Source: Nocardiopsis xinjiangensis YIM 90004 (GTDB lineage Bacteria > Actinomycetota > Actinomycetes > Streptosporangiales > Streptosporangiaceae). Taken from it: a stretch of DNA of 64,000 bases. The position numbers were made by a program, and so were the translations under genes. Below the pieces are notes generated by a model. That model did no database searches. It had not been told where the DNA came from and worked only from the letters and a program-made list of their open reading frames with translations. The stretch covers positions 90,197 through 154,196 of the forward strand of contig NZ_ANBE01000009.1 in NCBI RefSeq assembly GCF_000341145.1. Reading direction: 5' to 3'. The stretch's first letter is position 1; every line of letters begins with the position of its first letter. Below are positions 1-64,000 of this stretch, piece after piece.

Positions 1-1
1 T

Positions 2-670
2 TCAGGAGGTGGGAGTCTCGCCCCCGTCGATCTCCTCGGCCTCCTCGGCCCCGCGCTGCAGGCCCCATCCACTGATACCGCGCCAGGCCAGGCGTGCCAC
101 CAGCTGCTCGGCAGCCTCCTTGGGCACGGTGCCGTGGTTGTTGAGCCAGTACCGGGCGCTGGTCTCGGCCATGCCGACCAGCCCGATGCTCAGCAGGTGC
201 GCCTCCTCGTCGGAGATGCTGGTGTCCTGGCGGATCACCTCGCCGATGAGCTCGGCACAGCGCTGCATGGTCTGCTCGCTCTTCTCCCGCACCGCGGGCA
301 GGTTGCGCAGGTCGGACTCGAAGACCAGGCGGAAGGCCTCACCGTCGCCCGCGACGAAGTCGAAGTAGGCCTGGAAGCTCGCAGCGACGCGCTGGGCGTT
401 GTCCTCGGTGCCCTCCAGGGCCTCGCGCTGCTTCTCGACCAGGGACTCGGAGTGTTCCTCCAACAGCGCCAGATAGAGCTCCAGCTTCCCTGGGAAGTGC
501 TGGTACAGCACTGGTTTGCTGACCCCGGCGCGGTCGGCGATCTCGTCCATGGCCGCGGCGTGGTACCCGCGGGCGACGAAGATCTCCTGAGCCGCGGCCA
601 GGAGCTGGCGGCGGCGCCTGACCCGGGGCAAGCGGGTGCCCCGGGAGCGGGCGTCTGAAGGAGCTGTCAC
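2..670 (-). CDS. TetR/AcrR-family transcriptional regulator
   Basis: A 222-residue DNA-binding repressor-type protein. The N-terminal helix-turn-helix is clear (RRRQLLAAAQEIFVARGYH, then AGVSKPVLYQHFPGK), followed by an all-helical ligand/dimer domain typical of TetR proteins. I place the start at GTG 670 because a GGAGG lies 8 nt upstream; an in-frame ATG at 694 would add eight residues but has no ribosome-binding site. The stop is complete at the window edge. It sits upstream of moeZ as in many actinobacteria. The ligand and targets cannot be read from the sequence. Confidence 0.9.
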   Translation of the reverse strand: MTAPSDARSRGTRLPRVRRRRQLLAAAQEIFVARGYHAAAMDEIADRAGVSKPVLYQHFPGKLELYLALLEEHSESLVEKQREALEGTEDNAQRVAASFQAYFDFVAGDGEAFRLVFESDLRNLPAVREKSEQTMQRCAELIGEVIRQDTSISDEEAHLLSIGLVGMAETSARYWLNNHGTVPKEAAEQLVARLAWRGISGWGLQRGAEEAEEIDGGETPTS

Positions 671-933
671 ACCCACACCCTCCGAACTCGGCATGGCAGA
701 TGCACGCCATCACCGAACATCTGCGTGGCTAGTTCTGTACGCCGCGCCGTGTGTCGGTGACGCGCCGCACAGTTTCTTCTCATCCTACTCCGGCGTAAGT
801 TCCTCATGGGTAGTGCCCGGGGCACGGATGTATCAGGGGACCTGGACGGGACCGCCCGTGCAGGGGCGATGCGCGCCGCGACCGGCGGCGCGGCCGGGTT
901 CTTGCTGAGGGCGAGTTCACACACGCGCCGGTC

Positions 934-1170
934 TCAGCGGTACTCGTCCTCCTCCTCGTCGTCACCGGCCTCCCTGGCCTGCTCGACGACGTCGCCCTCC
1001 GAGCCCTCTGCGAAGGGGAGCCCTGCGGCACGCTCCACCCAGTCCTCCTCGTCGTCCCCCTCGGTGACGTCTGCGTGCTGCTCGGCGGAGTCGGCCTCCG
1101 GGGCGGCTCCGGCGGGGTCCACCTCATCCGGGTCCCGCTGCTGATCGTCGGTCTCGTCGTGAGTGTTCAC
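934..1170 (-). CDS. Small acidic protein of unknown function
   Basis: A 78-residue, very acidic protein ending in a run of Glu/Asp (DDEEEDEYR). The GTG start at 1170 has a GGAGG six nt upstream, which decides it against longer in-frame starts. It contains two loosely similar stretches (APEADSAEQ and EGDVVEQAREAG), a pattern I have seen in short uncharacterised actinobacterial acidic proteins. There are no membrane segments or cysteines. It is divergent from moeZ. Function unknown. Confidence 0.7.
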   Translation of the reverse strand: MNTHDETDDQQRDPDEVDPAGAAPEADSAEQHADVTEGDDEEDWVERAAGLPFAEGSEGDVVEQAREAGDDEEEDEYR

Positions 1171-1448
1171 GAGGTCCTCCCTACTGTCGCGGGTCTCGCG
1201 GACACTACTCTTCCCGCCCTCCGCAGGGGGCAACACCCCGGAATGAAGTCGGGGGAGGCGGTGGTTGTCAACGAGTGGGACGGGCTGCCGTGCGGCTGCG
1301 TGACCCACACCTCCCCGAGATGGGAATGGAATACCCCACCCGTTAGGTTGGGTATAAGTGCAAGCACGCTTCGCTCCCCGCCCCCTCGCCCGGTGGTCCT
1401 CTCGGATGCGGGCGGTGTGAAGCAACCAACAGACTTTGAGGAGTCACC

Positions 1449-2612
1449 GTGTCGCTGCCGCCGCTGGTCGAACCAGCCGACGAGCTGACCGTGGACGAGG
1501 TGCGCCGCTACTCGCGCCACCTCATCATCCCCGAGGTGGGGATGAGCGGGCAGAAGCGCCTCAAGAACGCCAAGGTCCTGGTCGTCGGTGCGGGCGGCCT
1601 GGGATCCCCGGCGCTGCTCTACCTCGCTGCCGCGGGTGTGGGCACACTCGGCATCATCGACTTCGACGTCGTCGACGAGTCCAACCTTCAGCGCCAGGTC
1701 ATCCACGGCCAGAGTGACGTGGACCGTCCCAAGGCCGAGTCGGCGCGGGACAGCATCAAGGACGTCAACCCCAACGTCGAGGTCGTCCTCCACCAGGACC
1801 GCCTGGAGTCGGACAACGCCCTGGAGATCTTCCGCGGCTACGACCTGGTGCTGGACGGGACCGACAACTTCGCGACCCGCTACCTGGTCAACGACGCGTG
1901 CGTCATTCTGAACATCCCCTACGTCTGGGGCTCGATCTTCCGCTTCGACGGTCAGGTCAGTGTGTTCTGGAACGAGCACGGTCCCCAGTACCGCGACCTC
2001 TACCCCGAACCGCCGCCGCCCGGCATGGTCCCCTCCTGCGCCGAGGGCGGTGTCCTCGGTGTGCTCTGCGCCTCCGTCGGCTCGGTCATGGTCAACGAGG
2101 CCGTCAAGCTCATCACCGGCATCGGTGAGCCGCTGGTCGGCCGACTGCTGATCTTCGACGCCCTGGAGATGACCTGGCGGGAGGTCAAGGTCCGCAAGGA
2201 CCCCGACACGGAGCCGGTCACCGAGCTCATCGACTACGAGGCCTTCTGCGGCACCGTGTCGGAGGAGGCCACCACTGCTGCGGCCGACTCCACCATCACT
2301 GCGCCCGAGCTCAAGGAGCTCCTCGACAAGAAGCCGGACGACATCTACCTCGTGGACGTGCGCGAACCCCACGAGTACGACATCGTCAACATCCCCGGCG
2401 CCACGCTCATCCCCAAGGGCGACTTCCTCAGCGGGAAGGCGCTCGAGCAGCTCCCGCAGGACAAGCGCGTGGTTCTGCACTGCAAGTCCGGTGCGCGCTC
2501 GGCCGAGGCCCTGGCGGCGGTCAAGTCCGCCGGCTTCGCCGACGCCGTCCACGTCGGCGGCGGTGTCCTGGCCTGGGCCAACCAGGTCGACACGAGCCTG
2601 CCGACCTACTGA
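1449..2612 (+). CDS. moeZ: MoeZ/MoeBR adenylyltransferase-sulfurtransferase
   Basis: A 387-residue fusion of a ThiF/MoeB E1-like domain (about 15-260) and a C-terminal rhodanese domain (about 290-385). The nucleotide loop GAGGLGS is at 47-53 and the rhodanese active-site loop CKSGARS starts at Cys345. The family adenylates the C-terminal glycine of small sulfur carriers (MoaD, CysO, ThiS-like) and thiolates them for molybdopterin, cysteine and other sulfur pathways. The GTG start has GAGGAG upstream. A TATAAG hexamer at 1353-1358 may be part of its promoter. A 20-bp hairpin follows the gene. Confidence 0.95.
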   Translation: MSLPPLVEPADELTVDEVRRYSRHLIIPEVGMSGQKRLKNAKVLVVGAGGLGSPALLYLAAAGVGTLGIIDFDVVDESNLQRQVIHGQSDVDRPKAESARDSIKDVNPNVEVVLHQDRLESDNALEIFRGYDLVLDGTDNFATRYLVNDACVILNIPYVWGSIFRFDGQVSVFWNEHGPQYRDLYPEPPPPGMVPSCAEGGVLGVLCASVGSVMVNEAVKLITGIGEPLVGRLLIFDALEMTWREVKVRKDPDTEPVTELIDYEAFCGTVSEEATTAAADSTITAPELKELLDKKPDDIYLVDVREPHEYDIVNIPGATLIPKGDFLSGKALEQLPQDKRVVLHCKSGARSAEALAAVKSAGFADAVHVGGGVLAWANQVDTSLPTY

Positions 2613-2679
2613 GGCGGCGCCCGCGCGAGGCCGCTCCCGGCAGCGCGCGAGCCGTACCGGCAGCAGCCGGTCGGGCAGT

Positions 2680-2723
2680 ACACGCAACGGCGCCCGGACT
2701 CCGGTCCGGGCGCCGTTGCGTGT
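2680..2723 (+). terminator. Strong terminator hairpin after moeZ
   Basis: Perfect 20-bp inverted repeat (2680-2699 with 2704-2723) closed by a TCCG tetraloop, starting 67 nt after the moeZ stop. There is only a weak T-run afterwards, as is common for high-GC actinobacterial terminators. Confidence 0.85.
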
Positions 2724-2806
2724 CTTGTGAACTGTGACGAATGGGTACAAACCCTTCCAAGGCCACCGGGCCGACCGGCGGTGGCCCGCTGCTGGGAGGT
2801 GGCGCG

Positions 2807-3187
2807 ATGCGAAGGGGACGTTGGGACAACTGGGTGGCGATCGCAGCAGGACTCGCCCTCGCACTGAGCTGGACCTGGCACTACGTGCTGGGCTTGCCCG
2901 GCGGGTTCATGATGGTGCTGGGCCTCATCACGATCTTGTTCTCCACCATCTCCATCACGCACCCCGGAGCGATCTCGAGCGAGGCCGCCGTGGTCGGGGC
3001 CGGTGTGTTGGCCTTCCTCCTGCCGTGGCTGCTGTCCTTCACCGGATCGACGGCGGCGGCAGCGACCGCCTGGGGGCTGGGCGCCTTCATCGCGGTCCTC
3101 GGGGCCATCGGGCTGCTCGCGGCTCGTGCCAACCGCAAGCGCGACCCCGAACTGGCCTGGTCCAATCACATGCCCGAGGCAGCCTGA
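2807..3187 (+). CDS. SPW-repeat-like small membrane protein
   Basis: A 126-residue protein with about four hydrophobic helices and a short basic tail (RANRKRDPELAW). The opening RWDNWVAIAAGLALALSWTWH and the later FLLPWLLSF resemble the W-x-x-W...S-x-W pattern of SPW-repeat membrane proteins; the match is by eye. The ATG at 2807 has GGGAGG seven nt upstream and is preferred over an ATG at 2741, which has no such site. Role unknown. Confidence 0.75.
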   Translation: MRRGRWDNWVAIAAGLALALSWTWHYVLGLPGGFMMVLGLITILFSTISITHPGAISSEAAVVGAGVLAFLLPWLLSFTGSTAAAATAWGLGAFIAVLGAIGLLAARANRKRDPELAWSNHMPEAA

Positions 3188-3230
3188 GACCGCCGCGCAC
3201 GGGGAGGCCCGACCGAGCCGCACACCCATG

Positions 3231-3254
3231 GGGCCGCTCCTTCCGGGGCGGCCC
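3231..3254 (+). terminator. Putative terminator hairpin
   Basis: A 7-bp GC-rich stem (3231-3237 with 3248-3254) followed by TCTTCC, 43 nt after the preceding stop codon. Confidence 0.45.
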
Positions 3255-3324
3255 TCTTCCGTGGCGCCGGTTCCCGATGGCATGTGTCCCCGGTGCAGAC
3301 ACCGGTTCCTCTAGGGTTGGGCGC

Positions 3325-3642
3325 GTGGTGGACCCCGAACCCGACGAATACAGCCAGGACGTCCTCGACCTGGTGGAACGTATCCCCTCCGGGCACGTGA
3401 TGAGCTACGGCGACATCGCCGAGTACCTCGAACGCGGCGGCCCCCGCCAGGTCGGCGCCGTCATGGCCGGCTGGGGCGGCGCCGTTCCCTGGTGGCGGGT
3501 GGTGCGCGCCGACGGCCGGCCTCCCCCCGGACACGAGGCGCGTGCGCTCCCTCACTACGCGGCGGAGGCCACACCCCTGCGTCCGCGCAGCGCCCGTGTC
3601 GACATGCGCAAAGCGCGGTGGGAGGGGCCCCAGGGCCCCTGA
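3325..3642 (+). CDS. Alkyltransferase-like (ATL) DNA-damage recognition protein, MGMT family
   Basis: A 105-residue protein matching the DNA-binding domain of O6-alkylguanine-DNA alkyltransferases (SGHVMSYGDIAEYL, then GGPRQVGAVMAG). Where active alkyltransferases have PCHRV, this protein has PWWRV (about residues 55-59). The cysteine is thus replaced by Trp, as in ATL proteins, which bind O6-alkylguanine without repairing it and hand the lesion to nucleotide excision repair. The start is one of two consecutive GTG codons (3325 or 3328). It lies just upstream of the adnAB repair operon. Confidence 0.85.
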   Translation: MVDPEPDEYSQDVLDLVERIPSGHVMSYGDIAEYLERGGPRQVGAVMAGWGGAVPWWRVVRADGRPPPGHEARALPHYAAEATPLRPRSARVDMRKARWEGPQGP

Positions 3643-3714
3643 AGGGGACCGGGAACACCCCGTTCTTCCTGGGTGATGGCAGAGACGGTCTTTACCCTTT
3701 GATGAACTGGTGGA

Positions 3715-6700
3715 GTGAACACGTCCTCCTACCGTCTCGTGCGGCGCGCCCAACAGGTGCAGCCGCCGCCTGTGCTGGACGAGAACCAGGCCCGGGTGGT
3801 CGAACACAAGGGCGGTCCCCTCCTGGTGCTGGCCGGCCCCGGCACCGGCAAGACCACCACCATCGTCGAGGCCGTCGTGGACCGCATCGAGCACCGCGGC
3901 ATCGACCCCTCCCGAGTGCTGGTGCTCACCTTCGGACGCAAGGCCGCCCAGGAACTGCGTGAGCGCATCACCGGCCGGTTGCGCCGGACCACGCGCGAGC
4001 CCCTGGCCATGACCTTCCACAGCTACGCCTATGCGCTCATCCGACGCGAGTTCCAGCGCATGGGCGACCTGCCGCCCCGGCTGCTGTCCGGGCCGGAACA
4101 GCTCATGGAGGTACGCGAGCTGCTGCGCGGTGAACTCGAGGACGGCGCCGACGGCTGGCCCGAACGCCTGCGCCCGGCCCTGGACACCCGCGGTTTCGCC
4201 GAGGAGCTGCGCGACTTCCTCATGCGCGCCCAGGAACGCGGACTGCATCCCGAGTCCCTGGACCAGCTCGGGCAGGAGCGTGACCGCGAGGACTGGCGCT
4301 CCGCCGCCGGGTTCCTGGACCGCTACACAGGCCGCTTCGACATCGCCCCGGCGCCCACCCTCAACTACGCCGAGCTCGTGCGGGTGGCCGCCGACATGCT
4401 GTCCGACCCCGAGATCCGCGAGCGCGAACGCAACGCCCACGAGGTCGTCTTCGTCGACGAGTACCAGGACACCGACCCCGCCCAGGAACAGATGCTGCGC
4501 GCGCTGGCCGGGAGCGGGCGGGACCTGGTGGCCGTGGGCGACCCCGACCAGTCGATCTACGGGTTCCGCGGTGCCGAGGTACGCGGCATCCTCGAGTTCC
4601 CGCAACGGTTCCCGACCGTGCGCGGGGAGGACGCCGACGTCGTGGCCCTGCGCACCTGCCGCCGCAGCGGGGTCGGCCTGCTCGCAGCTTCCCGTGCGGT
4701 GGCCCGCCGCCTGCCCGCCGTGTCCGGGGGTGCACCCGGGCTGATCAACGAACACCGCGACCTCGTCCCCGGCGGCGACACCGGCGACGGCACCGTCAAG
4801 CTCCTGCAGGCCGACAACGCCGCCCAGGAGGCCGCCGTCATCGCCGACACCCTGCGCCGCGCCCACCTCGTGGACGGGGTGCCGTGGTCGCACATGGCGG
4901 TGCTCGTGCGTTCGTCGGTCCGCCAGACCCCGGTGCTGCGACGTGCCCTGACCGCCGCCTCCGTGCCCGTCGTGGTCGGCGCCGACGACCTGCCCGTGGC
5001 CGACGAACCCCTCGTGCGGCCCCTGCTGTCGCTGATCCGGTACGGGCTCGCTCCCGCCGAACTCGACGACACGTCCGCACGCGAGCTCCTCACCAGCCCG
5101 TTCGGGGAGGCCGACACCGTGGGGTTGCGGCGGCTCCTGCGAGCCCTGCGCCGACTCGACCTGGACCGCGCCCGGTCCGAGGAGAACGAGGAGGGGTACC
5201 GCCCCACCGGGCGCTTGCTCGTGGACGCCCTCCTCGATCCCCGCGACCTCACGCTGGTCGACCGCGAGGTGGCCGCCCCCGCCACACGGGTGGCGCAGGC
5301 CCTGGCCACCGTGCGTGAGCTCGCCGCCGACGGGGCCGACGCCGAACAGGTGCTGTGGCGGCTCTGGCGCGACAGCGGCCTCGCCGACCGGCTCCTGCGC
5401 GCCAGCCTGGCCGGCGGGCGCCGCGGTGCGGCCGCCGACCGCGATCTGGACGCCGTCGTCGCGCTCTTCGAGAGCGCTGCCCGCTACTGCGACCGCCTCC
5501 CGCCCGGCTCACCCGAAGGGTTCCTGGAGGACCTGGCCGCCCAGGAGATCCCCGGGGACAGCCTCGCCGAACGCGCCCCCGAGGGCGAGGCGGTGCGGAT
5601 CGTCACCGCCCACCGGTCCAAAGGGCTGGAGTGGGACCTGGTCGTGGTCGCCGGGGTCCAGGAAGGGGACTGGCCCGACCTGCGCCTGCGCGGTTCCCTG
5701 CTGGGCGTGGAGGAGCTCGTCGACGCCGACGTGCACTCGGCCGACACCTCGGGTGCGGCCCTGGCGTCCAAACTCCTGGTCGAGGAACGCCGCCTGTTCT
5801 ACGTCGCCCTGACCCGGGCCCGCCACACCCTCGTCGTCACCGCGGTCGGAGGGCAGGACAGCGACCAGCGTCCCTCTCGTTTCCTCCACGAGATGGGGGT
5901 GGGCGACCCCGAACCGGTCGGTACCGGCATGCGCTGGTTGTCCCTGCCCGCGCTCGTGGCCGACCTGCGCTCGGTCGTCACCGACCCCGACGCCCCCGGG
6001 CCGCTGCGCGAGGGCGCCGCCACCCATCTGGCCCGTCTCGCGGAGGAGGGCGTGCGCGGCGCCGACCCCTCCGAGTGGTACGCACTGGTGCCCTTCAGCG
6101 ACGACCGGCCCCTGGCAGGGGAGGAGGAGACCATCCGTGTCTCGCCCTCCCAGGTGGAGAGCTTCACCAACTGCCAACTGCGCTGGTTGCTGGAACGGGC
6201 CGCCGGGGCCTCCTCCGGCGACTCCGCTTCCGCGTTGGGCACCGTCGTGCACGCCGTCGCCGTGCTCGTCGCCCAGGGCAGCACCGTCGGCGAGGTCGGC
6301 CGCCGTATGGACGAGATCTGGGCCGACCTCGACTTCGGCGGCCCCTGGCAGGCCGACAAGCAGCGTGAACGCGCCGACACCATGGTCCGCAAGCTCCTCG
6401 ATTGGGAGTCGGAGAACCCGCGCGAGCTCGTCGTCACCGAGCAGGGGTTCCGGGTCGAGGTCGGCGGTGTCGAGATCACCGGCCGCGTGGACCGGCTCGA
6501 ACGCGACGCCGAGGGCCGTGCCGTGGTCGTGGACCTCAAGACCGGCGGGGCCAAGGCCGAGGAGCTGGGGCGCCATCCCCAGCTCGGCGTCTACCAGATG
6601 GCCGTCCTGCGGGGTGCCTTCGAACGCATCGGCCTGATCGAACCCGGGGGTGCCTCCCTCGTGCAGCTCGGCGAGAAGATCAAGAAGGCCCGGGAACAGG

Positions 6701-6870
6701 CCCAACCACCCCTGTCGCAGGACCCCGATCCCCGATGGGCCGAGAGCCTCGTGCACGAGGTCGCCTCCGGAATGGGCGGCTCCCGCTTCACCGCCACCCT
6801 CAACCAGGGGTGCAGGTCGTGCGCCGTGCGTGCCTGCTGCCCGGTCCAGGACGAAGGACGACATGTCTGA
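3715..6870 (+). CDS. adnA: AdnA-type UvrD-like helicase with RecB-family nuclease domain
   Basis: A 1051-residue protein with an SF1 helicase core and C-terminal nuclease domain, the size and layout of mycobacterial AdnA. Visible motifs: Walker A GPGTGKT (41-47), motif II DEYQD (248-252), GDPDQSIYGFRG just after it, and late helicase motifs in VRIVTAHRSKGLEWD and RRLFYVALTRAR. The nuclease carries GRVDRL, VVDLKTGG and QLGVYQ. Cys820 plus C1033-x2-C1036-x5-C1042 fit the 4Fe-4S pattern of AddB-type nucleases. AdnA pairs with AdnB to resect double-strand breaks. The GTG start overlaps a purine-rich stretch. Its stop overlaps the adnB start by 8 nt. Confidence 0.93.
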   Translation: MNTSSYRLVRRAQQVQPPPVLDENQARVVEHKGGPLLVLAGPGTGKTTTIVEAVVDRIEHRGIDPSRVLVLTFGRKAAQELRERITGRLRRTTREPLAMTFHSYAYALIRREFQRMGDLPPRLLSGPEQLMEVRELLRGELEDGADGWPERLRPALDTRGFAEELRDFLMRAQERGLHPESLDQLGQERDREDWRSAAGFLDRYTGRFDIAPAPTLNYAELVRVAADMLSDPEIRERERNAHEVVFVDEYQDTDPAQEQMLRALAGSGRDLVAVGDPDQSIYGFRGAEVRGILEFPQRFPTVRGEDADVVALRTCRRSGVGLLAASRAVARRLPAVSGGAPGLINEHRDLVPGGDTGDGTVKLLQADNAAQEAAVIADTLRRAHLVDGVPWSHMAVLVRSSVRQTPVLRRALTAASVPVVVGADDLPVADEPLVRPLLSLIRYGLAPAELDDTSARELLTSPFGEADTVGLRRLLRALRRLDLDRARSEENEEGYRPTGRLLVDALLDPRDLTLVDREVAAPATRVAQALATVRELAADGADAEQVLWRLWRDSGLADRLLRASLAGGRRGAAADRDLDAVVALFESAARYCDRLPPGSPEGFLEDLAAQEIPGDSLAERAPEGEAVRIVTAHRSKGLEWDLVVVAGVQEGDWPDLRLRGSLLGVEELVDADVHSADTSGAALASKLLVEERRLFYVALTRARHTLVVTAVGGQDSDQRPSRFLHEMGVGDPEPVGTGMRWLSLPALVADLRSVVTDPDAPGPLREGAATHLARLAEEGVRGADPSEWYALVPFSDDRPLAGEEETIRVSPSQVESFTNCQLRWLLERAAGASSGDSASALGTVVHAVAVLVAQGSTVGEVGRRMDEIWADLDFGGPWQADKQRERADTMVRKLLDWESENPRELVVTEQGFRVEVGGVEITGRVDRLERDAEGRAVVVDLKTGGAKAEELGRHPQLGVYQMAVLRGAFERIGLIEPGGASLVQLGEKIKKAREQAQPPLSQDPDPRWAESLVHEVASGMGGSRFTATLNQGCRSCAVRACCPVQDEGRHV

Positions 6871-9800
6871 ACCAGACCTCCCTCATCACCCCCACCCCCG
6901 CTTCACGCCCGCCGAACTCGCCCGTCTCCTGGGACAGCCCGAACCCACAGCAGAACAGTCCGAGGTCGTGGCCGCCCCGCTGGAGCCGGGGGTGGTCGTC
7001 GCCGGTGCCGGTTCCGGCAAGAGCGAGACCATGGCCTCGCGTGTGGTCTGGCTGGTGGCCAACGGGTACGTGCGCCCCGAGCACGTCCTCGGTCTGACCT
7101 TCACCCGCAAGGCCACCGCCGAGCTGGCCGAACGTGTGCGCAAACGCCTCGAACAGCTCCGCGCCACCGAGCAGCTGCCCGAGGAACTCCTGGACGGCGA
7201 ACCCAGCGTCTCGACCTACAACGCCTACGCCGGGCGCATCGTCTCCGACCACGCCCTGCGCGAGGCCGTCGAACCCACCTCCCGGCTGCTCAGCGAGGGC
7301 CAGGCCTGGCAGCTGGCCTCCCGCATCGTCGGTGAGTACGACGGACCCATGGACCACATCACGGTCGGGGCGGACACCGTCACCCGCCGGACGTTGGAGC
7401 TCTCCGGACAGATCTCCGACCACCTCACCGGCACCGAGCAGGTGCGCGGCATCGGACGGTGGTTGCGGGCCGAGGCCGAGAACCTGCCGAAGAAACCCCC
7501 GGTGGCCACCCGCAACCTGCTCTCGGCCCAGCAGCGCCGCGAACAGCTCCTGCCCCTGGTGGAACGCTACGAACACGCCAAACGCGGCCGCGAGGCCATG
7601 GACTTCGGCGACCAGATGGCGCTCGCGGCGCGCATCGCCCAGAACCATCCCGAGGTCGGCCTCATCGAACGGGGCCGGTTCCGGGTCGTGCTCCTGGACG
7701 AGTACCAGGACACCAGCCACGCCCAGCTCGTGCTGTTGCGTGCCCTGTTCGGGGAGGGCCACCCCGTCACCGCCGTCGGCGACCCCTGCCAGTCCATCTA
7801 CGGATGGCGCGGCGCCGTGGCCGCCAACCTCACCAACTTCCCGCAGGACTTCCCCGTCGGCCCCGGCCGGTCCGCGCCCGTGCGCCGCCTGGCCACGAGT
7901 TTCCGCAACGGCGAACGGGTCCTCGGGGCCGCCGAACGCATCTCCGAACCGCTGCGCGCCCAGGCCGCCGAGGTGCCCGTGCTCCATCCCGGTCCCGCCC
8001 GGCGCGGACGCGGCCACACCCATGCCGCTCTCTTCTCGGGTCAGGTCGAGGAGGCCGAGTGGATCGCCGGCCGCCTCGACGCCTACCTGAGCGCCGGCCC
8101 GCGCGCACCCGGCGGGGTGCGTCTGGCACCCGACGGCCTGCCCTGGCCCGAGGGGGAGACCGGGACAGGACCGGACGGCCGCACCGGTCCCGGCGACATC
8201 GCCGTGCTGTGCCGCAAACGCTCCCAGTTCCCCGTGTTGCGCGAGGCCCTGGAGGAGCGCGGCATCCCGGTCGAGGTCGTGGGCCTGGGCGGGCTCATGC
8301 TCGTACCCGAGGTCCGCGACATCATCGCGACCCTGCGCGTGGTCCACGACGCTTCCGCGGGCAACGAACTCGCCCGCCTGCTCACCGGTCCGCGCTGGCG
8401 CATCGGCCCCGGCGACCTGGCCGCGCTGGGCCGCCGCGCCGCCGACCTGGCCCGGAGCACCCGCCGCGACCTCACCACCGACGGCCCCGAGGAGGACGGC
8501 GGCGAGGAGGACCTGCTGCGCCGTACCGTCCTGGACCTGACCTCCGAGAGCGGCAGCCTCGTCGACGCCGTCGACGACCCCGGGGCGGCCGAGCACTACT
8601 CCGAGACCGCGTACGCGCGCATCACCCGCCTGGCCGAGGAACTGCGCCACCTGCGCAAACAGATCGGCCAGCCCTTGCCCGACCTGGTCACCGAGGTCGA
8701 ACGGGTCCTGGGTCTGGACATCGAGGTCGGTGCACGCAGCGGCCGCGATCCCCTCTCCGCCCGTGCCGACCTCGACGCCTTCGTCGACCACGCCGTGCGG
8801 TTCGTCGGCAACAGCGACACCCCCACCCTCGGGAGTTTCCTCAGCTACCTCAACGCCGCCGCCGAGAAGGAGAGCGGCCTGGCTCCGGGCGAACGGGTCG
8901 GCGGCGGCGACACCGTCAAGCTCATGACCATGCACGCCGCCAAGGGCCTGCAGTGGCCGATCGTGGTCGTGCCCGGCATGAGTGAGGGCTCGGGCGCCCC
9001 GCTGTTCCCCACCAAGCTCAAGACGGGCGACATGTGGATCCAGGGCGAGCACTTGCTGCCCTACCGGCTGCGGGGTGACCGCCTGAACCTGCCCGAACTG
9101 CTGTCGGTGGACAAGAAGGGCGTCGACGACTTCAAGGCGGCCGAACAGGAACGCCACCGCCTGGAGGAACGCCGCCTGGCCTACGTCGCCGTCACCCGCG
9201 CCTCCTTCGCCCTGCTGTGCACCGGCCACTGGTGGGGACGCGACGCCGCCAGCGAACGCGGCCCCTCGCAGTTCCTGGAGGAGGTCCGCGACGCCTGCGC
9301 GGCCGGCGCCGGAACCGTCGAGCACTGGGAACCGCGCCCCGATCCCGACGAGGAGGGCCCGGGGGGCGACGAGGAGGAGTCCGCCGTCTGGCCGCCCGAG
9401 GACGAGCTCCCCGGCGCCGGTACCGCCGTACCCGCGGAGGGGCCGCGCACCCGGCGCGAGGAGATCCTGGAGGGTGCCGCGATGGTCGAGCACGCCCGCG
9501 CGCGCATGCTCGCCGGCGAGGAGGACCCCGACGACCGGCCTGCCCCGCCGGCCGGGCTGCGCAACCGCCTCGGCGGTTGGGAACGCGACACCGAACTCCT
9601 GCTCGCCCACCGCCATGAAGAGGGATCCGGGGCCCGGCCCGGTCCCGTCCAGGTCGAACTGCCCGACCACCTCTCGGTCTCGTCCATGGTGTGGTTGGCC
9701 CGCGACCCCGCCGCCCTGGCACGGCAGATCCGCCGTCCACTGCCCCGCCCGCCCGCGCCGCACACTCGCCGGGGCACCGCCTTCCACGCGTGGTTGGAGG

Positions 9801-10261
9801 AACGGTTCGGCCGGGGTGCGACCCTGCTCGACGAACTGCCCGGCGCCGCTGACGAGACCGCCGGGGAGGACGATGACCTCGCCGAGCTCCAGCGTGCCTT
9901 CGAGGAGAGCGAGTGGGGTCCGCGCGTGCCCGTGGAAGTCGAGGTGCCCTTCGAGACCGTCATCGGGGACCGCCTGGTCAGGGGCCGGATGGACGCTGTT
10001 TTCCACGACTCGGAGACCGGCCGCTGGGACGTCGTCGACTGGAAGACCGGGACCCCGCCCTCGAACAAGGGCGAGCGCCGCGCGGTGGGTGTGCAGCTGG
10101 CCGCCTACCGGCTCGCCTGGGCCGACCTGCAGGGGGTGGACCTGGCCGAGGTGCGCGCCGCCTTCCATTACGTGCGCGCCAACGAGACCGTGCGCCCGGC
10201 CGACCTGCTCGACCGCGACGGGCTCGCCGCGCTCATCGAGACCGTGCCCGAGCCGCGGTAG
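6863..10261 (+). CDS. adnB: AdnB-type UvrD-like helicase with RecB-family nuclease domain
   Basis: A 1132-residue partner of AdnA, translated from an ATG that overlaps the adnA stop (ATGTCTGA), with AAGGACG upstream; this implies translational coupling. Walker A GAGSGKSE is at 48-55, DEYQD at 279-283, GDPCQSIYGWRG follows, and KLMTMHAAKGLQWP and RRLAYVAVTRAS are late helicase motifs. The C-terminal nuclease shows RGTAFHAWLE, GRMDAVF, VVDWKTGTPP and VQLAAYRLAW. No iron-sulfur cysteine set is visible, unlike AdnA. An acidic linker lies near residues 825-855. Confidence 0.93.
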   Translation: MSEPDLPHHPHPRFTPAELARLLGQPEPTAEQSEVVAAPLEPGVVVAGAGSGKSETMASRVVWLVANGYVRPEHVLGLTFTRKATAELAERVRKRLEQLRATEQLPEELLDGEPSVSTYNAYAGRIVSDHALREAVEPTSRLLSEGQAWQLASRIVGEYDGPMDHITVGADTVTRRTLELSGQISDHLTGTEQVRGIGRWLRAEAENLPKKPPVATRNLLSAQQRREQLLPLVERYEHAKRGREAMDFGDQMALAARIAQNHPEVGLIERGRFRVVLLDEYQDTSHAQLVLLRALFGEGHPVTAVGDPCQSIYGWRGAVAANLTNFPQDFPVGPGRSAPVRRLATSFRNGERVLGAAERISEPLRAQAAEVPVLHPGPARRGRGHTHAALFSGQVEEAEWIAGRLDAYLSAGPRAPGGVRLAPDGLPWPEGETGTGPDGRTGPGDIAVLCRKRSQFPVLREALEERGIPVEVVGLGGLMLVPEVRDIIATLRVVHDASAGNELARLLTGPRWRIGPGDLAALGRRAADLARSTRRDLTTDGPEEDGGEEDLLRRTVLDLTSESGSLVDAVDDPGAAEHYSETAYARITRLAEELRHLRKQIGQPLPDLVTEVERVLGLDIEVGARSGRDPLSARADLDAFVDHAVRFVGNSDTPTLGSFLSYLNAAAEKESGLAPGERVGGGDTVKLMTMHAAKGLQWPIVVVPGMSEGSGAPLFPTKLKTGDMWIQGEHLLPYRLRGDRLNLPELLSVDKKGVDDFKAAEQERHRLEERRLAYVAVTRASFALLCTGHWWGRDAASERGPSQFLEEVRDACAAGAGTVEHWEPRPDPDEEGPGGDEEESAVWPPEDELPGAGTAVPAEGPRTRREEILEGAAMVEHARARMLAGEEDPDDRPAPPAGLRNRLGGWERDTELLLAHRHEEGSGARPGPVQVELPDHLSVSSMVWLARDPAALARQIRRPLPRPPAPHTRRGTAFHAWLEERFGRGATLLDELPGAADETAGEDDDLAELQRAFEESEWGPRVPVEVEVPFETVIGDRLVRGRMDAVFHDSETGRWDVVDWKTGTPPSNKGERRAVGVQLAAYRLAWADLQGVDLAEVRAAFHYVRANETVRPADLLDRDGLAALIETVPEPR

Positions 10262-10349
10262 CCCCGTGCCCGGAACGGGTGTTCGTATGGTGGAGCGCGT
10301 AGTTGCCCCCGAAGTCCCCCCGCCCCCTGCTAGGTGAAGACCAGAAGCC

Positions 10350-10580
10350 ATGAAGGATCTGAAGAAGAACATCCGGAGGTGGAGAACCTCCACCCTCGTG
10401 GCGGTCACGGTGGTGCTGCTGGTCGCCACCCTCACCCTGGGGCGGTCCCTGCTCATCTTCTTCGGCACGGGGGAGACGTGGGCGGCCTTCATGCCGGCTG
10501 CGGTCCTGGTGGTGTCCCTGGTTGTCACGGTCGTTCTGGTGCACGAGGTCATCGTGCGCTTCCTGGGGCGGGACAGGTGA
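10350..10580 (+). CDS. Small two-helix membrane protein
   Basis: A 76-residue protein with a basic start (KDLKKNIRRWR), then two hydrophobic helices (about 16-36 and 47-68) and a short charged end. It lies between adnB and the dipeptidase gene. The ribosome-binding site is weak (GGTGAAG about 13 nt upstream). Not recognised. Confidence 0.6.
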   Translation: MKDLKKNIRRWRTSTLVAVTVVLLVATLTLGRSLLIFFGTGETWAAFMPAAVLVVSLVVTVVLVHEVIVRFLGRDR

Positions 10581-10659
10581 TTTCGGGGTTGCTGCGCCGA
10601 GCGGGCCGGTGGCACGGCCACTGATGACCCGTGGTCCTGCTCTCGACAGCGGGGGAGGG

Positions 10660-10678
10660 ACCCTCCGCCCGGGAGGGT
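10660..10678 (+). terminator. Weak terminator-like hairpin
   Basis: A 7-bp stem (ACCCTCC with GGAGGGT) and 5-nt loop in the gap after the small membrane protein; no T-run follows. Confidence 0.3.
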
Positions 10679-10759
10679 GGACTCCGCAGCGAAGGTGCGG
10701 TGCGTCCGGCCAGGTCCTAGTGTCATACCGGACAACGACGTCGACAGAAGGACGAACGG

Positions 10760-12136
10760 ATGGACGCGCGCGCCTACATCGAGGCACACCGGGACGAGTT
10801 CCTCTCCTCCCTGGACGAGTGGCTGAGGATCCCCTCCATCTCCTCCGACCCCGAACACCACGAGGACGTACACGCCTCCGCGGACTGGCTCGCCGGCCAC
10901 CTGCGCGCGACGGGCTTCCCCACCGTCGAGATCTGGCAGACCCCCGGCCTTCCCGCGGTCTTCGCCGAGTGGCCCGCAGCCGACCCCGACGCACCGACCG
11001 TCCTGGTCTACGGCCACCACGACGTCCAGCCCGTCGATCCCGTCGAGGCCTGGGAGAGCGACCCCTTCACCCCGACCCTGCGCGGCACCTCCCTGCATGC
11101 CCGCGGCGCCTCCGACGACAAGGGCCAGGTCCTCTTCCACGCCCTGGGTGTGCGGGCCGCCCTGGCGGCCTCCGGCGCCGACGCCCCTCCGGTCACCGTC
11201 AAGATGCTCATCGAGGGCGAGGAGGAATCCGGGTCGGTGCACTTCGCCGCCCTCATGCGTGAGCGCCGCGACCGCCTGGACTGCGACACCGTCGTCATCT
11301 CCGACACCACCATGTGGTCGGCCGACGTCCCGTCCATGTGCGTGGGCATGCGCGGGGTCACCGACGTGCAGATCGATCTGCACGGGCCCGACCGCGACCT
11401 GCACAGCGGCTCTTTCGGCGGCGCCGTGCCCAACCCCCTCAAGGCGATGTCCGACCTCCTGTCGGCCCTGCACGACGACGACAACCACATCACCGTCCCC
11501 GGCTTCTACGACGGTGTCGTCGAGGCCACCGACGAAGAACGCGAACTCATCGCCCGCCTGCCCTTCGACGAGAAGGAGTGGCTGGGCACCGCAGCCTCCG
11601 CCGCGACCTGGGGGGAGGAGGGCTACAGCACCCTGGAACGCATCTGGCTGCGTCCCACCGCCGAGATCAACGGCATGTGGGGCGGACACATCGACGAGGG
11701 CCGCAAGACCATCGTGCCCGCCTCCGCGCACGCCAAGGTCAGCTTCCGCCTCGTGCCCGGCCAGGACCCCGTGCAGGTCCAGCAGGGCGTTCAGGAGTTC
11801 GTCGACGCGCACACCCCGGCCGGGCTGCGCGCCGGGACCGACTTCAGCGGACCCGGTACCCGCGCCTGCGCCTCCGACCTCTCCTCGCCGGCCCTGAAGG
11901 CCGCCCGCTCCGCCATGGAACAGGCCTTCGGAAAGGAGGTCCTGTTCACCCGCGAGGGCGGCAGCGGCCCCGAGGCCGACATCGCCGAGATCCTCGACGC
12001 GCCGCTCGTCTTCGTCGCCGTCGGCCTCGACGAGGACCGGATCCACGCGCCCAACGAGAAGGTCGAGGTGCCGCTGCTGTTCAAGGGAGCCGAGAGCGCC
12101 GCCCACCTGTGGCGCGAGCTCGCCGAGCGTTCCTGA
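10760..12136 (+). CDS. M20-family metallo-dipeptidase
   Basis: A 458-residue peptidase of the M20 family (CNDP/dipeptidase type). The di-zinc ligands are all visible: His in YGHHDVQP, the bridging Asp in GASDDKG, the catalytic/ligand pair in EGEEESGS, Asp in VVISDTT and His in RIHAPNE near the C-terminus. A lid/dimerisation domain occupies roughly 190-310. No signal peptide is seen, so it is likely cytoplasmic. GAAGGA lies upstream of the ATG. A hairpin follows the stop. Confidence 0.92.
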   Translation: MDARAYIEAHRDEFLSSLDEWLRIPSISSDPEHHEDVHASADWLAGHLRATGFPTVEIWQTPGLPAVFAEWPAADPDAPTVLVYGHHDVQPVDPVEAWESDPFTPTLRGTSLHARGASDDKGQVLFHALGVRAALAASGADAPPVTVKMLIEGEEESGSVHFAALMRERRDRLDCDTVVISDTTMWSADVPSMCVGMRGVTDVQIDLHGPDRDLHSGSFGGAVPNPLKAMSDLLSALHDDDNHITVPGFYDGVVEATDEERELIARLPFDEKEWLGTAASAATWGEEGYSTLERIWLRPTAEINGMWGGHIDEGRKTIVPASAHAKVSFRLVPGQDPVQVQQGVQEFVDAHTPAGLRAGTDFSGPGTRACASDLSSPALKAARSAMEQAFGKEVLFTREGGSGPEADIAEILDAPLVFVAVGLDEDRIHAPNEKVEVPLLFKGAESAAHLWRELAERS

Positions 12137-12180
12137 CCCCGTGTGCCCCCGGGCACCCTCCTGTCCGGGCATGCACGGGG
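12137..12180 (+). terminator. Terminator-like hairpin after the dipeptidase
   Basis: Outer arms CCCCGTG/CACGGGG with an inner CCCGG/CCGGG pairing, starting directly at the stop codon; no T-run. Confidence 0.4.
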
Positions 12181-12248
12181 GCACGGCACTGTTGGCACCA
12201 GGAGGGCGCACCGACCGCACGCCCGAGACCGTCCAGGGAAAAGGAGCC

Positions 12249-13199
12249 ATGGAAACCGACGCGACCCCATTGCTGGCCCGAGCCACCATCGACACCGCCA
12301 CCCACCACAGGGTCGACCGCGAGTGGCTCGACAAGGCGTGGTCCGACCCCTCCACCCGCGTCCTGGTCCTGGACGGTGGTCCGCCCGGAAGCCGCGGCTG
12401 GAGCACACCCCACCCGCGCCGCTCACGCTCCCTCGTCACCACCGAGGGGCCCCGGCGCCTGGCTCTGACCACACCCGAGCGTGCCCCCGAGGGCGAGCGC
12501 TACTTCCTCGGCGTCGACGAAGGAATCGCCCACTTCGCCGTACGCAGCACCGATGCCCTCACCGAACCCGAGGGCACCGCCGCCGCCTCACTCGGCGAGA
12601 TCGGCGCGCTCCTCGGCGACCGCGACACCGGGCTCCTCACCCGGGCCGTCGCCCTGGCCAACTGGAACGCCACCCACCGCTTCTGTCCCCGCTGCGGCGG
12701 ACCCACCCGTATCGCCAACGCCGGACACATGCGCGTGTGCGAACGCGAGGGCGACGAGCAGTACCCGCGTACCGACCCTGCCGTCATCATGCTCGTGCAC
12801 CGCGAGAAGGAGGGCCGTGAGGAGGTGCTGCTCGGCAACAACCCCCGGTGGGAGGCGGAGCGCTACTCCGTCCTCGCCGGCTTCGTCGATGCGGGGGAGT
12901 CCCTGGAGCAGGCCGTTGCCCGCGAGGTCGCCGAGGAAGCGGGCGTCGTCGTAGCGAGGCCCCGGTACCTGTCCTCCCAGCCCTGGCCGTTCCCGCGCAG
13001 CCTCATGATGGGCTACACGGCCCGCGCCGTCGGGGAGACCGAACGCACCGACGACGAGATCGGCGACCTGCGCTGGTTCACTCGTGCCGAACTCGCCGAC
13101 GCCGTGCAGGAAGGACGGGTACGCCTGCCCGGACCGGTCTCCATCGCCCACACCCTCATCGAGCACTGGTACGGCGGTGAGCTCTCCGGCGGCTGGTGA
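12249..13199 (+). CDS. nudC: NADH/NAD+ diphosphatase NudC (Nudix)
   Basis: A 316-residue NudC-type Nudix hydrolase that cleaves NAD(H), and in characterised homologues removes NAD caps from RNA. The canonical Nudix box GX5EX7REUXEEXGU is intact in GFVDAGESLEQAVAREVAEE, and the NADH signature SQPWPFPRS follows. The zinc-ribbon position has CPRCG and a third Cys (MRVCEREGDEQYPR), but the expected fourth Cys is replaced. The ATG at 12249 has AAAGGAG right upstream, excluding a longer GTG start. It neighbours the adnAB/uvrD2/mycoredoxin block as in mycobacteria. Confidence 0.92.
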   Translation: METDATPLLARATIDTATHHRVDREWLDKAWSDPSTRVLVLDGGPPGSRGWSTPHPRRSRSLVTTEGPRRLALTTPERAPEGERYFLGVDEGIAHFAVRSTDALTEPEGTAAASLGEIGALLGDRDTGLLTRAVALANWNATHRFCPRCGGPTRIANAGHMRVCEREGDEQYPRTDPAVIMLVHREKEGREEVLLGNNPRWEAERYSVLAGFVDAGESLEQAVAREVAEEAGVVVARPRYLSSQPWPFPRSLMMGYTARAVGETERTDDEIGDLRWFTRAELADAVQEGRVRLPGPVSIAHTLIEHWYGGELSGGW

Positions 13200-13599
13200 C
13201 TGTCTCGTTTCCGCCGGTGCTTCAGCCCACCAGCCGCCTGCAACCAGCCCTCGACGGACACGGGGATCGTTGGGGGGTCGTTGGTGTGCTTGGGTAGTGG
13301 GGTTTCTTGTGGTGCTGGGGGTGGCGGGTTCGTCGGGGTCGGGATCTTAGCCCGGCCGGGTCGAGCATCGCTCCCCCCTACCGGGGCCACTTCCGGGCTG
13401 TTTTCTGACCACGGAAGGGGGAACAGAGCCCCCGCAGGCAGGAGACGGTGACGCCGGCCGCCGACCGCGCACACGCCGATCGGCCCCGGCCTCAATGCCG
13501 CAGCCCAGAGAGCGGGGCCCGGTCGGAGAGCGCACACGCCGGACACCCCCGGCTTCAATGCTTCGCCGGCAGCACGGAAGACCCGGCCCCATCAACGGT
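13200..13599 (+). other. 400-bp gene-free stretch between convergent nudC and the ANTAR gene
   Basis: No open frame here has a convincing start, ribosome-binding site or recognisable product. About 13258-13345 is strongly G/T-skewed on the plus strand with many G-runs (GGGG, GGGGGG, GGG, GGGG, GGGGG, GGG), which could form G-quadruplexes. The right part holds an imperfect repeat pair (separate entry). Confidence 0.6.
13467..13561 (+). repeat. Imperfect 32-nt direct repeat, period 63
   Basis: Copies at 13467-13498 and 13530-13561 share GCGCACACGCCG at the left and CCCCGGC-TCAATGC at the right, with a divergent centre. There are only two copies and no associated gene. Confidence 0.5.
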
Positions 13600-14046
13600 C
13601 TAAGGGGAGACGCCGAGCTCGTCCGGGAGCGCGGTCAGGGGACTGTTGCTGCTCTCCACCACGTCCCGGGCCAGGTCGGCGACCTTGCGCCCGCGCGAGC
13701 GCGCCGACGACCGCAGCCGCTCGAACGCCTCCCGGGTCGGCATCGTGTTCCGTTCGGCCAGTACACCGATGGCCTGCTCGACCACCACACGCGAGTGCAG
13801 CGCGTGCTCCAACTGGGAGATCGTGTGCCGCAGGCGCTCCACCTCGGTCGCGTTCTCGGGTGCGCGCCCGGGTGCCTGCGTGCGCGGCCGGGGGCCGCCC
13901 GCCTCGCTGCCGAGCAGGTCCGCCAGCACCATCGCGCTGATCAGGTCCGGCACTTCCGGACCTCCCTCGACCCGCCACCCGGTCGGGGTGCGCCGCACCA
14001 CGTCGGTGTTCATCTGGTGGGCGCCGCCTATGCCGTGAGGCCTCAT
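13600..14046 (-). CDS. ANTAR-domain RNA-binding regulator
   Basis: A 148-residue protein whose C-terminal half is an ANTAR domain (LEHALHSRVVVEQAIGVLAERN, then REAFERLRSSARSRGRKVADLARDVVE). ANTAR proteins bind paired RNA hairpins and antagonise transcription termination. The N-terminal ~60 residues are short and show no receiver or GAF domain. The start is uncertain: ATG 14046 or ATG 14013, neither with a strong ribosome-binding site. The target RNA is unknown. Confidence 0.82.
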   Translation of the reverse strand: MRPHGIGGAHQMNTDVVRRTPTGWRVEGGPEVPDLISAMVLADLLGSEAGGPRPRTQAPGRAPENATEVERLRHTISQLEHALHSRVVVEQAIGVLAERNTMPTREAFERLRSSARSRGRKVADLARDVVESSNSPLTALPDELGVSP

Positions 14047-14148
14047 CTCGTTGCCCAACTCCACACTCCCCGTCTTCGTCGAAGCCGTCCGCGGACGGCC
14101 CTTCTCGTCGTCGGCCGGGGGTGTCGTGGAACAGCACGACCCCATGCT

Positions 14149-14194
14149 CCGGACGGCCGCCGGCACCCGGGGGAGGGCACCGCCGGCCGTCCGG
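14149..14194 (-). terminator. Terminator hairpin after the mycoredoxin gene
   Basis: An 11-bp perfect inverted repeat (14149-14159 with 14184-14194) with a 24-nt loop, just downstream of the mycoredoxin stop on the minus strand. Confidence 0.5.
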
Positions 14195-14201
14195 GGCCCG
14201 G

Positions 14202-14462
14202 CTACGACAGCTCGGCCAGTTTCTGCTTCACCTGAGCGAGAGACGGGTTGGTCATGGCCGTTTCGTCGGCGAAGACCAGGGTGGGCACGGTCGCGTTCCC
14301 ACCGTTGACCTTCACCACGTACTCCGCGGCCTCCGCGTCCTGTTCGATGTCCACCTCGCGGCCCGTGATCCCCTCCCGGGACAGCTGGCTCTTGAGCCGC
14401 TTGCAGTAGCCGCACCAGGGGGTGGTGTACATCGTGAACTGCTCGGTCTCCGTGTTCGTCAT
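14202..14462 (-). CDS. mrx1: Mycoredoxin-1-type glutaredoxin-fold reductase
   Basis: An 86-residue thioredoxin-fold protein beginning TEQFTMYTTPWCGYC. The CGYC active site and the VPTLVFADE cis-proline region match mycoredoxins, which reduce mycothiol-protein mixed disulfides in actinobacteria. The start is ATG 14462 or an in-frame GTG at 14471 preceded by GGAAAG. It is divergent from uvrD2, as in mycobacteria where mrx1 also neighbours uvrD2. Confidence 0.9.
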   Translation of the reverse strand: MTNTETEQFTMYTTPWCGYCKRLKSQLSREGITGREVDIEQDAEAAEYVVKVNGGNATVPTLVFADETAMTNPSLAQVKQKLAELS

Positions 14463-14734
14463 CTCGCTCACGTCTTTCCGTCTCGAGGTCGGGGAGGTTG
14501 TTCCGTTCCCCCATCCCAACACTGGAGGGGGGCAGCGGCTTCCCGCGGCCTCGCGACACCACGTGGGACGCATCACAAGCCGATCTGGTTCGACCTGTGT
14601 GCAAATGCCCCCGTACCGATCCGCTCACCGTCACCGCCGATACTTGAGAGACTGTTTCCTCAGCACCCGCAGCCGTCCCCGGAGGGACCGTGCTGCCGAT
14701 GCCCGCAGCAGCCCCGACCACACGCAGGAGCACC

Positions 14735-16855
14735 ATGGACCCCGACCGTGTCCTGGAGGGACTCGACCCGGAGCAGACCCAGGTGGCGCGCGCTCTGCGC
14801 GGCCCCGTGTGTGTGCTCGCGGGTGCCGGAACCGGCAAGACCCGCGCCATCACCCACCGGATCGCACACGCGGTCGCGAGCGGGGTCGTGGCCGAACAGC
14901 AGGTCCTGGCGGTCACCTTCACGAACCGTGCGGCGGGGGAGATGCGTGGCCGATTGAGGTCACTGGGTGCGCCCCGGGTCCAGGCACGCACCTTCCACGC
15001 CGCCGCACTGCGCCAGCTCTCCTACTTCTGGGGTGAGGCCGTCGGAGGTGAGAAACCCACCCTCATCGACAGCAAGATCAAGGCCGTCGCGCAGGCCGCC
15101 CACATGGTGGGCCTCCAGCCCGACCGCACCGGTCTGCGCGACCTCGCCAGCGAGATCGAGTGGGCCAAGGTCACCCAGGTGCGCGCCATCGACTATGAGA
15201 AGGCCCTCGCCAAGGCCGGACGGCAGAGCCCGACCTCCTCACCCCAGGAGGTCGCCCGGGTCTTCGAGGCCTACGAGGACCTGTGCCGCGAGCGCAACCT
15301 CCTCGACTTCGAGTCCATGCTCGAACTGACCGCCGGGATGATCAACACCGACCCCGGCATCGCCGAGAAGGTACGCGGCCAGTACCGGTACTTCGTCGTC
15401 GACGAGTTCCAGGACGTCAACCCGCTGCAGAAACTCCTCCTGGACGCCTGGCTCGGCGACCGAGACGACCTGTGCGTGGTCGGCGACCCCAGCCAGACCG
15501 TCTACTCCTTCGCCGGCGCCACCCCCGGCTACCTCACCGGGTTCGCCGCCGGGTACCCGAACGCCACCGTCGTCGAACTGGTCCGCGACTACCGCTCGAC
15601 GCCCCAGGTGGTGCGCGTGGCCAACCACGTCATCTCCCAGGCCCGCGGGTCCGCCGCGGGGAGCCACCTCACCCTGCGGGCCCAGCGCAAGGACGGCCCC
15701 GACCCCCTCTACCAGGAGTACGACGACGAACCCGCCGAGGCCACCGGCGTCGCCCGCAAGATCCGGGTGCTCATGGAGAACGGGACCCCCGCGAGCGAGA
15801 TCGCCGTGCTCGTGCGCACCAACTCCCAGTCGGCCGCCTACGAACAGGCCCTCACCGACGAGAGCGTGCCCTTCACCGTCCGCGGCACGGCCCGCTTCTT
15901 CGAACGCCCCGAGATCCGCGAGGCCGTACATCTGCTGCGCGGGGCCCGCCACGGGGCCGCCGACGACGCCGGGGACGAACTCGTCTCCGGCGTGCGTCAT
16001 CTACTCACCCAACTCGGCCTCACCGAGACCGCCCCCGAGGGGCGCCAGGCCCGTGAACGCTGGGAGTCCCTGTCCGCCCTGGCCCAGCTCGCCGAGGACA
16101 TGGTCGCCACAGCCGGCGGTGGAGACCGCGTCACCATGGCCCACTTCGTGGAGGAGCTCGAGGCCCGCATGGCCACCGAGCACGCGCCCGGGTTCGAGGG
16201 GGTGACCATCGCGTCCCTGCACTCCGCCAAGGGTCTGGAGTGGGACGCGGTGTTCCTGTGCGGGCTCCACGAGGGCATGATGCCGATCATCTACGCCGAG
16301 ACCGACGAACAGGTCGAGGAGGAGCGCCGCCTGTTCTACGTGGGGGTGACCCGCGCCCGTGAGCACCTGTCCATGTCCTGGTCGCTCTCGCGTTCCCCGG
16401 GCGGGCGCCGCACACGCAAACCCTCCCGGTTCCTCGACGGCCTGCGCCCGGCCTCGCCCTCCACCTCGCCGCACCGCAAGGAGCGCCGCAACAGGGTCGT
16501 ACGCTGCCGGGTGTGCGGCCTCGCCCTCACCGATGCCGCCGAACGCAAGCTCGGACGCTGCGGCGACTGCCCCTCCACCTACGACGAGGCCCTGCTCGAA
16601 CGCATGCGCGACTGGCGCCGTCTGACCTCCAAGGACCAGGCGGTGCCCGCATACGTCGTCTTCACTGACGCGACCCTCCAGGCCATCGCCGAGCAGGAAC
16701 CCGGCAGTTTGGAGCAGCTTTCCACCGTGTCCGGTGTGGGCGCCCGCAAGCGCGATCGTTACGGTGAAGCGGTGCTGGCCCTGGTCCGCGGGGCCGACCC
16801 CGAGGAGCTGGTCGAAGCGCAGACCGCAGACATGGAGGACACGACCGATGACTGA
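14735..16855 (+). CDS. uvrD2: UvrD2-type SF1 DNA helicase with tetracysteine and HRDC domains
   Basis: A 706-residue 3'-5' helicase. Walker A GAGTGKT is at 30-36, DEFQD at 223-227, GDPSQTVYSFAGA follows, and the late motifs SLHSAKGLEWD and RRLFYVGVTRAR are intact. The actinobacterial UvrD2 signature follows: a four-Cys zinc-finger-like motif (C591-x2-C594, C609-x2-C612) and a C-terminal HRDC domain (about 640-690). The ATG at 14735 has AGGAG four nt upstream, so the in-frame GTG at 14690 is not used. The end overlaps the thioesterase start by 8 nt. Confidence 0.95.
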   Translation: MDPDRVLEGLDPEQTQVARALRGPVCVLAGAGTGKTRAITHRIAHAVASGVVAEQQVLAVTFTNRAAGEMRGRLRSLGAPRVQARTFHAAALRQLSYFWGEAVGGEKPTLIDSKIKAVAQAAHMVGLQPDRTGLRDLASEIEWAKVTQVRAIDYEKALAKAGRQSPTSSPQEVARVFEAYEDLCRERNLLDFESMLELTAGMINTDPGIAEKVRGQYRYFVVDEFQDVNPLQKLLLDAWLGDRDDLCVVGDPSQTVYSFAGATPGYLTGFAAGYPNATVVELVRDYRSTPQVVRVANHVISQARGSAAGSHLTLRAQRKDGPDPLYQEYDDEPAEATGVARKIRVLMENGTPASEIAVLVRTNSQSAAYEQALTDESVPFTVRGTARFFERPEIREAVHLLRGARHGAADDAGDELVSGVRHLLTQLGLTETAPEGRQARERWESLSALAQLAEDMVATAGGGDRVTMAHFVEELEARMATEHAPGFEGVTIASLHSAKGLEWDAVFLCGLHEGMMPIIYAETDEQVEEERRLFYVGVTRAREHLSMSWSLSRSPGGRRTRKPSRFLDGLRPASPSTSPHRKERRNRVVRCRVCGLALTDAAERKLGRCGDCPSTYDEALLERMRDWRRLTSKDQAVPAYVVFTDATLQAIAEQEPGSLEQLSTVSGVGARKRDRYGEAVLALVRGADPEELVEAQTADMEDTTDD

Positions 16856-17750
16856 CCCCACCGGAAGGGCCGATTGGGGGCCGTCGCTGGACGACCTGCT
16901 CGGTGTTCTCGACCTCGAGCAGATCGAGGTGAACATCTTCCGGGGCAACAGCCCCTCCGAGGGACCCCAACGCGTCTTCGGTGGGCTCGTGGCCGGCCAG
17001 GCGCTGCTGGCCGCCGGGCGCACCGTCCCCGAGGACCGCCACGTGCACTCCCTGCACGCCTACTTCATCCGCCCCGGCGACCCCGAGGTGCCCATCGTCT
17101 ACGACGTGGACCGGGTCCGCGACGGGCGTTCCTTCACCACACGGAGGGTCTCGGCGATCCAGCACGGAAAGCCGATATTCACCCTCTCGGCCTCCTTCCA
17201 CAAGGAGGAACCGGGCCTGGACCACCAGCTGCCCATGCCGGACGTGCCTCCTCCCGAGGAACTGCCCAGTACCCGTGACCGTCTGCGCGCCGAGTTCGGC
17301 AAGGTGCCCGGTTTCGTGCGCTGGCACCCCATCGAGATGCGTCCGGTCGGGGCGCTCTCCTACGAGGCCGAACGCGACCCGAGACTGCGTACCGCCACCA
17401 ACCCGGTCTGGCTCAAGGTCGACGGCAAGCTGCCCGACGACCGTCTCACGCAGGTCTGCATGATGACCTACGCCTCCGACCTGACCCTGCTCGACACCGT
17501 GCTGTTGCGGCACGGGCGCTCGTTCGCGGGGATCTCCATGGCCAGCCTCGACCACGCCATGTGGTTCCACCGGCCCTTCCGCGCCGATGAGTGGTTGCTC
17601 TACGCCCAGGAGACCCCGAGCGCCGGGGGAGCCAGGGGCCTGGCGCGGGGGCTCGTCTACACCCGCGACGGACAGCTCGTGTGCTCCGTCGTGCAGGAGG
17701 GGCTCATCCGCGTCGTCGACGCCGAGGACTGGGAAGACGCCCGGGAGTGA
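16848..17750 (+). CDS. tesB: Acyl-CoA thioesterase II (TesB family)
   Basis: A 300-residue double-hotdog protein. The first hotdog has RVFGGLVAGQALLAAGRTV and HSLHAYFIRPGD; the second has the conserved SLDHAMWFHRPFRADEWLLY near the C-terminus. The family hydrolyses fatty acyl-CoA to free acid and CoA. The ATG start overlaps the uvrD2 stop (ATGACTGA) with GGAGG nine nt upstream, suggesting coupled translation. Confidence 0.92.
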   Translation: MTDPTGRADWGPSLDDLLGVLDLEQIEVNIFRGNSPSEGPQRVFGGLVAGQALLAAGRTVPEDRHVHSLHAYFIRPGDPEVPIVYDVDRVRDGRSFTTRRVSAIQHGKPIFTLSASFHKEEPGLDHQLPMPDVPPPEELPSTRDRLRAEFGKVPGFVRWHPIEMRPVGALSYEAERDPRLRTATNPVWLKVDGKLPDDRLTQVCMMTYASDLTLLDTVLLRHGRSFAGISMASLDHAMWFHRPFRADEWLLYAQETPSAGGARGLARGLVYTRDGQLVCSVVQEGLIRVVDAEDWEDARE

Positions 17751-17832
17751 CCGCGGCCGTGCCCCGGGGGTCGGCGACCGATGCCTGGAAACGCTCGTGA
17801 GTTCTGGCCGGATGCGGACGTTTTCCCAGGTC

Positions 17833-17870
17833 AAAAATGGGTTGCCGGGCCCATGGGGCCCCCGTAGTGT
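17833..17870 (+). promoter_or_regulatory. whiB7 promoter with AT-rich WhiB7 site
   Basis: TTGCCG (17842-17847), a 17-bp spacer and TAGTGT (17865-17870) form a good principal-sigma promoter. Directly upstream of the -35 is the A-rich block CAAAAAT (about 17832-17838). Known WhiB7 promoters carry such an AT-rich element bound by the WhiB7 AT-hook, so autoregulation is likely. Transcription should begin near 17877. Confidence 0.75.
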
Positions 17871-17883
17871 GTGAACCGTCGCC

Positions 17884-17907
17884 ATGAACGCCATCCGGCG
17901 CAGGTGA
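17884..17907 (+). CDS. Seven-codon leader peptide candidate in the whiB7 5' region
   Basis: ATG at 17884 reads MNAIRRR and stops at 17905-17907, only about 7 nt after the predicted transcription start. There is little room for a ribosome-binding site. Three consecutive Arg codons end the peptide. It is plausible as a stalling uORF but could be chance. Confidence 0.3.
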   Translation: MNAIRRR

Positions 17908-17948
17908 AAGACCCTGACGCCCGACCGTGAAGGAGGTGCCCAGATCTG

Positions 17949-18314
17949 ATGAACAGCACCACGATGACCAACGATCTCGCTGTCGGTTTCGACCTGCCGT
18001 TCGTGCACACCTGTGACCTGGGTGCCACCTGGCGTGGCCTGGGCGGCGCACTCGCCGGACACAGCGGTGAGCCCTTCACTGGGCTGCCGCAACAGTTCCG
18101 TTCCACGAGTGTGCGCACCGGTCTCGGCCTCCAGGACCGAGCTCGTGTGCAGGGACGGTCCGGATTGTCGGTGAAGGCAGGCAAGGGCGCCCATGTGCCC
18201 GAGCCCGGCGGAACCGTCCGAGAGCGTGGCGAGCGTTTCATCGAACTCGTCGAAGCTACCCCGCGCTACGGCGCACCGGGGCAGTGTCCACGGAGGAATT
18301 CCGGCCCAACGTAG
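17949..18314 (+). CDS. 121-codon leader ORF upstream of the whiB7 attenuator
   Basis: An ATG with a near-perfect Shine-Dalgarno sequence (AAGGAGGTG at 17930-17938) opens a 121-residue frame starting MNSTTMTNDLAVGFDLPFVH. The stop TAG (18312-18314) falls 22 nt before an intrinsic terminator. Third-position GC is high, as in real genes. The product matches no family I know. whiB7 leaders in other actinobacteria contain translated uORFs that sense ribosome inhibition, so this may be such a sensor rather than a functional protein. Confidence 0.5.
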   Translation: MNSTTMTNDLAVGFDLPFVHTCDLGATWRGLGGALAGHSGEPFTGLPQQFRSTSVRTGLGLQDRARVQGRSGLSVKAGKGAHVPEPGGTVRERGERFIELVEATPRYGAPGQCPRRNSGPT

Positions 18315-18336
18315 AGGCCGATGGTTTCGTCCTGTG

Positions 18337-18374
18337 GCCGCGGACCCCGAGAAGGGGCCGCGGCTTTCTTTGTG
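18337..18374 (+). terminator. Intrinsic terminator (probable attenuator) in the whiB7 leader
   Basis: Arms GCCGCGG (18337-18343) and CCGCGGC (18358-18364) plus inner CCCC/GGGG with one bulged A and a GAGAA loop, followed by TTTCTTTGTG. It lies about 140 nt before the whiB7 ATG inside its leader, so it should end most transcripts unless bypassed. Confidence 0.8.
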
Positions 18375-18512
18375 TCCCGCTCCATGATCCTCCCCCGGGG
18401 AGGCCTCGTGAGCAGCGTCGGCCAACGCAAGTCAGGTCCCTGAACCGCCACCACCGGTGGCAAGCAACACCGACCGCGTTGCACGAAACGACACAGAGCT
18501 TGGAGGGCACCG

Positions 18513-18791
18513 ATGCTTGCGTCGGTCCTGGAAACGCCCTGGTTGGGTGAGGTCTCCGTCCCCTGCCGATACGAGCCCGACCTGTTCTTCGCCGAGGCCC
18601 CCGCGGACGTCGAGGCCGCCAAGGCCGTCTGCGCCGAGTGCCCGGTCAAGGAACAGTGCCTGTCCGACGCGCTGGAGCGCCGAGAGCCCTGGGGTGTCTG
18701 GGGTGGACAGCTGCTCGTCTCCGGCCAGGTGGTGGCACGGAAGCGTCCCCGTGGACGGCCGCGCAAGAACCCCGCGTCGGCCGCGGCCTGA
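18513..18791 (+). CDS. whiB7: WhiB7/WblC antibiotic-responsive transcription factor
   Basis: A 92-residue WhiB-family iron-sulfur protein. Cluster cysteines are C18, C40, C43 and C49; the GVWGG turn is at 61-65; the C-terminal AT-hook RGRPRK (80-85) is diagnostic of WhiB7. The family activates intrinsic antibiotic-resistance genes together with the principal sigma factor. GGAGGG lies five nt before the ATG. The ~640-nt leader with promoter, leader ORFs and terminator fits the known attenuation-controlled expression of whiB7. It stands next to uvrD2, as in mycobacteria. Confidence 0.95.
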   Translation: MLASVLETPWLGEVSVPCRYEPDLFFAEAPADVEAAKAVCAECPVKEQCLSDALERREPWGVWGGQLLVSGQVVARKRPRGRPRKNPASAAA

Positions 18792-18831
18792 CCGCCCGAT
18801 CCCATTTCGTACGGACACGAAGGAACGAACG

Positions 18832-18996
18832 ATGATGATGCTCGAACTCATGCGACTCACCCGGGAGACCGACGAGGAACGCCGGACGGAACTGCAGACC
18901 ATGAAGATGGGTGCCCGTCGGCTGCGCGCCCGCCAGCGCCAAGAGCGCCGGATAGAGGAAGCGCTCATGGAACTGGCGTGGTCACGCCTGTGTTGA
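18832..18996 (+). CDS. 54-residue charged small protein downstream of whiB7
   Basis: Begins MMMLELMRLTRETDEERR and continues as a charged, probably helical protein rich in Arg and Glu, ending LAWSRLC. AAGGA lies seven nt before the first of three ATG codons. Codon use is typical of the region. It starts 40 nt after whiB7 and precedes a strong terminator, so it is probably in the same transcript. Not recognised. Confidence 0.6.
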   Translation: MMMLELMRLTRETDEERRTELQTMKMGARRLRARQRQERRIEEALMELAWSRLC

Positions 18997-19041
18997 CCGG
19001 CTGAGCGCCACGGGAGCGCACACGCACCGTGCACCGCACAG

Positions 19042-19078
19042 GGCCGGGCCGGGGGCGAGAGGAGGCCCCGGCCCGGCC
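19042..19078 (+). terminator. Strong terminator of the whiB7 transcript
   Basis: A 13-bp perfect stem (19042-19054 with 19066-19078) and 11-nt loop, 46 nt after the small-protein stop. Confidence 0.75.
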
Positions 19079-19141
19079 GCGCAACGAACAGGCAAAAACT
19101 GGAGATGGCACACCTGTTCGCGAGGGTTGTGCTCGACTACC

Positions 19142-19714
19142 GTGAAGGGGGTGTCCTCGAACTCCAAGATCGAGGTGCGACGCAGTTCCCGTCGTCGGCG
19201 TACCGTGTCCGCCTACAGGGACGGGGACACCACTGTCGTCCTCGTGCCTGCTTCGTTCTCCCACGCTGAGGAACAGCGGTGGGTGAGTCGGATGCTGCGG
19301 AAGTTGGAGGCCAAACAGGGGCGCCGCCACTCCGGGGACGAAGAACTCCGTGCACGCGCCGTCGAACTCGCCCGCCGCTACCTCGACGGCACCGAGCTTC
19401 CCGAGAGCGTGCGCTGGGTCGACAACCAGCATGCCCGCTGGGGCTCGTGCACCCCCGAGAGCCGCACGATCCGTATCTCGCGCCGCCTGGTCGACATGCC
19501 CTCGTGGGTCGTGGACTACGTCCTCGTCCACGAGCTCGCCCACCTGCGCATCCCCACACACGGGCGCGACTTCTGGGACCTCGTGGCCCGCTACCCCAAG
19601 GCCGAGCGCGCCCGTGGTTACCTGGAGGGGTTCAGCGCCGGTGCGCGTGCCGAGACGGCGGAGGACGGGACCATGACCGAGGAAGAACTGCCCGAGGGAA
19701 CCGTCGAGGACTGA
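19142..19714 (+). CDS. YgjP-type (DUF45, M48-like) zinc metallopeptidase
   Basis: About 190 residues. A basic VEVR-type opening (KIEVRRSSRRRRTVSAYRDGD) leads to a core with RWGSCTPESRTIRISRRLVDMP, the zinc motif HELAH and the third ligand in THGRDFW, all hallmarks of the YgjP family. The start is uncertain: GTG 19142 and GTG 19151 are both in frame and neither has a well-spaced ribosome-binding site. The acidic tail is variable. Physiological role unknown. Confidence 0.85.
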   Translation: MKGVSSNSKIEVRRSSRRRRTVSAYRDGDTTVVLVPASFSHAEEQRWVSRMLRKLEAKQGRRHSGDEELRARAVELARRYLDGTELPESVRWVDNQHARWGSCTPESRTIRISRRLVDMPSWVVDYVLVHELAHLRIPTHGRDFWDLVARYPKAERARGYLEGFSAGARAETAEDGTMTEEELPEGTVED

Positions 19715-19762
19715 CCCGGGCCGACTGTCGCACAGCCCGAGCATGCGCGTTCGGGATGAGGC

Positions 19763-20110
19763 TCAGGAACGCAGGCGTGCGGCGCGCTCGCGCGCCTCGG
19801 CCAGCCGGACGCCGACCTGGATGCGGCCCAGGAGGACCACCAGGAGCAGGGCGCCGAAGAACAGCAGGTGGAACGGGGTCCACCCGCCCCAATCACCGGA
19901 GGCGAGGGCCTCCCACACCGTGACGCCGAGGAGAGCGGCCATCGCCGCGGCCAGAAGCGGGCTGATCCGGCGGGCCTGGCCCAGCAGCTCCTCCTCGGCC
20001 CGGGCGGCCTCGTGTTTGCGCAGGCGGCCGTCGAGCTTGTCCTCGACGATGCGCCGGTTGGCGCTCTCCAACCCGCGCGCCAGCATCACGGTGAGCACAC
20101 CGGCGACCAC
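19763..20110 (-). CDS. Small membrane protein
   Basis: About 115 residues with a hydrophobic start (VVAGVLTVMLARGLE), a charged middle (RRIVEDKLDGRLRKHEAARAEEE) and two more hydrophobic segments (about 50-67 and 77-95), ending in a basic tail. The frame is open further upstream (AVIVSLIITATG) but has no start codon there, so the first helix may be only partly encoded by the called start. It follows the Nudix gene by 17 nt and is probably co-transcribed. Confidence 0.6.
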   Translation of the reverse strand: MVAGVLTVMLARGLESANRRIVEDKLDGRLRKHEAARAEEELLGQARRISPLLAAAMAALLGVTVWEALASGDWGGWTPFHLLFFGALLLVVLLGRIQVGVRLAEARERAARLRS

Positions 20111-20127
20111 CCCGGTCGCGGTGATGA

Positions 20128-20706
20128 TCAGGGAGACGATGACGGCCTCCGCGGGCCGGCGGTCCCGCCTGCCACCGCGTGCGCGGCCGCGCGCACCAGT
20201 GCCCGTACCGATTCGTCACTCGGTTCGGGCAGCTCCCGGATCGGGAACCAGGCCAGGTCGCAGGACTCGTCCGGGTCGCGCACCAGAACGGCGTCCTCGG
20301 GCGCGACCGCCGCGAACTGCACGTCCAGGTGGTGGGTACCGCCCCCGCACGGCACCGCGTGCCGGTCCAGCCGCACGGGGGTGGGGAAGACACGTACACC
20401 GCGGATCCCCGATTCCTCGACGGCCTCACGCCGAGCCGCGGCCACCAACGTGGTGTCCTCCGGCTCGCAGTGACCGCCGGTCTGCAACCACATCCGCAGC
20501 GCCTTGTGCAGGGTCAGGACCACGTGCGAACCGTCCGAGGACATGATCGCGGCGCTGGCGGTGAGGTGGCCGGGCAGGCACTCGCGACGCATGGCGTCCT
20601 CGTGCTCGTCCAGGTGGGCGAGGTAGGAGCGACGCAGCTCCTCCTGTCCGGCGTCGGGGGCCGTCCACCCGGACAGGACCGAACGGGCATCGGCGTGCAG
20701 GGACAC
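20128..20706 (-). CDS. Nudix hydrolase
   Basis: A 192-residue Nudix-fold protein. The box GGHCEPEDTTLVAAARREAV plus EESGI keeps the metal-binding REAVEESG end but has the looser GGH-x-E opening seen in several actinobacterial Nudix groups. The upstream half (RRSYLAHLDEHEDAMRRECLPGHLTASA) is typical of those groups. The substrate cannot be assigned. It starts 3 nt after the upstream metalloprotease gene, implying one operon. Confidence 0.88.
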   Translation of the reverse strand: MSLHADARSVLSGWTAPDAGQEELRRSYLAHLDEHEDAMRRECLPGHLTASAAIMSSDGSHVVLTLHKALRMWLQTGGHCEPEDTTLVAAARREAVEESGIRGVRVFPTPVRLDRHAVPCGGGTHHLDVQFAAVAPEDAVLVRDPDESCDLAWFPIRELPEPSDESVRALVRAAAHAVAGGTAGPRRPSSSP

Positions 20707-20709
20707 GTG

Positions 20710-22152
20710 TCAGGAATCCTCTCCGCGCTTGCCGCCGGTCTCCTCGCCGTCCTCACCGGACTCGTCGGTTCCCTCGGACCCCTCGGTCGCGGTGGGGCCC
20801 TCCCCGGTGATCTTGCTGATGTCGAAGTCGTCGAACTCGCCGCCGCTGACGAACGAGTCGGGGTCGTCGAGATCGTCGCCGGTGGGCATGAGGTCGGGGT
20901 GCTGCCAGACGGCGTCGCGGCCCTCGACCCCGCGGGCCTCCTCCAGCGCCGTCCACAGGGCCGAGGCCTCGCGCTGACGGCGCGGCCGCAGTTCCAACCC
21001 GACCAGGGCGGCGAAGGTGTGCTCGGCAGGGCCGCCGGTGGCGCGGCGGCGACGGGTCGCCTCGGCCAGGGCGTCGGCCTGCGGCAGACGGCCGTCGACC
21101 GCCTTGGAGACCACAGTCGAGACCCATCCCTCGATGAGGGCCAGGGCCGTCTCCAAACGGGCCAGGGCCGCCTTCTGTTGCGGAGTGTCCTCGGGCTGGA
21201 GGAGGTTCTCACCGCCCAGACCGCCGGACAGCGCCTCCTGCAGGGCCTCCGGGTTGTTCATGTCGATCCCGCCGAGCTTGTCCTCCAGGCCGCTGACGTC
21301 GAAGGACATCCCGGCCGCGTACTCCTCGACCAGGCGGTACACGTGCTGGCGCAGCCACGGCACGTGTGAGTACAGGCGGTGGACCGCGGCCTCGCGCGCG
21401 GCCAGGTACAGGCGGATCTCGTCCTCGGGGACACCGAGGCCCTCGCCGAACTTGGCCACACCTCCCGGGAGCAGGGCCGCGTGCCCCTCCCCGGCCATGG
21501 GCACGCCGATGTCGGCGGTACCGATCACCTCGCGAGCCAGCTCACCGATGGCCTGGCCGGCCTGCTGGCCGACCATCATGCCGCCCATCTGCTGGACCAT
21601 GCCCAGCAGCGGACCGGCCACCGACTGCATCTCCTCGGGCAGGTTCTGCCCCATGGCCTCCACGGACTTGGAGGTCAGCGGGTCGCACAGCTGCGCCCAG
21701 GACCCCATGGTCCGCTCGATCCACTCCGACCGGGTCCAGGCCTGAGCGGTTTGGATACCGGAAGGCAGATCGGTGGCCTCGCCCAACCACAGGTCGGCCA
21801 GACGCAGGGCCTCCTCGATCTTGGCGTAGTCGGCCGGTGGCACACTGGGGTCGCCGTGCTCGGCGACGGCGTGCCGTGCGATGTTCTTGGCCGTGTCCCA
21901 GTTGATCCCCGACTTCGAGGACTGTTCTGCGCCACCGGAACCGGGGGCGGGCTGGGACGACATCATGTCCGCGAACTGGCGGAGCATGTCGGCCATCTGT
22001 TGCGGGTCACCGAACGGGAAGCCGCCCGGAGTACCGGAGTCCCCCCCGCCCGGGCCGCCGCTGCCGGCACCCGAGCCGGAGTCGCCGGAACGGCGCCCGG
22101 ACTCGTCGTCGGGATCGTTCGGCATGCTGAAACCGAAAGGCAGGTCGCTCAC
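20710..22152 (-). CDS. DUF2342 / zincin-like zinc-dependent metalloprotease family protein
   Basis: A 480-residue cytoplasmic protein with a Gly/Ser-rich N-terminus and an acidic C-terminal tail. The core carries the family motifs WIERTMGSWAQLCDPLT, EAAVHRLYSHVPWLRQHV and LIEGWVSTVV, which match the zincin-like family (formerly DUF2342) found throughout actinobacteria. No strict HEXXH is present. Proteolytic activity has not been shown for the family as far as I know. First gene of an operon with the Nudix and small membrane genes, divergent from the epimerase. Confidence 0.88.
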   Translation of the reverse strand: MSDLPFGFSMPNDPDDESGRRSGDSGSGAGSGGPGGGDSGTPGGFPFGDPQQMADMLRQFADMMSSQPAPGSGGAEQSSKSGINWDTAKNIARHAVAEHGDPSVPPADYAKIEEALRLADLWLGEATDLPSGIQTAQAWTRSEWIERTMGSWAQLCDPLTSKSVEAMGQNLPEEMQSVAGPLLGMVQQMGGMMVGQQAGQAIGELAREVIGTADIGVPMAGEGHAALLPGGVAKFGEGLGVPEDEIRLYLAAREAAVHRLYSHVPWLRQHVYRLVEEYAAGMSFDVSGLEDKLGGIDMNNPEALQEALSGGLGGENLLQPEDTPQQKAALARLETALALIEGWVSTVVSKAVDGRLPQADALAEATRRRRATGGPAEHTFAALVGLELRPRRQREASALWTALEEARGVEGRDAVWQHPDLMPTGDDLDDPDSFVSGGEFDDFDISKITGEGPTATEGSEGTDESGEDGEETGGKRGEDS

Positions 22153-22215
22153 AATCAGACCTCAGGCAGGATTAGGTTTGGTCTCCACTGTCACGTTAAC
22201 TGGGAGTTGCCCGGA

Positions 22216-23343
22216 GTGAATACCGATAGCAGCCAGGTTCGCCCAGAGCACAGCTCACGCGATGGGGCGGGAACGGTGGCCGCGGTCACCGGTGCCGCCT
22301 CCGGCGTGGGCCGGCTCCTCGTGCAACGTCTGGCGGACTCGGAAGGTTCCTCCGTCCTGTCCGAGGTCGTGGCCGTGGACAGCGAGTTCGCCGACCTCCG
22401 CGGGGTCACGTGGCGTATCGCCGACGTGTGCGACCCCGCTCTGGTCTCGCGTCTGGACGATGTCGACGTGCTCGTGCACACCGCCGACGACCGCTCTCCG
22501 GAGAGCAGGCCGACCAGGCGCCGCCAGCACAACATCCGGGCGGCCCAGACCGTGCTCACCGCTGCCGCGGCCTCCGGCGTGTCCCGTGTGATCCTGATCA
22601 CCAGCACCATGGTCTACGGCGCCGATCCCGCCAACCCCGTGCCGCTGGCCGAGGACGCCCCCCGGGTCTCCGACAACAGCGAGGGCCTCATGGGTGACTT
22701 CGCGGAGATCGAGGCCCTGGCCGAGCGTGCCCGCCGTGCCCACCCCAGTCTCTCCGTCACCGTGGTGCGGCCCGCGCCCTTGGTCGGCCCGGAACTCGAC
22801 ACGATCCTCAGCCGCCACTTCTCCGCGCCCCGCCTGCTCACCGTCAAGGGGGAGGAGCAGCACTGGCAGTTCTGCCACGTCGACGACCTGGTCAGCGCTC
22901 TGGCGTACTGCATCATCGAGGACGTGCGCGGCCGCGACGGTGTGGTCGCCGTCGGCAGCGACGGCGCCCTCACCCAAGCAGAGGTCGAGCAGCTCGCCGG
23001 TATGAAACCCTTCGAGGTCGCCGCGAACCTCGCCTTCGGGGCCATCCGGCGCCTGCACCGGGCCCGCATCACCCCCGCTGCAGAGGTCGAGCTCAAGTTC
23101 CTCGTCCACCCCTGTGTCGTCGACTGCGCGGCCTTGCGCGAGGCCGGGTGGAAACCCGCCCACACCAACGAGGAAGCCCTGGCCGCACTCCTGGAGTCCC
23201 GCGAGGGCAAGCACGCGATCGCGGGCCGCAGCGTGGGCCGCAAGGAGGTCACCATCACCGCCGCGGGGGCCGCCGGTGCCGCGGCCGCTGCCATCGGTAC
23301 CGCCGCGGCCATCCGCCACCTGCGCCGGCGCAAGGGGAGCTGA
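22216..23343 (+). CDS. NAD(P)-dependent epimerase/dehydratase-like (extended SDR) protein
   Basis: A 375-residue Rossmann protein. The nucleotide loop TGAASGVG is near 25-32 and STMVYG sits where SDRs carry the catalytic Tyr, but the usual YxxxK lysine position reads DFAEIEA, so classical chemistry is doubtful. A hydrophobic Ala/Gly stretch near the C-terminus (TAAGAAGAAAAAIGTAAAI) ends in RRRK and may be a membrane anchor. The GTG start has CGGA just upstream. Substrate unknown. Confidence 0.82.
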   Translation: MNTDSSQVRPEHSSRDGAGTVAAVTGAASGVGRLLVQRLADSEGSSVLSEVVAVDSEFADLRGVTWRIADVCDPALVSRLDDVDVLVHTADDRSPESRPTRRRQHNIRAAQTVLTAAAASGVSRVILITSTMVYGADPANPVPLAEDAPRVSDNSEGLMGDFAEIEALAERARRAHPSLSVTVVRPAPLVGPELDTILSRHFSAPRLLTVKGEEQHWQFCHVDDLVSALAYCIIEDVRGRDGVVAVGSDGALTQAEVEQLAGMKPFEVAANLAFGAIRRLHRARITPAAEVELKFLVHPCVVDCAALREAGWKPAHTNEEALAALLESREGKHAIAGRSVGRKEVTITAAGAAGAAAAAIGTAAAIRHLRRRKGS

Positions 23344-23398
23344 GCAGGCTTTCCGCGCCGAGCGGACGCCGGCGCAGGAAACGGGTTGATACGGTCGA

Positions 23399-23839
23399 GT
23401 GGTGGAAGAGATCACCCTCGCAGCCGTACGTGAAACGCCCCTCTCGGTCGACGAGGTCCTCGACGCGGTCGCCGACCCGCGAGCCGGGGGTACCGCCGTT
23501 TTCCTGGGCACCGTCCGCGACCACGACCACGGACGCGGCGTCGCGGCGCTCGGTTACTCGGCGCACCCGACCGTCGAGGCCCAATTGCGCGCGGTCATGG
23601 AGAAGATCCTGGGTGAGGCCTCCGGTGAGGGCCGTTCCGTGGCCAAGCTCGCTGCCGTGCACCGGGTCGGTGACCTGGAGATCGGGGACACCGCCGTCGT
23701 GGTCGCGGCCTCCGCCGAGCACCGCGGAGAGGCCTTCGACGCGTGCCGTCGCCTCATCGACGACCTCAAGGCCCAGGTGCCCATCTGGAAACGGCAGTCC
23801 TTCGCCGACGGCGGGGACGAATGGGTCGGTTCCCCCTGA
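23399..23839 (+). CDS. moaE: Molybdopterin synthase catalytic subunit MoaE
   Basis: A 146-residue MoaE-type protein: GGTAVFLGTVRDHDHG, LGYSAHPTVEAQL, HRVGDLEIGDTAVVVA, HRGEAFDACR and the C-terminal active-site lysines in VPIWKRQSF are all present. With MoaD it inserts the dithiolene sulfurs into molybdopterin. No moaD lies nearby, but moeZ at 1.4 kb acts in the same sulfur-transfer pathway. Confidence 0.92.
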   Translation: MVEEITLAAVRETPLSVDEVLDAVADPRAGGTAVFLGTVRDHDHGRGVAALGYSAHPTVEAQLRAVMEKILGEASGEGRSVAKLAAVHRVGDLEIGDTAVVVAASAEHRGEAFDACRRLIDDLKAQVPIWKRQSFADGGDEWVGSP

Positions 23840-23905
23840 GGTGGTTCCCCGTCCGACCAGGGTGGTGCGCCCGTACCGTCCCGTGACCGCAATAGTCTGT
23901 AGGGC

Positions 23906-24985
23906 ATGCTTCGTCGCGTGATGACCCTCGCTGTCGCCCTCGTCCTGCTCATCGGGCTGGGTGGCGGCAGCCTCTTCCTGCCCATGCCCTATCTGGTGGC
24001 CGCCCCGGGCACGATCGTCAATACCACCGGGAACCTGGAGGGCGAACCGGTCATCGAGGTCGCGGGAACCGACAGTTACGAACACGACGAGGGTTCGCTG
24101 TCGATGGTGACGGTCCAGTACGCGGGCGGCCCCGAGCACCGCCTCAACTTCTTCACCGTCCTCACCTCCTGGCTCTCCTCGCGCGATGCCGTCATGCCCG
24201 AGGAACTGCTCTTTCCCGCCGACCGCACCCCCGAGGAGGTCAGCGAGCGCCAGAGCGTCCAGATGAACGACTCCCAGACCGAGGCCACCGCCGCCGCCCT
24301 CAACCAGCTGGGCAGGGACTTCGAGGCAGTGCCGGTGGTCGCCGAGGCCATCGAGGGCATGCCGGCCGAAGGCGAGGTCGAACCCGAGGACATCGTCCTG
24401 GAGGTCGACGGCGAGGCCGTGCCCGTCCAGCCCCGGCAGGACGGGGACGCGGACTTCGGCAGCGAGGCCGTCGTCGAGATGGTCGGCGACCGTGAACCCG
24501 GCGAACCGGTCACGCTCCTGTTGGAGCGCGACGGCGAGGAGATCGAGGCCGAGTTCGAGACCGAGGAGGACGATGAGGGCTCCGCAGCCGTCGGGGTCTT
24601 CATCGCCGACGACATGGACTTTCCTTTCGACGTCGACATCACCGTCGGCCAGATCGGCGGCCCCAGCGCCGGCATGATGTTCTCCCTGGGGATCATGGAC
24701 CGCCTCAGCGAGGACAACATCACCGGCGGCGCCGACATCGCGGGCTCCGGCACCATCGACGGGAAAGGCGAGGTCGGCGGCGTCAGCGGCATCCCCCAGA
24801 AGATGGTCAGCGCTCAGAACGCCGGTGCCGACTACTTCTTCGTCGCCTCCGAGAGCTGCTCCCAGGTCGCCCGGTCAGCTGCTCAGGGCGAACTCGACGT
24901 GGTCGCTGTCGACACCCTCGACGATGCAGTGGACGCATTGGAGACCATCCGCGACGGCGACGGCGGCCTGCCCCGCTGCGAGTAG
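23906..24985 (+). CDS. Membrane-anchored PDZ/Lon-type serine protease
   Basis: A 359-residue protein with one N-terminal membrane helix (about 6-26), a PDZ-like segment (about 160-225) and a C-terminal Lon-type (S16) protease domain. The catalytic serine is in GGPSAGMMFSLGI and the lysine in GIPQKMVSAQNAGADYF, forming the Ser-Lys dyad. The single anchor and PDZ domain suggest an extracytoplasmic quality-control protease. A nested hairpin after the stop terminates both this gene and its convergent neighbour. Confidence 0.9.
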   Translation: MLRRVMTLAVALVLLIGLGGGSLFLPMPYLVAAPGTIVNTTGNLEGEPVIEVAGTDSYEHDEGSLSMVTVQYAGGPEHRLNFFTVLTSWLSSRDAVMPEELLFPADRTPEEVSERQSVQMNDSQTEATAAALNQLGRDFEAVPVVAEAIEGMPAEGEVEPEDIVLEVDGEAVPVQPRQDGDADFGSEAVVEMVGDREPGEPVTLLLERDGEEIEAEFETEEDDEGSAAVGVFIADDMDFPFDVDITVGQIGGPSAGMMFSLGIMDRLSEDNITGGADIAGSGTIDGKGEVGGVSGIPQKMVSAQNAGADYFFVASESCSQVARSAAQGELDVVAVDTLDDAVDALETIRDGDGGLPRCE

Positions 24986-25020
24986 GGCCGGCCGAGGCAC
25001 CGGGGCCACCGACGAAGAAC

Positions 25021-25055
25021 GGCGCCGCATCCCGAACGGATCGGGGCGCGGCGCC
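25021..25055 (+). terminator. Bidirectional terminator
   Basis: Nested stem: GGCGCCGC (25021-25028) with GCGGCGCC (25048-25055), and CCCGA/TCGGG inside. It lies between convergent stops. Confidence 0.65.
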
Positions 25056-25078
25056 GCCGTGTGTGCGAGGTGAGCGGT

Positions 25079-25615
25079 TCAGCTCTCCGGGGCCCCCGGC
25101 TCGGTGGCCGACAGCTCGATGTCCAGGGTCAGGGCCAGGGCCGAGGTCAACGCGGGGACCAGGTCGTTCCCGTGCATCACGTCCTCGTCGGTGTCGTGGT
25201 CGCGCAGGCGCATCGCGCAGTAACGCGATCCGTCGCGTACGACACCGGCGACCATCCGGATCTCCTCGGTCTCCTTATCGGAGGCGTCCGGATCCTCGTC
25301 CACGGCCAGGGTCTCGTCCGTACCCTTCACCATCAGGCGTTCCATCACCAACGCACACCCGGTGACACCCTCGGGCCACATGATGCGCCCGAGAGCCTCC
25401 TCCAGGGGAACGTCGTCGGGCAGGCGTTCCTGCTGCACCGGGGTCAGGTCGTCCGGGGAGTCCGGTTCGGTGATCCCCAACATCTGCGCGGCGGCAGGCT
25501 CGGCCTTGAGCAGCTCGACCGTCGGCACGAGGGCATACAGCTCCAGCGGTTGGTCCCACCCCTGTTCTGCGACGTGGCGTTCCAGGTCCATCACGGCTTC
25601 ACGAATGTTCGACAC
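25079..25615 (-). CDS. PPA1309-family protein
   Basis: A 178-residue cytoplasmic protein that I recognise as the PPA1309 family by its opening (REAVMDLERHVAEQGWDQPLELYALVPTVELL) and the later MWPEGVTGCALVMERLMV. The start is GTG 25615, matching the family's short N-terminus. Function unknown. It is conserved beside the UPF0182 gene and the Lon-like protease across actinobacteria. Confidence 0.85.
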   Translation of the reverse strand: MSNIREAVMDLERHVAEQGWDQPLELYALVPTVELLKAEPAAAQMLGITEPDSPDDLTPVQQERLPDDVPLEEALGRIMWPEGVTGCALVMERLMVKGTDETLAVDEDPDASDKETEEIRMVAGVVRDGSRYCAMRLRDHDTDEDVMHGNDLVPALTSALALTLDIELSATEPGAPES

Positions 25616-25835
25616 GTTTCCATGGTGGCCGATGTGGGGCCGTCGCTGTGCCCGGCACATCCCAGTAGGGTCGGCCCCGGCCCCCGCCGGATGCAGTTCC
25701 GATGCAGCAACGATGCACGCTTGTCACTCGCGTGGCGGTGATTTCGGGAACCTGACGGCCACCGTTTAAGTTTTCTGTAACAGGGCGCCACACGCGCACC
25801 GAAACGCACCTACCAAGTCAGAACGAGGGGGAGGC

Positions 25836-28800
25836 GTGAGCTTCCGATCGCCCGGCGCACCACCTGCGCGTATGCCTCGCCGATCAAGGTTGCTCGCGCC
25901 TGTCGCGGCGACCGTGGTCGTCATCATCGCGGTGCTGGTGTTCGCCGCGAATTTCTGGACCGACTTCCTGTGGTTCCAGTCCGTCGATTACACCTCGGTC
26001 TTCCTGACCGAGTTGTGGACCCGGGTGCTGCTGTTCGCCGCGGCAGGTCTGGTGATGGCGGTCGTCGTCGGCGCCAGTATCTACTTCGCCTACCGCGCCC
26101 GGCCCGCAATGCGCCCGGCCAGCCTGGAGCAGCAGGGACTGGACCGCTACCGGCAGTCCATCGACCCGCACCGCAAGCTCTTCTACTGGATCACCGTCGT
26201 CGCCCTGGCCGTGTTGGCGGGCGCCGCCGCCAGTGGGGACTGGCAGGCCTTCCTGCAGTTCATGAACGCGACGAGCTTCGGGGTGGCCGACCCCGAGTTC
26301 GACATGGACATCGGTTTCTTCGCGTTCACGCTGCCGTTCCTGGGGACCCTCCTCGGGTACGTGTACGCGGCCGTCATCCTGGCGTTCATCGCCGCGGTCG
26401 TCGTCCACTACCTGTACGGCGGTGTCCGTCTGCAGAACGACACCGGCCAGCGCGCCACCCCGTCCGCCCGGGTGCACCTGTCCGTGCTCCTGGGTATCTT
26501 CGTGCTGCTGCGCGCCGTCTCCTACTGGCTCGACCGCTACGGGCTGCTCTTCTCCGACCGCGGTTACACCTTCGGTGCGGCCTACACCGATGTGAACGCG
26601 GTCAAGACGGCACTGACGATCCTCACCGTCATCTCGGTGATCTGTGCGGTGCTGTTCTTCGCCAACATCTACTTCAAGAACACGATGGTCCCGATGGCCA
26701 GCCTCGGCCTCCTGCTGCTGTCGGCGGTGATCGTGGGCGTGGCCTACCCCGAGATCGTCCAGCGCTTCCAGGTCGACCCGAACGAGCAGCGCCTGGAGAG
26801 CGAGTACATCCAGCGCAACATCGACCACACCCGGGAGGCGTACGACATCGCCGACTCGGAGGTGCAGACCTACGACGCCACCACCGAGCTCACACCCCAG
26901 GAGTTGGCGGACGAGGCCGACACGATCCCGAGTGTGCGTCTGGCCGACCCGGCCGTGGTCTCGCAGACCTTCCAGCAGATGCAGCAGGTCCGCGGCTTCT
27001 ACCAGTTCCCGGACGTGCTCGAGGTCGACCGCTACGAGGACTCGGACGGCAACCTCACCGACTCCATCGTCGCCGTCCGTGAGCTCGAGGGGCCGCCGGA
27101 CGACCAGGACAACTGGCTGAACCGCCACCTGATCTACACGCACGGCTACGGCATGGTGGCCGCGGCGGGCAACGCCATCGACGACGAGGGCCGCCCGGTC
27201 TTCACCGAGTACAACATCCCGCCCCGGGGTGAGCTCAGCGAGGTCACCGGCGACTACGAGCCGCGCATCTACTACGGCAACGAGGGCGCCGATTACGTCA
27301 TCGTCGGTGCCGAGGAGGAGTACGACTACCCCCTCGACGCGGAGGAGGAGAGCGAGGACGTCCCGACGCCCGAGGACGCGGTCGAGGACGAGTCCCGCGC
27401 GCCCAACGAGTCCGACGCCGAAGGCGGCGGCGAAGACGGCAGCGGTGAAGGCGGCGGCGAGGGAGCCGACGCCGAGGGGCAGGACGGCTCCCAGGCCTAC
27501 ACCTCCTACGACGGCCAAGGCGGCGTGCCTCTGGACAGCTTCTTCGACCGGATCCTGTACGCGATCAAGTACCAGGAGACGAGTGTCCTGCTCAACAGCG
27601 CGATCGACAGCAACTCGCGCATCCTCTACGAGCGGACCCCCGAGGAGCGCATCCAGAAGGTCGCTCCGTTCCTGACCACCGACAGCCGTCCCTACCCTGC
27701 GGTCGTCGACGGCAGGGTCCAGTGGATCGTGGACGCCTACACCACGTCCAACAACTACCCGTACGCCAACCGGCTCGACTTCAACCAGGCGGTCACCGAC
27801 ACCTTCACCGACGGTTCGGCGCAGCAGGTCGGTGCACTGCCCGGCAACGAGGTCAACTACATCCGGAACTCGGTCAAGGCCACCGTGGACGCCTACGACG
27901 GCTCGGTGCAGCTGTACCAGTGGGACGAGGAAGACCCGGTCCTCGAGACCTGGATGGGCGCGTTCCCGGAGGCCATCACGCCGCGGGACGAGATGAGCGA
28001 GGAGCTCGTCGACCACCTCCGGTACCCGGACGACCTGTTCAAGGTCCAGCGGGAGATCATGCGTGAGTACCACGTCACCGACCCGGACGCCTACTACGGC
28101 GGTCAGGACTTCTGGGAGGTGCCCACGGACCCGACCAACGAGACCGACGAGGCCGAGCCGCCCTACCGCCAGACCATCAACTTCCCCGGTTCCGAGGAAG
28201 CGAGCTTCTCGCTGACGTCGACCTTCGTGCCCCGGAACCGTGAGAACCTGTCGGCGTTCATGGCGGTGAGCAGCGACCCGCGCTCGGACGACTACGGTCA
28301 GCTGCAACTCCTGGAGTTGCCGCGCAGCACCGTGATCTTCGGTCCGGGACAGGTGCAGAACGCCTTCGACTCCGACGCCGACGTGCGTGAGGTCCTGCTC
28401 CCGCTGGAGCAGTCCAACGCCGAGGTGACGCGGGGCAACCTGCTCACTCTGCCGTTCGGTGGCGGTCTGCTCTACGTCGAGCCGCTCTACGTCCAGGCCG
28501 GCGGCGGCGGTGCGGCGTCCTTCCCGCTTCTGCAGCAGGTCATGGTCGGCTTCGGTGAGGAGGTCGCCATCGGCGGCACCCTCCAGGAGGCGTTGAACAA
28601 CCTGTTCGAGGGCGGTGAGGGACCGCTGCCCGAACCCGAGAGCCCCGGGGGCACCACCGAGGAGGACCCCTCCGAGGCGGATGCCGGGGACCAGGATCAG
28701 GACACCGGCGACGCCGACCAGGACCTCGTCGACTCCCTGAACGAGGCCGTGGAGGCCTGGGAGGAGTCCCAGGAGTCCAGCGACGAGGCCAACGAGCGCC

Positions 28801-28844
28801 TGCGTGAGGCCCTGGAGGACCTCGAGGAGCAGATGGGCGAGTAG
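25836..28844 (+). CDS. UPF0182 family multi-pass membrane protein
   Basis: A 1002-residue protein with about seven membrane helices in the first 320 residues, followed by a large extracytoplasmic domain. The family signatures NFWTDFLWFQSV and YPEIVQRFQVDPNEQRLESEYIQRNI are present. A highly acidic, Gly-rich insert lies near 495-555, and the C-terminal ~100 residues are again acidic with a predicted helical end. The GTG start follows AGGGGGAGG closely. Function unknown; the family is conserved in actinobacteria. Confidence 0.93.
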   Translation: MSFRSPGAPPARMPRRSRLLAPVAATVVVIIAVLVFAANFWTDFLWFQSVDYTSVFLTELWTRVLLFAAAGLVMAVVVGASIYFAYRARPAMRPASLEQQGLDRYRQSIDPHRKLFYWITVVALAVLAGAAASGDWQAFLQFMNATSFGVADPEFDMDIGFFAFTLPFLGTLLGYVYAAVILAFIAAVVVHYLYGGVRLQNDTGQRATPSARVHLSVLLGIFVLLRAVSYWLDRYGLLFSDRGYTFGAAYTDVNAVKTALTILTVISVICAVLFFANIYFKNTMVPMASLGLLLLSAVIVGVAYPEIVQRFQVDPNEQRLESEYIQRNIDHTREAYDIADSEVQTYDATTELTPQELADEADTIPSVRLADPAVVSQTFQQMQQVRGFYQFPDVLEVDRYEDSDGNLTDSIVAVRELEGPPDDQDNWLNRHLIYTHGYGMVAAAGNAIDDEGRPVFTEYNIPPRGELSEVTGDYEPRIYYGNEGADYVIVGAEEEYDYPLDAEEESEDVPTPEDAVEDESRAPNESDAEGGGEDGSGEGGGEGADAEGQDGSQAYTSYDGQGGVPLDSFFDRILYAIKYQETSVLLNSAIDSNSRILYERTPEERIQKVAPFLTTDSRPYPAVVDGRVQWIVDAYTTSNNYPYANRLDFNQAVTDTFTDGSAQQVGALPGNEVNYIRNSVKATVDAYDGSVQLYQWDEEDPVLETWMGAFPEAITPRDEMSEELVDHLRYPDDLFKVQREIMREYHVTDPDAYYGGQDFWEVPTDPTNETDEAEPPYRQTINFPGSEEASFSLTSTFVPRNRENLSAFMAVSSDPRSDDYGQLQLLELPRSTVIFGPGQVQNAFDSDADVREVLLPLEQSNAEVTRGNLLTLPFGGGLLYVEPLYVQAGGGGAASFPLLQQVMVGFGEEVAIGGTLQEALNNLFEGGEGPLPEPESPGGTTEEDPSEADAGDQDQDTGDADQDLVDSLNEAVEAWEESQESSDEANERLREALEDLEEQMGE

Positions 28845-28893
28845 GAGCCCACAGGGCCGGGAGCCCGCGCTCCGGGAGCGTTCCGTGAGGCGT

Positions 28894-28925
28894 GTGGGGC
28901 GGCATCCGAAGGGGTGCCGCCCCAC
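28894..28925 (+). terminator. Terminator after the UPF0182 gene
   Basis: 14-bp stem (28894-28907 with 28912-28925, one G-U pair) with a GAAG tetraloop, 49 nt after the stop. Confidence 0.8.
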
Positions 28926-29042
28926 CGTCGTGCCGGGGGCCGATGCGGCCCGGGCCGGCCCGGGTGTGCGGTCCGGAAAGCGGTCGGGGCGGGCGGCCCT
29001 AGGCGTGTGGCCGAGCGCACGGTCCCGGCCCGGTCCACCGAT

Positions 29043-29072
29043 TTGGGGTCCGTCCCCGATCCGCGCTACTAT
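29043..29072 (+). promoter_or_regulatory. Promoter of the first tRNA-fMet
   Basis: TTGGGG (29043-29048), 18-bp spacer, TACTAT (29067-29072); the tRNA begins 14 nt later. Confidence 0.6.
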
Positions 29073-29085
29073 GAAGACACATCGA

Positions 29086-29162
<77 letters not shown>

Positions 29163-29165
29163 GGT

Positions 29166-29196
29166 CCCCGGATCCGAGTTCTTCTCGGGTTCGGGG
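29166..29196 (+). terminator. Terminator after tRNA copy 1
   Basis: Stem CCCCG-GATCCGAG paired with CTCGGGT-TCGGGG (one mismatch, one G-U pair), loop TTCTT. Confidence 0.55.
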
Positions 29197-29241
29197 GTTC
29201 AAAGGGTGGGCCTCATTCGGTTTTTCTCCGGGAAAGCCGAT

Positions 29242-29270
29242 TTGCCACCCGGGCCGACAGGCCCTAAAGT
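29242..29270 (+). promoter_or_regulatory. Promoter of the second tRNA-fMet
   Basis: TTGCCA (29242-29247), 17-bp spacer, TAAAGT (29265-29270), 12 nt before the tRNA. Confidence 0.7.
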
Positions 29271-29282
29271 AGAGGTCAGCGC

Positions 29283-29359
<77 letters not shown>

Positions 29360-29364
29360 AGGAA

Positions 29365-29399
29365 ACACCGGGTGGAAATTATTCCGCCCGGTGTTTTTT
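29365..29399 (+). terminator. Rho-independent terminator after tRNA copy 2
   Basis: 13-bp stem ACACCGGGTGGAA/TTCCGCCCGGTGT (one G-U pair), loop ATTA, then TTTTTT: the most canonical terminator in the window. Confidence 0.95.
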
Positions 29400-29660
29400 C
29401 ATGTCCAGGGGCTCTCGAACCCGGAAGGCTTTCCCCGTACGGGCAGATTCCTCGGTGTTTCCCGGGCGTCCCCGTGTTTTCGGGGAACGTGTGTCCCGAA
29501 GATTCCGGGCGGCGCTGGTTCCCGCGAACCGGGCCGAGGGGCAGAGGAACCGGTGGCTCCGCCGAGGGGTCCTGTGGCGGCCGGCGGTAGCCACGGGGTT
29601 GCTGGGCCCGGCCGGGCGTCGGCCGGGCGCTCACGTCCGTCTGGCGGGCGCGGAGGGGCC
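29400..29660. other. Gene-free stretch after the tRNA pair
   Basis: About 260 bp between the tRNA terminator and the lipoprotein stop. Only short GC-rich hairpins are visible (for example CCCC-GTGTTTTC-GGGG). No supported gene or integrase remnant. Confidence 0.6.
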
Positions 29661-30179
29661 TCAGTCGACCTCGAAGCCGTCACACGCCAGCTGGGCGCCG
29701 CTCTCCTCGTCGGCCCACAGGACCGTGTGCACCCCGGAGGTGAGCTCGGCGCCCTCGAAGTCGTCGGGGAACTCCGACACGGCCCACTCGTCCTCCTCGA
29801 CCGCGGTCGCGGCTGTGAGGGGTTCCCCGTCCGGATCCACGACGGTGACCTCGGTGCCGGTGACGTCGGTCTCCTCGGAGGCCATGGCCCCCAGCTCGAC
29901 GGGGCCTTCCTCCACGGCCTCGCGCGGCGCCTCGGTGCGCCAACCGCCGGAGGCGTCCACCGCCGGTTCGCACATGAGGGACTCGGGGTCGAACCGGGAC
30001 TCGGGCGGGCCGCCCCCCTCCGCACCGTTCGACTCGCGCGCTTCTTCGGCGATCATGGCGTCGAGCTGCTCGGGAGAGTGGCCGTGCCCCTCGGAGCAGC
30101 CGGTGGCCAGCAGGAACAGGGGCAGGGCGGCGCACACGGCCAGGCGCCGCACGATGTCGGTGGTCAACACGCCGAGCAC
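29661..30179 (-). CDS. Putative secreted lipoprotein
   Basis: A 172-residue protein with a basic N-terminus, hydrophobic stretch and the lipobox LLATGC (Cys28), so it is likely lipid-anchored outside the membrane. The mature part is acidic, with two further Cys (LMCEP and LACDG) that could form a disulfide. The start is GTG 30179 or GTG 30170. No family recognised. Confidence 0.75.
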   Translation of the reverse strand: MLGVLTTDIVRRLAVCAALPLFLLATGCSEGHGHSPEQLDAMIAEEARESNGAEGGGPPESRFDPESLMCEPAVDASGGWRTEAPREAVEEGPVELGAMASEETDVTGTEVTVVDPDGEPLTAATAVEEDEWAVSEFPDDFEGAELTSGVHTVLWADEESGAQLACDGFEVD

Positions 30180-30248
30180 GCTACTACAAGCAACGGACCG
30201 GACCGCACCGAACGTTCGGCCCCCGGCCGGCCGACGCCTCGGGAGGGT

Positions 30249-31055
30249 TCACGTGGGGCGTAGCGGGGTGGGACCGCCGTTGAGCCAGGTCAGGGTCTGA
30301 TCATGCAGGGTGCCGTTGGTGCACACCAGCGGACCGCCGTCCTCGAAAACCCCGCCGTGCAGGTTGGTGGCCCGCCCGCCGGCCTCCTCCAGGAGGATCG
30401 GCAACGGGGCGGCGTCCCACACCGACAGCTCCGGCTCCGCAGCGATGTCGACCGTGCCCTCGGCGACCATCACGTGCGACCAGAAGTCCCCGTAGGCGCG
30501 AGTGCGCCACACCGAGCGGGTCAGGCCGAGGAAGGACTCCAAGCGGCCCTGCTCCTCCCAACCGGTCAGTGAGGAGAAACTCAACGAGGCGTCGGAGAGC
30601 TCGGTGACCTGTGAGACCTGGCAACGGGAGGCCTTGGACAGGCTCCGGCCCGTCCATGTCCCGTTGCCTCGGGAGGCCCACCAGCGTCGCTGCAGCGCCG
30701 GGGCCGAGATCACACCCACCACGGGCCGGTCGCCCTCGAGCAGGGCGATGAGCGTCGCCCACACCGGGACACCGCGCACGTAGTTCTTGGTGCCGTCGAT
30801 GGGGTCGATGACCCACACCCGGTTGCTGTTGCCGGTCTGCCCGTACTCCTCGCCGACCACGGCGTCGCGCGGGCGGGCGCGGGAGAGGACACTGCGCAGG
30901 GTCTCCTCGACCATACGGTCAGCCTCGGTGACCGGTGTGAGGTCCGGTTTGGTGTCCACCACCAGGTCGAGTGCTCGGAAACGCTTGAGCGCGATGTCGT
31001 CGGCAGCGTCGGCGAGCACGTGGGCCAAACGCAGATCATCGTCGAAGGACACCAT
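30249..31055 (-). CDS. hisN: Histidinol-phosphatase HisN (inositol monophosphatase fold)
   Basis: A 268-residue phosphatase of the IMPase superfamily. Metal-binding motifs: VVGEEYG, WVIDPIDGTKNYVRG and WDAAPLPILLEEAGG. The opening DDDLRLAHVLADAADDIA and TKPDLTPVTEADR match actinobacterial HisN, which dephosphorylates histidinol phosphate in histidine synthesis. The start at ATG 31055 fits this conserved N-terminus; a longer ATG at 31094 is possible. Close to rsgA and aroA, as in other actinobacteria. Confidence 0.88.
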   Translation of the reverse strand: MVSFDDDLRLAHVLADAADDIALKRFRALDLVVDTKPDLTPVTEADRMVEETLRSVLSRARPRDAVVGEEYGQTGNSNRVWVIDPIDGTKNYVRGVPVWATLIALLEGDRPVVGVISAPALQRRWWASRGNGTWTGRSLSKASRCQVSQVTELSDASLSFSSLTGWEEQGRLESFLGLTRSVWRTRAYGDFWSHVMVAEGTVDIAAEPELSVWDAAPLPILLEEAGGRATNLHGGVFEDGGPLVCTNGTLHDQTLTWLNGGPTPLRPT

Positions 31056-31180
31056 GGGTGGTAACGGTACCCGGCTCGGTACGAACATGGCCAAAGGTGC
31101 ACTCGTGCGTGACCCAAGTGTGACACCGGGCGGAAGGTGAGCCTGCGCTCGCGGAGGCCGTCCCGGCGGCGGATGAGATC

Positions 31181-31795
31181 ATGGCGGGCATGGAACCCGT
31201 GAACGAAGAGCGTACCGAACGGATCCCGGTACGCGAGCGGCTCGTGGACGCCGCATACGCCGAGGTCGTGGCGGGCCGCTGGGCCCAGCAGCGCATGGCC
31301 GACATCGCAGCGGTCGCGGAGGTCTCCCGGCAGACGCTCTACAACGTCTTCGGCAGCAAAGAGAACCTCCTTCAAGCGGTCGTGGTGCGCGAGGCCGACG
31401 GCCTCCTCGACACGGTCGTCGCCTTGTTGGAGGAGAACAGCGCGGACCCCGCGCACAGTGTCAGCTGCACGACCGGGTTCGTGCTCCGTTCACTGCAGAA
31501 CGACCCGCTGCTGCGCGCCGTCGTCACCGGCGACCGCGAACTGTTGCCCGTGGTCACCACCCGTTCCGGGCCCCTGCTGGACGTGCTCGGCGAACGGGTG
31601 GCCACGATGCTGGCCGGGAGCTGCCCCGAGCTGGACCGTTCGGTGACCGAGGCCGTCGCCGACGTCAGCCTGCGTCTCACGGTCTCTTACGCCCTGCAAC
31701 CCATCGACCCCGACGAGGCGGCACGCCGCGTGGGGGCCGTCGTCCACGGAATGCTGGGCGTCGGCCTGCCGGAAGCCGGCCGCGTCGGGGGCTGA
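31181..31795 (+). CDS. TetR-family transcriptional regulator
   Basis: A 204-residue protein with an N-terminal HTH (VRERLVDAAYAEVV, then IAAVAEVSRQTLYNVFGSKENLL) and a C-terminal ligand domain with Trp-poor helices (VRRVGAVVHGM region). A second in-frame ATG lies at 31190. It is divergent from hisN and 24 nt upstream of the DUF2087 gene, with which it may be co-transcribed. Ligand unknown. Confidence 0.88.
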   Translation: MAGMEPVNEERTERIPVRERLVDAAYAEVVAGRWAQQRMADIAAVAEVSRQTLYNVFGSKENLLQAVVVREADGLLDTVVALLEENSADPAHSVSCTTGFVLRSLQNDPLLRAVVTGDRELLPVVTTRSGPLLDVLGERVATMLAGSCPELDRSVTEAVADVSLRLTVSYALQPIDPDEAARRVGAVVHGMLGVGLPEAGRVGG

Positions 31796-31819
31796 GCGGT
31801 CCGAGAGGAGGTGTGTCCC

Positions 31820-32110
31820 GTGTCGGACGGGTCCTACACGGAACGGCGCCGCCAGGAGGTACTGCGCTCGTACACGTCCGGTGGACGGATCACCGCCATG
31901 CCGGTCCGGCGCCCCGACCGCCTGGTCCTCCTCGACCACGTGGCGCGTGCCCTGGAACCGGGTGTGCGCTACACCGCGCAGGAACTGACAGCGGTCCTGT
32001 TGGAGTTCGGCTCCGACCTGGCCGCGCTCCGCGGCGGCCTCCTCGACGAGGGTTTCCTGGAATGCGACCATCGCACCTACTGGCGCTGCGGCGGTACCGT
32101 CGAGCTGTAG
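31820..32110 (+). CDS. DUF2087-domain protein
   Basis: A 96-residue protein with the DUF2087 pattern: GGRITAMPVRRPDRLVLLDHVARALEPGVRYTAQELTAVLLEFGSDLAALRGGLLDEGFLECDHRTYWR, a winged-helix-like segment often found in small regulators. GTG 31820 is chosen because GAGGAGG lies eight nt upstream; the GTG at 31811 would sit on top of it. Likely a small DNA-associated regulator, by family only. Confidence 0.8.
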   Translation: MSDGSYTERRRQEVLRSYTSGGRITAMPVRRPDRLVLLDHVARALEPGVRYTAQELTAVLLEFGSDLAALRGGLLDEGFLECDHRTYWRCGGTVEL

Positions 32111-32236
32111 GTGCTCCGTGCACGGGCCCGGACACGGTGCCGGTGGCCTGTACCGCGGTGTAGCGGCCGGGGCACGCCGTGGTGTGTCCCATGAGCGTTG
32201 GAACTCCGGGGAAACTCCAGTGTTCCGCGGCAAGCC

Positions 32237-33244
32237 TCACTGCTCCGTGGTCTCTTCCTCACCCTCACGGCTGGTGAGCAGGCGCATCAGGGAAGCGACA
32301 CGGTCGGCGTCCAGGGTTCCGGCGGCCAACCCCTTACGCACGGCGCAATCGGGGGAATCGGGCCGGTGCCCGCAGTCCTCGGGGCAGTCGCGGGCGACCT
32401 CCGCGATCTCCGGGAAACCCTCGACGATCTCCGCGGGGTCGATGTGGGCCAGCCCGAAGCTGCGCACGCCCGGGGTGTCGATGATCCAGCCGCCCCCGAA
32501 CTGCAGGGCGACCGCGGAGGTCGAGGTGTGGCGCCCGCGGCCGGTCACGGTGTTGACACCGCCCACGGCCCGTTCGGTGCCGGGGATCAACCGGTTGACC
32601 AGGGTCGACTTTCCGACACCGGAGGAACCCACGAACACCGTCGTGTGCCTGGTCAGGTGCTCGGGCAGGTCGCTCAGGTCGTTCTCGGGGCTCAACACCA
32701 CGTAGGGCAGTCCGAGCGGTTCGTACAGGCGCACCATGGGGGCCGGGGATCCGAGGTCGGCCTTGGTCAGGCACAGCAACGGCTCCAGGCCCGCGTCGTA
32801 GGCGGCGACCAGGCAGCGGTCCACGAACCGGGGCTGCGGCTCGGGGTCGGCCAGGGAACACACGATCGCGAGCTGATCGGCATTGGCCACGATGATGCGC
32901 TCGACCGGATCGGTGTCGTCGGCGGTGCGGCGCAGCACGGAACGGCGTTCCTTGACCCGCACGACCCGGGCGAGGGTGTCGGGCCGGCCGGACAGGTCGC
33001 CGACCACACCCACCCGGTCACCCACCACGATGGAACCGCGGCCCAACTCGCGGGCCTTCATCGCCACCACCGGCACGCCGTCGACCAGGCACCGGTACCG
33101 GCCGCGGTCCACGGCGGTGACCAGGCCCTCGACGGCGTCGGCGTGTTTGGGGCGGTTGCTGGTGCGTGGCTTGGACCCGCCCCGGGCGCGCACGCGCACG
33201 TCGCGTTCGTCCATGTGGCGGCCGCCGCCCTGGGTACGGCTCAT
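32237..33244 (-). CDS. rsgA: Ribosome small-subunit-dependent GTPase RsgA
   Basis: A 335-residue circularly permuted GTPase: OB-fold first (about 40-100), then G4 LTKADL, G1 GSSGVGKST and G3 DTPGVRSFG. The C-terminal zinc site is C-x4-C-x-H-x6-C ([14 protein letters not shown]). RsgA checks late maturation of the 30S subunit. The ATG overlaps the aroA stop by four bases (ATGA), so the two are translationally coupled. Confidence 0.94.
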
Positions 33245-34533
33245 GAGAGGACCTCCGACCACAGGCCCGGGAAGTCGGGCAGGGTCTTACGGGTCGTGGC
33301 GATGTCCTCCACCTCGATCCCGGGGACCGCCAGTCCGAGCACGGCCCCAGAAGTGGCCATCCTGTGGTCGTCGTAGGAGCGGAACACACCCCCGTGCAAC
33401 TGTTGCGGCTCGATGGCCAGGCCGTCCTCGAGCTCCTCCACGTGCCCGCCGAGCCCGTTGATCTCCGCGGCCAGTGCCGCGATCCGGTCGGTCTCGTGGC
33501 GCCGTAGGTGGGCGATGCCGGTCAGGCGCGAGGGGGTGTCGGCCAGGGCGGCGAGCGCGGCGATGGTGGGTGTCAGTTCACCGACGTCGTGCAGGTCGGC
33601 CTCCAGGCCGCGGATCTTCCCGGTGCCATACACGGTCAGATCGGTGCCCTCGCGACCGACCTCGCCGCCCATGCGCGCCAGCAGCGAACGCAGGGCGTCG
33701 CCGGCCTGTGTGGTGTGCTCGGGCCAGTCGGCAACGGTGATCGCACCACCGGTGACCAGCGCTGCGGCCAGGAACGGGGCCGCGTTGGACAGGTCCGGTT
33801 CCACGGGGATCTCCGTGGCCCGGATCGGTCCCGGCTCGACCCGCCACTCGTTCTCGCCGGTCTCCACGCCCACGCCGGCGGCACGCAGCATCTCCACGGT
33901 CATGTCCACGTGCGGCTGGGAAGGTACCGGCGGGCCCTCGTGGCGCAGGCGCAGCCCCTTGTCGAAGCGGGCCGCGCTCAGCAGCAACGCCGAGACGAAC
34001 TGAGAGGAACCGGAGGCGTCCAGAGTGACCTCGCCCCCCGGCAACGATCCCGTGCCGTGGACGGTCAGGGGCAGTGCGCCCCGGCCGCCGTCGTCGACGA
34101 CGGCGCCCAGGGCCCGCAGAGCCTCCAGGAGTGCGCCGACGGGGCGCTCGTACGAGCGCGGGTCGCCGTCGAACCGCACGTCCCCGTCGGTCAGCGCCGC
34201 CATCGGGGGCACGAACCGCATCACCGTCCCGGCGTTGCCCACGTCCACCGTCGCCGGGCCGCGCAGATCGGCCGGGGTGAGGGCCACGTCGTCACCGTCC
34301 CGCTCCACACGCGCGCCCAGGGTCCGCAGGGCCCCCGCCATGAGGTCGCTGTCGCGGCTGACGAGTGGACGGCGCACCACGCACGGGGTCTCCGACAAGG
34401 TGGCCAGCACCAGTGCGCGGTTGGTCACGGACTTGGACCCGGGAAGGGACAGACGGGCGCGCACCGGACGGTCGGCCGTGGGCGCGGGCCAGTTGCCGGT
34501 GGCGGGAGGCTGCGGGGACGCGGTATCAGGCAT
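33241..34533 (-). CDS. aroA: 3-phosphoshikimate 1-carboxyvinyltransferase (EPSP synthase)
   Basis: A 430-residue EPSP synthase, sixth step of the shikimate pathway. Family motifs: [12 protein letters not shown] (Lys34), [41 protein letters not shown] and [12 protein letters not shown]. In the glyphosate-relevant loop it reads [12 protein letters not shown] rather than GNAGTAMRPL, a variant common in actinobacterial enzymes. Length is normal. First gene of an aroA-rsgA operon. Confidence 0.95.
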
Positions 34534-34607
34534 GTTCCCAGGTTATGGGAAAGGGAATCGACGCGGTTCCGAGCGGCTCGCTGGTCCGGCGTATCCTTGA
34601 TGTCGCC

Positions 34608-35780
34608 ATGGTGTATCTGGATCACGCTGCCACGACCGGGGTGCGCCCCGAGGCCACCGCCGACGTCACGGCCGAGCTCGGCTCTCTCGGCAACCCTTCC
34701 TCCCTGCACGAGCACGGCCGCTCTGCTCGCCGCACCGTCGAGGAGTCACGCGAACGCATCGCGGCCGCCGTGGGGTGCACACCGCACGAGGTGGTGTTCA
34801 CCGGCGGCGGGACCGAGGCCGACAACCTCGCGATCAAGGGCCTGTACTGGGCCCGCCACGCCCAGGACCCGGCCCGGCGCCGCATCCTGCTCAGCGCGGT
34901 CGAACACCACGCCGCTCTGGACCCGGCCCGGTGGACCGCCGACCACCAGGGCGCGGTCGTGGAGTTCCTGCCCGTGGACCGCCTCGGGCGAGTGAGCCCG
35001 CAGACCCTGCGCGGGGCCGTGGAAGAGGATCCGGGCTCGGTCGCGCTCATCTCGGTCATGTGGGCCAACAACGAGGTCGGTACCGTCCAGCCCGTCCGGG
35101 AGCTCGCCGGGGTCGCCGCCGAGTACGGCATCCCCATGCACACCGACGCGGTCCAGGCCGTGGGCGCCGAGGCGGTCGACTTCGCCGGGAGCGGGGTCGG
35201 AGCGCTCAGCCTCAGCGGCCACAAGCTCGGCGGTCCGGTCGGCGCCGGCGCCCTGGTGCTCGAACGCGGCCTGACCCCGGTGCCCGTCCTGCACGGGGGA
35301 GGTCAGGAACGCGACGTCCGTTCGGGCACCGTGCCCACCGCGCTCGTCCGGGGACTGGCCACCGCCGTCGGCCTGGCCGTCGACGAACGCGAGGAGCACG
35401 TCGAACACTTGAGGGGGCTGCGGGACGAGCTCGAGGCGCGGGTGCGCGAGGCCGTGCCGGACGTGGTCGTCAACGGCGACCCCGAGCGGCGTCTTCCCGG
35501 GATCGCGCACCTGTCCTTCCCCGGCTGCGAGGGCGATGCGCTGCTCATGCTCCTGGACGCCCAGGGCATCTCCTGCTCCACCGGGTCGGCCTGCTCGGCC
35601 GGGGTGGCCCAGCCCAGCCACGTGATGTCGGCCATGGGGGCCGACCCCGACACCGCGCTCAGCAGTCTGCGCCTGTCCTTGGGCCGCACCTCCACCACCG
35701 AGGACGTGGCGGCGCTGGCCGGCGCCATCGGCCCTGCGGTGGAGCGCTCGCGCGCCGCACGCGCCAAACGCCGCCGCTGA
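34608..35780 (+). CDS. Cysteine desulfurase (NifS/IscS-like class V aminotransferase)
   Basis: A 390-residue PLP enzyme: YLDHAATTGVRPEA at the start, EVVFTGGGTEADNLAIKG, PLP-lysine motif SLSGHKLGGPVGAGAL and the catalytic cysteine loop SCSTGSACSAGVAQPSHVM. It releases sulfur from cysteine for Fe-S clusters and tRNA thiolation. ATG 34608 has no Shine-Dalgarno sequence, but a TATCCT hexamer sits 10 nt upstream, so the mRNA may be leaderless. The usual actinobacterial neighbour mnmA is not seen downstream. Confidence 0.92.
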   Translation: MVYLDHAATTGVRPEATADVTAELGSLGNPSSLHEHGRSARRTVEESRERIAAAVGCTPHEVVFTGGGTEADNLAIKGLYWARHAQDPARRRILLSAVEHHAALDPARWTADHQGAVVEFLPVDRLGRVSPQTLRGAVEEDPGSVALISVMWANNEVGTVQPVRELAGVAAEYGIPMHTDAVQAVGAEAVDFAGSGVGALSLSGHKLGGPVGAGALVLERGLTPVPVLHGGGQERDVRSGTVPTALVRGLATAVGLAVDEREEHVEHLRGLRDELEARVREAVPDVVVNGDPERRLPGIAHLSFPGCEGDALLMLLDAQGISCSTGSACSAGVAQPSHVMSAMGADPDTALSSLRLSLGRTSTTEDVAALAGAIGPAVERSRAARAKRRR

Positions 35781-35799
35781 GGCCTTCCGGAAGGGGCCC
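35781..35799. terminator. Small bidirectional hairpin
   Basis: CCTTCCGGAAGG palindrome flanked by GG and GGCC, between the convergent desulfurase and cyclophilin genes. Confidence 0.35.
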
Positions 35800-35810
35800 G
35801 AGGGCACTGT

Positions 35811-36464
35811 CTAGCCGGCGCGCTCGACCTCGACCGACTCCAGGACCACGTCGTTGACCGGACGGTCCTGGGAGTCGGTCTCGACCGCGGCGATGGTGTC
35901 GAGCACTTCCTGGGAGCCGTCGTCGGCCACGTTCCCGAAGATCGTGTGCTGACCGTCCAGGTGCGAGGTCTCGGCGACCGTCAGGAAGAACTGCGAACCG
36001 TTGGTGTCCGGTCCGGAGTTGGCCATGGCGAGCATGCCGGGCTCGCCGAAGCCGTGGTCGGACTCGAGTTCGTCCTCGAAGGTGTAACCGGGGCCTCCTC
36101 GCCCTGTGCCTTCGGGGTCGCCGCCCTGGACCATGAAGTCCTCGATGACGCGGTGGAAGACCAACCCGTCGTAGAACCCGTCCTCGGCCAGCCCCACGAA
36201 GTTGGAGACGGTGGTCGGAGCGTCCTCGGGGTACAGGTCCAACCCGATCTCGCCCTCGTTGGTGTGCAGCACGGCGCCCTCGACGTCGGAGACGTCCACC
36301 TCCGGCGGGCCGTCGGCGTCCCCGGACTGCTGTTGCTGCTCCTGGCTCTGCTCTTCCTGGGGTTGTTCATCGGTCTCCGCGGAGGGGGCCTCGCCGCACG
36401 CCGCGGTCAGAAGCAGGGCCGAGGAGGCCAAGAGGGCCGAGACGGACTGGGGCAAGCGGTTCAT
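35811..36464 (-). CDS. Lipoprotein peptidyl-prolyl cis-trans isomerase (cyclophilin)
   Basis: A 217-residue secreted protein: signal peptide with lipobox LLTAAC (Cys23), a Glu/Gln-rich linker, then a cyclophilin domain (about 55-215) with the catalytic FHRVIEDFMVQGGDPEGTG, PGMLAMANSGPDTNGSQFFLT and HTIFGNV. It probably folds proteins outside the membrane. GGAAGTGA lies seven nt before ATG 36464. Confidence 0.92.
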   Translation of the reverse strand: MNRLPQSVSALLASSALLLTAACGEAPSAETDEQPQEEQSQEQQQQSGDADGPPEVDVSDVEGAVLHTNEGEIGLDLYPEDAPTTVSNFVGLAEDGFYDGLVFHRVIEDFMVQGGDPEGTGRGGPGYTFEDELESDHGFGEPGMLAMANSGPDTNGSQFFLTVAETSHLDGQHTIFGNVADDGSQEVLDTIAAVETDSQDRPVNDVVLESVEVERAG

Positions 36465-36552
36465 CGGGTTCACTTCCGGGTCAGGTTCAGCGGCTGGGCG
36501 GTCCACAGGGTACTGCGGAGGACGGAGCACCGCGCGATGGGCCTCCCGATCC

Positions 36553-36972
36553 TCATCCCGCGTCGAGTTCGTCGCCGTCCTGGCCCCGGGCGCGCCGGTC
36601 ACGGCGTTCCTGCTCCTCCCGGGCCTGCATCTCGCGGGCACGGCGGCGCTGGGCCTCGGCGCGCTCACGGCACCGGCGCAGGAACTCCTCGTCCTCCTCG
36701 GGGGTCGCGGCCCGAGCCCGGTTCGGATGGTCGTATTCAGGGAAAGGCGAGATTGGGGGTGCGGGTCCGAACGTGGCGAGGGTCTCCCTGGGAGGGCGTC
36801 CCAGAGTGAACCACAACAGCCCGCCGAACTTCGGCAGGAACAGCACGATCACGACCCACACGGGCTTGGACAGGAGCCGTGTCGTCCCGGCGTCGGCACG
36901 GATCACGTCGAACAGCGCGTACACCCAGACGGCCAGGGACATCACGGCGAGGAAGAGCGCGAGGTGGACCAC
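36553..36972 (-). CDS. PLDc_N-domain membrane protein
   Basis: About 139 residues: two membrane helices (VHLALFLAVMSLAVWVYALFDVI and WVVIVLFLPKFGGLLWFTLG) form the PLDc_N (cardiolipin-synthase N-terminal-like) domain, followed by a long Arg/Glu-rich, probably coiled-coil tail. No phospholipase catalytic HKD motif is present. GTG 36972 and GTG 36996 are both possible starts. Role unknown; similar proteins are common in actinobacteria. Confidence 0.72.
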   Translation of the reverse strand: MVHLALFLAVMSLAVWVYALFDVIRADAGTTRLLSKPVWVVIVLFLPKFGGLLWFTLGRPPRETLATFGPAPPISPFPEYDHPNRARAATPEEDEEFLRRCRERAEAQRRRAREMQAREEQERRDRRARGQDGDELDAG

Positions 36973-37103
36973 AGGGACGTTCCAATCGGGGGACACCAGG
37001 GGATCGGGACCGCGGCGGCGGTCCCTGTCATGACTTATCACGCCGGGGGCCGCACCAGTCGGACACCGGAACACCCGGAACGGTGAGAGCGGGAGGCGAC
37101 GAG

Positions 37104-37988
37104 ATGGATCAGTTGCAACCGGGCGGGGCCTGCCCGGACCGGGCCGACCGGTCGGCCATGGACTCGGGGGGTCGGGTGAATGCCGCACTGCCGTCCGCGA
37201 TGTGGCTGCCGTTTGCTGCGCGGGTCCTGCGGGCCCGGTCCGACCGAGGTCTGAGCCGGGCCGAGCTGGCCCGGTCCGTGGGGGTCAGCGATGACGAGCT
37301 CCGCGAGGTCGAGCGTGCGCACCGCCGCCCGGCGCGTTCCCTCGTGGCACGTGTGGAGACCGCTCTGGGCAGCGAGCACCAGCTCATGGAGGCATGGGCG
37401 ATCACGCTCCAGGCGGAGGCCTTCCCGAACGATTTCGCCGACCTGTGCGAGCTCGGGGTGCACGCCGTCCACCTGTGGGAGCACCAGCCCGTCGCGATCC
37501 CGACGTTCCTGCGGGTGCCCGAGTACTCGCGTGCGGTGCTCAAGCCGCGGTTGGGCCACCTCGGCGACGAGGAGGTCGAGCTCATGGTCGAGGACGAGAT
37601 GGAGCACCGGGCGGCGATGATCGCACCGGGCGGGCCGGGCCTGCGCGTGGTGCTCAACGAGTCGGTGCTGCGCCGTCCCCAGGGCGGGGTGCGCGTCCTC
37701 AACGCTCAGCGGGCGTTCCTCGCGGACCTCGTCGACGCCGGCATCGTCACGATCGCGATGATCCCGGAAGCCACCCCGGACCACCCGGGCCTGGGGGAGG
37801 CGTTCCGGCTCATGGAGTTCGCCGACCGGCCCAGCATGATCTATGCGTTCGGTGCCCGCGGCGGCGAGCTCACCGCCGAACCCGAGCAGGTCGCGGGCTG
37901 CACGATGGTGCGCGATGCCATCGAGGAGGTCGGTGTGGAACTGACCTCCGACTCCGAGCTGCTCACCGTGCGCAGTCCGGACCGCTGA
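37104..37988 (+). CDS. Helix-turn-helix regulator with Scr1/DUF5753-type domain
   Basis: A 294-residue protein. The N-terminal XRE HTH (RVLRARSDRGLSRAELARSVGVSDDELREVER) is followed by a DUF5753/Scr1-type domain (ALGSEHQLMEAW, IPTFLRVPEYSRAVL, EEVELMVEDEMEHRAAM, VLNESVLRRP, FRLMEFAD). GGGAGG lies seven nt before the ATG. Such genes usually pair with a small DUF397 gene; none is visible beside it here. Confidence 0.87.
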   Translation: MDQLQPGGACPDRADRSAMDSGGRVNAALPSAMWLPFAARVLRARSDRGLSRAELARSVGVSDDELREVERAHRRPARSLVARVETALGSEHQLMEAWAITLQAEAFPNDFADLCELGVHAVHLWEHQPVAIPTFLRVPEYSRAVLKPRLGHLGDEEVELMVEDEMEHRAAMIAPGGPGLRVVLNESVLRRPQGGVRVLNAQRAFLADLVDAGIVTIAMIPEATPDHPGLGEAFRLMEFADRPSMIYAFGARGGELTAEPEQVAGCTMVRDAIEEVGVELTSDSELLTVRSPDR

Positions 37989-38019
37989 GCGCGGCGTCCG
38001 ATCGTGATCCAGGGGGGCT

Positions 38020-38048
38020 TTGGCGGCCCGGTCCGTGTGAGCTAGGTT
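38020..38048 (+). promoter_or_regulatory. Promoter of a leaderless amidohydrolase transcript
   Basis: TTGGCG (38020-38025), exactly 17 bp, TAGGTT (38043-38048). The amidohydrolase ATG begins seven nt after the -10, where transcription should start, so the message is probably leaderless; no ribosome-binding site is present. Confidence 0.7.
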
Positions 38049-38055
38049 TCGCGCC

Positions 38056-39270
38056 ATGGATATCGCGATCACATCCGGATACGTAGTGCCCGTCGACGGG
38101 GACCCCATCGACGGCGGTACGGTCCTCATCTCCGACGGCCGGATCACCGCCGTCGGACCGGACGCCGACGTCGCCGTCCCTGCGGGCGCAGAGGTCGTCG
38201 ACGCCGCAGGCACATGGGTCCTGCCTGGGTTCGTGGAGGCCCACGGACACATCGGCGTGCACGAGGAGAGCGTCGGCTGGGCCGGCGACGACACCAACGA
38301 ACTGACCGACCCCAACGGTGCCCGTATGAGGGCCCTGGACGCGGTCAACCCCGCCGACCAGGGGTTCACCGACGCGCTCGCCGGGGGCGTGACCAGCTCG
38401 GTCATCAAACCCGGTTCCGGGAACCCCATCGGCGGGCAGACGGTGGCCGTCAAGTGCTGGGGCCGCAGCATGGAGGACCGCCTCCTCAAGCAGCCGGCCA
38501 GCGTCAAGAGCGCACTGGGGGAGAACCCCAAACGGGTCTACGGCACCAAGGACCGTCTGCCCTCCACACGCCAGGGTGTGGCCGCCGTCATCCGTGACGC
38601 CTTCACCAAGGCCCAGGACTACAAGGCCAAGCGCGACCACGCGGCATCCGAGGGCACACCCTTCGACCGGGACAACACCCTGGAGATCCTGGCTCAGGTG
38701 CTCGACGGCGAGGTGCCCTGGTGCCAGCACACCCACCGGGCCGACGACATCCAGACGGCGATCCGGCTGGCCGACGAGTTCGGGTACCGCCTGATCATCA
38801 ACCACACCACCGAAGGCCACCTGATGGCCGACGAGATCGCCGAGCGCGACATCCCCGCCATCGTCGGCCCCCTCATGACGAGCCGGTCCAAGCTGGAGGT
38901 CTCCAACCGGACCCTGGCCGGGCCCGGGATCCTCGACCGGGCCGGTGTGAAGCTCGCGCTGACCACCGACCACCCGGTCATCCCGATCGACTTCCTCATC
39001 TACCAGGCGATCCTGTGCGTGAAGGAGGGCCTGGACCGCGACAGTGCGATCCGCGCCATCACCCTCAACCCCGCCGAGATGATGGGCCTGGGTGACCGGG
39101 TCGGGTCCCTGCGTCCGGGCCTGGACGGTGACGTGGTCCTGTGGTCGGGTGACCCGCTGGACGTGATGAGCCGCGCCCTGCGGGTGTTCGTGGAGGGCCG
39201 CGAGGTCTACACCTGGGACGACCAGAAGCGCGTGGGGACGGCCCGCGACCCCTACTACAGCGAGGCCTGA
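38056..39270 (+). CDS. Imidazolonepropionase-like metal-dependent amidohydrolase
   Basis: A 404-residue TIM-barrel amidohydrolase. Metal ligands: HGH in LPGFVEAHGHIG, His in CQHTHRADD, His in INHTTEGHLM and Asp in LALTTDHPV. The N- and C-terminal strands form the small beta-sandwich domain (LGDRVGSLRPGLDGDVVLWSG). It belongs to the uncharacterised imidazolonepropionase-like group; the substrate is not evident. Leaderless promoter upstream; two hairpins downstream. Confidence 0.88.
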   Translation: MDIAITSGYVVPVDGDPIDGGTVLISDGRITAVGPDADVAVPAGAEVVDAAGTWVLPGFVEAHGHIGVHEESVGWAGDDTNELTDPNGARMRALDAVNPADQGFTDALAGGVTSSVIKPGSGNPIGGQTVAVKCWGRSMEDRLLKQPASVKSALGENPKRVYGTKDRLPSTRQGVAAVIRDAFTKAQDYKAKRDHAASEGTPFDRDNTLEILAQVLDGEVPWCQHTHRADDIQTAIRLADEFGYRLIINHTTEGHLMADEIAERDIPAIVGPLMTSRSKLEVSNRTLAGPGILDRAGVKLALTTDHPVIPIDFLIYQAILCVKEGLDRDSAIRAITLNPAEMMGLGDRVGSLRPGLDGDVVLWSGDPLDVMSRALRVFVEGREVYTWDDQKRVGTARDPYYSEA

Positions 39271-39288
39271 GGCCTTCCGCTCCTGACC

Positions 39289-39343
39289 GGGGCCTCTGAG
39301 GCCCCTCAGGGCGGCCGTGCGCGGGTCTGAGGCACGGCCGCCC
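39289..39343 (+). terminator. Tandem terminator hairpins after the amidohydrolase
   Basis: GGGGCCT-CTG-AGGCCCC (39289-39305), then a perfect 12-bp stem (39309-39320 with 39332-39343). Confidence 0.75.
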
Positions 39344-39451
39344 CGCACATGTACGGCATCCTGCCGATGGTGGGACCCGGTGCCTCAGCCGGAGTCTGGA
39401 ACCAGGCCGGAACGCACCCGGCCGGGAACCGACCCAGCGGAGGAGCCCGCC

Positions 39452-39616
39452 ATGCACCCCGATCTCGCAGCCCAGGCCGCCGACCTCTACCGCGCCGAGC
39501 GCGAGCGCGAGGCCCGCGAGGAGAGGCTCGCCCGCGAGGCCCGCGAGGACGGGAACGACCGTGAGGCCCGTGCCGCACGCCGCGACTGCCCGCGTGTACG
39601 CCGGGGCCGGCTATGA
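39452..39616 (+). CDS. 54-residue charged small protein
   Basis: Starts MHPDLAAQAADLYRAERERE and is Arg/Glu/Ala-rich throughout, probably a single helix. GGAGGAG lies six nt before ATG 39452. It resembles the many short MHP-x-L actinobacterial proteins without known function. Isolated between a double terminator and a convergent gene. Confidence 0.55.
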   Translation: MHPDLAAQAADLYRAEREREAREERLAREAREDGNDREARAARRDCPRVRRGRL

Positions 39617-39662
39617 GGACCGGCCCCGGCCCTCACCGGAGGAGCGGACGGCGCGCAGCCCC

Positions 39663-40532
39663 CTACGAGAGCCCGTCCATGAGTGAGGAAGCGCCGGAGA
39701 GGGCCCCGAACACGGTGAAGGCCGTGCCGATCAGCAGGAGCCCGCAGCCCCACTGGGCGGAGTTCGGGACCAGGCCGCTCACGGAGAAGTCGGGAGGATG
39801 CCCGGGGTCGTACTGAACGCTCATGTGCTCGTCGACGGCCGGCGCGTGGGTTTTGCTGTCGGTCTGGTATCGGCGGTGGACCTCCCGGCCGTCCCGGGAT
39901 CGGAAGTGCAACGTGAACGGGTAGTGGGTGGTGGTGCTCCCGTTCTTCTTGTGGTGCCTGCGTGTCCAGGTCTCCGTGACGGTTCCGGTGGCGTTTCCGG
40001 TCCGACGTCTGCTCCCGCGGTGGGCGCGGACCGTGCTGACGATTCCACCGGCCAGGAGCCCCAGACCGACGAGGAGGAAGACGAACGGGGTGGAGCCGTC
40101 GAGGACGTTCGGGTCGCCGAGCATCGCTGTGATGACCGCCCCGAAGATGACGAGGGCGGTGGCGGGTACGAGGAGTGCGGTGAGTACGGAGAGGCCATCG
40201 CCCGGACGGCGGCCGGAATCCACCGGGTAGCTGCCGAGCCGGGGATCGGAGAACGCGGCGCGCTCGACCCGGATCGAGCTGGGATCCGCGGGCGCGTAGA
40301 CCAGCTCGACCGGGGTTCCTTCCCGCACCAGGTACCCGTCCAGCCCGCTGGGATCCTCGGTGTCCCAGTGGTGGCCCCGGCCGCTGTCCACGGTGACCGT
40401 CACCTTGTGGCCGTGTCGGCTGCGCTCGAGGGGGTGGACCGAACGGATGACCCCGTGTGCGGAGACCCCGGCCTTGTCGAGCTGACGTTGTTCGCCCCGA
40501 GCGCGGAGGGCCGCCCCGCACCATGTGTACAC
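39663..40532 (-). CDS. DUF3592-domain membrane protein, probably frameshifted near its N-terminus
   Basis: As read from GTG 40532, a 289-residue protein with an extracellular/cytosolic DUF3592-like segment (AHGVIRSVHPLERSRHGHKVTVTV, VELVYAPADPSSIRVE), two central membrane helices, a second similar segment (HYPFTLHFRSRDGREVHRRYQTD, VQYDP) and a final helix. The expected N-terminal helix (MDIGTLLVCGIMAVFSVLAF) is encoded from ATG 40599, with a good AGAAGGG site, but in another frame. The frames join if one base is lost at the G4 run complementary to 40514-40517. Confidence 0.65.
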   Translation of the reverse strand: MYTWCGAALRARGEQRQLDKAGVSAHGVIRSVHPLERSRHGHKVTVTVDSGRGHHWDTEDPSGLDGYLVREGTPVELVYAPADPSSIRVERAAFSDPRLGSYPVDSGRRPGDGLSVLTALLVPATALVIFGAVITAMLGDPNVLDGSTPFVFLLVGLGLLAGGIVSTVRAHRGSRRRTGNATGTVTETWTRRHHKKNGSTTTHYPFTLHFRSRDGREVHRRYQTDSKTHAPAVDEHMSVQYDPGHPPDFSVSGLVPNSAQWGCGLLLIGTAFTVFGALSGASSLMDGLS

Positions 40533-40622
40533 CGCGGCGGAACGCGAGCACGGAAAAAACCGCCATGATCCCGCATACGAGGAGGGTTCCGATATCCATC
40601 GGGCCCTTCTACCAGAGGGGCA

Positions 40623-40642
40623 GCCCCCGCAAAACCGGGGGC
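40623..40642 (-). terminator. Hairpin after the TIGR03089 gene
   Basis: GCCCCCG (40623-40629) with CGGGGGC (40636-40642), loop CAAAAC, eight nt past the stop on the minus strand. Confidence 0.45.
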
Positions 40643-40649
40643 GAACGGG

Positions 40650-41453
40650 TCAGACCACCGCCCTGAACCCCTCCCCCTCCACGGCCGCGGCCCCCGTCGT
40701 GTCCAGGACGGCCGTCACGTGCTCCATCGCGAGCCGGTCGCCGAGCCCGTCGGCGTCCGCAGGGGTGAGCACGAGCGGGGCCCCGGTGACCACCGCGGCC
40801 AGCAGTGCCCCGACGTCCTCGCCCAGGACGGTGAGCGGGGCATCGGGGGCAGCCAGTACGGCAATCCGGTCCCCGCTGCTCAGCCCCCACCCCTCGGCCC
40901 GCTTGCGGGCCGCGTCGACCAGTTCGGTGCCGGTACGGGCGCGGTCGGTCTCCAGGGCGGGCTCGGAGGGATCGACGGGATAGGGCGAGAAGTGGTCGCC
41001 GTGGCCGCGCACCTCCACCGTGTAGTCCAGAGCCATGGACGAGACCTCGCTCATCGGCAGGCCCAGCGGGTGCAGGGACGTGCTCACGATCTCCTCGGCG
41101 CCGCCGTCCAGCGCGGCCTCCAGCCGTTCGGCGTCGGTGACCGCGACCTGTGTACCGGGGGGCACCTCGCCGGGTCCGCCGAGGACCGCGGTGGCCCCGA
41201 CCGACCAGCTCGCCAGCAGCCACACCAGCGATTGCCAGTGCAGTGGAAGGGCTACGGCGATCCGGTCATCGGGCTGTGTGCCGAGCCCGTCCACCAGCAT
41301 GTTCGAGGTCTTGGAGACCCAGTTGTCGACGGTGGCGCGGGACAGCTCGACCCGGCCGCCGGAGGTGTCGTAGGCGGTCACGAAGGGGCGGGCGGGGTCG
41401 GCGGCCACGAGGGCGCGCCACGCCGGGCCCGGTGCGGCAGGTGTGTCGGACAT
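40650..41453 (-). CDS. TIGR03089 family protein (AMP-binding-enzyme-like fragment)
   Basis: A 267-residue protein resembling a shortened acyl-adenylate ligase N-terminal part: WRALVAADPARPFVTAYD, ELSRATVDNWVSKTSNML and DRIAVALPLHWQSLVWLLASWSVGATAV match the start of AMP-binding enzymes, but no P-loop-like TSGTTG or adenylation motif follows. This is the TIGR03089 family, actinobacterial and of unknown function. Confidence 0.85.
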   Translation of the reverse strand: MSDTPAAPGPAWRALVAADPARPFVTAYDTSGGRVELSRATVDNWVSKTSNMLVDGLGTQPDDRIAVALPLHWQSLVWLLASWSVGATAVLGGPGEVPPGTQVAVTDAERLEAALDGGAEEIVSTSLHPLGLPMSEVSSMALDYTVEVRGHGDHFSPYPVDPSEPALETDRARTGTELVDAARKRAEGWGLSSGDRIAVLAAPDAPLTVLGEDVGALLAAVVTGAPLVLTPADADGLGDRLAMEHVTAVLDTTGAAAVEGEGFRAVV

Positions 41454-41595
41454 GCCCCCAGCCTAGGAGGGACGGGGACGTGGCCCTTCACCGGAACACC
41501 ACCGGGGGACGGACGGGCGAAGCCCCCTCAGCGAAGCTTCCCGCCCGAAGGGGCCTCGGCGTGCACGTGAAGGCGGGAACTGCCAGAGTGACCCC

Positions 41596-43647
41596 ATGCG
41601 CCTGTCTCCCGGACGGTTCCTCGCCCGTGTCACCGCGCTCCCCGCGATCGCTGTCTCCGCATGGCTCCTGGTGACCTTCCCCCTCTTGGCTCTGGGCGCC
41701 TTCACGCCGTTGCTGTCGGCGATCTTCGGGATACCCGCAGTCGTGGCCGCCTGCGCCGTCGTGCCCCGGCTGATCCCCGAACCGGAGGAGGACCGAGCGC
41801 CCTGGTGGCCGGTCGTGCTCGTCCTGCTGATCGTGGCGGCCTTCGCGGCCGTGCAGATCGCCTACCACGCGGAGGCCCTGGTCATCCGCCGTGATCCGGC
41901 TTCCTACGCCATGTACACGGTGTGGATCGCCGAGAACGGGTCCCTGCCGATCCCGCGCATGCACGAACTCATCGCCGGCGACGACCCGGCCCTGAGTTAC
42001 CAGAGTCTGGCCCACTACGAGCGCGGCGACGTGATCTGGCCCCAGTTCATGGCCGGCGCGCCCCTGCTCACCAGCATCGGTTACTGGCTGGGCGGACTCA
42101 CCGGGATGCTCGTGACCACACCGGTGCTCGGTGCGCTCGGTGTGCTGGTCTTCTCCGGCCTGGTCGCCCGTCTGGTCGGGGTGCGCTGGGCCCCGCTCGC
42201 CGCCCTCGTCCTCGCGGTGTGCTTGCCGCAACAGTGGGTCAGCCGGTTCACCTACAGCGAGCCCGTCACCCAGATCCTGCTCCTGGGCGGCCTGGTCCTG
42301 GCCTTCGACGCCCTGGCCAGGTACAGCGGCCCGAAGGAACGCTGGGGGAGGAGCCACACCCTGGCCGCCGTCTCCGGCCTGGTGTTCGGCCTCGCCCTGG
42401 TCACCCGCATCGACGTCATCCGCGACCTGCTGCCCCTCGTCGGGTTCCTCGGACTGCTGCTGCTCGCCCGCCGGGGCCAGGCCGTGCCGATGCTGGGCGG
42501 GCTCGTGGCCGGTGTGGCGATGGGCCTCTACGCCGGGTACGGGCTCTCCTACCCTTACCTGGAGTACCTCTCGGGCTCCCTGGTCCCGCTCCTGATCATC
42601 TCCGCGGTCGTCATCGCCGTCACCGTGGTCGCCACCGCCGCCCTCTGGAAGAGGGGCCTGCCCCGGGTGTGGCGGGTGCGCCGGCTGCCCGACGCCGTCG
42701 CGATCGCCGCAGCGCTCCTCGTCATCGGCCTGGCCCTGCGCCCCCTCCTCTGGCCCGACTACGGCCACGGCAGCGACTTCACCGACCAGTGGGTGGCGGC
42801 CGTGCAGGAGATGGAGGGCATCAGGCCCATCGAGGGCAGCCGCACCTACTACGACTACAGCCTCTACTGGGTGGGCTGGTACGTCGGCCTGGGCACCGTC
42901 CTGTTCGCGACCTTCGGTGCGGCCCTGGTACTGCGCAGGCTCGCCCAGGGCCGCCTCGCCCAATGGCTGCTGCCCGCCATGCTCCTGAGCTGGACCGTGG
43001 TCACCACCCTGCTGCGGCCCGCCATCACCCCCGACCACCCCTGGGCCAGCCGGCGCCTGATCGTCCTGGTCATTCCGGCCTTCGTCCTCTTCGCCGTGTG
43101 GTTCACGGCCTGGCTCACCCGCTACTGCGCGCACGCCTCCCGGCCCGGCCACCGGCCGGTGACCCGCGCCCTGCCCGCCGTGGTCGCCGCAAGCGCGTCC
43201 GTGGCCATGATCGGCCCTGCACTCATCACTTCCGCGCAGGGGATCATGGGGTACAGACAGGACGTGGGAACCGTTGACGCGACCGAGGAACTCTGCGAGT
43301 CACTACCCGAGGACGGGTCGGTGATCGTGGTCGACTCCGGGATGGCGAGCAATTACATGCCGTTGTTCCGGAACGTGTGCGGCCTGCCCACAGCCGCGAT
43401 GAACGAGCCCACCCCGGAGGACGTGGACCGCGTCGTCGGTTCCGTCCACGACCGCGACCGCACCGCCGTCCTGGCCGGCCCCGAATGGCGCCTCCTCGAC
43501 GAGCTCACCGGTGTCGAACCCGAACGCCCGTTCCGGGTGGTCGCCGACATGGACCCGAGCACCCTCATGGAACCGCCGACGGGCAGTTGGACCTTCGACG
43601 GGAGCGTGTGGGTCTCCGTCGTGCCGCCCGAGGAAGACACCCGCTGA
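41596..43647 (+). CDS. Polytopic GT-C-like glycosyltransferase/membrane protein
   Basis: A 683-residue integral membrane protein with about 12 helices and a C-terminal extracytoplasmic domain (about 555-683). The first large loop (RRDPASYAMYTVWIAENG, ARTHYERGDVIWPQFMAGAP region) has the early acidic-residue loop typical of GT-C enzymes that use polyprenyl-phosphate sugars. First gene of the glycan block, 21 nt upstream of the GT2 gene. Acceptor unknown. Confidence 0.75.
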   Translation: MRLSPGRFLARVTALPAIAVSAWLLVTFPLLALGAFTPLLSAIFGIPAVVAACAVVPRLIPEPEEDRAPWWPVVLVLLIVAAFAAVQIAYHAEALVIRRDPASYAMYTVWIAENGSLPIPRMHELIAGDDPALSYQSLAHYERGDVIWPQFMAGAPLLTSIGYWLGGLTGMLVTTPVLGALGVLVFSGLVARLVGVRWAPLAALVLAVCLPQQWVSRFTYSEPVTQILLLGGLVLAFDALARYSGPKERWGRSHTLAAVSGLVFGLALVTRIDVIRDLLPLVGFLGLLLLARRGQAVPMLGGLVAGVAMGLYAGYGLSYPYLEYLSGSLVPLLIISAVVIAVTVVATAALWKRGLPRVWRVRRLPDAVAIAAALLVIGLALRPLLWPDYGHGSDFTDQWVAAVQEMEGIRPIEGSRTYYDYSLYWVGWYVGLGTVLFATFGAALVLRRLAQGRLAQWLLPAMLLSWTVVTTLLRPAITPDHPWASRRLIVLVIPAFVLFAVWFTAWLTRYCAHASRPGHRPVTRALPAVVAASASVAMIGPALITSAQGIMGYRQDVGTVDATEELCESLPEDGSVIVVDSGMASNYMPLFRNVCGLPTAAMNEPTPEDVDRVVGSVHDRDRTAVLAGPEWRLLDELTGVEPERPFRVVADMDPSTLMEPPTGSWTFDGSVWVSVVPPEEDTR

Positions 43648-43668
43648 CCGACCCCGCTGAGAAGAGGC

Positions 43669-44607
43669 ATGAGCCACACACACGACCCCGCCGGACGGGG
43701 CACCGAGAGACCGGAGGACCGACCCCGGGTGACGATCGTGCTTCCTTGCCACAACGAGGAGAACCACGTCGTCGACGAGGTCAAACGCATCTGCGCGGCC
43801 ATGGACCAGTCCGGGTGGACCTACGAGCTCCTGGCCGTGGACGACGCTTCCACCGACGACACCCTCGAACGCCTGCGCGACGTGCAGAACCTCTATCCGC
43901 ACATGTGTGTCATCGCGTTCGGCCACAACGGCGGTGCCGGGACGGTGCGCCGGATCGGCAGCCGGAGGGCCCGCGGAGAATACGTGGTGTGGACCGACGC
44001 CGACATGAGTTACCCCAACGAGCGCATCCCCGAGCTCGTGAACATGCTCGACGCCGACCCCGAGACCGACCAGATCGTGGGGGCCCGCACCACCGAGACG
44101 GGGACCCACAAGGTGCTGCGGATCCCGGCCAAGTGGATCATCCGCAAGATCGCCGAAGGCCTGACCCGCACCCGCATCCCCGACCTGAATTCCGGTCTGC
44201 GGGTCTTCCGCAGCGACATCGCCCGCCCCTACCTGCGGCTCCTGCCGCCCGGGTTCTCCTGTGTCACCACCATCACGCTGGCATTCCTGTCCAACCAGCA
44301 CCCGGTACGGTACGTCCCCATCGACTACGCGAAGAGGGCGGGACGCTCCAAGTTCCACTTCGTCAGCGACGCCTACCGTTACATCCTCCAGGTGTTGCGG
44401 ATGGTCATGTACTTCCACCCGCTCAAGGTCCTGATGCCGCCCGCTCTGGCCCTCCTCGGCCTCGGTACCGGCAAGTTCGTCTTCGACCAGGTGCGCAACC
44501 CGCTCTACATGCCCAACAACACCGTCATGATCCTCATGACCGGGCTGATCATCGCGGCGATGGCGCTCCTGGCCGACCTGATCGTGCGCTCCAGGGAGCA
44601 CTCGTGA
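43669..44607 (+). CDS. GT2 polyprenyl-phosphate glycosyltransferase
   Basis: A 312-residue dolichol-phosphate-mannose-synthase-type GT2: VTIVLPCHNEENHV, LLAVDDASTDDT, the DAD motif in VVWTDADMSYPNE, LNSGLRVFRS and two C-terminal membrane helices (about 240-262 and 282-304). The family loads a sugar onto undecaprenyl/decaprenyl phosphate; the neighbouring GT-C protein is a natural user. The stop overlaps the GT4 start by four bases. Confidence 0.88.
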   Translation: MSHTHDPAGRGTERPEDRPRVTIVLPCHNEENHVVDEVKRICAAMDQSGWTYELLAVDDASTDDTLERLRDVQNLYPHMCVIAFGHNGGAGTVRRIGSRRARGEYVVWTDADMSYPNERIPELVNMLDADPETDQIVGARTTETGTHKVLRIPAKWIIRKIAEGLTRTRIPDLNSGLRVFRSDIARPYLRLLPPGFSCVTTITLAFLSNQHPVRYVPIDYAKRAGRSKFHFVSDAYRYILQVLRMVMYFHPLKVLMPPALALLGLGTGKFVFDQVRNPLYMPNNTVMILMTGLIIAAMALLADLIVRSREHS

Positions 44608-45707
44608 GGATCACCCTCGTCGGGCCCGCCCACCCCTACAAGGGCGGAGGCGCCCGCCACACGACCGAACTCGCGCACCGGCTCTCCGCGCGCGGGCACA
44701 ACACCGCGATCGAGTCCTGGCACGCCCAGTACCCGTCCCTGCTCTATCCGGGGCAGCAGACCATCGCCGACCCCGAGGCCGAGACCTTCACGGGCACCCG
44801 CCGCCGCCTGGCCTGGTACCGGCCGGACGGGTGGTGGCGTACCGGACGGCGGCTGGCACGCGAGTCCGACCTCGTGGTGCTCACCCTCTTCTCCCCGGCG
44901 CAGATCCCCGCCTACCTGGGGATCCTCGCCGGGCTGTGCTCACGCCGCGAACGCGCCCGGGCGGTGGCCCTGTGCCACAACGTGCTGCCGCACGAGCGCC
45001 GCTCCCTGGACGTCAGCCTCACCCGGGCCATGCTGCGCCGTGTCGACGGGATCCTCGCCCACGGCCCCGAGCAGGCCCACCTCGCCCGGGGCCTGCTGCG
45101 CGGGGACCAGCCCGACCCGGTCGCGGCCACGATGCCCCCGCATCTGCCCGAGACCGGCGGGGCCCGGGAACAGCCGTCCGGGGAGCGCCGCCACTTGCTC
45201 TTCCTCGGGATCGTGCGTCCCTACAAAGGGGTCGACCTGTTGTTGCGCGCCCTGGCCGAAGGGGCGCCCGAGGACGTCACCCTCACCGTCGCCGGCGAGT
45301 TCTGGGGCGGTACCGCGGAGCTCACCGAGCTCGCCGCCGACCTCGGGGTGAGCGGCCGTGTCCGGTTCCGCGACGGGTACGTACCGGCCGAGGAGCTGCC
45401 CGAACTCTTCGCCGGGGCCGACGCCGCCGTCCTCCCGTACCGTTCGGCGACCGCGACCCAGAACGTGTGGCTGGCCCACGAGCACGGTGTCCCCGTGATC
45501 GCCACCCGGGCGGGGACACTGCCCGACCACGTGCGCGAGGGTGTGGACGGACTGTTGTGCGACCCCGGCGACGCCGAGGACCTGGCGCGGGTCCTGGGCG
45601 AGTTCTACGCCCCCGGGGCGCCCGAGAAACTGCGCGCCGGTGTGCGCCCGGTCGACCCCGACCCGCACTGGGAGGCCTACATGCGCCGGCTGCTCTCCTC
45701 CGTCTGA
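44604..45707 (+). CDS. GT4-family glycosyltransferase
   Basis: A 367-residue GT-B enzyme: GPAHPYKGGGARHTTELAHRLSARGH at the acceptor domain and LLFLGIVRPYKGVDLLLRAL, FRDGYVPAEELPELFAGADAAVLPYRSATATQ, EHGVPVIATRAGTLPDHV in the nucleotide-sugar domain. The usual E-x7-E is replaced by a TQNVWLAHE arrangement. GTG 44604 overlaps the GT2 stop (GTGA), so it is coupled. Confidence 0.88.
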   Translation: MRITLVGPAHPYKGGGARHTTELAHRLSARGHNTAIESWHAQYPSLLYPGQQTIADPEAETFTGTRRRLAWYRPDGWWRTGRRLARESDLVVLTLFSPAQIPAYLGILAGLCSRRERARAVALCHNVLPHERRSLDVSLTRAMLRRVDGILAHGPEQAHLARGLLRGDQPDPVAATMPPHLPETGGAREQPSGERRHLLFLGIVRPYKGVDLLLRALAEGAPEDVTLTVAGEFWGGTAELTELAADLGVSGRVRFRDGYVPAEELPELFAGADAAVLPYRSATATQNVWLAHEHGVPVIATRAGTLPDHVREGVDGLLCDPGDAEDLARVLGEFYAPGAPEKLRAGVRPVDPDPHWEAYMRRLLSSV

Positions 45708-45730
45708 CCGGTCACCGGACCGGGGCCCGG

Positions 45731-46699
45731 TCAGGCGGCCCCCGCCCGGCGGCGGGAGGCCAGGAGGCCCACGCCGGCCCAGGCGAGGTCGGCCACCGTC
45801 ATCACCAGGCGGGACAGAACCGCGAGCACGAGCGCCGCACCGGCCTCCACCACCGGGGCCAACGCCACCACCAGCACCGCCTCGCGCACACCCAGCCCCG
45901 CGGGTGCGAACACCACCAGCAGCCCGAGCGTCCAAGCGAGCGCGTAGGCGCCCGCCGCGGGGCCGAGCGAGGAGAGCGGGTCACCGCCGACGGCCCAGGT
46001 GAGGATCCACAGGTGGGCCCCCAAGGGCACCCACGCGAGCAGGGTCCATGCGAGGGCCGCCGCGATCGCACGTCCGCCCACGTCCAAGGGCCCGGCCCCG
46101 GCGACCGCACGGAACCGGGCGAAGGGACGCGCGGCCAGCCCGATGCCCCACGCCACCATCCGCGGGTGCAGAGCGGCCAGGAACAGAGGCGCCAGTGCCA
46201 GCGCCCACCACCAGCGCCGGGCCGCCTCGGCCGAGGACAACGGCAGGGCCACCGCTGCCACGGCCAGCCCGGTCGCGACCGTCACGGCCACGGCCAGCAG
46301 GGTGGCGGCCGCGCCCCGGCTGCGGGGCACGGCGTGATCGCGGGCCAGCTCCACCTGGGCGACGAAAGCCCACACCGAACCGGGCAGGTACTTGCCGAGC
46401 TGGCCGACGAACATCACCCGGGCCGCCAACCGGCGGGGGAGCGGGGACCCCAGACCGGCCAGCAGAGCCCGCCACGCCATCATCTGCGCGGCGAGACCGG
46501 CCATCCCGGCCAGGACCGCGGCCGGCGGGGCCCACGGCGGAAGATCGAGGAGGGCGTCGCGGGCCTGCTTCCAGTGGACGTGCAGAGCCCATCCGGCGGC
46601 CGCGCACACGAGCACCAGCAGCACCACCCGCACCGCGCGGTTGCGGCGCAGGCGGGAGAGGATGCCGAGGACCCCGGCGGCGTTCGCGGTGCTTTCCAC
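45731..46699 (-). CDS. UPF0104 / lysylphosphatidylglycerol-synthase-type membrane protein
   Basis: A 322-residue protein with about eight membrane helices. Family motifs: LGKYLPGSVWAFVAQVELAR and VVFAPAGLGVREAVLVV. These resemble the flippase half of MprF and archaeal/bacterial homologues thought to move lipids or lipid-linked sugars. Convergent with the glycosyltransferase operon, to which it may belong functionally. Confidence 0.83.
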   Translation of the reverse strand: MESTANAAGVLGILSRLRRNRAVRVVLLVLVCAAAGWALHVHWKQARDALLDLPPWAPPAAVLAGMAGLAAQMMAWRALLAGLGSPLPRRLAARVMFVGQLGKYLPGSVWAFVAQVELARDHAVPRSRGAAATLLAVAVTVATGLAVAAVALPLSSAEAARRWWWALALAPLFLAALHPRMVAWGIGLAARPFARFRAVAGAGPLDVGGRAIAAALAWTLLAWVPLGAHLWILTWAVGGDPLSSLGPAAGAYALAWTLGLLVVFAPAGLGVREAVLVVALAPVVEAGAALVLAVLSRLVMTVADLAWAGVGLLASRRRAGAA

Positions 46700-46826
46700 G
46701 CCTCGACCTTAGGGCCTGTCCGGTGGATGCCTTCCGGCGCGCGCCGGAAGGTACTGCGCCGTGGGCGTCCTTCGAGAGTGGCGGTGCGGCGCTGGCCCGG
46801 GAAGTACCGGAGCGTAAGGTGCCCGT

Positions 46827-49454
46827 ATGAGTGGTGCGAACGACCTGGATTCCGTCACGCCCCCGACCCCGTCGGCGATGCGCAGGGCCCTGGCCCGCGC
46901 ACGGGACGGCAAGACCCTCGATGCGACCGAGGCCGAGGTACTCCTGCACGCGCGCGGGGAGGACCTCCAGACCCTGCTCGGCCACGCCGGCCGTGTGCGC
47001 GACACCGGACTGGAGGCCCATGGACGCCCCGGTGTGGTCACCTACAGCCGCAAGGTCTTCCTCCCCCTGACCCGTCTGTGCCGAGACCGCTGCCACTACT
47101 GCACGTTCGCGACCGTGCCCGGCAGGCTCGAGGCCCCGTTCCTGTCCCCGGACGAGGTTCTCGACATCGCGAGGAAGGGTGCGGCCCAGGGTTGCAAGGA
47201 GGCCCTGTTCACCCTCGGCGACCGGCCCGAGGACCGTTGGAGCCAGGCGGCCGAGTGGCTGGGCGCCCACGGTTACGACGACACCCTCTCCTACGTCCGG
47301 GCCATGGCGATCATGGTGCTGGAGGAGACCGGCATGCTCCCGCACCTCAATCCCGGGGTGATGACCTGGTCCGACCTGCAGCGCCTCAAACCGGTCGCCC
47401 CGTCCATGGGGATGATGCTGGAGACCACCTCCGAACGGCTGTTCACCGAGAAGGGACAGGCCCACTACGGCAGTCCGGACAAGGACCCGGCCGTGCGCCT
47501 GCGGGTGCTGGAGGACGCCGGCCGTTCCAGCGTCCCCTTCACCACCGGGGTCCTCCTCGGTATCGGCGAGAACCACACCGAGCGCGCCGAGTCGATCTTC
47601 GCGATGCGCGGGGCCGCCCGCCGCTACGGCGGGATCCAGGAAGTCATCGTGCAGAACTTCCGCGCCAAACCGGCCACCGCGATGATGCACCGCCCCGACG
47701 CCGAGATCGAGGAGATGGCCGCCACCATCGCGGTGACCCGTCTGGTCATGGGGCCCAAGGCGCACATCCAGGCGCCGCCCAACCTCATCGGCGGCGAGCA
47801 CGGCGGCCGCGACGAGTACGCACTCATGCTCCGCGCCGGGATCGACGACTGGGGCGGGGTCTCACCGCTGACCCCCGACCACGTCAACCCCGAACGCCCC
47901 TGGCCGCAGATCGAGGACCTGGCCGCACGCTGTACCGAACACGGCTTCACCCTGCGCGAGCGCCTCACCGTCTACCCCGAGTACGTACGCGCGGGCGAAC
48001 CCTGGCTGGACCCGCGGATCTCCGGTCACGTGGCCGCCCTCGCCGAACCCGGGACCGGTCTGGCCGCCGAGGACGCCCCCGTGCGCGGCCGTCCGTGGCA
48101 GGAGCCCGAGGCCGCTCTGGCCTCGTCCGGGCGCACCGACCTGCACACCGGGATCGACGCCGAGGGGCGTACCGGTGACCGGCGCGGTGACTTCGACGCG
48201 GTCTACGGCGACTGGGACGAGCTCCGCGAGGGTGTGGACCGCCGGGGTGCCGTGCCGCGGCGGTTCGACCCGGAGATCGCCGCTGCCCTGCGGGCCGCCG
48301 AGGAGGACCCGGCCGGGCTCGACGACGACCAGGCGCTCGCGCTGCTGCACGCCGACGGCCCCGAGCTGGAGGCCCTGACCGGGCTGGCCGACCGGGTGCG
48401 GCGGGACACCGTCGGCGACGACGTCACCTACATCGTCACCAGGAACATCAACTTCACCAACGTCTGCTACACGGGCTGCCGCTTCTGTGCCTTCGCCCAG
48501 CGCCGCACCGACGCCGACGCCTACACACTGTCCCTGGACCAGGTCGCCGACCGGGCCGAGGAGGCGTGGAAGGCGGGTGCGACCGAGGTGTGCATGCAGG
48601 GCGGCATCCACCCCGACCTGCCGGGCAGCGCCTACTTCGACATCGCGTCGGCCGTGCGTGACCGGGTCCCGGACATGCACGTGCACGCCTTCAGCCCGAT
48701 GGAGGTCGTCAACGGGGCCGCGCGTACCGACCTGCCGGTGCGCGAGTGGCTGACCCGGGCCCGCGACGCCGGCCTGGGGTCCCTGCCGGGCACGGCCGCG
48801 GAGATCCTCGACGACGAGGTGCGGTGGATCCTCACCAAGGGCAAACTCCCCGCCCGCGAATGGATCGACGTGGTCACCACGGCCCACGACCTGGGGATGG
48901 CGACCACGTCCACGATGATGTACGGGCACGTGGACTCGCCCCACCACTGGGTGGCGCACATCAAGCTGCTCCGGTCGTTGCAGGAACGTTCACTGGAGCG
49001 CAACGGCCGTCCCGGCTTCACCGAGTTCGTACCGCTGCCGTTCGTGCACACCAACGCACCCATCTACCTGGCCGGACTGGCGCGCACCGGGCCGACCGTG
49101 CGGGAGAACCGGGCCGTGCACGCGTTGGCGCGGCTGTTGTTGCACGGGGCGATCGACAACATCCAGTGTTCGTGGGTCAAGCTCGCCGAGGACACCTGCC
49201 GGCAGTTGCTGGCCGGCGGGGTCAACGACGTCGGCGGCACCCTCATGGAGGAGACGATCAGCCGGATGGCCGGATCCGATGAGGGCTCGTACAAGACCAT
49301 CAGCGACATCCGGGAGCTGGTGGAGCCCACGGGCCGTCCACTGCGCCAGCGCACGACGCTGTACGGAACGGTCCCGCAGGAGCGGGTCCGGGTGGCCGAG
49401 GAGAGCGACGGGGTGGCCCCCAGCATCCTGCGTCCGAACCTGCCGCTGGTCTGA
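46827..49454 (+). CDS. fbiC: FbiC, fused CofG/CofH F0 (deazaflavin) synthase
   Basis: An 875-residue bifunctional radical-SAM protein. The CofG half carries C85-x3-C89-x2-C92 (CRDRCHYC) and the CofH half C547-x3-C551-x2-C554 (CYTGCRFC), each binding a 4Fe-4S cluster. Together they condense tyrosine with a pyrimidine from riboflavin synthesis to make F0, the chromophore of coenzyme F420. Fusion into one chain is the actinobacterial form. fbiA and fbiB lie 5-7 kb away. A 12-bp bidirectional terminator follows. Confidence 0.96.
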
Positions 49455-49473
49455 GCCCGCGGTCACAGAAGAA

Positions 49474-49504
49474 GGGCGGGGCGCCGGGGGAGGGCGCCCC
49501 GCCC
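49474..49504 (+). terminator. Bidirectional terminator between fbiC and the chitinase gene
   Basis: 12-bp perfect stem (49474-49485 with 49493-49504), 7-nt loop, followed by TCTCTTTC. Confidence 0.85.
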
Positions 49505-49530
49505 TCTCTTTCGGCGGATCGGTCGGCGGG

Positions 49531-50559
49531 TCAGTTCAATCGCGGCGAGACCGTGTCGGCGAACTCGTAGCCGTTCGCGGCGTCCCAGTTGATCGACCAG
49601 GTCATCACGCCGCCGATGGGTCCGTAGGGCGATTCGGGCGCGAAGGAGCCGCAGGACCGGCCTTCTTCGAGGCAGTCCAGGGCGTCGACGACGCCCTGGG
49701 GATCCATGTACCCGCCGCCGGCGGCGGCGGGGGTGGCGGGCAGCCCGAGGCCGACCTGCTCGGGCTCCAGGCCCATCTCGAGCTGGATGCAGGCGAGTGC
49801 GGCCACGAAGTCCGAAGTGCCCTGCTCGTACACCGAACCGTCGCAGCCCAGCATCGAACCGGAGTTGTAGTACTGCATGTTCACCAGGGTGAGGATGTCG
49901 GAGATGTTCTCCGCGAGCTGGTAGTAGCCCTGGCCGGGGGTCTGGAAGTCGATGGTCTGCGGCGCCATCGTGATGATCGGGTCGGTGCCGGACAGCTCGT
50001 CGAGCTGCCGCAGGGCGCCGGTCATGTGCTCGGCGTCGATGCCGTGCTCGAGGTCGATGTCGACGCCGTCGAACCCGTAGTCCTCCATGAGTTCGTGGGT
50101 GGTCTCGGCGAAGTTCTCGGCCTGGGCGGGGTTGGTGACGTCGACGTGCCCGAGCTCGCCGCCGACCGAGATGATCACGTTGGTCCCGTCGGCCTGGAGG
50201 GCGGCGAGGTCGTCACGGAACTCCTGGTCGGTGTAGCCGCCGAGCTCGTCGCCGGCGAGCTCGAAGGTGATGCCGCCGTCGAGTTCGGGGTGGTTCTCGG
50301 CGAAGGCCACGGCCACGAGGTCGTACTCCTCGGGGACGTCGCCGAGCGGCATGACCGTGGAGCCGTTGTCGAAGTTGTGCCAGTACCCGGTGAGCCACTG
50401 GCCGTTCTGCTGGGGTGCGGTGTCGGCGACGGTCTCGGCCTCGGCCGTCTCGGGGCCCTGTGCGGCGACGGTGACGCCTGCGGCGCCGAGCGCGAGGGCG
50501 GCGGTCAGAGCGAGCCCGGTGCGGGGTCCGGTCCTTCTCCTGTGGCGGTGGGTGCTCAA
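49531..50559 (-). CDS. Secreted GH18 chitinase-like glycoside hydrolase
   Basis: A 342-residue secreted protein: twin-Arg-rich signal region (RHRRRTGPRTGLALTAALALGAAGVTVAA), then a GH18 barrel. The catalytic DxxDxDxE motif is DGVDIDLE with Glu171; upstream strand VIISVGGE and downstream MTWSINWD are typical. It has no chitin-binding module. The start appears to be TTG 50559 with AAGGA six nt upstream. The promoter carries a strong AT-rich palindrome. Confidence 0.9.
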   Translation of the reverse strand: MSTHRHRRRTGPRTGLALTAALALGAAGVTVAAQGPETAEAETVADTAPQQNGQWLTGYWHNFDNGSTVMPLGDVPEEYDLVAVAFAENHPELDGGITFELAGDELGGYTDQEFRDDLAALQADGTNVIISVGGELGHVDVTNPAQAENFAETTHELMEDYGFDGVDIDLEHGIDAEHMTGALRQLDELSGTDPIITMAPQTIDFQTPGQGYYQLAENISDILTLVNMQYYNSGSMLGCDGSVYEQGTSDFVAALACIQLEMGLEPEQVGLGLPATPAAAGGGYMDPQGVVDALDCLEEGRSCGSFAPESPYGPIGGVMTWSINWDAANGYEFADTVSPRLN

Positions 50560-50624
50560 GGGGGGTCCTTCCGTCGAGCGGGGGGACGAAGGCGGGCTCC
50601 GGGGAGCCCCCGAATTGTGAAGAA

Positions 50625-50653
50625 ACCTTAAAGTTGTACCGCCATCCCGTCAA
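50625..50653 (-). promoter_or_regulatory. Chitinase promoter
   Basis: On the minus strand: TTGACG (50653-50648), 17-bp spacer, TAAGGT (50630-50625); a near-consensus principal-sigma promoter. Confidence 0.75.
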
Positions 50654-50656
50654 CGT

Positions 50657-50681
50657 AAACTGGAAAGTTAGTTTGCAGTTT
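50657..50681 (-). promoter_or_regulatory. AT-rich palindromic operator next to the chitinase -35
   Basis: A 25-bp palindrome with outer AAACTG/CAGTTT and inner AAA-T/A-TTT, mismatched only at a few G/C positions. It starts three bases upstream of the -35, a position used by activators or overlapping repressors. Its low GC content stands out in this genome. Regulator unknown. Confidence 0.6.
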
Positions 50682-50865
50682 TCTTGGGGACGCGGTCCCG
50701 GCTCTACCGGTCGCTCTCGGCGGTCGGGGCGGCCCTGTTCGCTTTCCTGGGCGGTCGCCCGGGGCGATGCGGGCCCATGAGGCCGTAGAGTAAAGGACTG
50801 ATGACCGTAAGTATCGAACGCGGCCGCTCCGGTCCGGTCGAAGCGCAGGAGAAGGAAGGTACCGG

Positions 50866-51888
50866 GTGTTGGACCGAGGGACCACCCCCCACGAACGGAC
50901 CGAGGCTCCCCTGGCGGAAATCGTTTCAGCGGCGATGCTCCTGCATGCCGTGTCGGCCCTGCTCGAACTGGGTGTGGTGGAACGCCTGAAGGAAGGCCCC
51001 CGGGACCTCCGTGAACTCGCGCTCGGTTCCGGCGCCCACGAGGAGCGCTTGCTCGCCGTCCTGCGCCCGGTCGCTGCGGCGGGTCTGGTCCACGAATCCG
51101 CACCCGGGACCTTCGAGCTGACCCCGGCAGGGCGGCATCTGCGCCGTGACGACCCTCTGGGGCTGCGCGACCTCTTCCGGATGTGCACCCACGGCGATTT
51201 CTTCCAGGCCTGGACCCGACTGGCCCGGTCGGTGGAGTCCGGCCGTACGGCCTTCGAGCTGCAGACCGGGAGCGATCTCTTCCTCTACCTGGCCGAACGG
51301 CCCGAGGAAGCGGAGCTCTTCCACCGGGCGATGAACGCCTCCGCCCCCGCCGACGTGCTCCTGGAGGCGGCCGACCTGTCCGGTGCCCGGGTGGTGGCCG
51401 ACCTCGGTGGGGGAGAGGGGGCCACCATCGCCGCCGTCCTCCGGGCCTGTCCCGCGAGCACCGGTGTGCTCTTCGACCTGCCCGACGTGGTGGCCGGGGC
51501 CGGCCCACTCCTGCGCCGGGAACAGGTGGCCGACCGGTGCGACGTCGTGGCCGGTGACTTCTTCGACGGCGTACCGGACGGAGCCGACGTCTACGTCATG
51601 GCCCGTGTCCTGCAGAACTGGCCACCTGAGGAGGCGGTCCGGATCCTGCGTAACGTGCGTGCGGCGATGTCCGGCACGTCCCGCCTGCTCGTGGTCGGTC
51701 ACCTCTCCGAGTCCACACGCCCCAGCCCCTTCGTCGAGGCCATCGGTCTGAGCATGTTCGTGCTCTACGGGGCGGTGTCGCGCACCTCCGAGCAGTACGA
51801 GGCACTCTTCGCCGAGGCGGGGCTGGCTCTGAGCAGGACGCACCGTGTCCGGGACGGGGAGTCGGTCATGGACGTTCGCCGCGCATAG
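50866..51888 (+). CDS. SAM-dependent methyltransferase 1 of the cyclodipeptide cluster
   Basis: A 340-residue protein of the plant-O-methyltransferase-like family: winged-helix dimer domain (LAEIVSAAMLLHAVSALLELGVVERL), SAM loop VVADLGGGEGATI, VLFDLPDVV, GDFFDG. At the position of the catalytic His of O-methyltransferases (H-x-W) it has VLQNWP, Gln instead of His. An N-methyltransferase role on the diketopiperazine ring is therefore plausible. GAAGGAAGG lies seven nt before GTG 50866. Its last 23 bp overlap the convergent CDPS gene. Confidence 0.87.
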   Translation: MLDRGTTPHERTEAPLAEIVSAAMLLHAVSALLELGVVERLKEGPRDLRELALGSGAHEERLLAVLRPVAAAGLVHESAPGTFELTPAGRHLRRDDPLGLRDLFRMCTHGDFFQAWTRLARSVESGRTAFELQTGSDLFLYLAERPEEAELFHRAMNASAPADVLLEAADLSGARVVADLGGGEGATIAAVLRACPASTGVLFDLPDVVAGAGPLLRREQVADRCDVVAGDFFDGVPDGADVYVMARVLQNWPPEEAVRILRNVRAAMSGTSRLLVVGHLSESTRPSPFVEAIGLSMFVLYGAVSRTSEQYEALFAEAGLALSRTHRVRDGESVMDVRRA

Positions 51889-52588
51889 GAGGCCGGACCA
51901 CGACATGTCCCTGTCCGGGGTCGAAGCAGGTTCCGTCCTCGTAGAGTTCCGCCACGACCGGGAGCAGGTCGTGATAGCAGGACACCGAGGAGGGCACCCC
52001 CAGCACTCTCGGGGTGGCGACGAGGAAGGGGAGCTCCGAACGCAGGTAGGACAGGCCGGCACGGAACCGGTCGTCCTCGGCACAGAGCCGGCCTCCCAGT
52101 ACACGGTTCACGTGTTCCTCGCATGCGCGGCGCACCTGCGGATTGCCGTCGAACTCCCGGTCCAGGTGCTGCTGGACGGCGCGGTAACCGGGCAGGTCGA
52201 CGGTCTCCGACAGCGCCATGGAACGCAAGCGTGCCGGGGCGGTCCCGACCGCCTCGACCGCACGGCGGATGCGCCTCCGAACGTCCCGGAGGGCTCTCTT
52301 GGTCCTGCGCGCGGCCTGTTCCTCATCGGCCCCACCGGCCTGGTGCATCGTGTTCAGGTGGAGGTCGGTGTGGAGGACGTCGACGCGGTGGAAGCGCCGG
52401 ACCGCCCAGTCCAGCAGCTGGGTGAGCCGCTCCTGATTGAAATAGCTGTTGCCGGTGCTGACCCCGATGAGAGCGTGGTCGCCACGGGTGAGCAGGTCGG
52501 CGCAGGAGGGCGTGAAGGGTCGTACCTCGAACCCGTCGCCGTCCCGGTGCTGGGGCACGGTCCGTACAGGTTCAGGCCGAGACGGCAT
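51866..52588 (-). CDS. albC: tRNA-dependent cyclodipeptide synthase (CDPS, AlbC type)
   Basis: A 240-residue CDPS, a class-Ic-tRNA-synthetase-like fold that joins two amino acids taken from aminoacyl-tRNAs. Catalytic Ser44 sits in IGVSTGNSYFNQ; Tyr181 and Glu185 in LSYLRSELPF and Tyr205 in VPSSVSCYH correspond to AlbC Tyr178, Glu182 and Tyr202. Asn47, Tyr205 and His206 place it in the NYH subfamily. Basic helix RTKRALRDVRRRIRRAVE is the probable tRNA contact. GGAGGGG precedes ATG 52588, which overlaps the albB end by 17 nt. Confidence 0.95.
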   Translation of the reverse strand: MPSRPEPVRTVPQHRDGDGFEVRPFTPSCADLLTRGDHALIGVSTGNSYFNQERLTQLLDWAVRRFHRVDVLHTDLHLNTMHQAGGADEEQAARRTKRALRDVRRRIRRAVEAVGTAPARLRSMALSETVDLPGYRAVQQHLDREFDGNPQVRRACEEHVNRVLGGRLCAEDDRFRAGLSYLRSELPFLVATPRVLGVPSSVSCYHDLLPVVAELYEDGTCFDPGQGHVVVRPPMRGERP

Positions 52589-52892
52589 CGGTCCCCTCCA
52601 ACACGGACGCGAGCCGGTCGCACAGGTCGTCGAGGAGGACGTCGAGTTCACGGTCGGCCATCGCCCCGCACATGACGTCCTCCATCCGCGATCGCAGTTC
52701 CGGCAGTCCCGGGTGGTCCCCGTGCCCCAGGTCGGCGCGGAGGGAGAGCACACGGCGGGCGGCGTCCAGGCATCGCAGCGGGCCGTACTCGCGGGGCTCC
52801 TCCAACAGCCCGCGGCCGCTGCTGAGCAGGTAGGCGGAGAGCAGCAGGAGCTCCTCGCCGGTGCGGGGACCGTCAGCCTCGCCAGCGGTCAT
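52572..52892 (-). CDS. albB: Cyclodipeptide oxidase small subunit (AlbB type)
   Basis: A 106-residue protein recognised as AlbB-like from LSAYLLSSGRGLLEEPREYGPLRCLDAARRVLSL and from its place between the AlbA and CDPS genes. AlbA and AlbB together form the flavin-dependent cyclodipeptide oxidase that dehydrogenates side-chain C-alpha/C-beta bonds of the diketopiperazine. GAGGTGAT lies upstream of ATG 52892. It overlaps albA by 20 nt and the CDPS gene by 17 nt. Confidence 0.85.
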   Translation of the reverse strand: MTAGEADGPRTGEELLLLSAYLLSSGRGLLEEPREYGPLRCLDAARRVLSLRADLGHGDHPGLPELRSRMEDVMCGAMADRELDVLLDDLCDRLASVLEGTDAVSA

Positions 52893-53424
52893 GGCTGATC
52901 ACCTCGTTCCTGTCACGTCGTGGGGCGGACTCGATGGGCCGGGCCGGGTGCCCGATCGGAACCAGGAGCAGGGGTTCCAGGTGGTCGGGGAGCCCGAGGA
53001 ACCTCTGGACCGGGCTCTTGCGGAAGCTGGCGGAAGGACACCCGCCCAGCCCGAGGGCGTGCGCCGCGAGCAGCAGATTCTCCACCGCCATCGCCACACA
53101 GAGCATCCCCTCGTCCCAGGCACCGCCGCCCACAGCGCGGGAACGGTCGAAACAGGCCGCCACGATCAGCGGAGGCGGTTCGATGATGCCCGGGGAGAAG
53201 GCCCGCACCAGCCGAAGGGTTCTGCTGCGGCGGATCGTGACGAAGGCCCATGCCTGCTTGTTGGAGGCCGAGGGGGCCGCGAGCATGGCGTCCAGCATGG
53301 GGTCGAGGAGCTCGTCCTCCACCGGCCGTCCGTCGAAGGAGCGGACCACACGCCGTGTGGTCAGTACTCGCAGAGCGGGGGTGGCCCGGTCCTCGGTCCG
53401 TGTCCCAGTGTCGGTGCTCAGCAC
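52873..53424 (-). CDS. albA: Cyclodipeptide oxidase large subunit (AlbA type, nitroreductase fold)
   Basis: A 183-residue nitroreductase-fold flavoprotein: TTRRVVRSFDGRPV and APSASNKQAWAFVTI at the FMN site, AMAVENLLLAAHALGLGGCPSASF in the dimer core. This is shorter than free-standing nitroreductases and fits AlbA. The start is a GTG at 53424. First gene of the albA-albB-albC operon, in which each gene overlaps the next, so translation is coupled. Confidence 0.9.
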   Translation of the reverse strand: MLSTDTGTRTEDRATPALRVLTTRRVVRSFDGRPVEDELLDPMLDAMLAAPSASNKQAWAFVTIRRSRTLRLVRAFSPGIIEPPPLIVAACFDRSRAVGGGAWDEGMLCVAMAVENLLLAAHALGLGGCPSASFRKSPVQRFLGLPDHLEPLLLVPIGHPARPIESAPRRDRNEVISHDRWRG

Positions 53425-53533
53425 CCTTACTCGCTCTCTGTGAATTTACGATTCCGAAGAGTAATATACAGTGCTGACCGACCCCTCCGACAACGTTCGG
53501 AACAGGGACGACCACCGGAAAGGCATCGCGAAC
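53425..53533. promoter_or_regulatory. AT-rich divergent promoter region of the cyclodipeptide cluster
   Basis: About 53440-53472 is AT-rich, unlike its surroundings. TAATAT (53462-53467) is a good -10 for the rightward methyltransferase gene, and TAAATT on the minus strand (53449-53444) may serve albA. No convincing -35 is visible for either, suggesting activator dependence. Confidence 0.45.
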
Positions 53534-54568
53534 GTGCCCACCGCTCCCCTCACCCGCGCCGGCTTCAGCGGCCCGGCCCTGCGCCTCTACGAACTGATCA
53601 CCGCGAGCTGGGTGGCCTCCGCCGTCAGCGCGGCCGCCGAGCTCGGCGTGGCCGACGTGATGACGGCCGAACCCCGCAGTGCGGAGGAGATCGCCGCCGA
53701 GATCGGTGCCGACCCCGAGACCCTCCACCGGCTCCTGCGCGCCTGCACCGACCTGGAACTGGTCGATCTGGTGCCGGGGCGCGGGTTCGCACTGACCGGT
53801 CTCGGGCGGGCACTGCGCGGAGACGCTCCCGACTCCATGCGCGCCTACGCCCGGTGGATGGGCACACGGGCCGAGCGCTCCACCATGGCGTACCTGGCCG
53901 ACGCCGTGCGCACCGGAGGCCCGGTCTTCGAGGACGTGCACGGGATCCCGGTCTGGTCCTACATGCGCAACGCTCCCGGGACCGCCGCTCTCTTCGACCG
54001 CGGGATGACCGACATCTCCGCCCAGCTCACCCGCAGCATCGTGGACGAGTACGACTTCGGTGGCATCGAGTGCCTCGTCGACGTGGGCGGCGGACACGGC
54101 CGACTGCTCTCGCTGCTTCTGGAGGCGCATCCCCGCATGCGCGGTGTGCTCTTCGACCGGCCCGAGGTGATCGCCCGACCGGAACCCGCACTCACCCGGG
54201 GGGACGTGGCCACGCGCTGTCGGGTCGAGGGCGGCGACTTCCTGGAAGGGGTTCCGGCCGGGGCGGACGCCTATCTTCTCGCGAGCGTCGTCCACAACTG
54301 GAACGACGAGGACGCGGCGCGGATCCTTTCCCGTTGCCGGGAAGCCGTCGCACCACGGGGGCGGGTCCTGCTCGCCGAAGTCCTGGTACCGGAGGGGCCC
54401 GAGCCCGCACCGACCGCCACGCTCATGGATCTGAGCATGCTGGTCCAATGCGGTGGCAAACAGCGCACGGAGCGCCAGTTCGCCGATCTGCTCCGGGACT
54501 CCGGGTTCCGGCTCGAACGGATCGTGCCCGCGCAGGGGATCGCCGTCGTCGAAGGGACACCGGCCTGA
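53534..54568 (+). CDS. SAM-dependent O-methyltransferase 2 of the cyclodipeptide cluster
   Basis: A 344-residue methyltransferase with the same architecture as methyltransferase 1: dimer domain (LRLYELITASWVASAVSAAAELGV), SAM loop CLVDVGGGHGRLL, VLFDRPEVI, GGDFLEGVP. It keeps the catalytic His in VVHNWNDEDA, fitting an O-methyltransferase (for example of a tyrosyl hydroxyl). GTG 53534 has GGAAAGG upstream. An in-frame GTG at 53471 lies on or before the predicted transcription start, so it is less likely. Confidence 0.87.
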   Translation: MPTAPLTRAGFSGPALRLYELITASWVASAVSAAAELGVADVMTAEPRSAEEIAAEIGADPETLHRLLRACTDLELVDLVPGRGFALTGLGRALRGDAPDSMRAYARWMGTRAERSTMAYLADAVRTGGPVFEDVHGIPVWSYMRNAPGTAALFDRGMTDISAQLTRSIVDEYDFGGIECLVDVGGGHGRLLSLLLEAHPRMRGVLFDRPEVIARPEPALTRGDVATRCRVEGGDFLEGVPAGADAYLLASVVHNWNDEDAARILSRCREAVAPRGRVLLAEVLVPEGPEPAPTATLMDLSMLVQCGGKQRTERQFADLLRDSGFRLERIVPAQGIAVVEGTPA

Positions 54569-54607
54569 ACCATACGGGGCCGGAGCGCGCGCATCCGGCC
54601 CCGGGAA

Positions 54608-55903
54608 CTAACGCACGACGACGAAACCGTCCGGGTCACGCGGTGGACGGTCGCCCGGCGGCTCGGCCGGATACCCCACGGCCACCGATCCCATCGGCTG
54701 CCAGTCGGTCGGCAGGTCCAGGACCTTCCGGACCACGTCGGCGCAGAACATCGTCGAGGAGATCCACGCCGAACCCAGGCCCTCCATCGCCAGGCCCACG
54801 AGCAGGTTCTGCACCCCCGCACCCATCGCCACGTGGAACATCGTGCGTTCCGCGTCCGCGCGGCGCTCGTCCGGGTAGGGGTGGGCGCCGTCCGCCACCA
54901 GGAACGGGACGACCAGGGACGGGGCGCTGCGCAGCACGTCGCCGCGCCGGGTACGCCGGGCGATCTGCTCCTCGGTGAAACCGTCGCCGCGCAGATCCGC
55001 GATCCACGCCTCGAGCATCGCGTCCAGCAGGCGCTCGCGTACCTCCGGCGACTCCACCAGCACGAACCGCCACGGCGTCGTGTGGTGCGGCGCGGGTGCG
55101 GTCACCGCCGAGGCCACCGCCCGCCGCACCAGGGCCGGCTCCACCGGGGCGTCGGAGAAGGAGCGCACCGTGCGCCGGGCCGGCACCACGTCGCGCGAAC
55201 CGAACCGGAACAGGTCCGCGTCGGCCGGCCGCACCAGTGCGGCCGCACCGGGACCGTCCTCCTCGGTGACCATGTCGGCCAGGCCGCCGACCACCGCCAC
55301 GGGTACCCCCGCGGTCTTGCCCTTGACCAGTTCCCCGGCGCCGGCGATCTCGTCGGCGACCGCGTTGACCGTGGCCTCCATGATCTGTCCACTGCTGTCG
55401 GGGGTCCCGCGCAGGTCCTCCAGGGGCTGCATCCCGGACGCCCCGATGGCCACGTCGGTCTGACCGGTGCGCCAGGGACGGCCGAAGGTGTCGGAGACCA
55501 CGACCGCCACGTTCACACCGAGACGCTCGCGCAGCCCTGCCCGCAGCGCCCGGGCCGAGGCGTCGGAGTCCTCGGGCAGCAGCAGCACCGTGCCCGGCTC
55601 GACGTTGGAGGCGTCCACCCCAGCGGCCGCCATGACCAGGCCCTGGCGGGTCTGCACGATGCGGGTGTGCCCGGCCCGGGCCACCACCCGCTCGGTCTCG
55701 GCGGTGATGGCGTCGTCGCGTTCCATCCGGCGCGAGCGCCCCTCGGCCTTGCTCACGATCTTGGACGTCACGACGAGCACGTCCCCGTCGACCAGGGGCG
55801 TGCCCGAGGAGCGGACGGCGTCGGCGATCAGGTGCGCCAGGTCGTCGCCCTCCCGCACCTCCGGAACGCCGGGCAGGCCGCGGACCCGCAGTTCGGTGAT
55901 CAC
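54608..55903 (-). CDS. fbiB: FbiB, F420 gamma-glutamyl ligase / nitroreductase fusion
   Basis: A 431-residue two-domain protein. The N-terminal CofE domain (about 1-245: [51 protein letters not shown]) adds glutamates to F420-0. The C-terminal nitroreductase-like domain ([35 protein letters not shown]) reduces dehydro-F420 with FMN. The GTG start overlaps the fbiA stop (GTGA). Confidence 0.95.
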
Positions 55904-56880
55904 GCGCGCGCCTCCGAGAGTTCGGTCGCCAGGTCCACGGCGGCGCGGGCGAGGGCCTCGGTGGCCTCCGGGCCGTTCATGTACAGGGGCCGGGAACGCA
56001 CCTCGATCCCCTCGACCCCGGTGCCGGCGTCGGCCTCGTCGACCAGCCACCCGTCGAGCAGGTCGGATCCCAGGTGCTCGGCGACCGCTCCCGCGTCGGT
56101 CTCCACCCCGATGGCGGACAGGCAGGCATCGGCCATGCCGCGTACGGGCGCGCCCCCGATGATGGGGGAGACCCCGACGACGGTCTTGTCGAGCATGGCC
56201 TCGCGGATCCCGGGGACCTGGAAGACCGAGCCCACACTCACGACCGGGTTGGACGGCGGCAGGATCACCGCGTCCGCCTGGGCGATGGCCTCCAGCACGC
56301 CCGGTGCCGGCTTGGCCGACTCGGCGCCCATGGCCACGAACCGGTGGGCCGGGAGGGCGGCACGGTGCCGGATCCACCACTCCTGGAAGTGGATCGCGCG
56401 CGTGCGGCCCTCCTCCTCCACGACCACGTGCGTCTCCACCTGGTCGTCGGTCATCGGCAGCAGCCGCACCCCCGGCTGCCACCGGTCGCACAGGGCCTCG
56501 GTCACCGCGGAGAGAGGGAAACCTGCGGCGATCATCTGCGCGCGTACGATGTGCGTGGCGGTGTCACGGTCGCCGAGGCCGAACCATGTGGGCTTCATCC
56601 CATAGGCGGCGAGCTCTTCCTTGACTGTGAAGGACTCGTCCTTCCTCCCCCAGCCCCGGTCGTCGTCGATGCCGTCGCCCAGGGTGTACATCACAGTGTC
56701 CAGATCCGGACAGATCCGGAGCCCGAACAGTGTGATGTCGTCGCCGGTGTTCCCGATGACGGTGATGGAAGGGTCTGTGGTCTGCTCTTCGGAGGCCGGC
56801 GCGTCCGTCCCGAGAGCGGCCTTGAGGCCGCGGAGGAAACGGGCGCCGCCGATACCGCCGGCAGGTACGACTATCCGCAT
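55900..56880 (-). CDS. fbiA: FbiA, phospholactate/PEP-dependent F0 transferase (CofD)
   Basis: A 326-residue CofD-family enzyme: [53 protein letters not shown] and [12 protein letters not shown]. It joins the activated phospho-C3 unit to F0 to give (dehydro)F420-0. ATG 56880 starts right at the conserved first strand. First gene of the fbiA-fbiB operon; whiB lies nearby, as in other actinobacteria. Confidence 0.95.
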
Positions 56881-57128
56881 GCGTCCAAGTCTGGCAGGCT
56901 GGGAACACGTATGGGTCGTCTGCCCCGCGGTGCGACCCGAGCGGCGTGTGACCGTACCGAGATCGGGGGTTCGCGAACCCCGGTACGTAGGCCGCCATCC
57001 CACTTCACGGCCCGGAGTGTCCGGCTGTCCCCATTTCTGTCTGGACCCGGCCGATTCACCCGACAGTCCGACGATATGCCAAGCTTCGACCGACGCGACG
57101 GCGATGCAGCGGAAGAGGGGAACCTCTC

Positions 57129-58313
57129 TTGAACAACGAAACACTAGAACGCTTGCGCCTTCCCGCGGCGTGGGTCCTGATCGGTGCGGTCGGGGCCTCG
57201 ATGCTGTCGGGGCTGATCGGCCTGATCGCGCAGACGAGCGGTGCCGGGGAGTACCGGACCGAGGGGAGTTTCCCCTCGGCGGTGCTCTCCCACGCCAGTG
57301 ACTTCTTCGGGCTCTCCGTCGTGGTCTTCCTGGCGGCGGCGGTCGCGCTGGTGCTGACGAGTGAGCGCACCAAGCCCTCCGCTCTACCGATCGTCGTCAC
57401 CGCGATCGTCATGAGCGGTGTGGGCCTGCTGTTCGTGCTGATCAACGCCATCACCGTGTTCATGGTCGAGACGGGCTCCGTCGCCTACGGGTTCACCAAC
57501 TTCATCGGCACCCTCGGCAGCGGTGCGGTGCTCGGCCTGTTCGGGTTCTTCCTCCTGAAGGCTTTCAACGACCCGAACCTGGTGCCGCGCCCTGTGCCCC
57601 AACCCGGCCAGTACAACCCGCAGGGTTTCCCGCCCGCGACCGGCGCCCAGCAGTCCTTCGCCGGCTACGGCCAGGACATGTACGGCCAGCAGCAGGGCTT
57701 CGGCCAGGACGCCTACGGTCAGCCGGTGGCCTACGGAACCGGTGCGCAGCAGGCCTACGGCCAGGACATGTACGGCCAGCAGCAGGCCTACGACCCGTCC
57801 GCCTACGGTCAGGACGCTTACGGTCAGCAGGTTTACGGCAGCGGTGCGCAGCAGGCCTATGACCCCTCGGCCTACGGTCAGGCCTACGGGACCGGCGGCC
57901 AGCAGGCCTACGGTCAGGACGCCTACGGCCAGCAGCAGGCCTACGACCCCTCCGCCTACGGCCAGCCGGCGGCCTACGGGCAGGGTTACGACCCCTCCCA
58001 GTACGCTCCCCAGCCCGGCGCCGACCAGCCCCAGTCGGCCTCCTCCGGCGAGCAGGCGGCCTTGGACGCCATCCAGTACGGCTGGTACCAGGGGGCCGAC
58101 CAGCAGTACCAGCAGGGCCAGGACACACCGTCCGCCCCCGGAGTTGACCCATTCTTTAACTCCGGTGAGAACGCTGGTACCGATGCGTCCTCGCAAGGTG
58201 GCGCGGGCTACGGAGGTGCATACGGGAACTCCGGTGCATACGGCTCTGACCAGCAAGGACAGGGTGGCTCCGGGGGTCAGCAGGGTTGGTACGGCAACGA
58301 CGGTCAGCGCTGA
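57129..58313 (+). CDS. Four-helix membrane protein with Tyr/Gln/Gly-rich repetitive tail
   Basis: A 394-residue protein. Residues 1-150 contain four membrane helices (about 13-35, 57-76, 85-108, 122-145). Residues 155-394 are low complexity, dominated by YGQ, QQAYG and AYDPSAYGQ units, with very few charged residues, like prion-like or phase-separating sequences. The start is TTG 57129 with AGAGGGG eight nt upstream. Lies between fbiA and whiB. Function unknown; the tail should be cytoplasmic if helix count and the short N-terminus are right. Confidence 0.8.
57652..58010 (+). repeat. Degenerate YGQ / AYDPSAYGQ coding repeats
   Basis: Repeated peptide units [25 protein letters not shown] and GAQQAYG recur through the tail of the membrane protein, with near-identical DNA (for example GGCCAGGACATGTACGGCCA twice). 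Confidence 0.75.
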
Positions 58314-58361
58314 GCCCGACCTGGGCCTCCGTGCTCTCCGCCACCTCGGGTGCGCGTGAAT

Positions 58362-58440
58362 TGCGTGGTAATCCACAGAACGGACATCGCGGGCCTGTCA
58401 CAGGCAGTTCGCGACATGATATTCAGTGGATTACCACGCA
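58362..58440. promoter_or_regulatory. Paired operator-like palindromes upstream of whiB
   Basis: A perfect 15-bp inverted repeat (58362-58376 and 58426-58440). Each arm contains the near-palindrome GTGG-4N-CCAC, so these look like two copies of one regulator site, centres 61 bp apart (about six helical turns). A small hairpin (GCCTG-TCA-CAGGC) lies between. The right copy ends six bases before the whiB -35. Confidence 0.55.
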
Positions 58441-58446
58441 GGGCGC

Positions 58447-58476
58447 TTGACGCACAGCGAGTGTCACGCGTGTAAT
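58447..58476 (+). promoter_or_regulatory. Candidate whiB promoter
   Basis: TTGACG (58447-58452), 18-bp spacer, TGTAAT (58471-58476). The spacer holds GTGTCAC, and TGAC...GTCA half-sites flank it; these resemble BldD/WhiA half-sites but do not fit a full consensus. Confidence 0.5.
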
Positions 58477-58551
58477 TTCAAGGTGGGATTCAACCCGGCC
58501 CGGGGGATGAAAAGGGCCGGGGACATCTATGGGGGGCAACAGGAGGTGCGC

Positions 58552-58839
58552 ATGAGCGAGGTCATCCCGCTGGCGCACGGCTCGGACGAAGATCTGGGCT
58601 GGCAGGAACGTGCCCTGTGCGCGCAGACCGACCCGGAGGCTTTCTTTCCCGAGAAGGGCGGCTCCACGAGGGAGGCGAAGAAGGTCTGCCAGTCCTGCGA
58701 GGTCCGGGCCGAGTGCCTGGAGTACGCACTGGAGCACGACGAGCGCTTCGGTATCTGGGGGGGACTCTCCGAGAGGGAACGCCGGCGGCTGAAGAAAGCC
58801 GTCGGGGGAGATTTCGATTTCCTCGCGGACATGCTCTAG
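58552..58839 (+). CDS. whiB: WhiB (sporulation-type WhiB / WhiB2-like regulator)
   Basis: A 95-residue iron-sulfur regulator. Cluster cysteines C23, C46, C49 and C55; GIWGG at 67-71; basic C-terminal helix RERRRLKK. The stretch LGWQERALCAQTDPEAFFPEKGGSTREAKKVC matches developmental WhiB, which with WhiA drives sporulation septation in Streptomyces; the mycobacterial counterpart is WhiB2/WhmD. Neighbouring fbiAB supports the assignment. AGGAGGTG sits five nt before ATG 58552. A T-tailed terminator follows. Confidence 0.94.
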   Translation: MSEVIPLAHGSDEDLGWQERALCAQTDPEAFFPEKGGSTREAKKVCQSCEVRAECLEYALEHDERFGIWGGLSERERRRLKKAVGGDFDFLADML

Positions 58840-58850
58840 GTAGGCCGGAC

Positions 58851-58892
58851 AAGACGCGCACCCCGGTGGACCCATCGGGGTGCGCGTCTTTT
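58851..58892 (+). terminator. Rho-independent terminator after whiB
   Basis: 15-bp stem AAGACGCGCACCCCG/CGGGGTGCGCGTCTT with a 10-nt loop and TTTT tail. Confidence 0.92.
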
Positions 58893-59103
58893 GTGTGCGG
58901 ATCGGTTCAGGACTGAGGTCCGGTTTGGTGCCGGTGGCCGTATCACGGGTGAATGCACCGATATGAGGCCTATGGAGCTACGCCGTCTCCGTGTGCGGAA
59001 TAGGCACGTAATGGTGCCGAGTCGCGTATCGTGATGTCTCGTCTCAGCAGTCCCGCACCCCTCCGCGGGACAGCCCCTCTCCGGAAGTGAACCCACTACA
59101 GCC
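58893..59103 (+). other. Intergenic region between whiB and the large glycosyltransferase gene
   Basis: About 210 bp. Contains GGCAC-N6-GTGCC (59003-59018) and GTCCCGC-N8-GCGGGAC (59050-59071). No gene and no clear promoter hexamers are visible. Confidence 0.5.
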
Positions 59104-62100
59104 GTGCTTGACCAGGATTCCGCCCGCCACGTCGTCACCGCGGTCGTCGTGACCCACGACGGGGCCCGTTGGCTCTCCGAGACGATGACGGCGCTACGGG
59201 GACAGACCCGCCCGTTGCAGCGCGTCGTCGCCGCGGACACCGGGAGCACCGACGACAGCGTCGACATCCTCGCCGAGCACCTGCCCTCGGACTCCATCAC
59301 GGAGCAACCGTCCGAGACCGGGTACGGCGACGCCGTGCGCGCCGCTCTGGACCTGCCGCGATCGAGCACCGGGGTACGGGACTCCGGCGAAGGGGCCACC
59401 GAGTGGCTCTGGTTGATCCACGACGACCTCACCCCCGAGCCCGATGCCCTCGAGCAGCTCCTCGCCGCCGCCGACCAGGACCCCCGCGCGGCCGTTCTGG
59501 GGCCCAAACTGCGGGACTGGTTCGACCGGCGGCTGCTCGTCGAGGTCGGCGTGACCATCGACGGCGCGGGGCGGCGCGAGACCGGCCTGGAACAGCGTGA
59601 GTTCGACCACGGCCAGCACGACGGCAACCGGCAGGTCCTGGCGGTATCCAGCGCCGGTATGCTCGTGCGCCGCGATGTGTGGGACCGCCTCGGCGGGTTC
59701 GACCCGTCCCTGCCGCTGTTCCGCGACGACATCGACTTCTGCTGGCGTGTGGGCGGCGCCGGGCTGCGCACGCTGGTGGTCACCGACGCCGTCGCCCACC
59801 ACGCCGAGGCCTCCTCACGACGGCGCCGGGGGATCTCCGCGACCCGAAACCACCCCAGACGCGTGGACCGGCGCCACGCGGTGTTCGTGCTGCTGGCCAA
59901 CCTGCCCGCCGGCGGCATGGCGGCGGCCCTGCTGCGCAACTCCTTCGCGTCGTTGATGCGCATGGTCATGTATCTGCTCATCAAACAGCCCGCGAACGCC
60001 CTCGACGAGGCCGCCGCGATCACGCTCATCTACCTGCGGCCGGTCAAACTCCTCCGTGCCCGGGCCCGGCGCCGCCGGGACCGCCGCCGCACCTACAGCG
60101 CGATCCGGCCCTTCCTGGCGCACGGGGTGGCGATGCGCCAGTTCGCCGACGCCCTCACCGCGGTGCTGACCGGTGACACCATCCGCAACACCCCCGGACG
60201 CCACCAGGCCGTGACCGCGCCCCCCGATCCCGACGACGAGGACGAGGCCCTCTCCGACAACCAGAGTTTCCTGCGCCGGGTCGTGAGCCGACCCGGGGTC
60301 GCGCTCGTCCTCGGTCTGACCGCGCTCTCCCTGACAGCCGGACGGTCCTTGCTCTTCGGTGACCTGCTCGCGGGCGGGGCCCTGCCCCCGGCGGCCGGCA
60401 GCGCCGCCGACCTGTGGTCGCTCTACCTGTCCGCCAACCCCGACAGCGGGATCGGCGCCGGCGGGCCTGTGCCGCCCTACGTCGGACTGCTGGCACTGCT
60501 GTCCACCCTCACCCTCGGCCAACCCTGGCTCGCGGTGACGGTGATCCTGCTCGGCTGTGTGCCCCTGGCCGGCGCCACCGCCTACCTGCTGGCCAAGGAC
60601 GTACTGCGCTACACCCCTGCCCGCCTGTGGCTGGCCGGCACCTACGCGCTGCTGCCCGTCGCCACGGGAGCGGTCGCACAAGGACGCCTGGGCACCGCGC
60701 TGGTACACGTTCTGCTGCCGGTACTGGCTCTTCTGCTGGTGCGTGTGGTCAGCCTTCCGGAGAAGGCTTCCCGACGCGCTGCATGGGGGGCGGGCCTGAT
60801 CCTGGCAGTGTCCACCGCGTTCGTGCCGATGGTGTGGCTGCTGGCCCTGGTCACCGGGGTCCTGGTCGCCGTGGCCTTCGGGCACGTCGGACGACGCCTC
60901 TACGTCAGTGTCGCCCTGAGCCTGGCACTGCCGATCGTCCTGTTGCTGCCGTGGTCGCTGGAGTTGCTCCTGCACCCCACGCTGTGGCTGTTGGAGGCCG
61001 GACTGCACCGGCCCGAACTCTCCGGATCCGGCGCCGGCCCGCTCGATCTGCTCCTGTTCTCGCCCGGCGGTCCCGGTATGCCGCCGGTCTGGGTCACCGC
61101 GGGGTTCCTGGTCGCCGCCCTCCTGGCACTGTTGCTGCTGCGCAACCGCATGGTCGTGGCCGCAGGGTGGTCGCTGGCCCTGTTCGGGCTGCTCGTGGCG
61201 GTCGTGACGAGTCGTTTGATCGTCGAGCCCTACTTCGGCGGCCCGCCCGCCCCGGTCTGGCCCGGTGTGGCGCTCTCCTTCGCCGCCACCGCCGTACTCA
61301 TGTCCGCGGGCACCTCCGCCCGCGCGATCGGCGACATGCTCCGCGGCGACCACGGGGGCGCACGCGAGGACCTGCGGTGGTGGTCCGACTGGCGGCGCGG
61401 GTTCGCGCTCGCCGTCACCGTGCTCGCCCTGGCCACACCCGCCACGGCCGCTGCCCTGTGGATGTGGGAGGGCGCCGACGGGCCCGTCACGGCACACGCC
61501 CCCGAGACCGTTCCCGGGGCATTGCAGAGTCGCAGCGACGACGGAACCGAACCGCGTGCCCTCGTGGTCGCCCCCGACGGTGAGGGCCACGTCGACTACA
61601 CCGTGGTGCGCGGCCGTGAACCGCATCTGGGGGAGGAGGCCGTCGTCCCCGACGAGTCCGGCGCAACGAGCATGGACCGCGCCGTGGCCCAGCTCAGCGC
61701 GGGCCAGGGCGGCGATCAGCTGCACACCCTTCTCGACCACGGGGTGCAGTACGTGCTCTACCCGCGCCCGGAGGACTCGGGGCCCGCGCGGGCCACCATG
61801 GTCGACGTGTTGGACGGCACCCCCGGCCTGGACCGGCAGTCCCTGTCCGACCACTACGGGCTCTGGCGTGTGTCCGAGGAGACCGGTGCCCTGCGCGAAC
61901 TCCCCGAGGGCGGCCTGGACGCCACGGCCCTGACGGTCGAGGGCCGTGCCGGGGACATGACGGCCGAGGTCGGCGACGGTCCCACCGGCCGCCGTCTGGC
62001 TCTGGCCGAACCCGCCGACGGCACCTGGAACGCCACCCTCGACGGCGCCGAACTGTCCCCCGTCCCCACCGAGAACGGCACCCAGGCCTGGGCGCTGCCG

Positions 62101-62592
62101 GTCGAGGGCGGCCGACTGCAGGTGTGGCACACCGACCACGTGCACACCGCGTGGATCCTCACACAGGGGCTCCTGCTGCTCGTCGTCGCCGTCCTGGCGG
62201 CGCCCGGCGTGCGAACCGACGAGGAGGCCCGGCTCATCGCCGCCACCCCGCCGCCGCGCCCGCACCGCCCCGACCGCCTGCGCCGTTCCGGCCGCCGTGG
62301 CCGCGGAAGACGTGGTGCCACGGGCGAGAGCACGGAGGATGCCGGGCGGCAGAGCGCCGCAAAGGTGTCCGGCTCGCACACGGCGGCCGAAGCGGTCCCC
62401 GGGCCCGGGGAGGAGGACGCCGGTGTCCGTGCCGGGACCGATGACGGGTCCGCACGCGAAACGACCACCACGACCGGATCCCTCCCGGCCCTGAGGGGCG
62501 GGGGACGGCGCAAGGGCACCCGCCGCAAATCCGGCCGCCGCTCCGGCCCCCGAAGCCGCCGTGGCACCGACCGTTCCGAGGGTGAGGAATAA
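59104..62592 (+). CDS. Large GT2 glycosyltransferase fused to a multi-pass membrane region
   Basis: A 1162-residue protein. The N-terminal GT2 domain (about 10-250) has TAVVVTHDGARWLSETMTAL, VVAADTGSTDDS, WLWLIHDDLTPEPDAL, SSAGMLVRRDVWDRLGGFDPSLPLFRDDIDFCWRV. A hydrophobic middle (about 390-800) holds at least 12 helices, followed by an extracytoplasmic segment (about 800-1025), one more helix and a very basic tail. It resembles the cell-envelope GT2 gene near whiB in other actinobacteria. GTG start without a clear ribosome-binding site. The DUF5719 gene follows after 2 nt. Confidence 0.87.
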   Translation: MLDQDSARHVVTAVVVTHDGARWLSETMTALRGQTRPLQRVVAADTGSTDDSVDILAEHLPSDSITEQPSETGYGDAVRAALDLPRSSTGVRDSGEGATEWLWLIHDDLTPEPDALEQLLAAADQDPRAAVLGPKLRDWFDRRLLVEVGVTIDGAGRRETGLEQREFDHGQHDGNRQVLAVSSAGMLVRRDVWDRLGGFDPSLPLFRDDIDFCWRVGGAGLRTLVVTDAVAHHAEASSRRRRGISATRNHPRRVDRRHAVFVLLANLPAGGMAAALLRNSFASLMRMVMYLLIKQPANALDEAAAITLIYLRPVKLLRARARRRRDRRRTYSAIRPFLAHGVAMRQFADALTAVLTGDTIRNTPGRHQAVTAPPDPDDEDEALSDNQSFLRRVVSRPGVALVLGLTALSLTAGRSLLFGDLLAGGALPPAAGSAADLWSLYLSANPDSGIGAGGPVPPYVGLLALLSTLTLGQPWLAVTVILLGCVPLAGATAYLLAKDVLRYTPARLWLAGTYALLPVATGAVAQGRLGTALVHVLLPVLALLLVRVVSLPEKASRRAAWGAGLILAVSTAFVPMVWLLALVTGVLVAVAFGHVGRRLYVSVALSLALPIVLLLPWSLELLLHPTLWLLEAGLHRPELSGSGAGPLDLLLFSPGGPGMPPVWVTAGFLVAALLALLLLRNRMVVAAGWSLALFGLLVAVVTSRLIVEPYFGGPPAPVWPGVALSFAATAVLMSAGTSARAIGDMLRGDHGGAREDLRWWSDWRRGFALAVTVLALATPATAAALWMWEGADGPVTAHAPETVPGALQSRSDDGTEPRALVVAPDGEGHVDYTVVRGREPHLGEEAVVPDESGATSMDRAVAQLSAGQGGDQLHTLLDHGVQYVLYPRPEDSGPARATMVDVLDGTPGLDRQSLSDHYGLWRVSEETGALRELPEGGLDATALTVEGRAGDMTAEVGDGPTGRRLALAEPADGTWNATLDGAELSPVPTENGTQAWALPVEGGRLQVWHTDHVHTAWILTQGLLLLVVAVLAAPGVRTDEEARLIAATPPPRPHRPDRLRRSGRRGRGRRGATGESTEDAGRQSAAKVSGSHTAAEAVPGPGEEDAGVRAGTDDGSARETTTTTGSLPALRGGGRRKGTRRKSGRRSGPRSRRGTDRSEGEE

Positions 62593-62594
62593 CC

Positions 62595-64000
62595 GTGCGA
62601 CTGATCGTGGAGAACCGGTTCGCGCTGTTCGGGCTGGTCGTGTTGTCCCTGGCGGCCCTGCTCGGCGCCGCCCTCCTCACCCGCCCGCTCACCGCCGAGG
62701 TGGGGGTGAGCGAGGCCGGGGCGGTGCGTCCGGACCGTGCCGTGCGGGTGTGTCCCCAACCCCATGAGGACTCCGACGCCGACAGCGCTGCCGCGGCCTT
62801 CGCCCCGAGGGTGAGCCGTGACGACGAGGGCGAGTTGTGGGCCGTGCCCGTTTCCGGGACCCCCGACGGGGAGGACGGTGCAGACGCCGACGAGGACACC
62901 CGCGCCACACCCGGCCCCGGCGCCGACCACCTCGACGAGGACGACCTCATCGGGGAACAGATCACCGAACCCGGCCTGGTCTGGAGCACCGGGACCGACG
63001 AGGCCGACGACCCCACCGCCGTGCACGCCGCAGGAGACCTCGCCTCCGGACTCGAGGTGTCCCAGGTCACCTCCTCCGACGACGAGGCCACCGAGGTCGT
63101 GTGCGCCCAGCCCTCCATCGGTACGTGGTTCGCCCTGCCCGGCGGTGACGACCCCGACGGCGTGGACCTGGACGGCCTCACCGCGCACCTGGCCAACCCC
63201 GAGGACTTCCGCGCCACCGTCAACGTGGACATCTACACCGCCGACGGCCCCTCCCATTCCCCGGAGAGCCGCGGGATCCCCTTGGGCCCGGGGGAATCCA
63301 CCGAACTCGACCTGACCGAGTCGGTGCACAGCACGAGCGCAGCCGGGGTCCACGTGCGCACCAGCACCGGGCGGGTCGCCGCGTCCCTGCTGGCCGAGCA
63401 CTCCTCGGGCGGGACCGACTGGGTCAACCCCACCACCGGACCGGCCGAGAACGCGGTCGTGCCCGGGGTGCCCGGGGGCGAAGGTGTGCGCCGTCTCCTG
63501 CTCGCCGCCCCCGGGGACGAACCCGTCACCGCACAGGTGCACGTGCTGACCTCCGAGCGTGCGGAGGAGGACGGCGAGAACGGGGGCGACGGGGCCGGGA
63601 CGCCCGGTGACCCGTACACGGTCACCGTTCCCCCGGCCGCGTCCGCGTGGCTCTCCCTCGAGAGCGCTCTGGCGGAGGAGCCCGGCACGGCCGTGATCGA
63701 GGCGGACGGCGAGGTGGTCGCGGGCGCCGTCGCCGAGACCGACGGTGGTTCCGAGACCGCCTACAGCGCCGCCGCCGACCCGCTCAGCAGGCCGCTGGAC
63801 ACCATGGCGGTGCTCCCGGACGTGCCGCGCGAGGCCGAGACCGAGGTCGTGGTGGGTGCCACCGAGCGCGACACCGAGATCATGGCCACGCCCGTGGGCG
63901 ACGAGGGCGACCAGGGCGACGCCGTCAAACTGAGGATCCCCGCCGGAACCACACAGGTGCTGGGCACCGACACCGAGGACGTGGCCTGGGAGCCGCCGCC
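62595..64000 (+). CDS. DUF5719 family secreted/membrane-anchored protein (partial)
   Basis: The frame starts at GTG 62595, two bases after the glycosyltransferase stop, and runs off the window (468 codons visible). One N-terminal membrane helix (LFGLVVLSLAALLGAALL) anchors a large extracytoplasmic part with an acidic Asp/Glu-rich stretch (about 90-120), then DUF5719 features such as WVNPTTGPAENAVVPGVPGG and RRLLLAAPGDEPVTAQVHVL. The fixed pairing with the upstream GT2 suggests a joint role in the envelope. Confidence 0.83.
   Translation, partial: MRLIVENRFALFGLVVLSLAALLGAALLTRPLTAEVGVSEAGAVRPDRAVRVCPQPHEDSDADSAAAAFAPRVSRDDEGELWAVPVSGTPDGEDGADADEDTRATPGPGADHLDEDDLIGEQITEPGLVWSTGTDEADDPTAVHAAGDLASGLEVSQVTSSDDEATEVVCAQPSIGTWFALPGGDDPDGVDLDGLTAHLANPEDFRATVNVDIYTADGPSHSPESRGIPLGPGESTELDLTESVHSTSAAGVHVRTSTGRVAASLLAEHSSGGTDWVNPTTGPAENAVVPGVPGGEGVRRLLLAAPGDEPVTAQVHVLTSERAEEDGENGGDGAGTPGDPYTVTVPPAASAWLSLESALAEEPGTAVIEADGEVVAGAVAETDGGSETAYSAAADPLSRPLDTMAVLPDVPREAETEVVVGATERDTEIMATPVGDEGDQGDAVKLRIPAGTTQVLGTDTEDVAWEPP

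Follow-up and report, generated by a model that had tools for sequence, protein, structure and literature searches.

A predicted nocazine/XR334-type cyclodipeptide cassette in Nocardiopsis xinjiangensis with glutamine at the usual catalytic-histidine position of one methyltransferase

The five genes located at positions 50866-54568 of the 64,000-nucleotide stretch of Nocardiopsis xinjiangensis YIM 90004 DNA analysed in the present study (hereafter, the window) encode a cyclodipeptide synthase (CDPS), both subunits of a cyclodipeptide oxidase and two methyltransferases, with profile matches above the Pfam cut-offs in all five cases. Judged from their sequences, these genes represent a diverged sister of the nocazine pathway already known from Nocardiopsis, and the prediction of a complete nocazine/XR334-type cassette, giving rise to an aromatic diketopiperazine that is methylated and dehydrogenated, can be made with high confidence. 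A characterised natural-product pathway gains in this way a further, diverged representative. What is new is that, in the methyltransferase next to the CDPS (MT1), the usual position of the catalytic His is invariably occupied by Gln, which turns the question of whether this methylation needs a base into a testable mechanistic one.

Gene organisation and relation to known clusters

The set of a CDPS, a two-subunit oxidase and two methyltransferases, as listed by an earlier sequence-only reading, was recovered in full. MT1 (50866-51888, plus strand; SAM-dependent, PF00891 (Methyltransf_2), 124.6 bits) is followed on the minus strand by albC, coding for the NYH-class CDPS of 240 aa (51866-52588, ATG at 52588; PF16715, 246.6 bits; TIGR04539, 261.5 bits), by albB for the small oxidase subunit (52572-52892; Pfam family DUF6092; 9exv_C, E 4e-38) and by albA for the FMN subunit (52873-53424; Nitroreductase; 9exv_A, E 2e-87). 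The second methyltransferase, MT2 (53471-54568, plus strand; SAM-dependent, PF00891, 172.5 bits), probably starts at the GTG at 53534, which is preceded by GAAAGG in the intergenic alignment. The same reading described both methyltransferase genes as read outward; this holds for MT2, the only one pointing away (from albA), but not for MT1, which is convergent with the CDPS gene and overlaps its 3' end by 23 bp. The albA and albB genes overlap by 20 bp, and an overlap of 20-30 is given for oxidase subunit genes in PMC7487605. The 109 bp that separate albA from the probable start of MT2 (53425-53533) contain an AT-rich block, partly conserved in the alignment of 10 loci, and probably carry divergent promoters; a consensus scan of 50560-54700 found no sigma-70-type site.

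The published nocazine cluster is Ndas_1145-1149 of N. dassonvillei, according to the available part of PMC4159871. PDB entry 9EXV_A is Ndas1146 of this species (PMC11760959, available text), and the AlbA protein of locus L026 (genome G008) is identical to it after the start residue over 192 residues; L026 can thus be taken as a secure N. dassonvillei reference. The two loci have in common the five genes, their order and orientation and the CDPS class, in agreement with the nocazine/XR334-type layout proposed earlier, as well as the oxidase active site and the His/Gln pattern of the two methyltransferases. Protein identities between L026 and the window are 55-58% for CDPS, 63% for MT1, 65% for MT2, 66% for AlbB and 73% for AlbA. 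MT1, beside the CDPS gene, is the orthologue of Ndas_1149, and MT2, beside albA, that of Ndas_1145, each occupying the same place as in L026; in the methyltransferase tree, the 10 MT1 copies formed one clade and the 8 MT2 copies another (eight of the nine MT2 were taken in, the G009 copy being left out). The chromosomal sites differ: the cassette of the window lies between fbiB and a GH18 gene adjoining fbiC, whereas L026 is ~3.1 Mb from the fbi genes.

The albonoursin cluster of Streptomyces noursei, albA-albB-albC, likewise combines a CDPS with a two-subunit oxidase, and the best-matching solved structures for the window proteins include its 3oqv and 8uc3. Its oxidase is nevertheless more distant from the window than the nocazine oxidase (182 vs 295 bits for AlbA), and albonoursin is not known to carry a methyl group. 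Another system, CDPS-Np/CDO-Np of Nocardiopsis prasina, resembles the window by its description in PMC7044140, in that mainly cyclo(Phe-Tyr) is formed and an oxidase adjoins the CDPS; the term methyltransferase is absent from the text of that paper.

Substrate pockets, oxidase active site and predicted scaffold

The alignment of the CDPS, whose best solved relative is AlbC (3oqv), contains the Ser44, Tyr181, Glu185 and Tyr205 reported earlier, in the 240-aa numbering, as well as the NYH-class residues Asn47 and His206. Its pockets, P1 LGLTLFLS and P2 HRVGDLP, were compared with the motifs in Table 2 of PMC5816076, the rows of which were mapped to CDPS numbers by inference from the text of that paper. 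The P2 motif has five of seven residues in common with the Tyr-accepting HFVGKLP. The P1 motif has no exact match in that table; six of its eight residues are found in the Phe-accepting LGLVLFLT and equally six in the Trp-accepting LGVALFLS, five in P1 of Ndas_1148, and four in P1 of the cFY enzyme with the nearest P2. Because the closest motifs of that table come from enzymes that accept aromatic residues, the match to a non-aromatic clade named by the sequence-only reading as contrary to its aromatic product was not found. The N. dassonvillei CDPS, which differs from that of the window at three of eight P1 and four of seven P2 positions, forms cFY/cFF (PMC4159871, available part). Taken together, the pockets point to cyclo(Phe-Tyr), without exact precedent, and an assignment of the enzyme to the cFX specificity group of CDPSs would be tentative.

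A different main scaffold, such as cyclo(Phe-Met), cyclo(Phe-Leu), cyclo(Tyr-Tyr) or a Trp-containing one, with MT1 acting on minor products alone, is unlikely but deserves serious consideration. P1 carries a Thr at AlbC position 67, as the cYY motifs do, but only two of its eight residues agree with the cYY motif VGITMLFN. The similarity to the Trp-accepting P1 noted above is countered by the authors' rule that the Trp enzymes in PMC5816076 carry VA or IA at P1 positions 3-4; the window has LT there, and this rule is the sole argument from P1 against Trp. Large side chains, tryptophan among them, are also rejected by NdasCDO, the N. dassonvillei oxidase (PMC11760959, available text). The formation of cFM and cFF by CDPS 62 of N. 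potens also speaks for another scaffold; against one stand the resemblance of P2 to a Tyr-accepting pocket and the retention of a tyrosine methyltransferase orthologue beside the CDPS. Further points that weigh against the preferred reading are the differing products of Nocardiopsis CDPSs (cFM/cFF in N. potens, cFY/cFF in N. dassonvillei), the low identity of 55-58% to Ndas_1148, the missing catalytic His of MT1 and the finding that one N. xinjiangensis CDPS gave no product in E. coli.

The oxidase active site is well preserved in the window. NdasCDO uses covalent FMN (PMC11760959, available text), and Cys109 of AlbA aligned with its covalent-FMN Cys121; relative to NdasCDO, nine of nine active-site residues are kept in AlbA and five of six in AlbB (E32, P33, Y36, R40 and M78, with F39 replaced by Leu).

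In the preferred cyclo(Phe-Tyr) pathway, as suggested by the pockets and by orthology, the CDPS would take Phe- and Tyr-tRNA and form mainly cyclo(Phe-Tyr) with side products. AlbA/AlbB, given their conserved residues, would then add one or two alpha,beta double bonds, and, by orthology with Ndas_1149 and Ndas_1145, respectively, MT1 would methylate the tyrosine phenol and MT2 the O or N of the diketopiperazine ring.

The methyltransferases and the catalytic position of MT1

Gln250 of MT1 occupies the usual catalytic-His position, although the protein is a PF00891 member by profile, and Gln is found there in all 10 Nocardiopsis MT1 copies. When the best-scoring 33 of the 93 PF00891 loci of the genus were read (a sample that included seven MT2 copies and none of the other nine MT1 copies), His was present at this position in the 32 others; MT2 of the window retains it as His275. 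Phenol methyltransferases of PF00891 usually use this His, which would favour a reversal of the roles given above, with the His-bearing MT2 acting on the phenol and the His-less MT1 on the ring amide. Such a reversal is nonetheless quite improbable, since gene order puts MT1 at 1149 and MT2 at 1145, and the review by the pathway authors, in its available part, assigns the O-methylation of tyrosine to Ndas_1149 and the O-/N-methylation of the ring to Ndas_1145 (PMC4159871).

With MT1 kept on the phenol, one speculative idea, which we hold to be doubtful, is that the MT1/Ndas_1149 line may be a PF00891 branch working without the catalytic His because the oxidase acts first: the phenol of dehydrotyrosine, conjugated to the acyl-enamide ring, would be acidic enough for methylation by proximity alone, so that the oxidase would chemically license this methylation and thereby set the sequence of the pathway steps. 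This licensing idea is weakened by genome G489, where the CDPS and a Gln-type MT1 stand together on a 6-kb contig with no albA, albB or MT2 matches; MT1 need not, then, have an adjoining oxidase. Moreover, among six other family-level relatives of MT1 that were read, five have His at this position and one (L149) has Gly, so MT1 is not alone in having lost this His. A Gln-type methyltransferase is also located beside CDPS/oxidase genes in Streptomyces iconiensis. A common Gln-type clade of this protein and MT1 was unsupported, the S. iconiensis protein forming a long branch elsewhere in the tree, and this apparently unrelated protein could be a parallel case of oxidase licensing. A literature search on DtpM gave nothing about that enzyme among the matches listed.

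Distribution and chromosomal sites in Nocardiopsis

The five-gene cassette is complete in 9 of 40 Nocardiopsis genomes and present without MT2 in a tenth, N. coralli; gene order and orientation are conserved in nine of the ten genomes with this CDPS type, that of the window included, a recurrence that exceeds what chance would give. In G009 (84% complete), AlbA and MT2 are frameshifted, probably through assembly errors, and were still counted as present. As an insertion or deletion, the cassette extends over 50701-54587, as determined by blastn against L029 and by junction alignment, and ~37 bp stand in its place in the close relative G015. A silent or decayed cassette that gives no product, to which this patchy distribution and the near relatives without it at this very site might point, is very improbable: all five frames are open, the active-site residues are conserved, and the same five proteins underlie the nocazine pathway as published (PMC4159871, available part).

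Comparison of the flanks by blastn (tblastx gave noise in this high-GC DNA) placed the cassette at about five chromosomal sites. Horizontal transfer was considered because the site-A proteins look close to the site-B ones, and was rejected: the topology obtained for the cassette, ((A,C),(B,(D,E))), can be reconciled with the fbiC/FbiB host tree, the support for the deep split being modest (84/88), and a grouping of A with B in a single clade was not rejected either (p-AU 0.18). A functional link with F420 biosynthesis was dropped as well, because only two of ten cassettes lie at fbi genes and NdasCDO has covalent FMN.

The cassette of N. coralli (L002/L018) occupies the same site as that of the window, between fbiB and the GH18/fbiC genes, with identities of 71% for CDPS, 73% for MT1, 82% for AlbA and 88% for AlbB. 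It differs in having no MT2 match and in carrying a 531-codon ORF between GH18 and MT1. As a natural variant without MT2, this strain could be used to tell apart what the two methyltransferases do.

Gene layout and relation to the nocazine cluster

The complete cyclodipeptide pathway that the sequence-only reading had placed at 50866-54568, with a cyclodipeptide synthase (CDPS), a two-subunit oxidase and two methyltransferases, was recovered with all five genes, in the order MT1 (+), CDPS (-), albB (-), albA (-) and MT2 (+), on contig 9 of the 5.33-Mb genome. Since the CDPS (240 aa) starts at the ATG at 52588, albA shares 20 bp with albB, and the overlap between albB and the CDPS gene is 17 bp. 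MT2 diverges from albA, as expected for the outward-read gene proposed earlier; this description is wrong for MT1 (50866-51888, +), because it is read towards the CDPS gene, which it overlaps by 23 bp. The GTG at 53534, preceded by a GAAAGG recurring among the aligned loci, is the more likely start of MT2. Both methyltransferases belong to PF00891. The Pfam name for the family of AlbB (52572-52892, -) is still DUF6092, though its role as an oxidase subunit is known and a structure has been solved.

The CDPS matched PF16715 with 246.6 bits, and its best solved relative was AlbC. Alignment of the two proteins bore out the proposed catalytic residues Ser44, Tyr181, Glu185 and Tyr205 (AlbC Ser37, Tyr178, Glu182 and Tyr202) and added Asn47 and His206 (Asn40 and His203), so that six of six were kept. 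The best solved match for both AlbA and AlbB was PDB 9EXV, which is the N. dassonvillei oxidase NdasCDO; this enzyme forms a filament and carries its FMN on a covalent bond to Cys121 (PMC11760959). Among the 15 NdasCDO residues named in the available part of that paper, all nine were kept in subunit A and five of six in subunit B, where Phe39 is replaced by Leu.

The assumed correspondence with the nocazine/XR334-type layout of N. dassonvillei was upheld by a locus (L026) in the same-genus genome G008, carrying the same five genes in the same order and orientation, with 58-73% identity. The AlbA of this locus showed no differences from 9EXV_A across 192 residues after the start, which identifies it, by sequence identity, as the Ndas_1145-1149 cluster. 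The gene order then marks MT1 as the orthologue of Ndas_1149 and MT2 as that of Ndas_1145. In the available passages of a review by the pathway authors, Ndas_1148 is the CDPS, with cFY and cFF as main products, Ndas_1146/1147 the oxidase, Ndas_1149 a tyrosine O-methyltransferase and Ndas_1145 a ring O-/N-methyltransferase (PMC4159871). The cassette is a further example of this already known pathway. Judging from orthology and conserved residues, tRNA-dependent cyclo(Phe-Tyr) synthesis by the CDPS would be followed by FMN-dependent dehydrogenation, phenol methylation by MT1 and ring methylation by MT2.

Substrate pockets of the CDPS

The positions of pockets P1 and P2 and the reference motifs were taken from the accessible part of PMC5816076. 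The window CDPS reads LGLTLFLS in P1 and HRVGDLP in P2, where position 159, beside an alignment gap, is uncertain; Ndas_1148 reads LGLALLLC and HHVAAMP. The nearest listed P2 motif was HFVGKLP (Tyr; 5/7 in common), whose partner P1, LGVAIFLC, shares 4/8 positions with the window P1; the text available points to CDPS 66 (cFY 94%) for this pair. The nearest P1 motifs were LGLVLFLT (Phe) and LGVALFLS (Trp), with 6/8 each. Trp is disfavoured, because positions 3-4 are LT in the window enzyme versus VA or IA in the Trp enzymes of that source. Our best guess is that P1 would accept Phe and P2 Tyr. Two Nocardiopsis genomes carry another CDPS type (L027, L028) with P1 LGVALFFS, a listed Trp-accepting motif, and no alb matches nearby.

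Distribution and chromosomal sites

A CDPS match was found in 12 of 40 genus genomes, the window's own counted; MT1 (61-100% identity) was present in 10, all within these 12, and MT2 (62-100%) in nine. In the other two CDPS genomes (G019 and G030, 39-41% identity), albA, albB, MT1 and MT2 were not found in the fetched stretches. The cassettes are spread over about five places on the chromosome. Site A is shared by the window and N. coralli, B by G022 and G009, C by G003, G014 and N. dassonvillei, and D, with weak flank similarity, by G017 and G005; site E is that of G002. The main groups of the fbiC + FbiB tree of the 40 genomes and of the cassette tree were concordant, with modest support for the deep split; the simplest account is therefore ancient vertical inheritance accompanied by losses and relocations.

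At site A, the cassette is wedged inside the coenzyme F420 locus (46827-57144), where fbiC plus a GH18 gene flank it to one side, and fbiB and fbiA to the other. In the near relative G015, about 37 bp replaces window 50701-54587, representing the empty site. The N. coralli cassette keeps four genes and lacks MT2 (L018 10646-11445), with only about 250 bp from albA to fbiB, and offers a natural test of the MT2 role. Elsewhere in the window, the ORF at 57129-58313, without a match in a Pfam search, contains a long Gln/Tyr/Gly/Ala-rich repeat run ([11 protein letters not shown]-like) after a hydrophobic stretch, and two tRNA-Met (CAT) genes with equal Rfam scores (29086-29162 and 29283-29359) lie 120 bp apart.

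In a phylum draw of 396 genomes, six, including the window's own, carried a CDPS at E <=1e-10. In PMC5767969, Ndas1149 is described as found only in Nocardiopsis. A draw of 200 family genomes yielded G489, from another GTDB genus, with MT1 (56% identity) and CDPS (55%) adjoining and convergent as in the window (L155 3045-4889); albA, albB and MT2 had no matches on its 6-kb contig.

Gln250 at the catalytic position of MT1

Enzymes of PF00891 normally have a catalytic His, which is present in MT2 and in the five solved proteins that match MT1 best. Gln250 occupies this position in MT1, and Gln was found in 10 of 10 Nocardiopsis orthologues, including Ndas_1149, and in the MT1 of G489. Across 33 genus PF00891 loci, made up of the top scorers among 93 matches together with three loci from the window's own genome, His occurred in 32 and Gln only in MT1 itself. 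One of six other family-level relatives read had Gly (L149). The Streptomyces iconiensis methyltransferase adjoining albA/albB/CDPS (L004 5928-6872) also has Gln, does not group with MT1 in the methyltransferase tree, and its Gln is apparently independent. Loss of the His is unusual but not unheard of, because DnrK-like enzymes provide a precedent. The passages of PMC4159871 and PMC5767969 on Ndas1149 make no mention of the residue at this position. Speculatively, prior dehydrogenation might acidify the phenol enough for base-free methylation by MT1; this is disfavoured by the G489 pair, which has no oxidase on its contig, unless the oxidase lies elsewhere.
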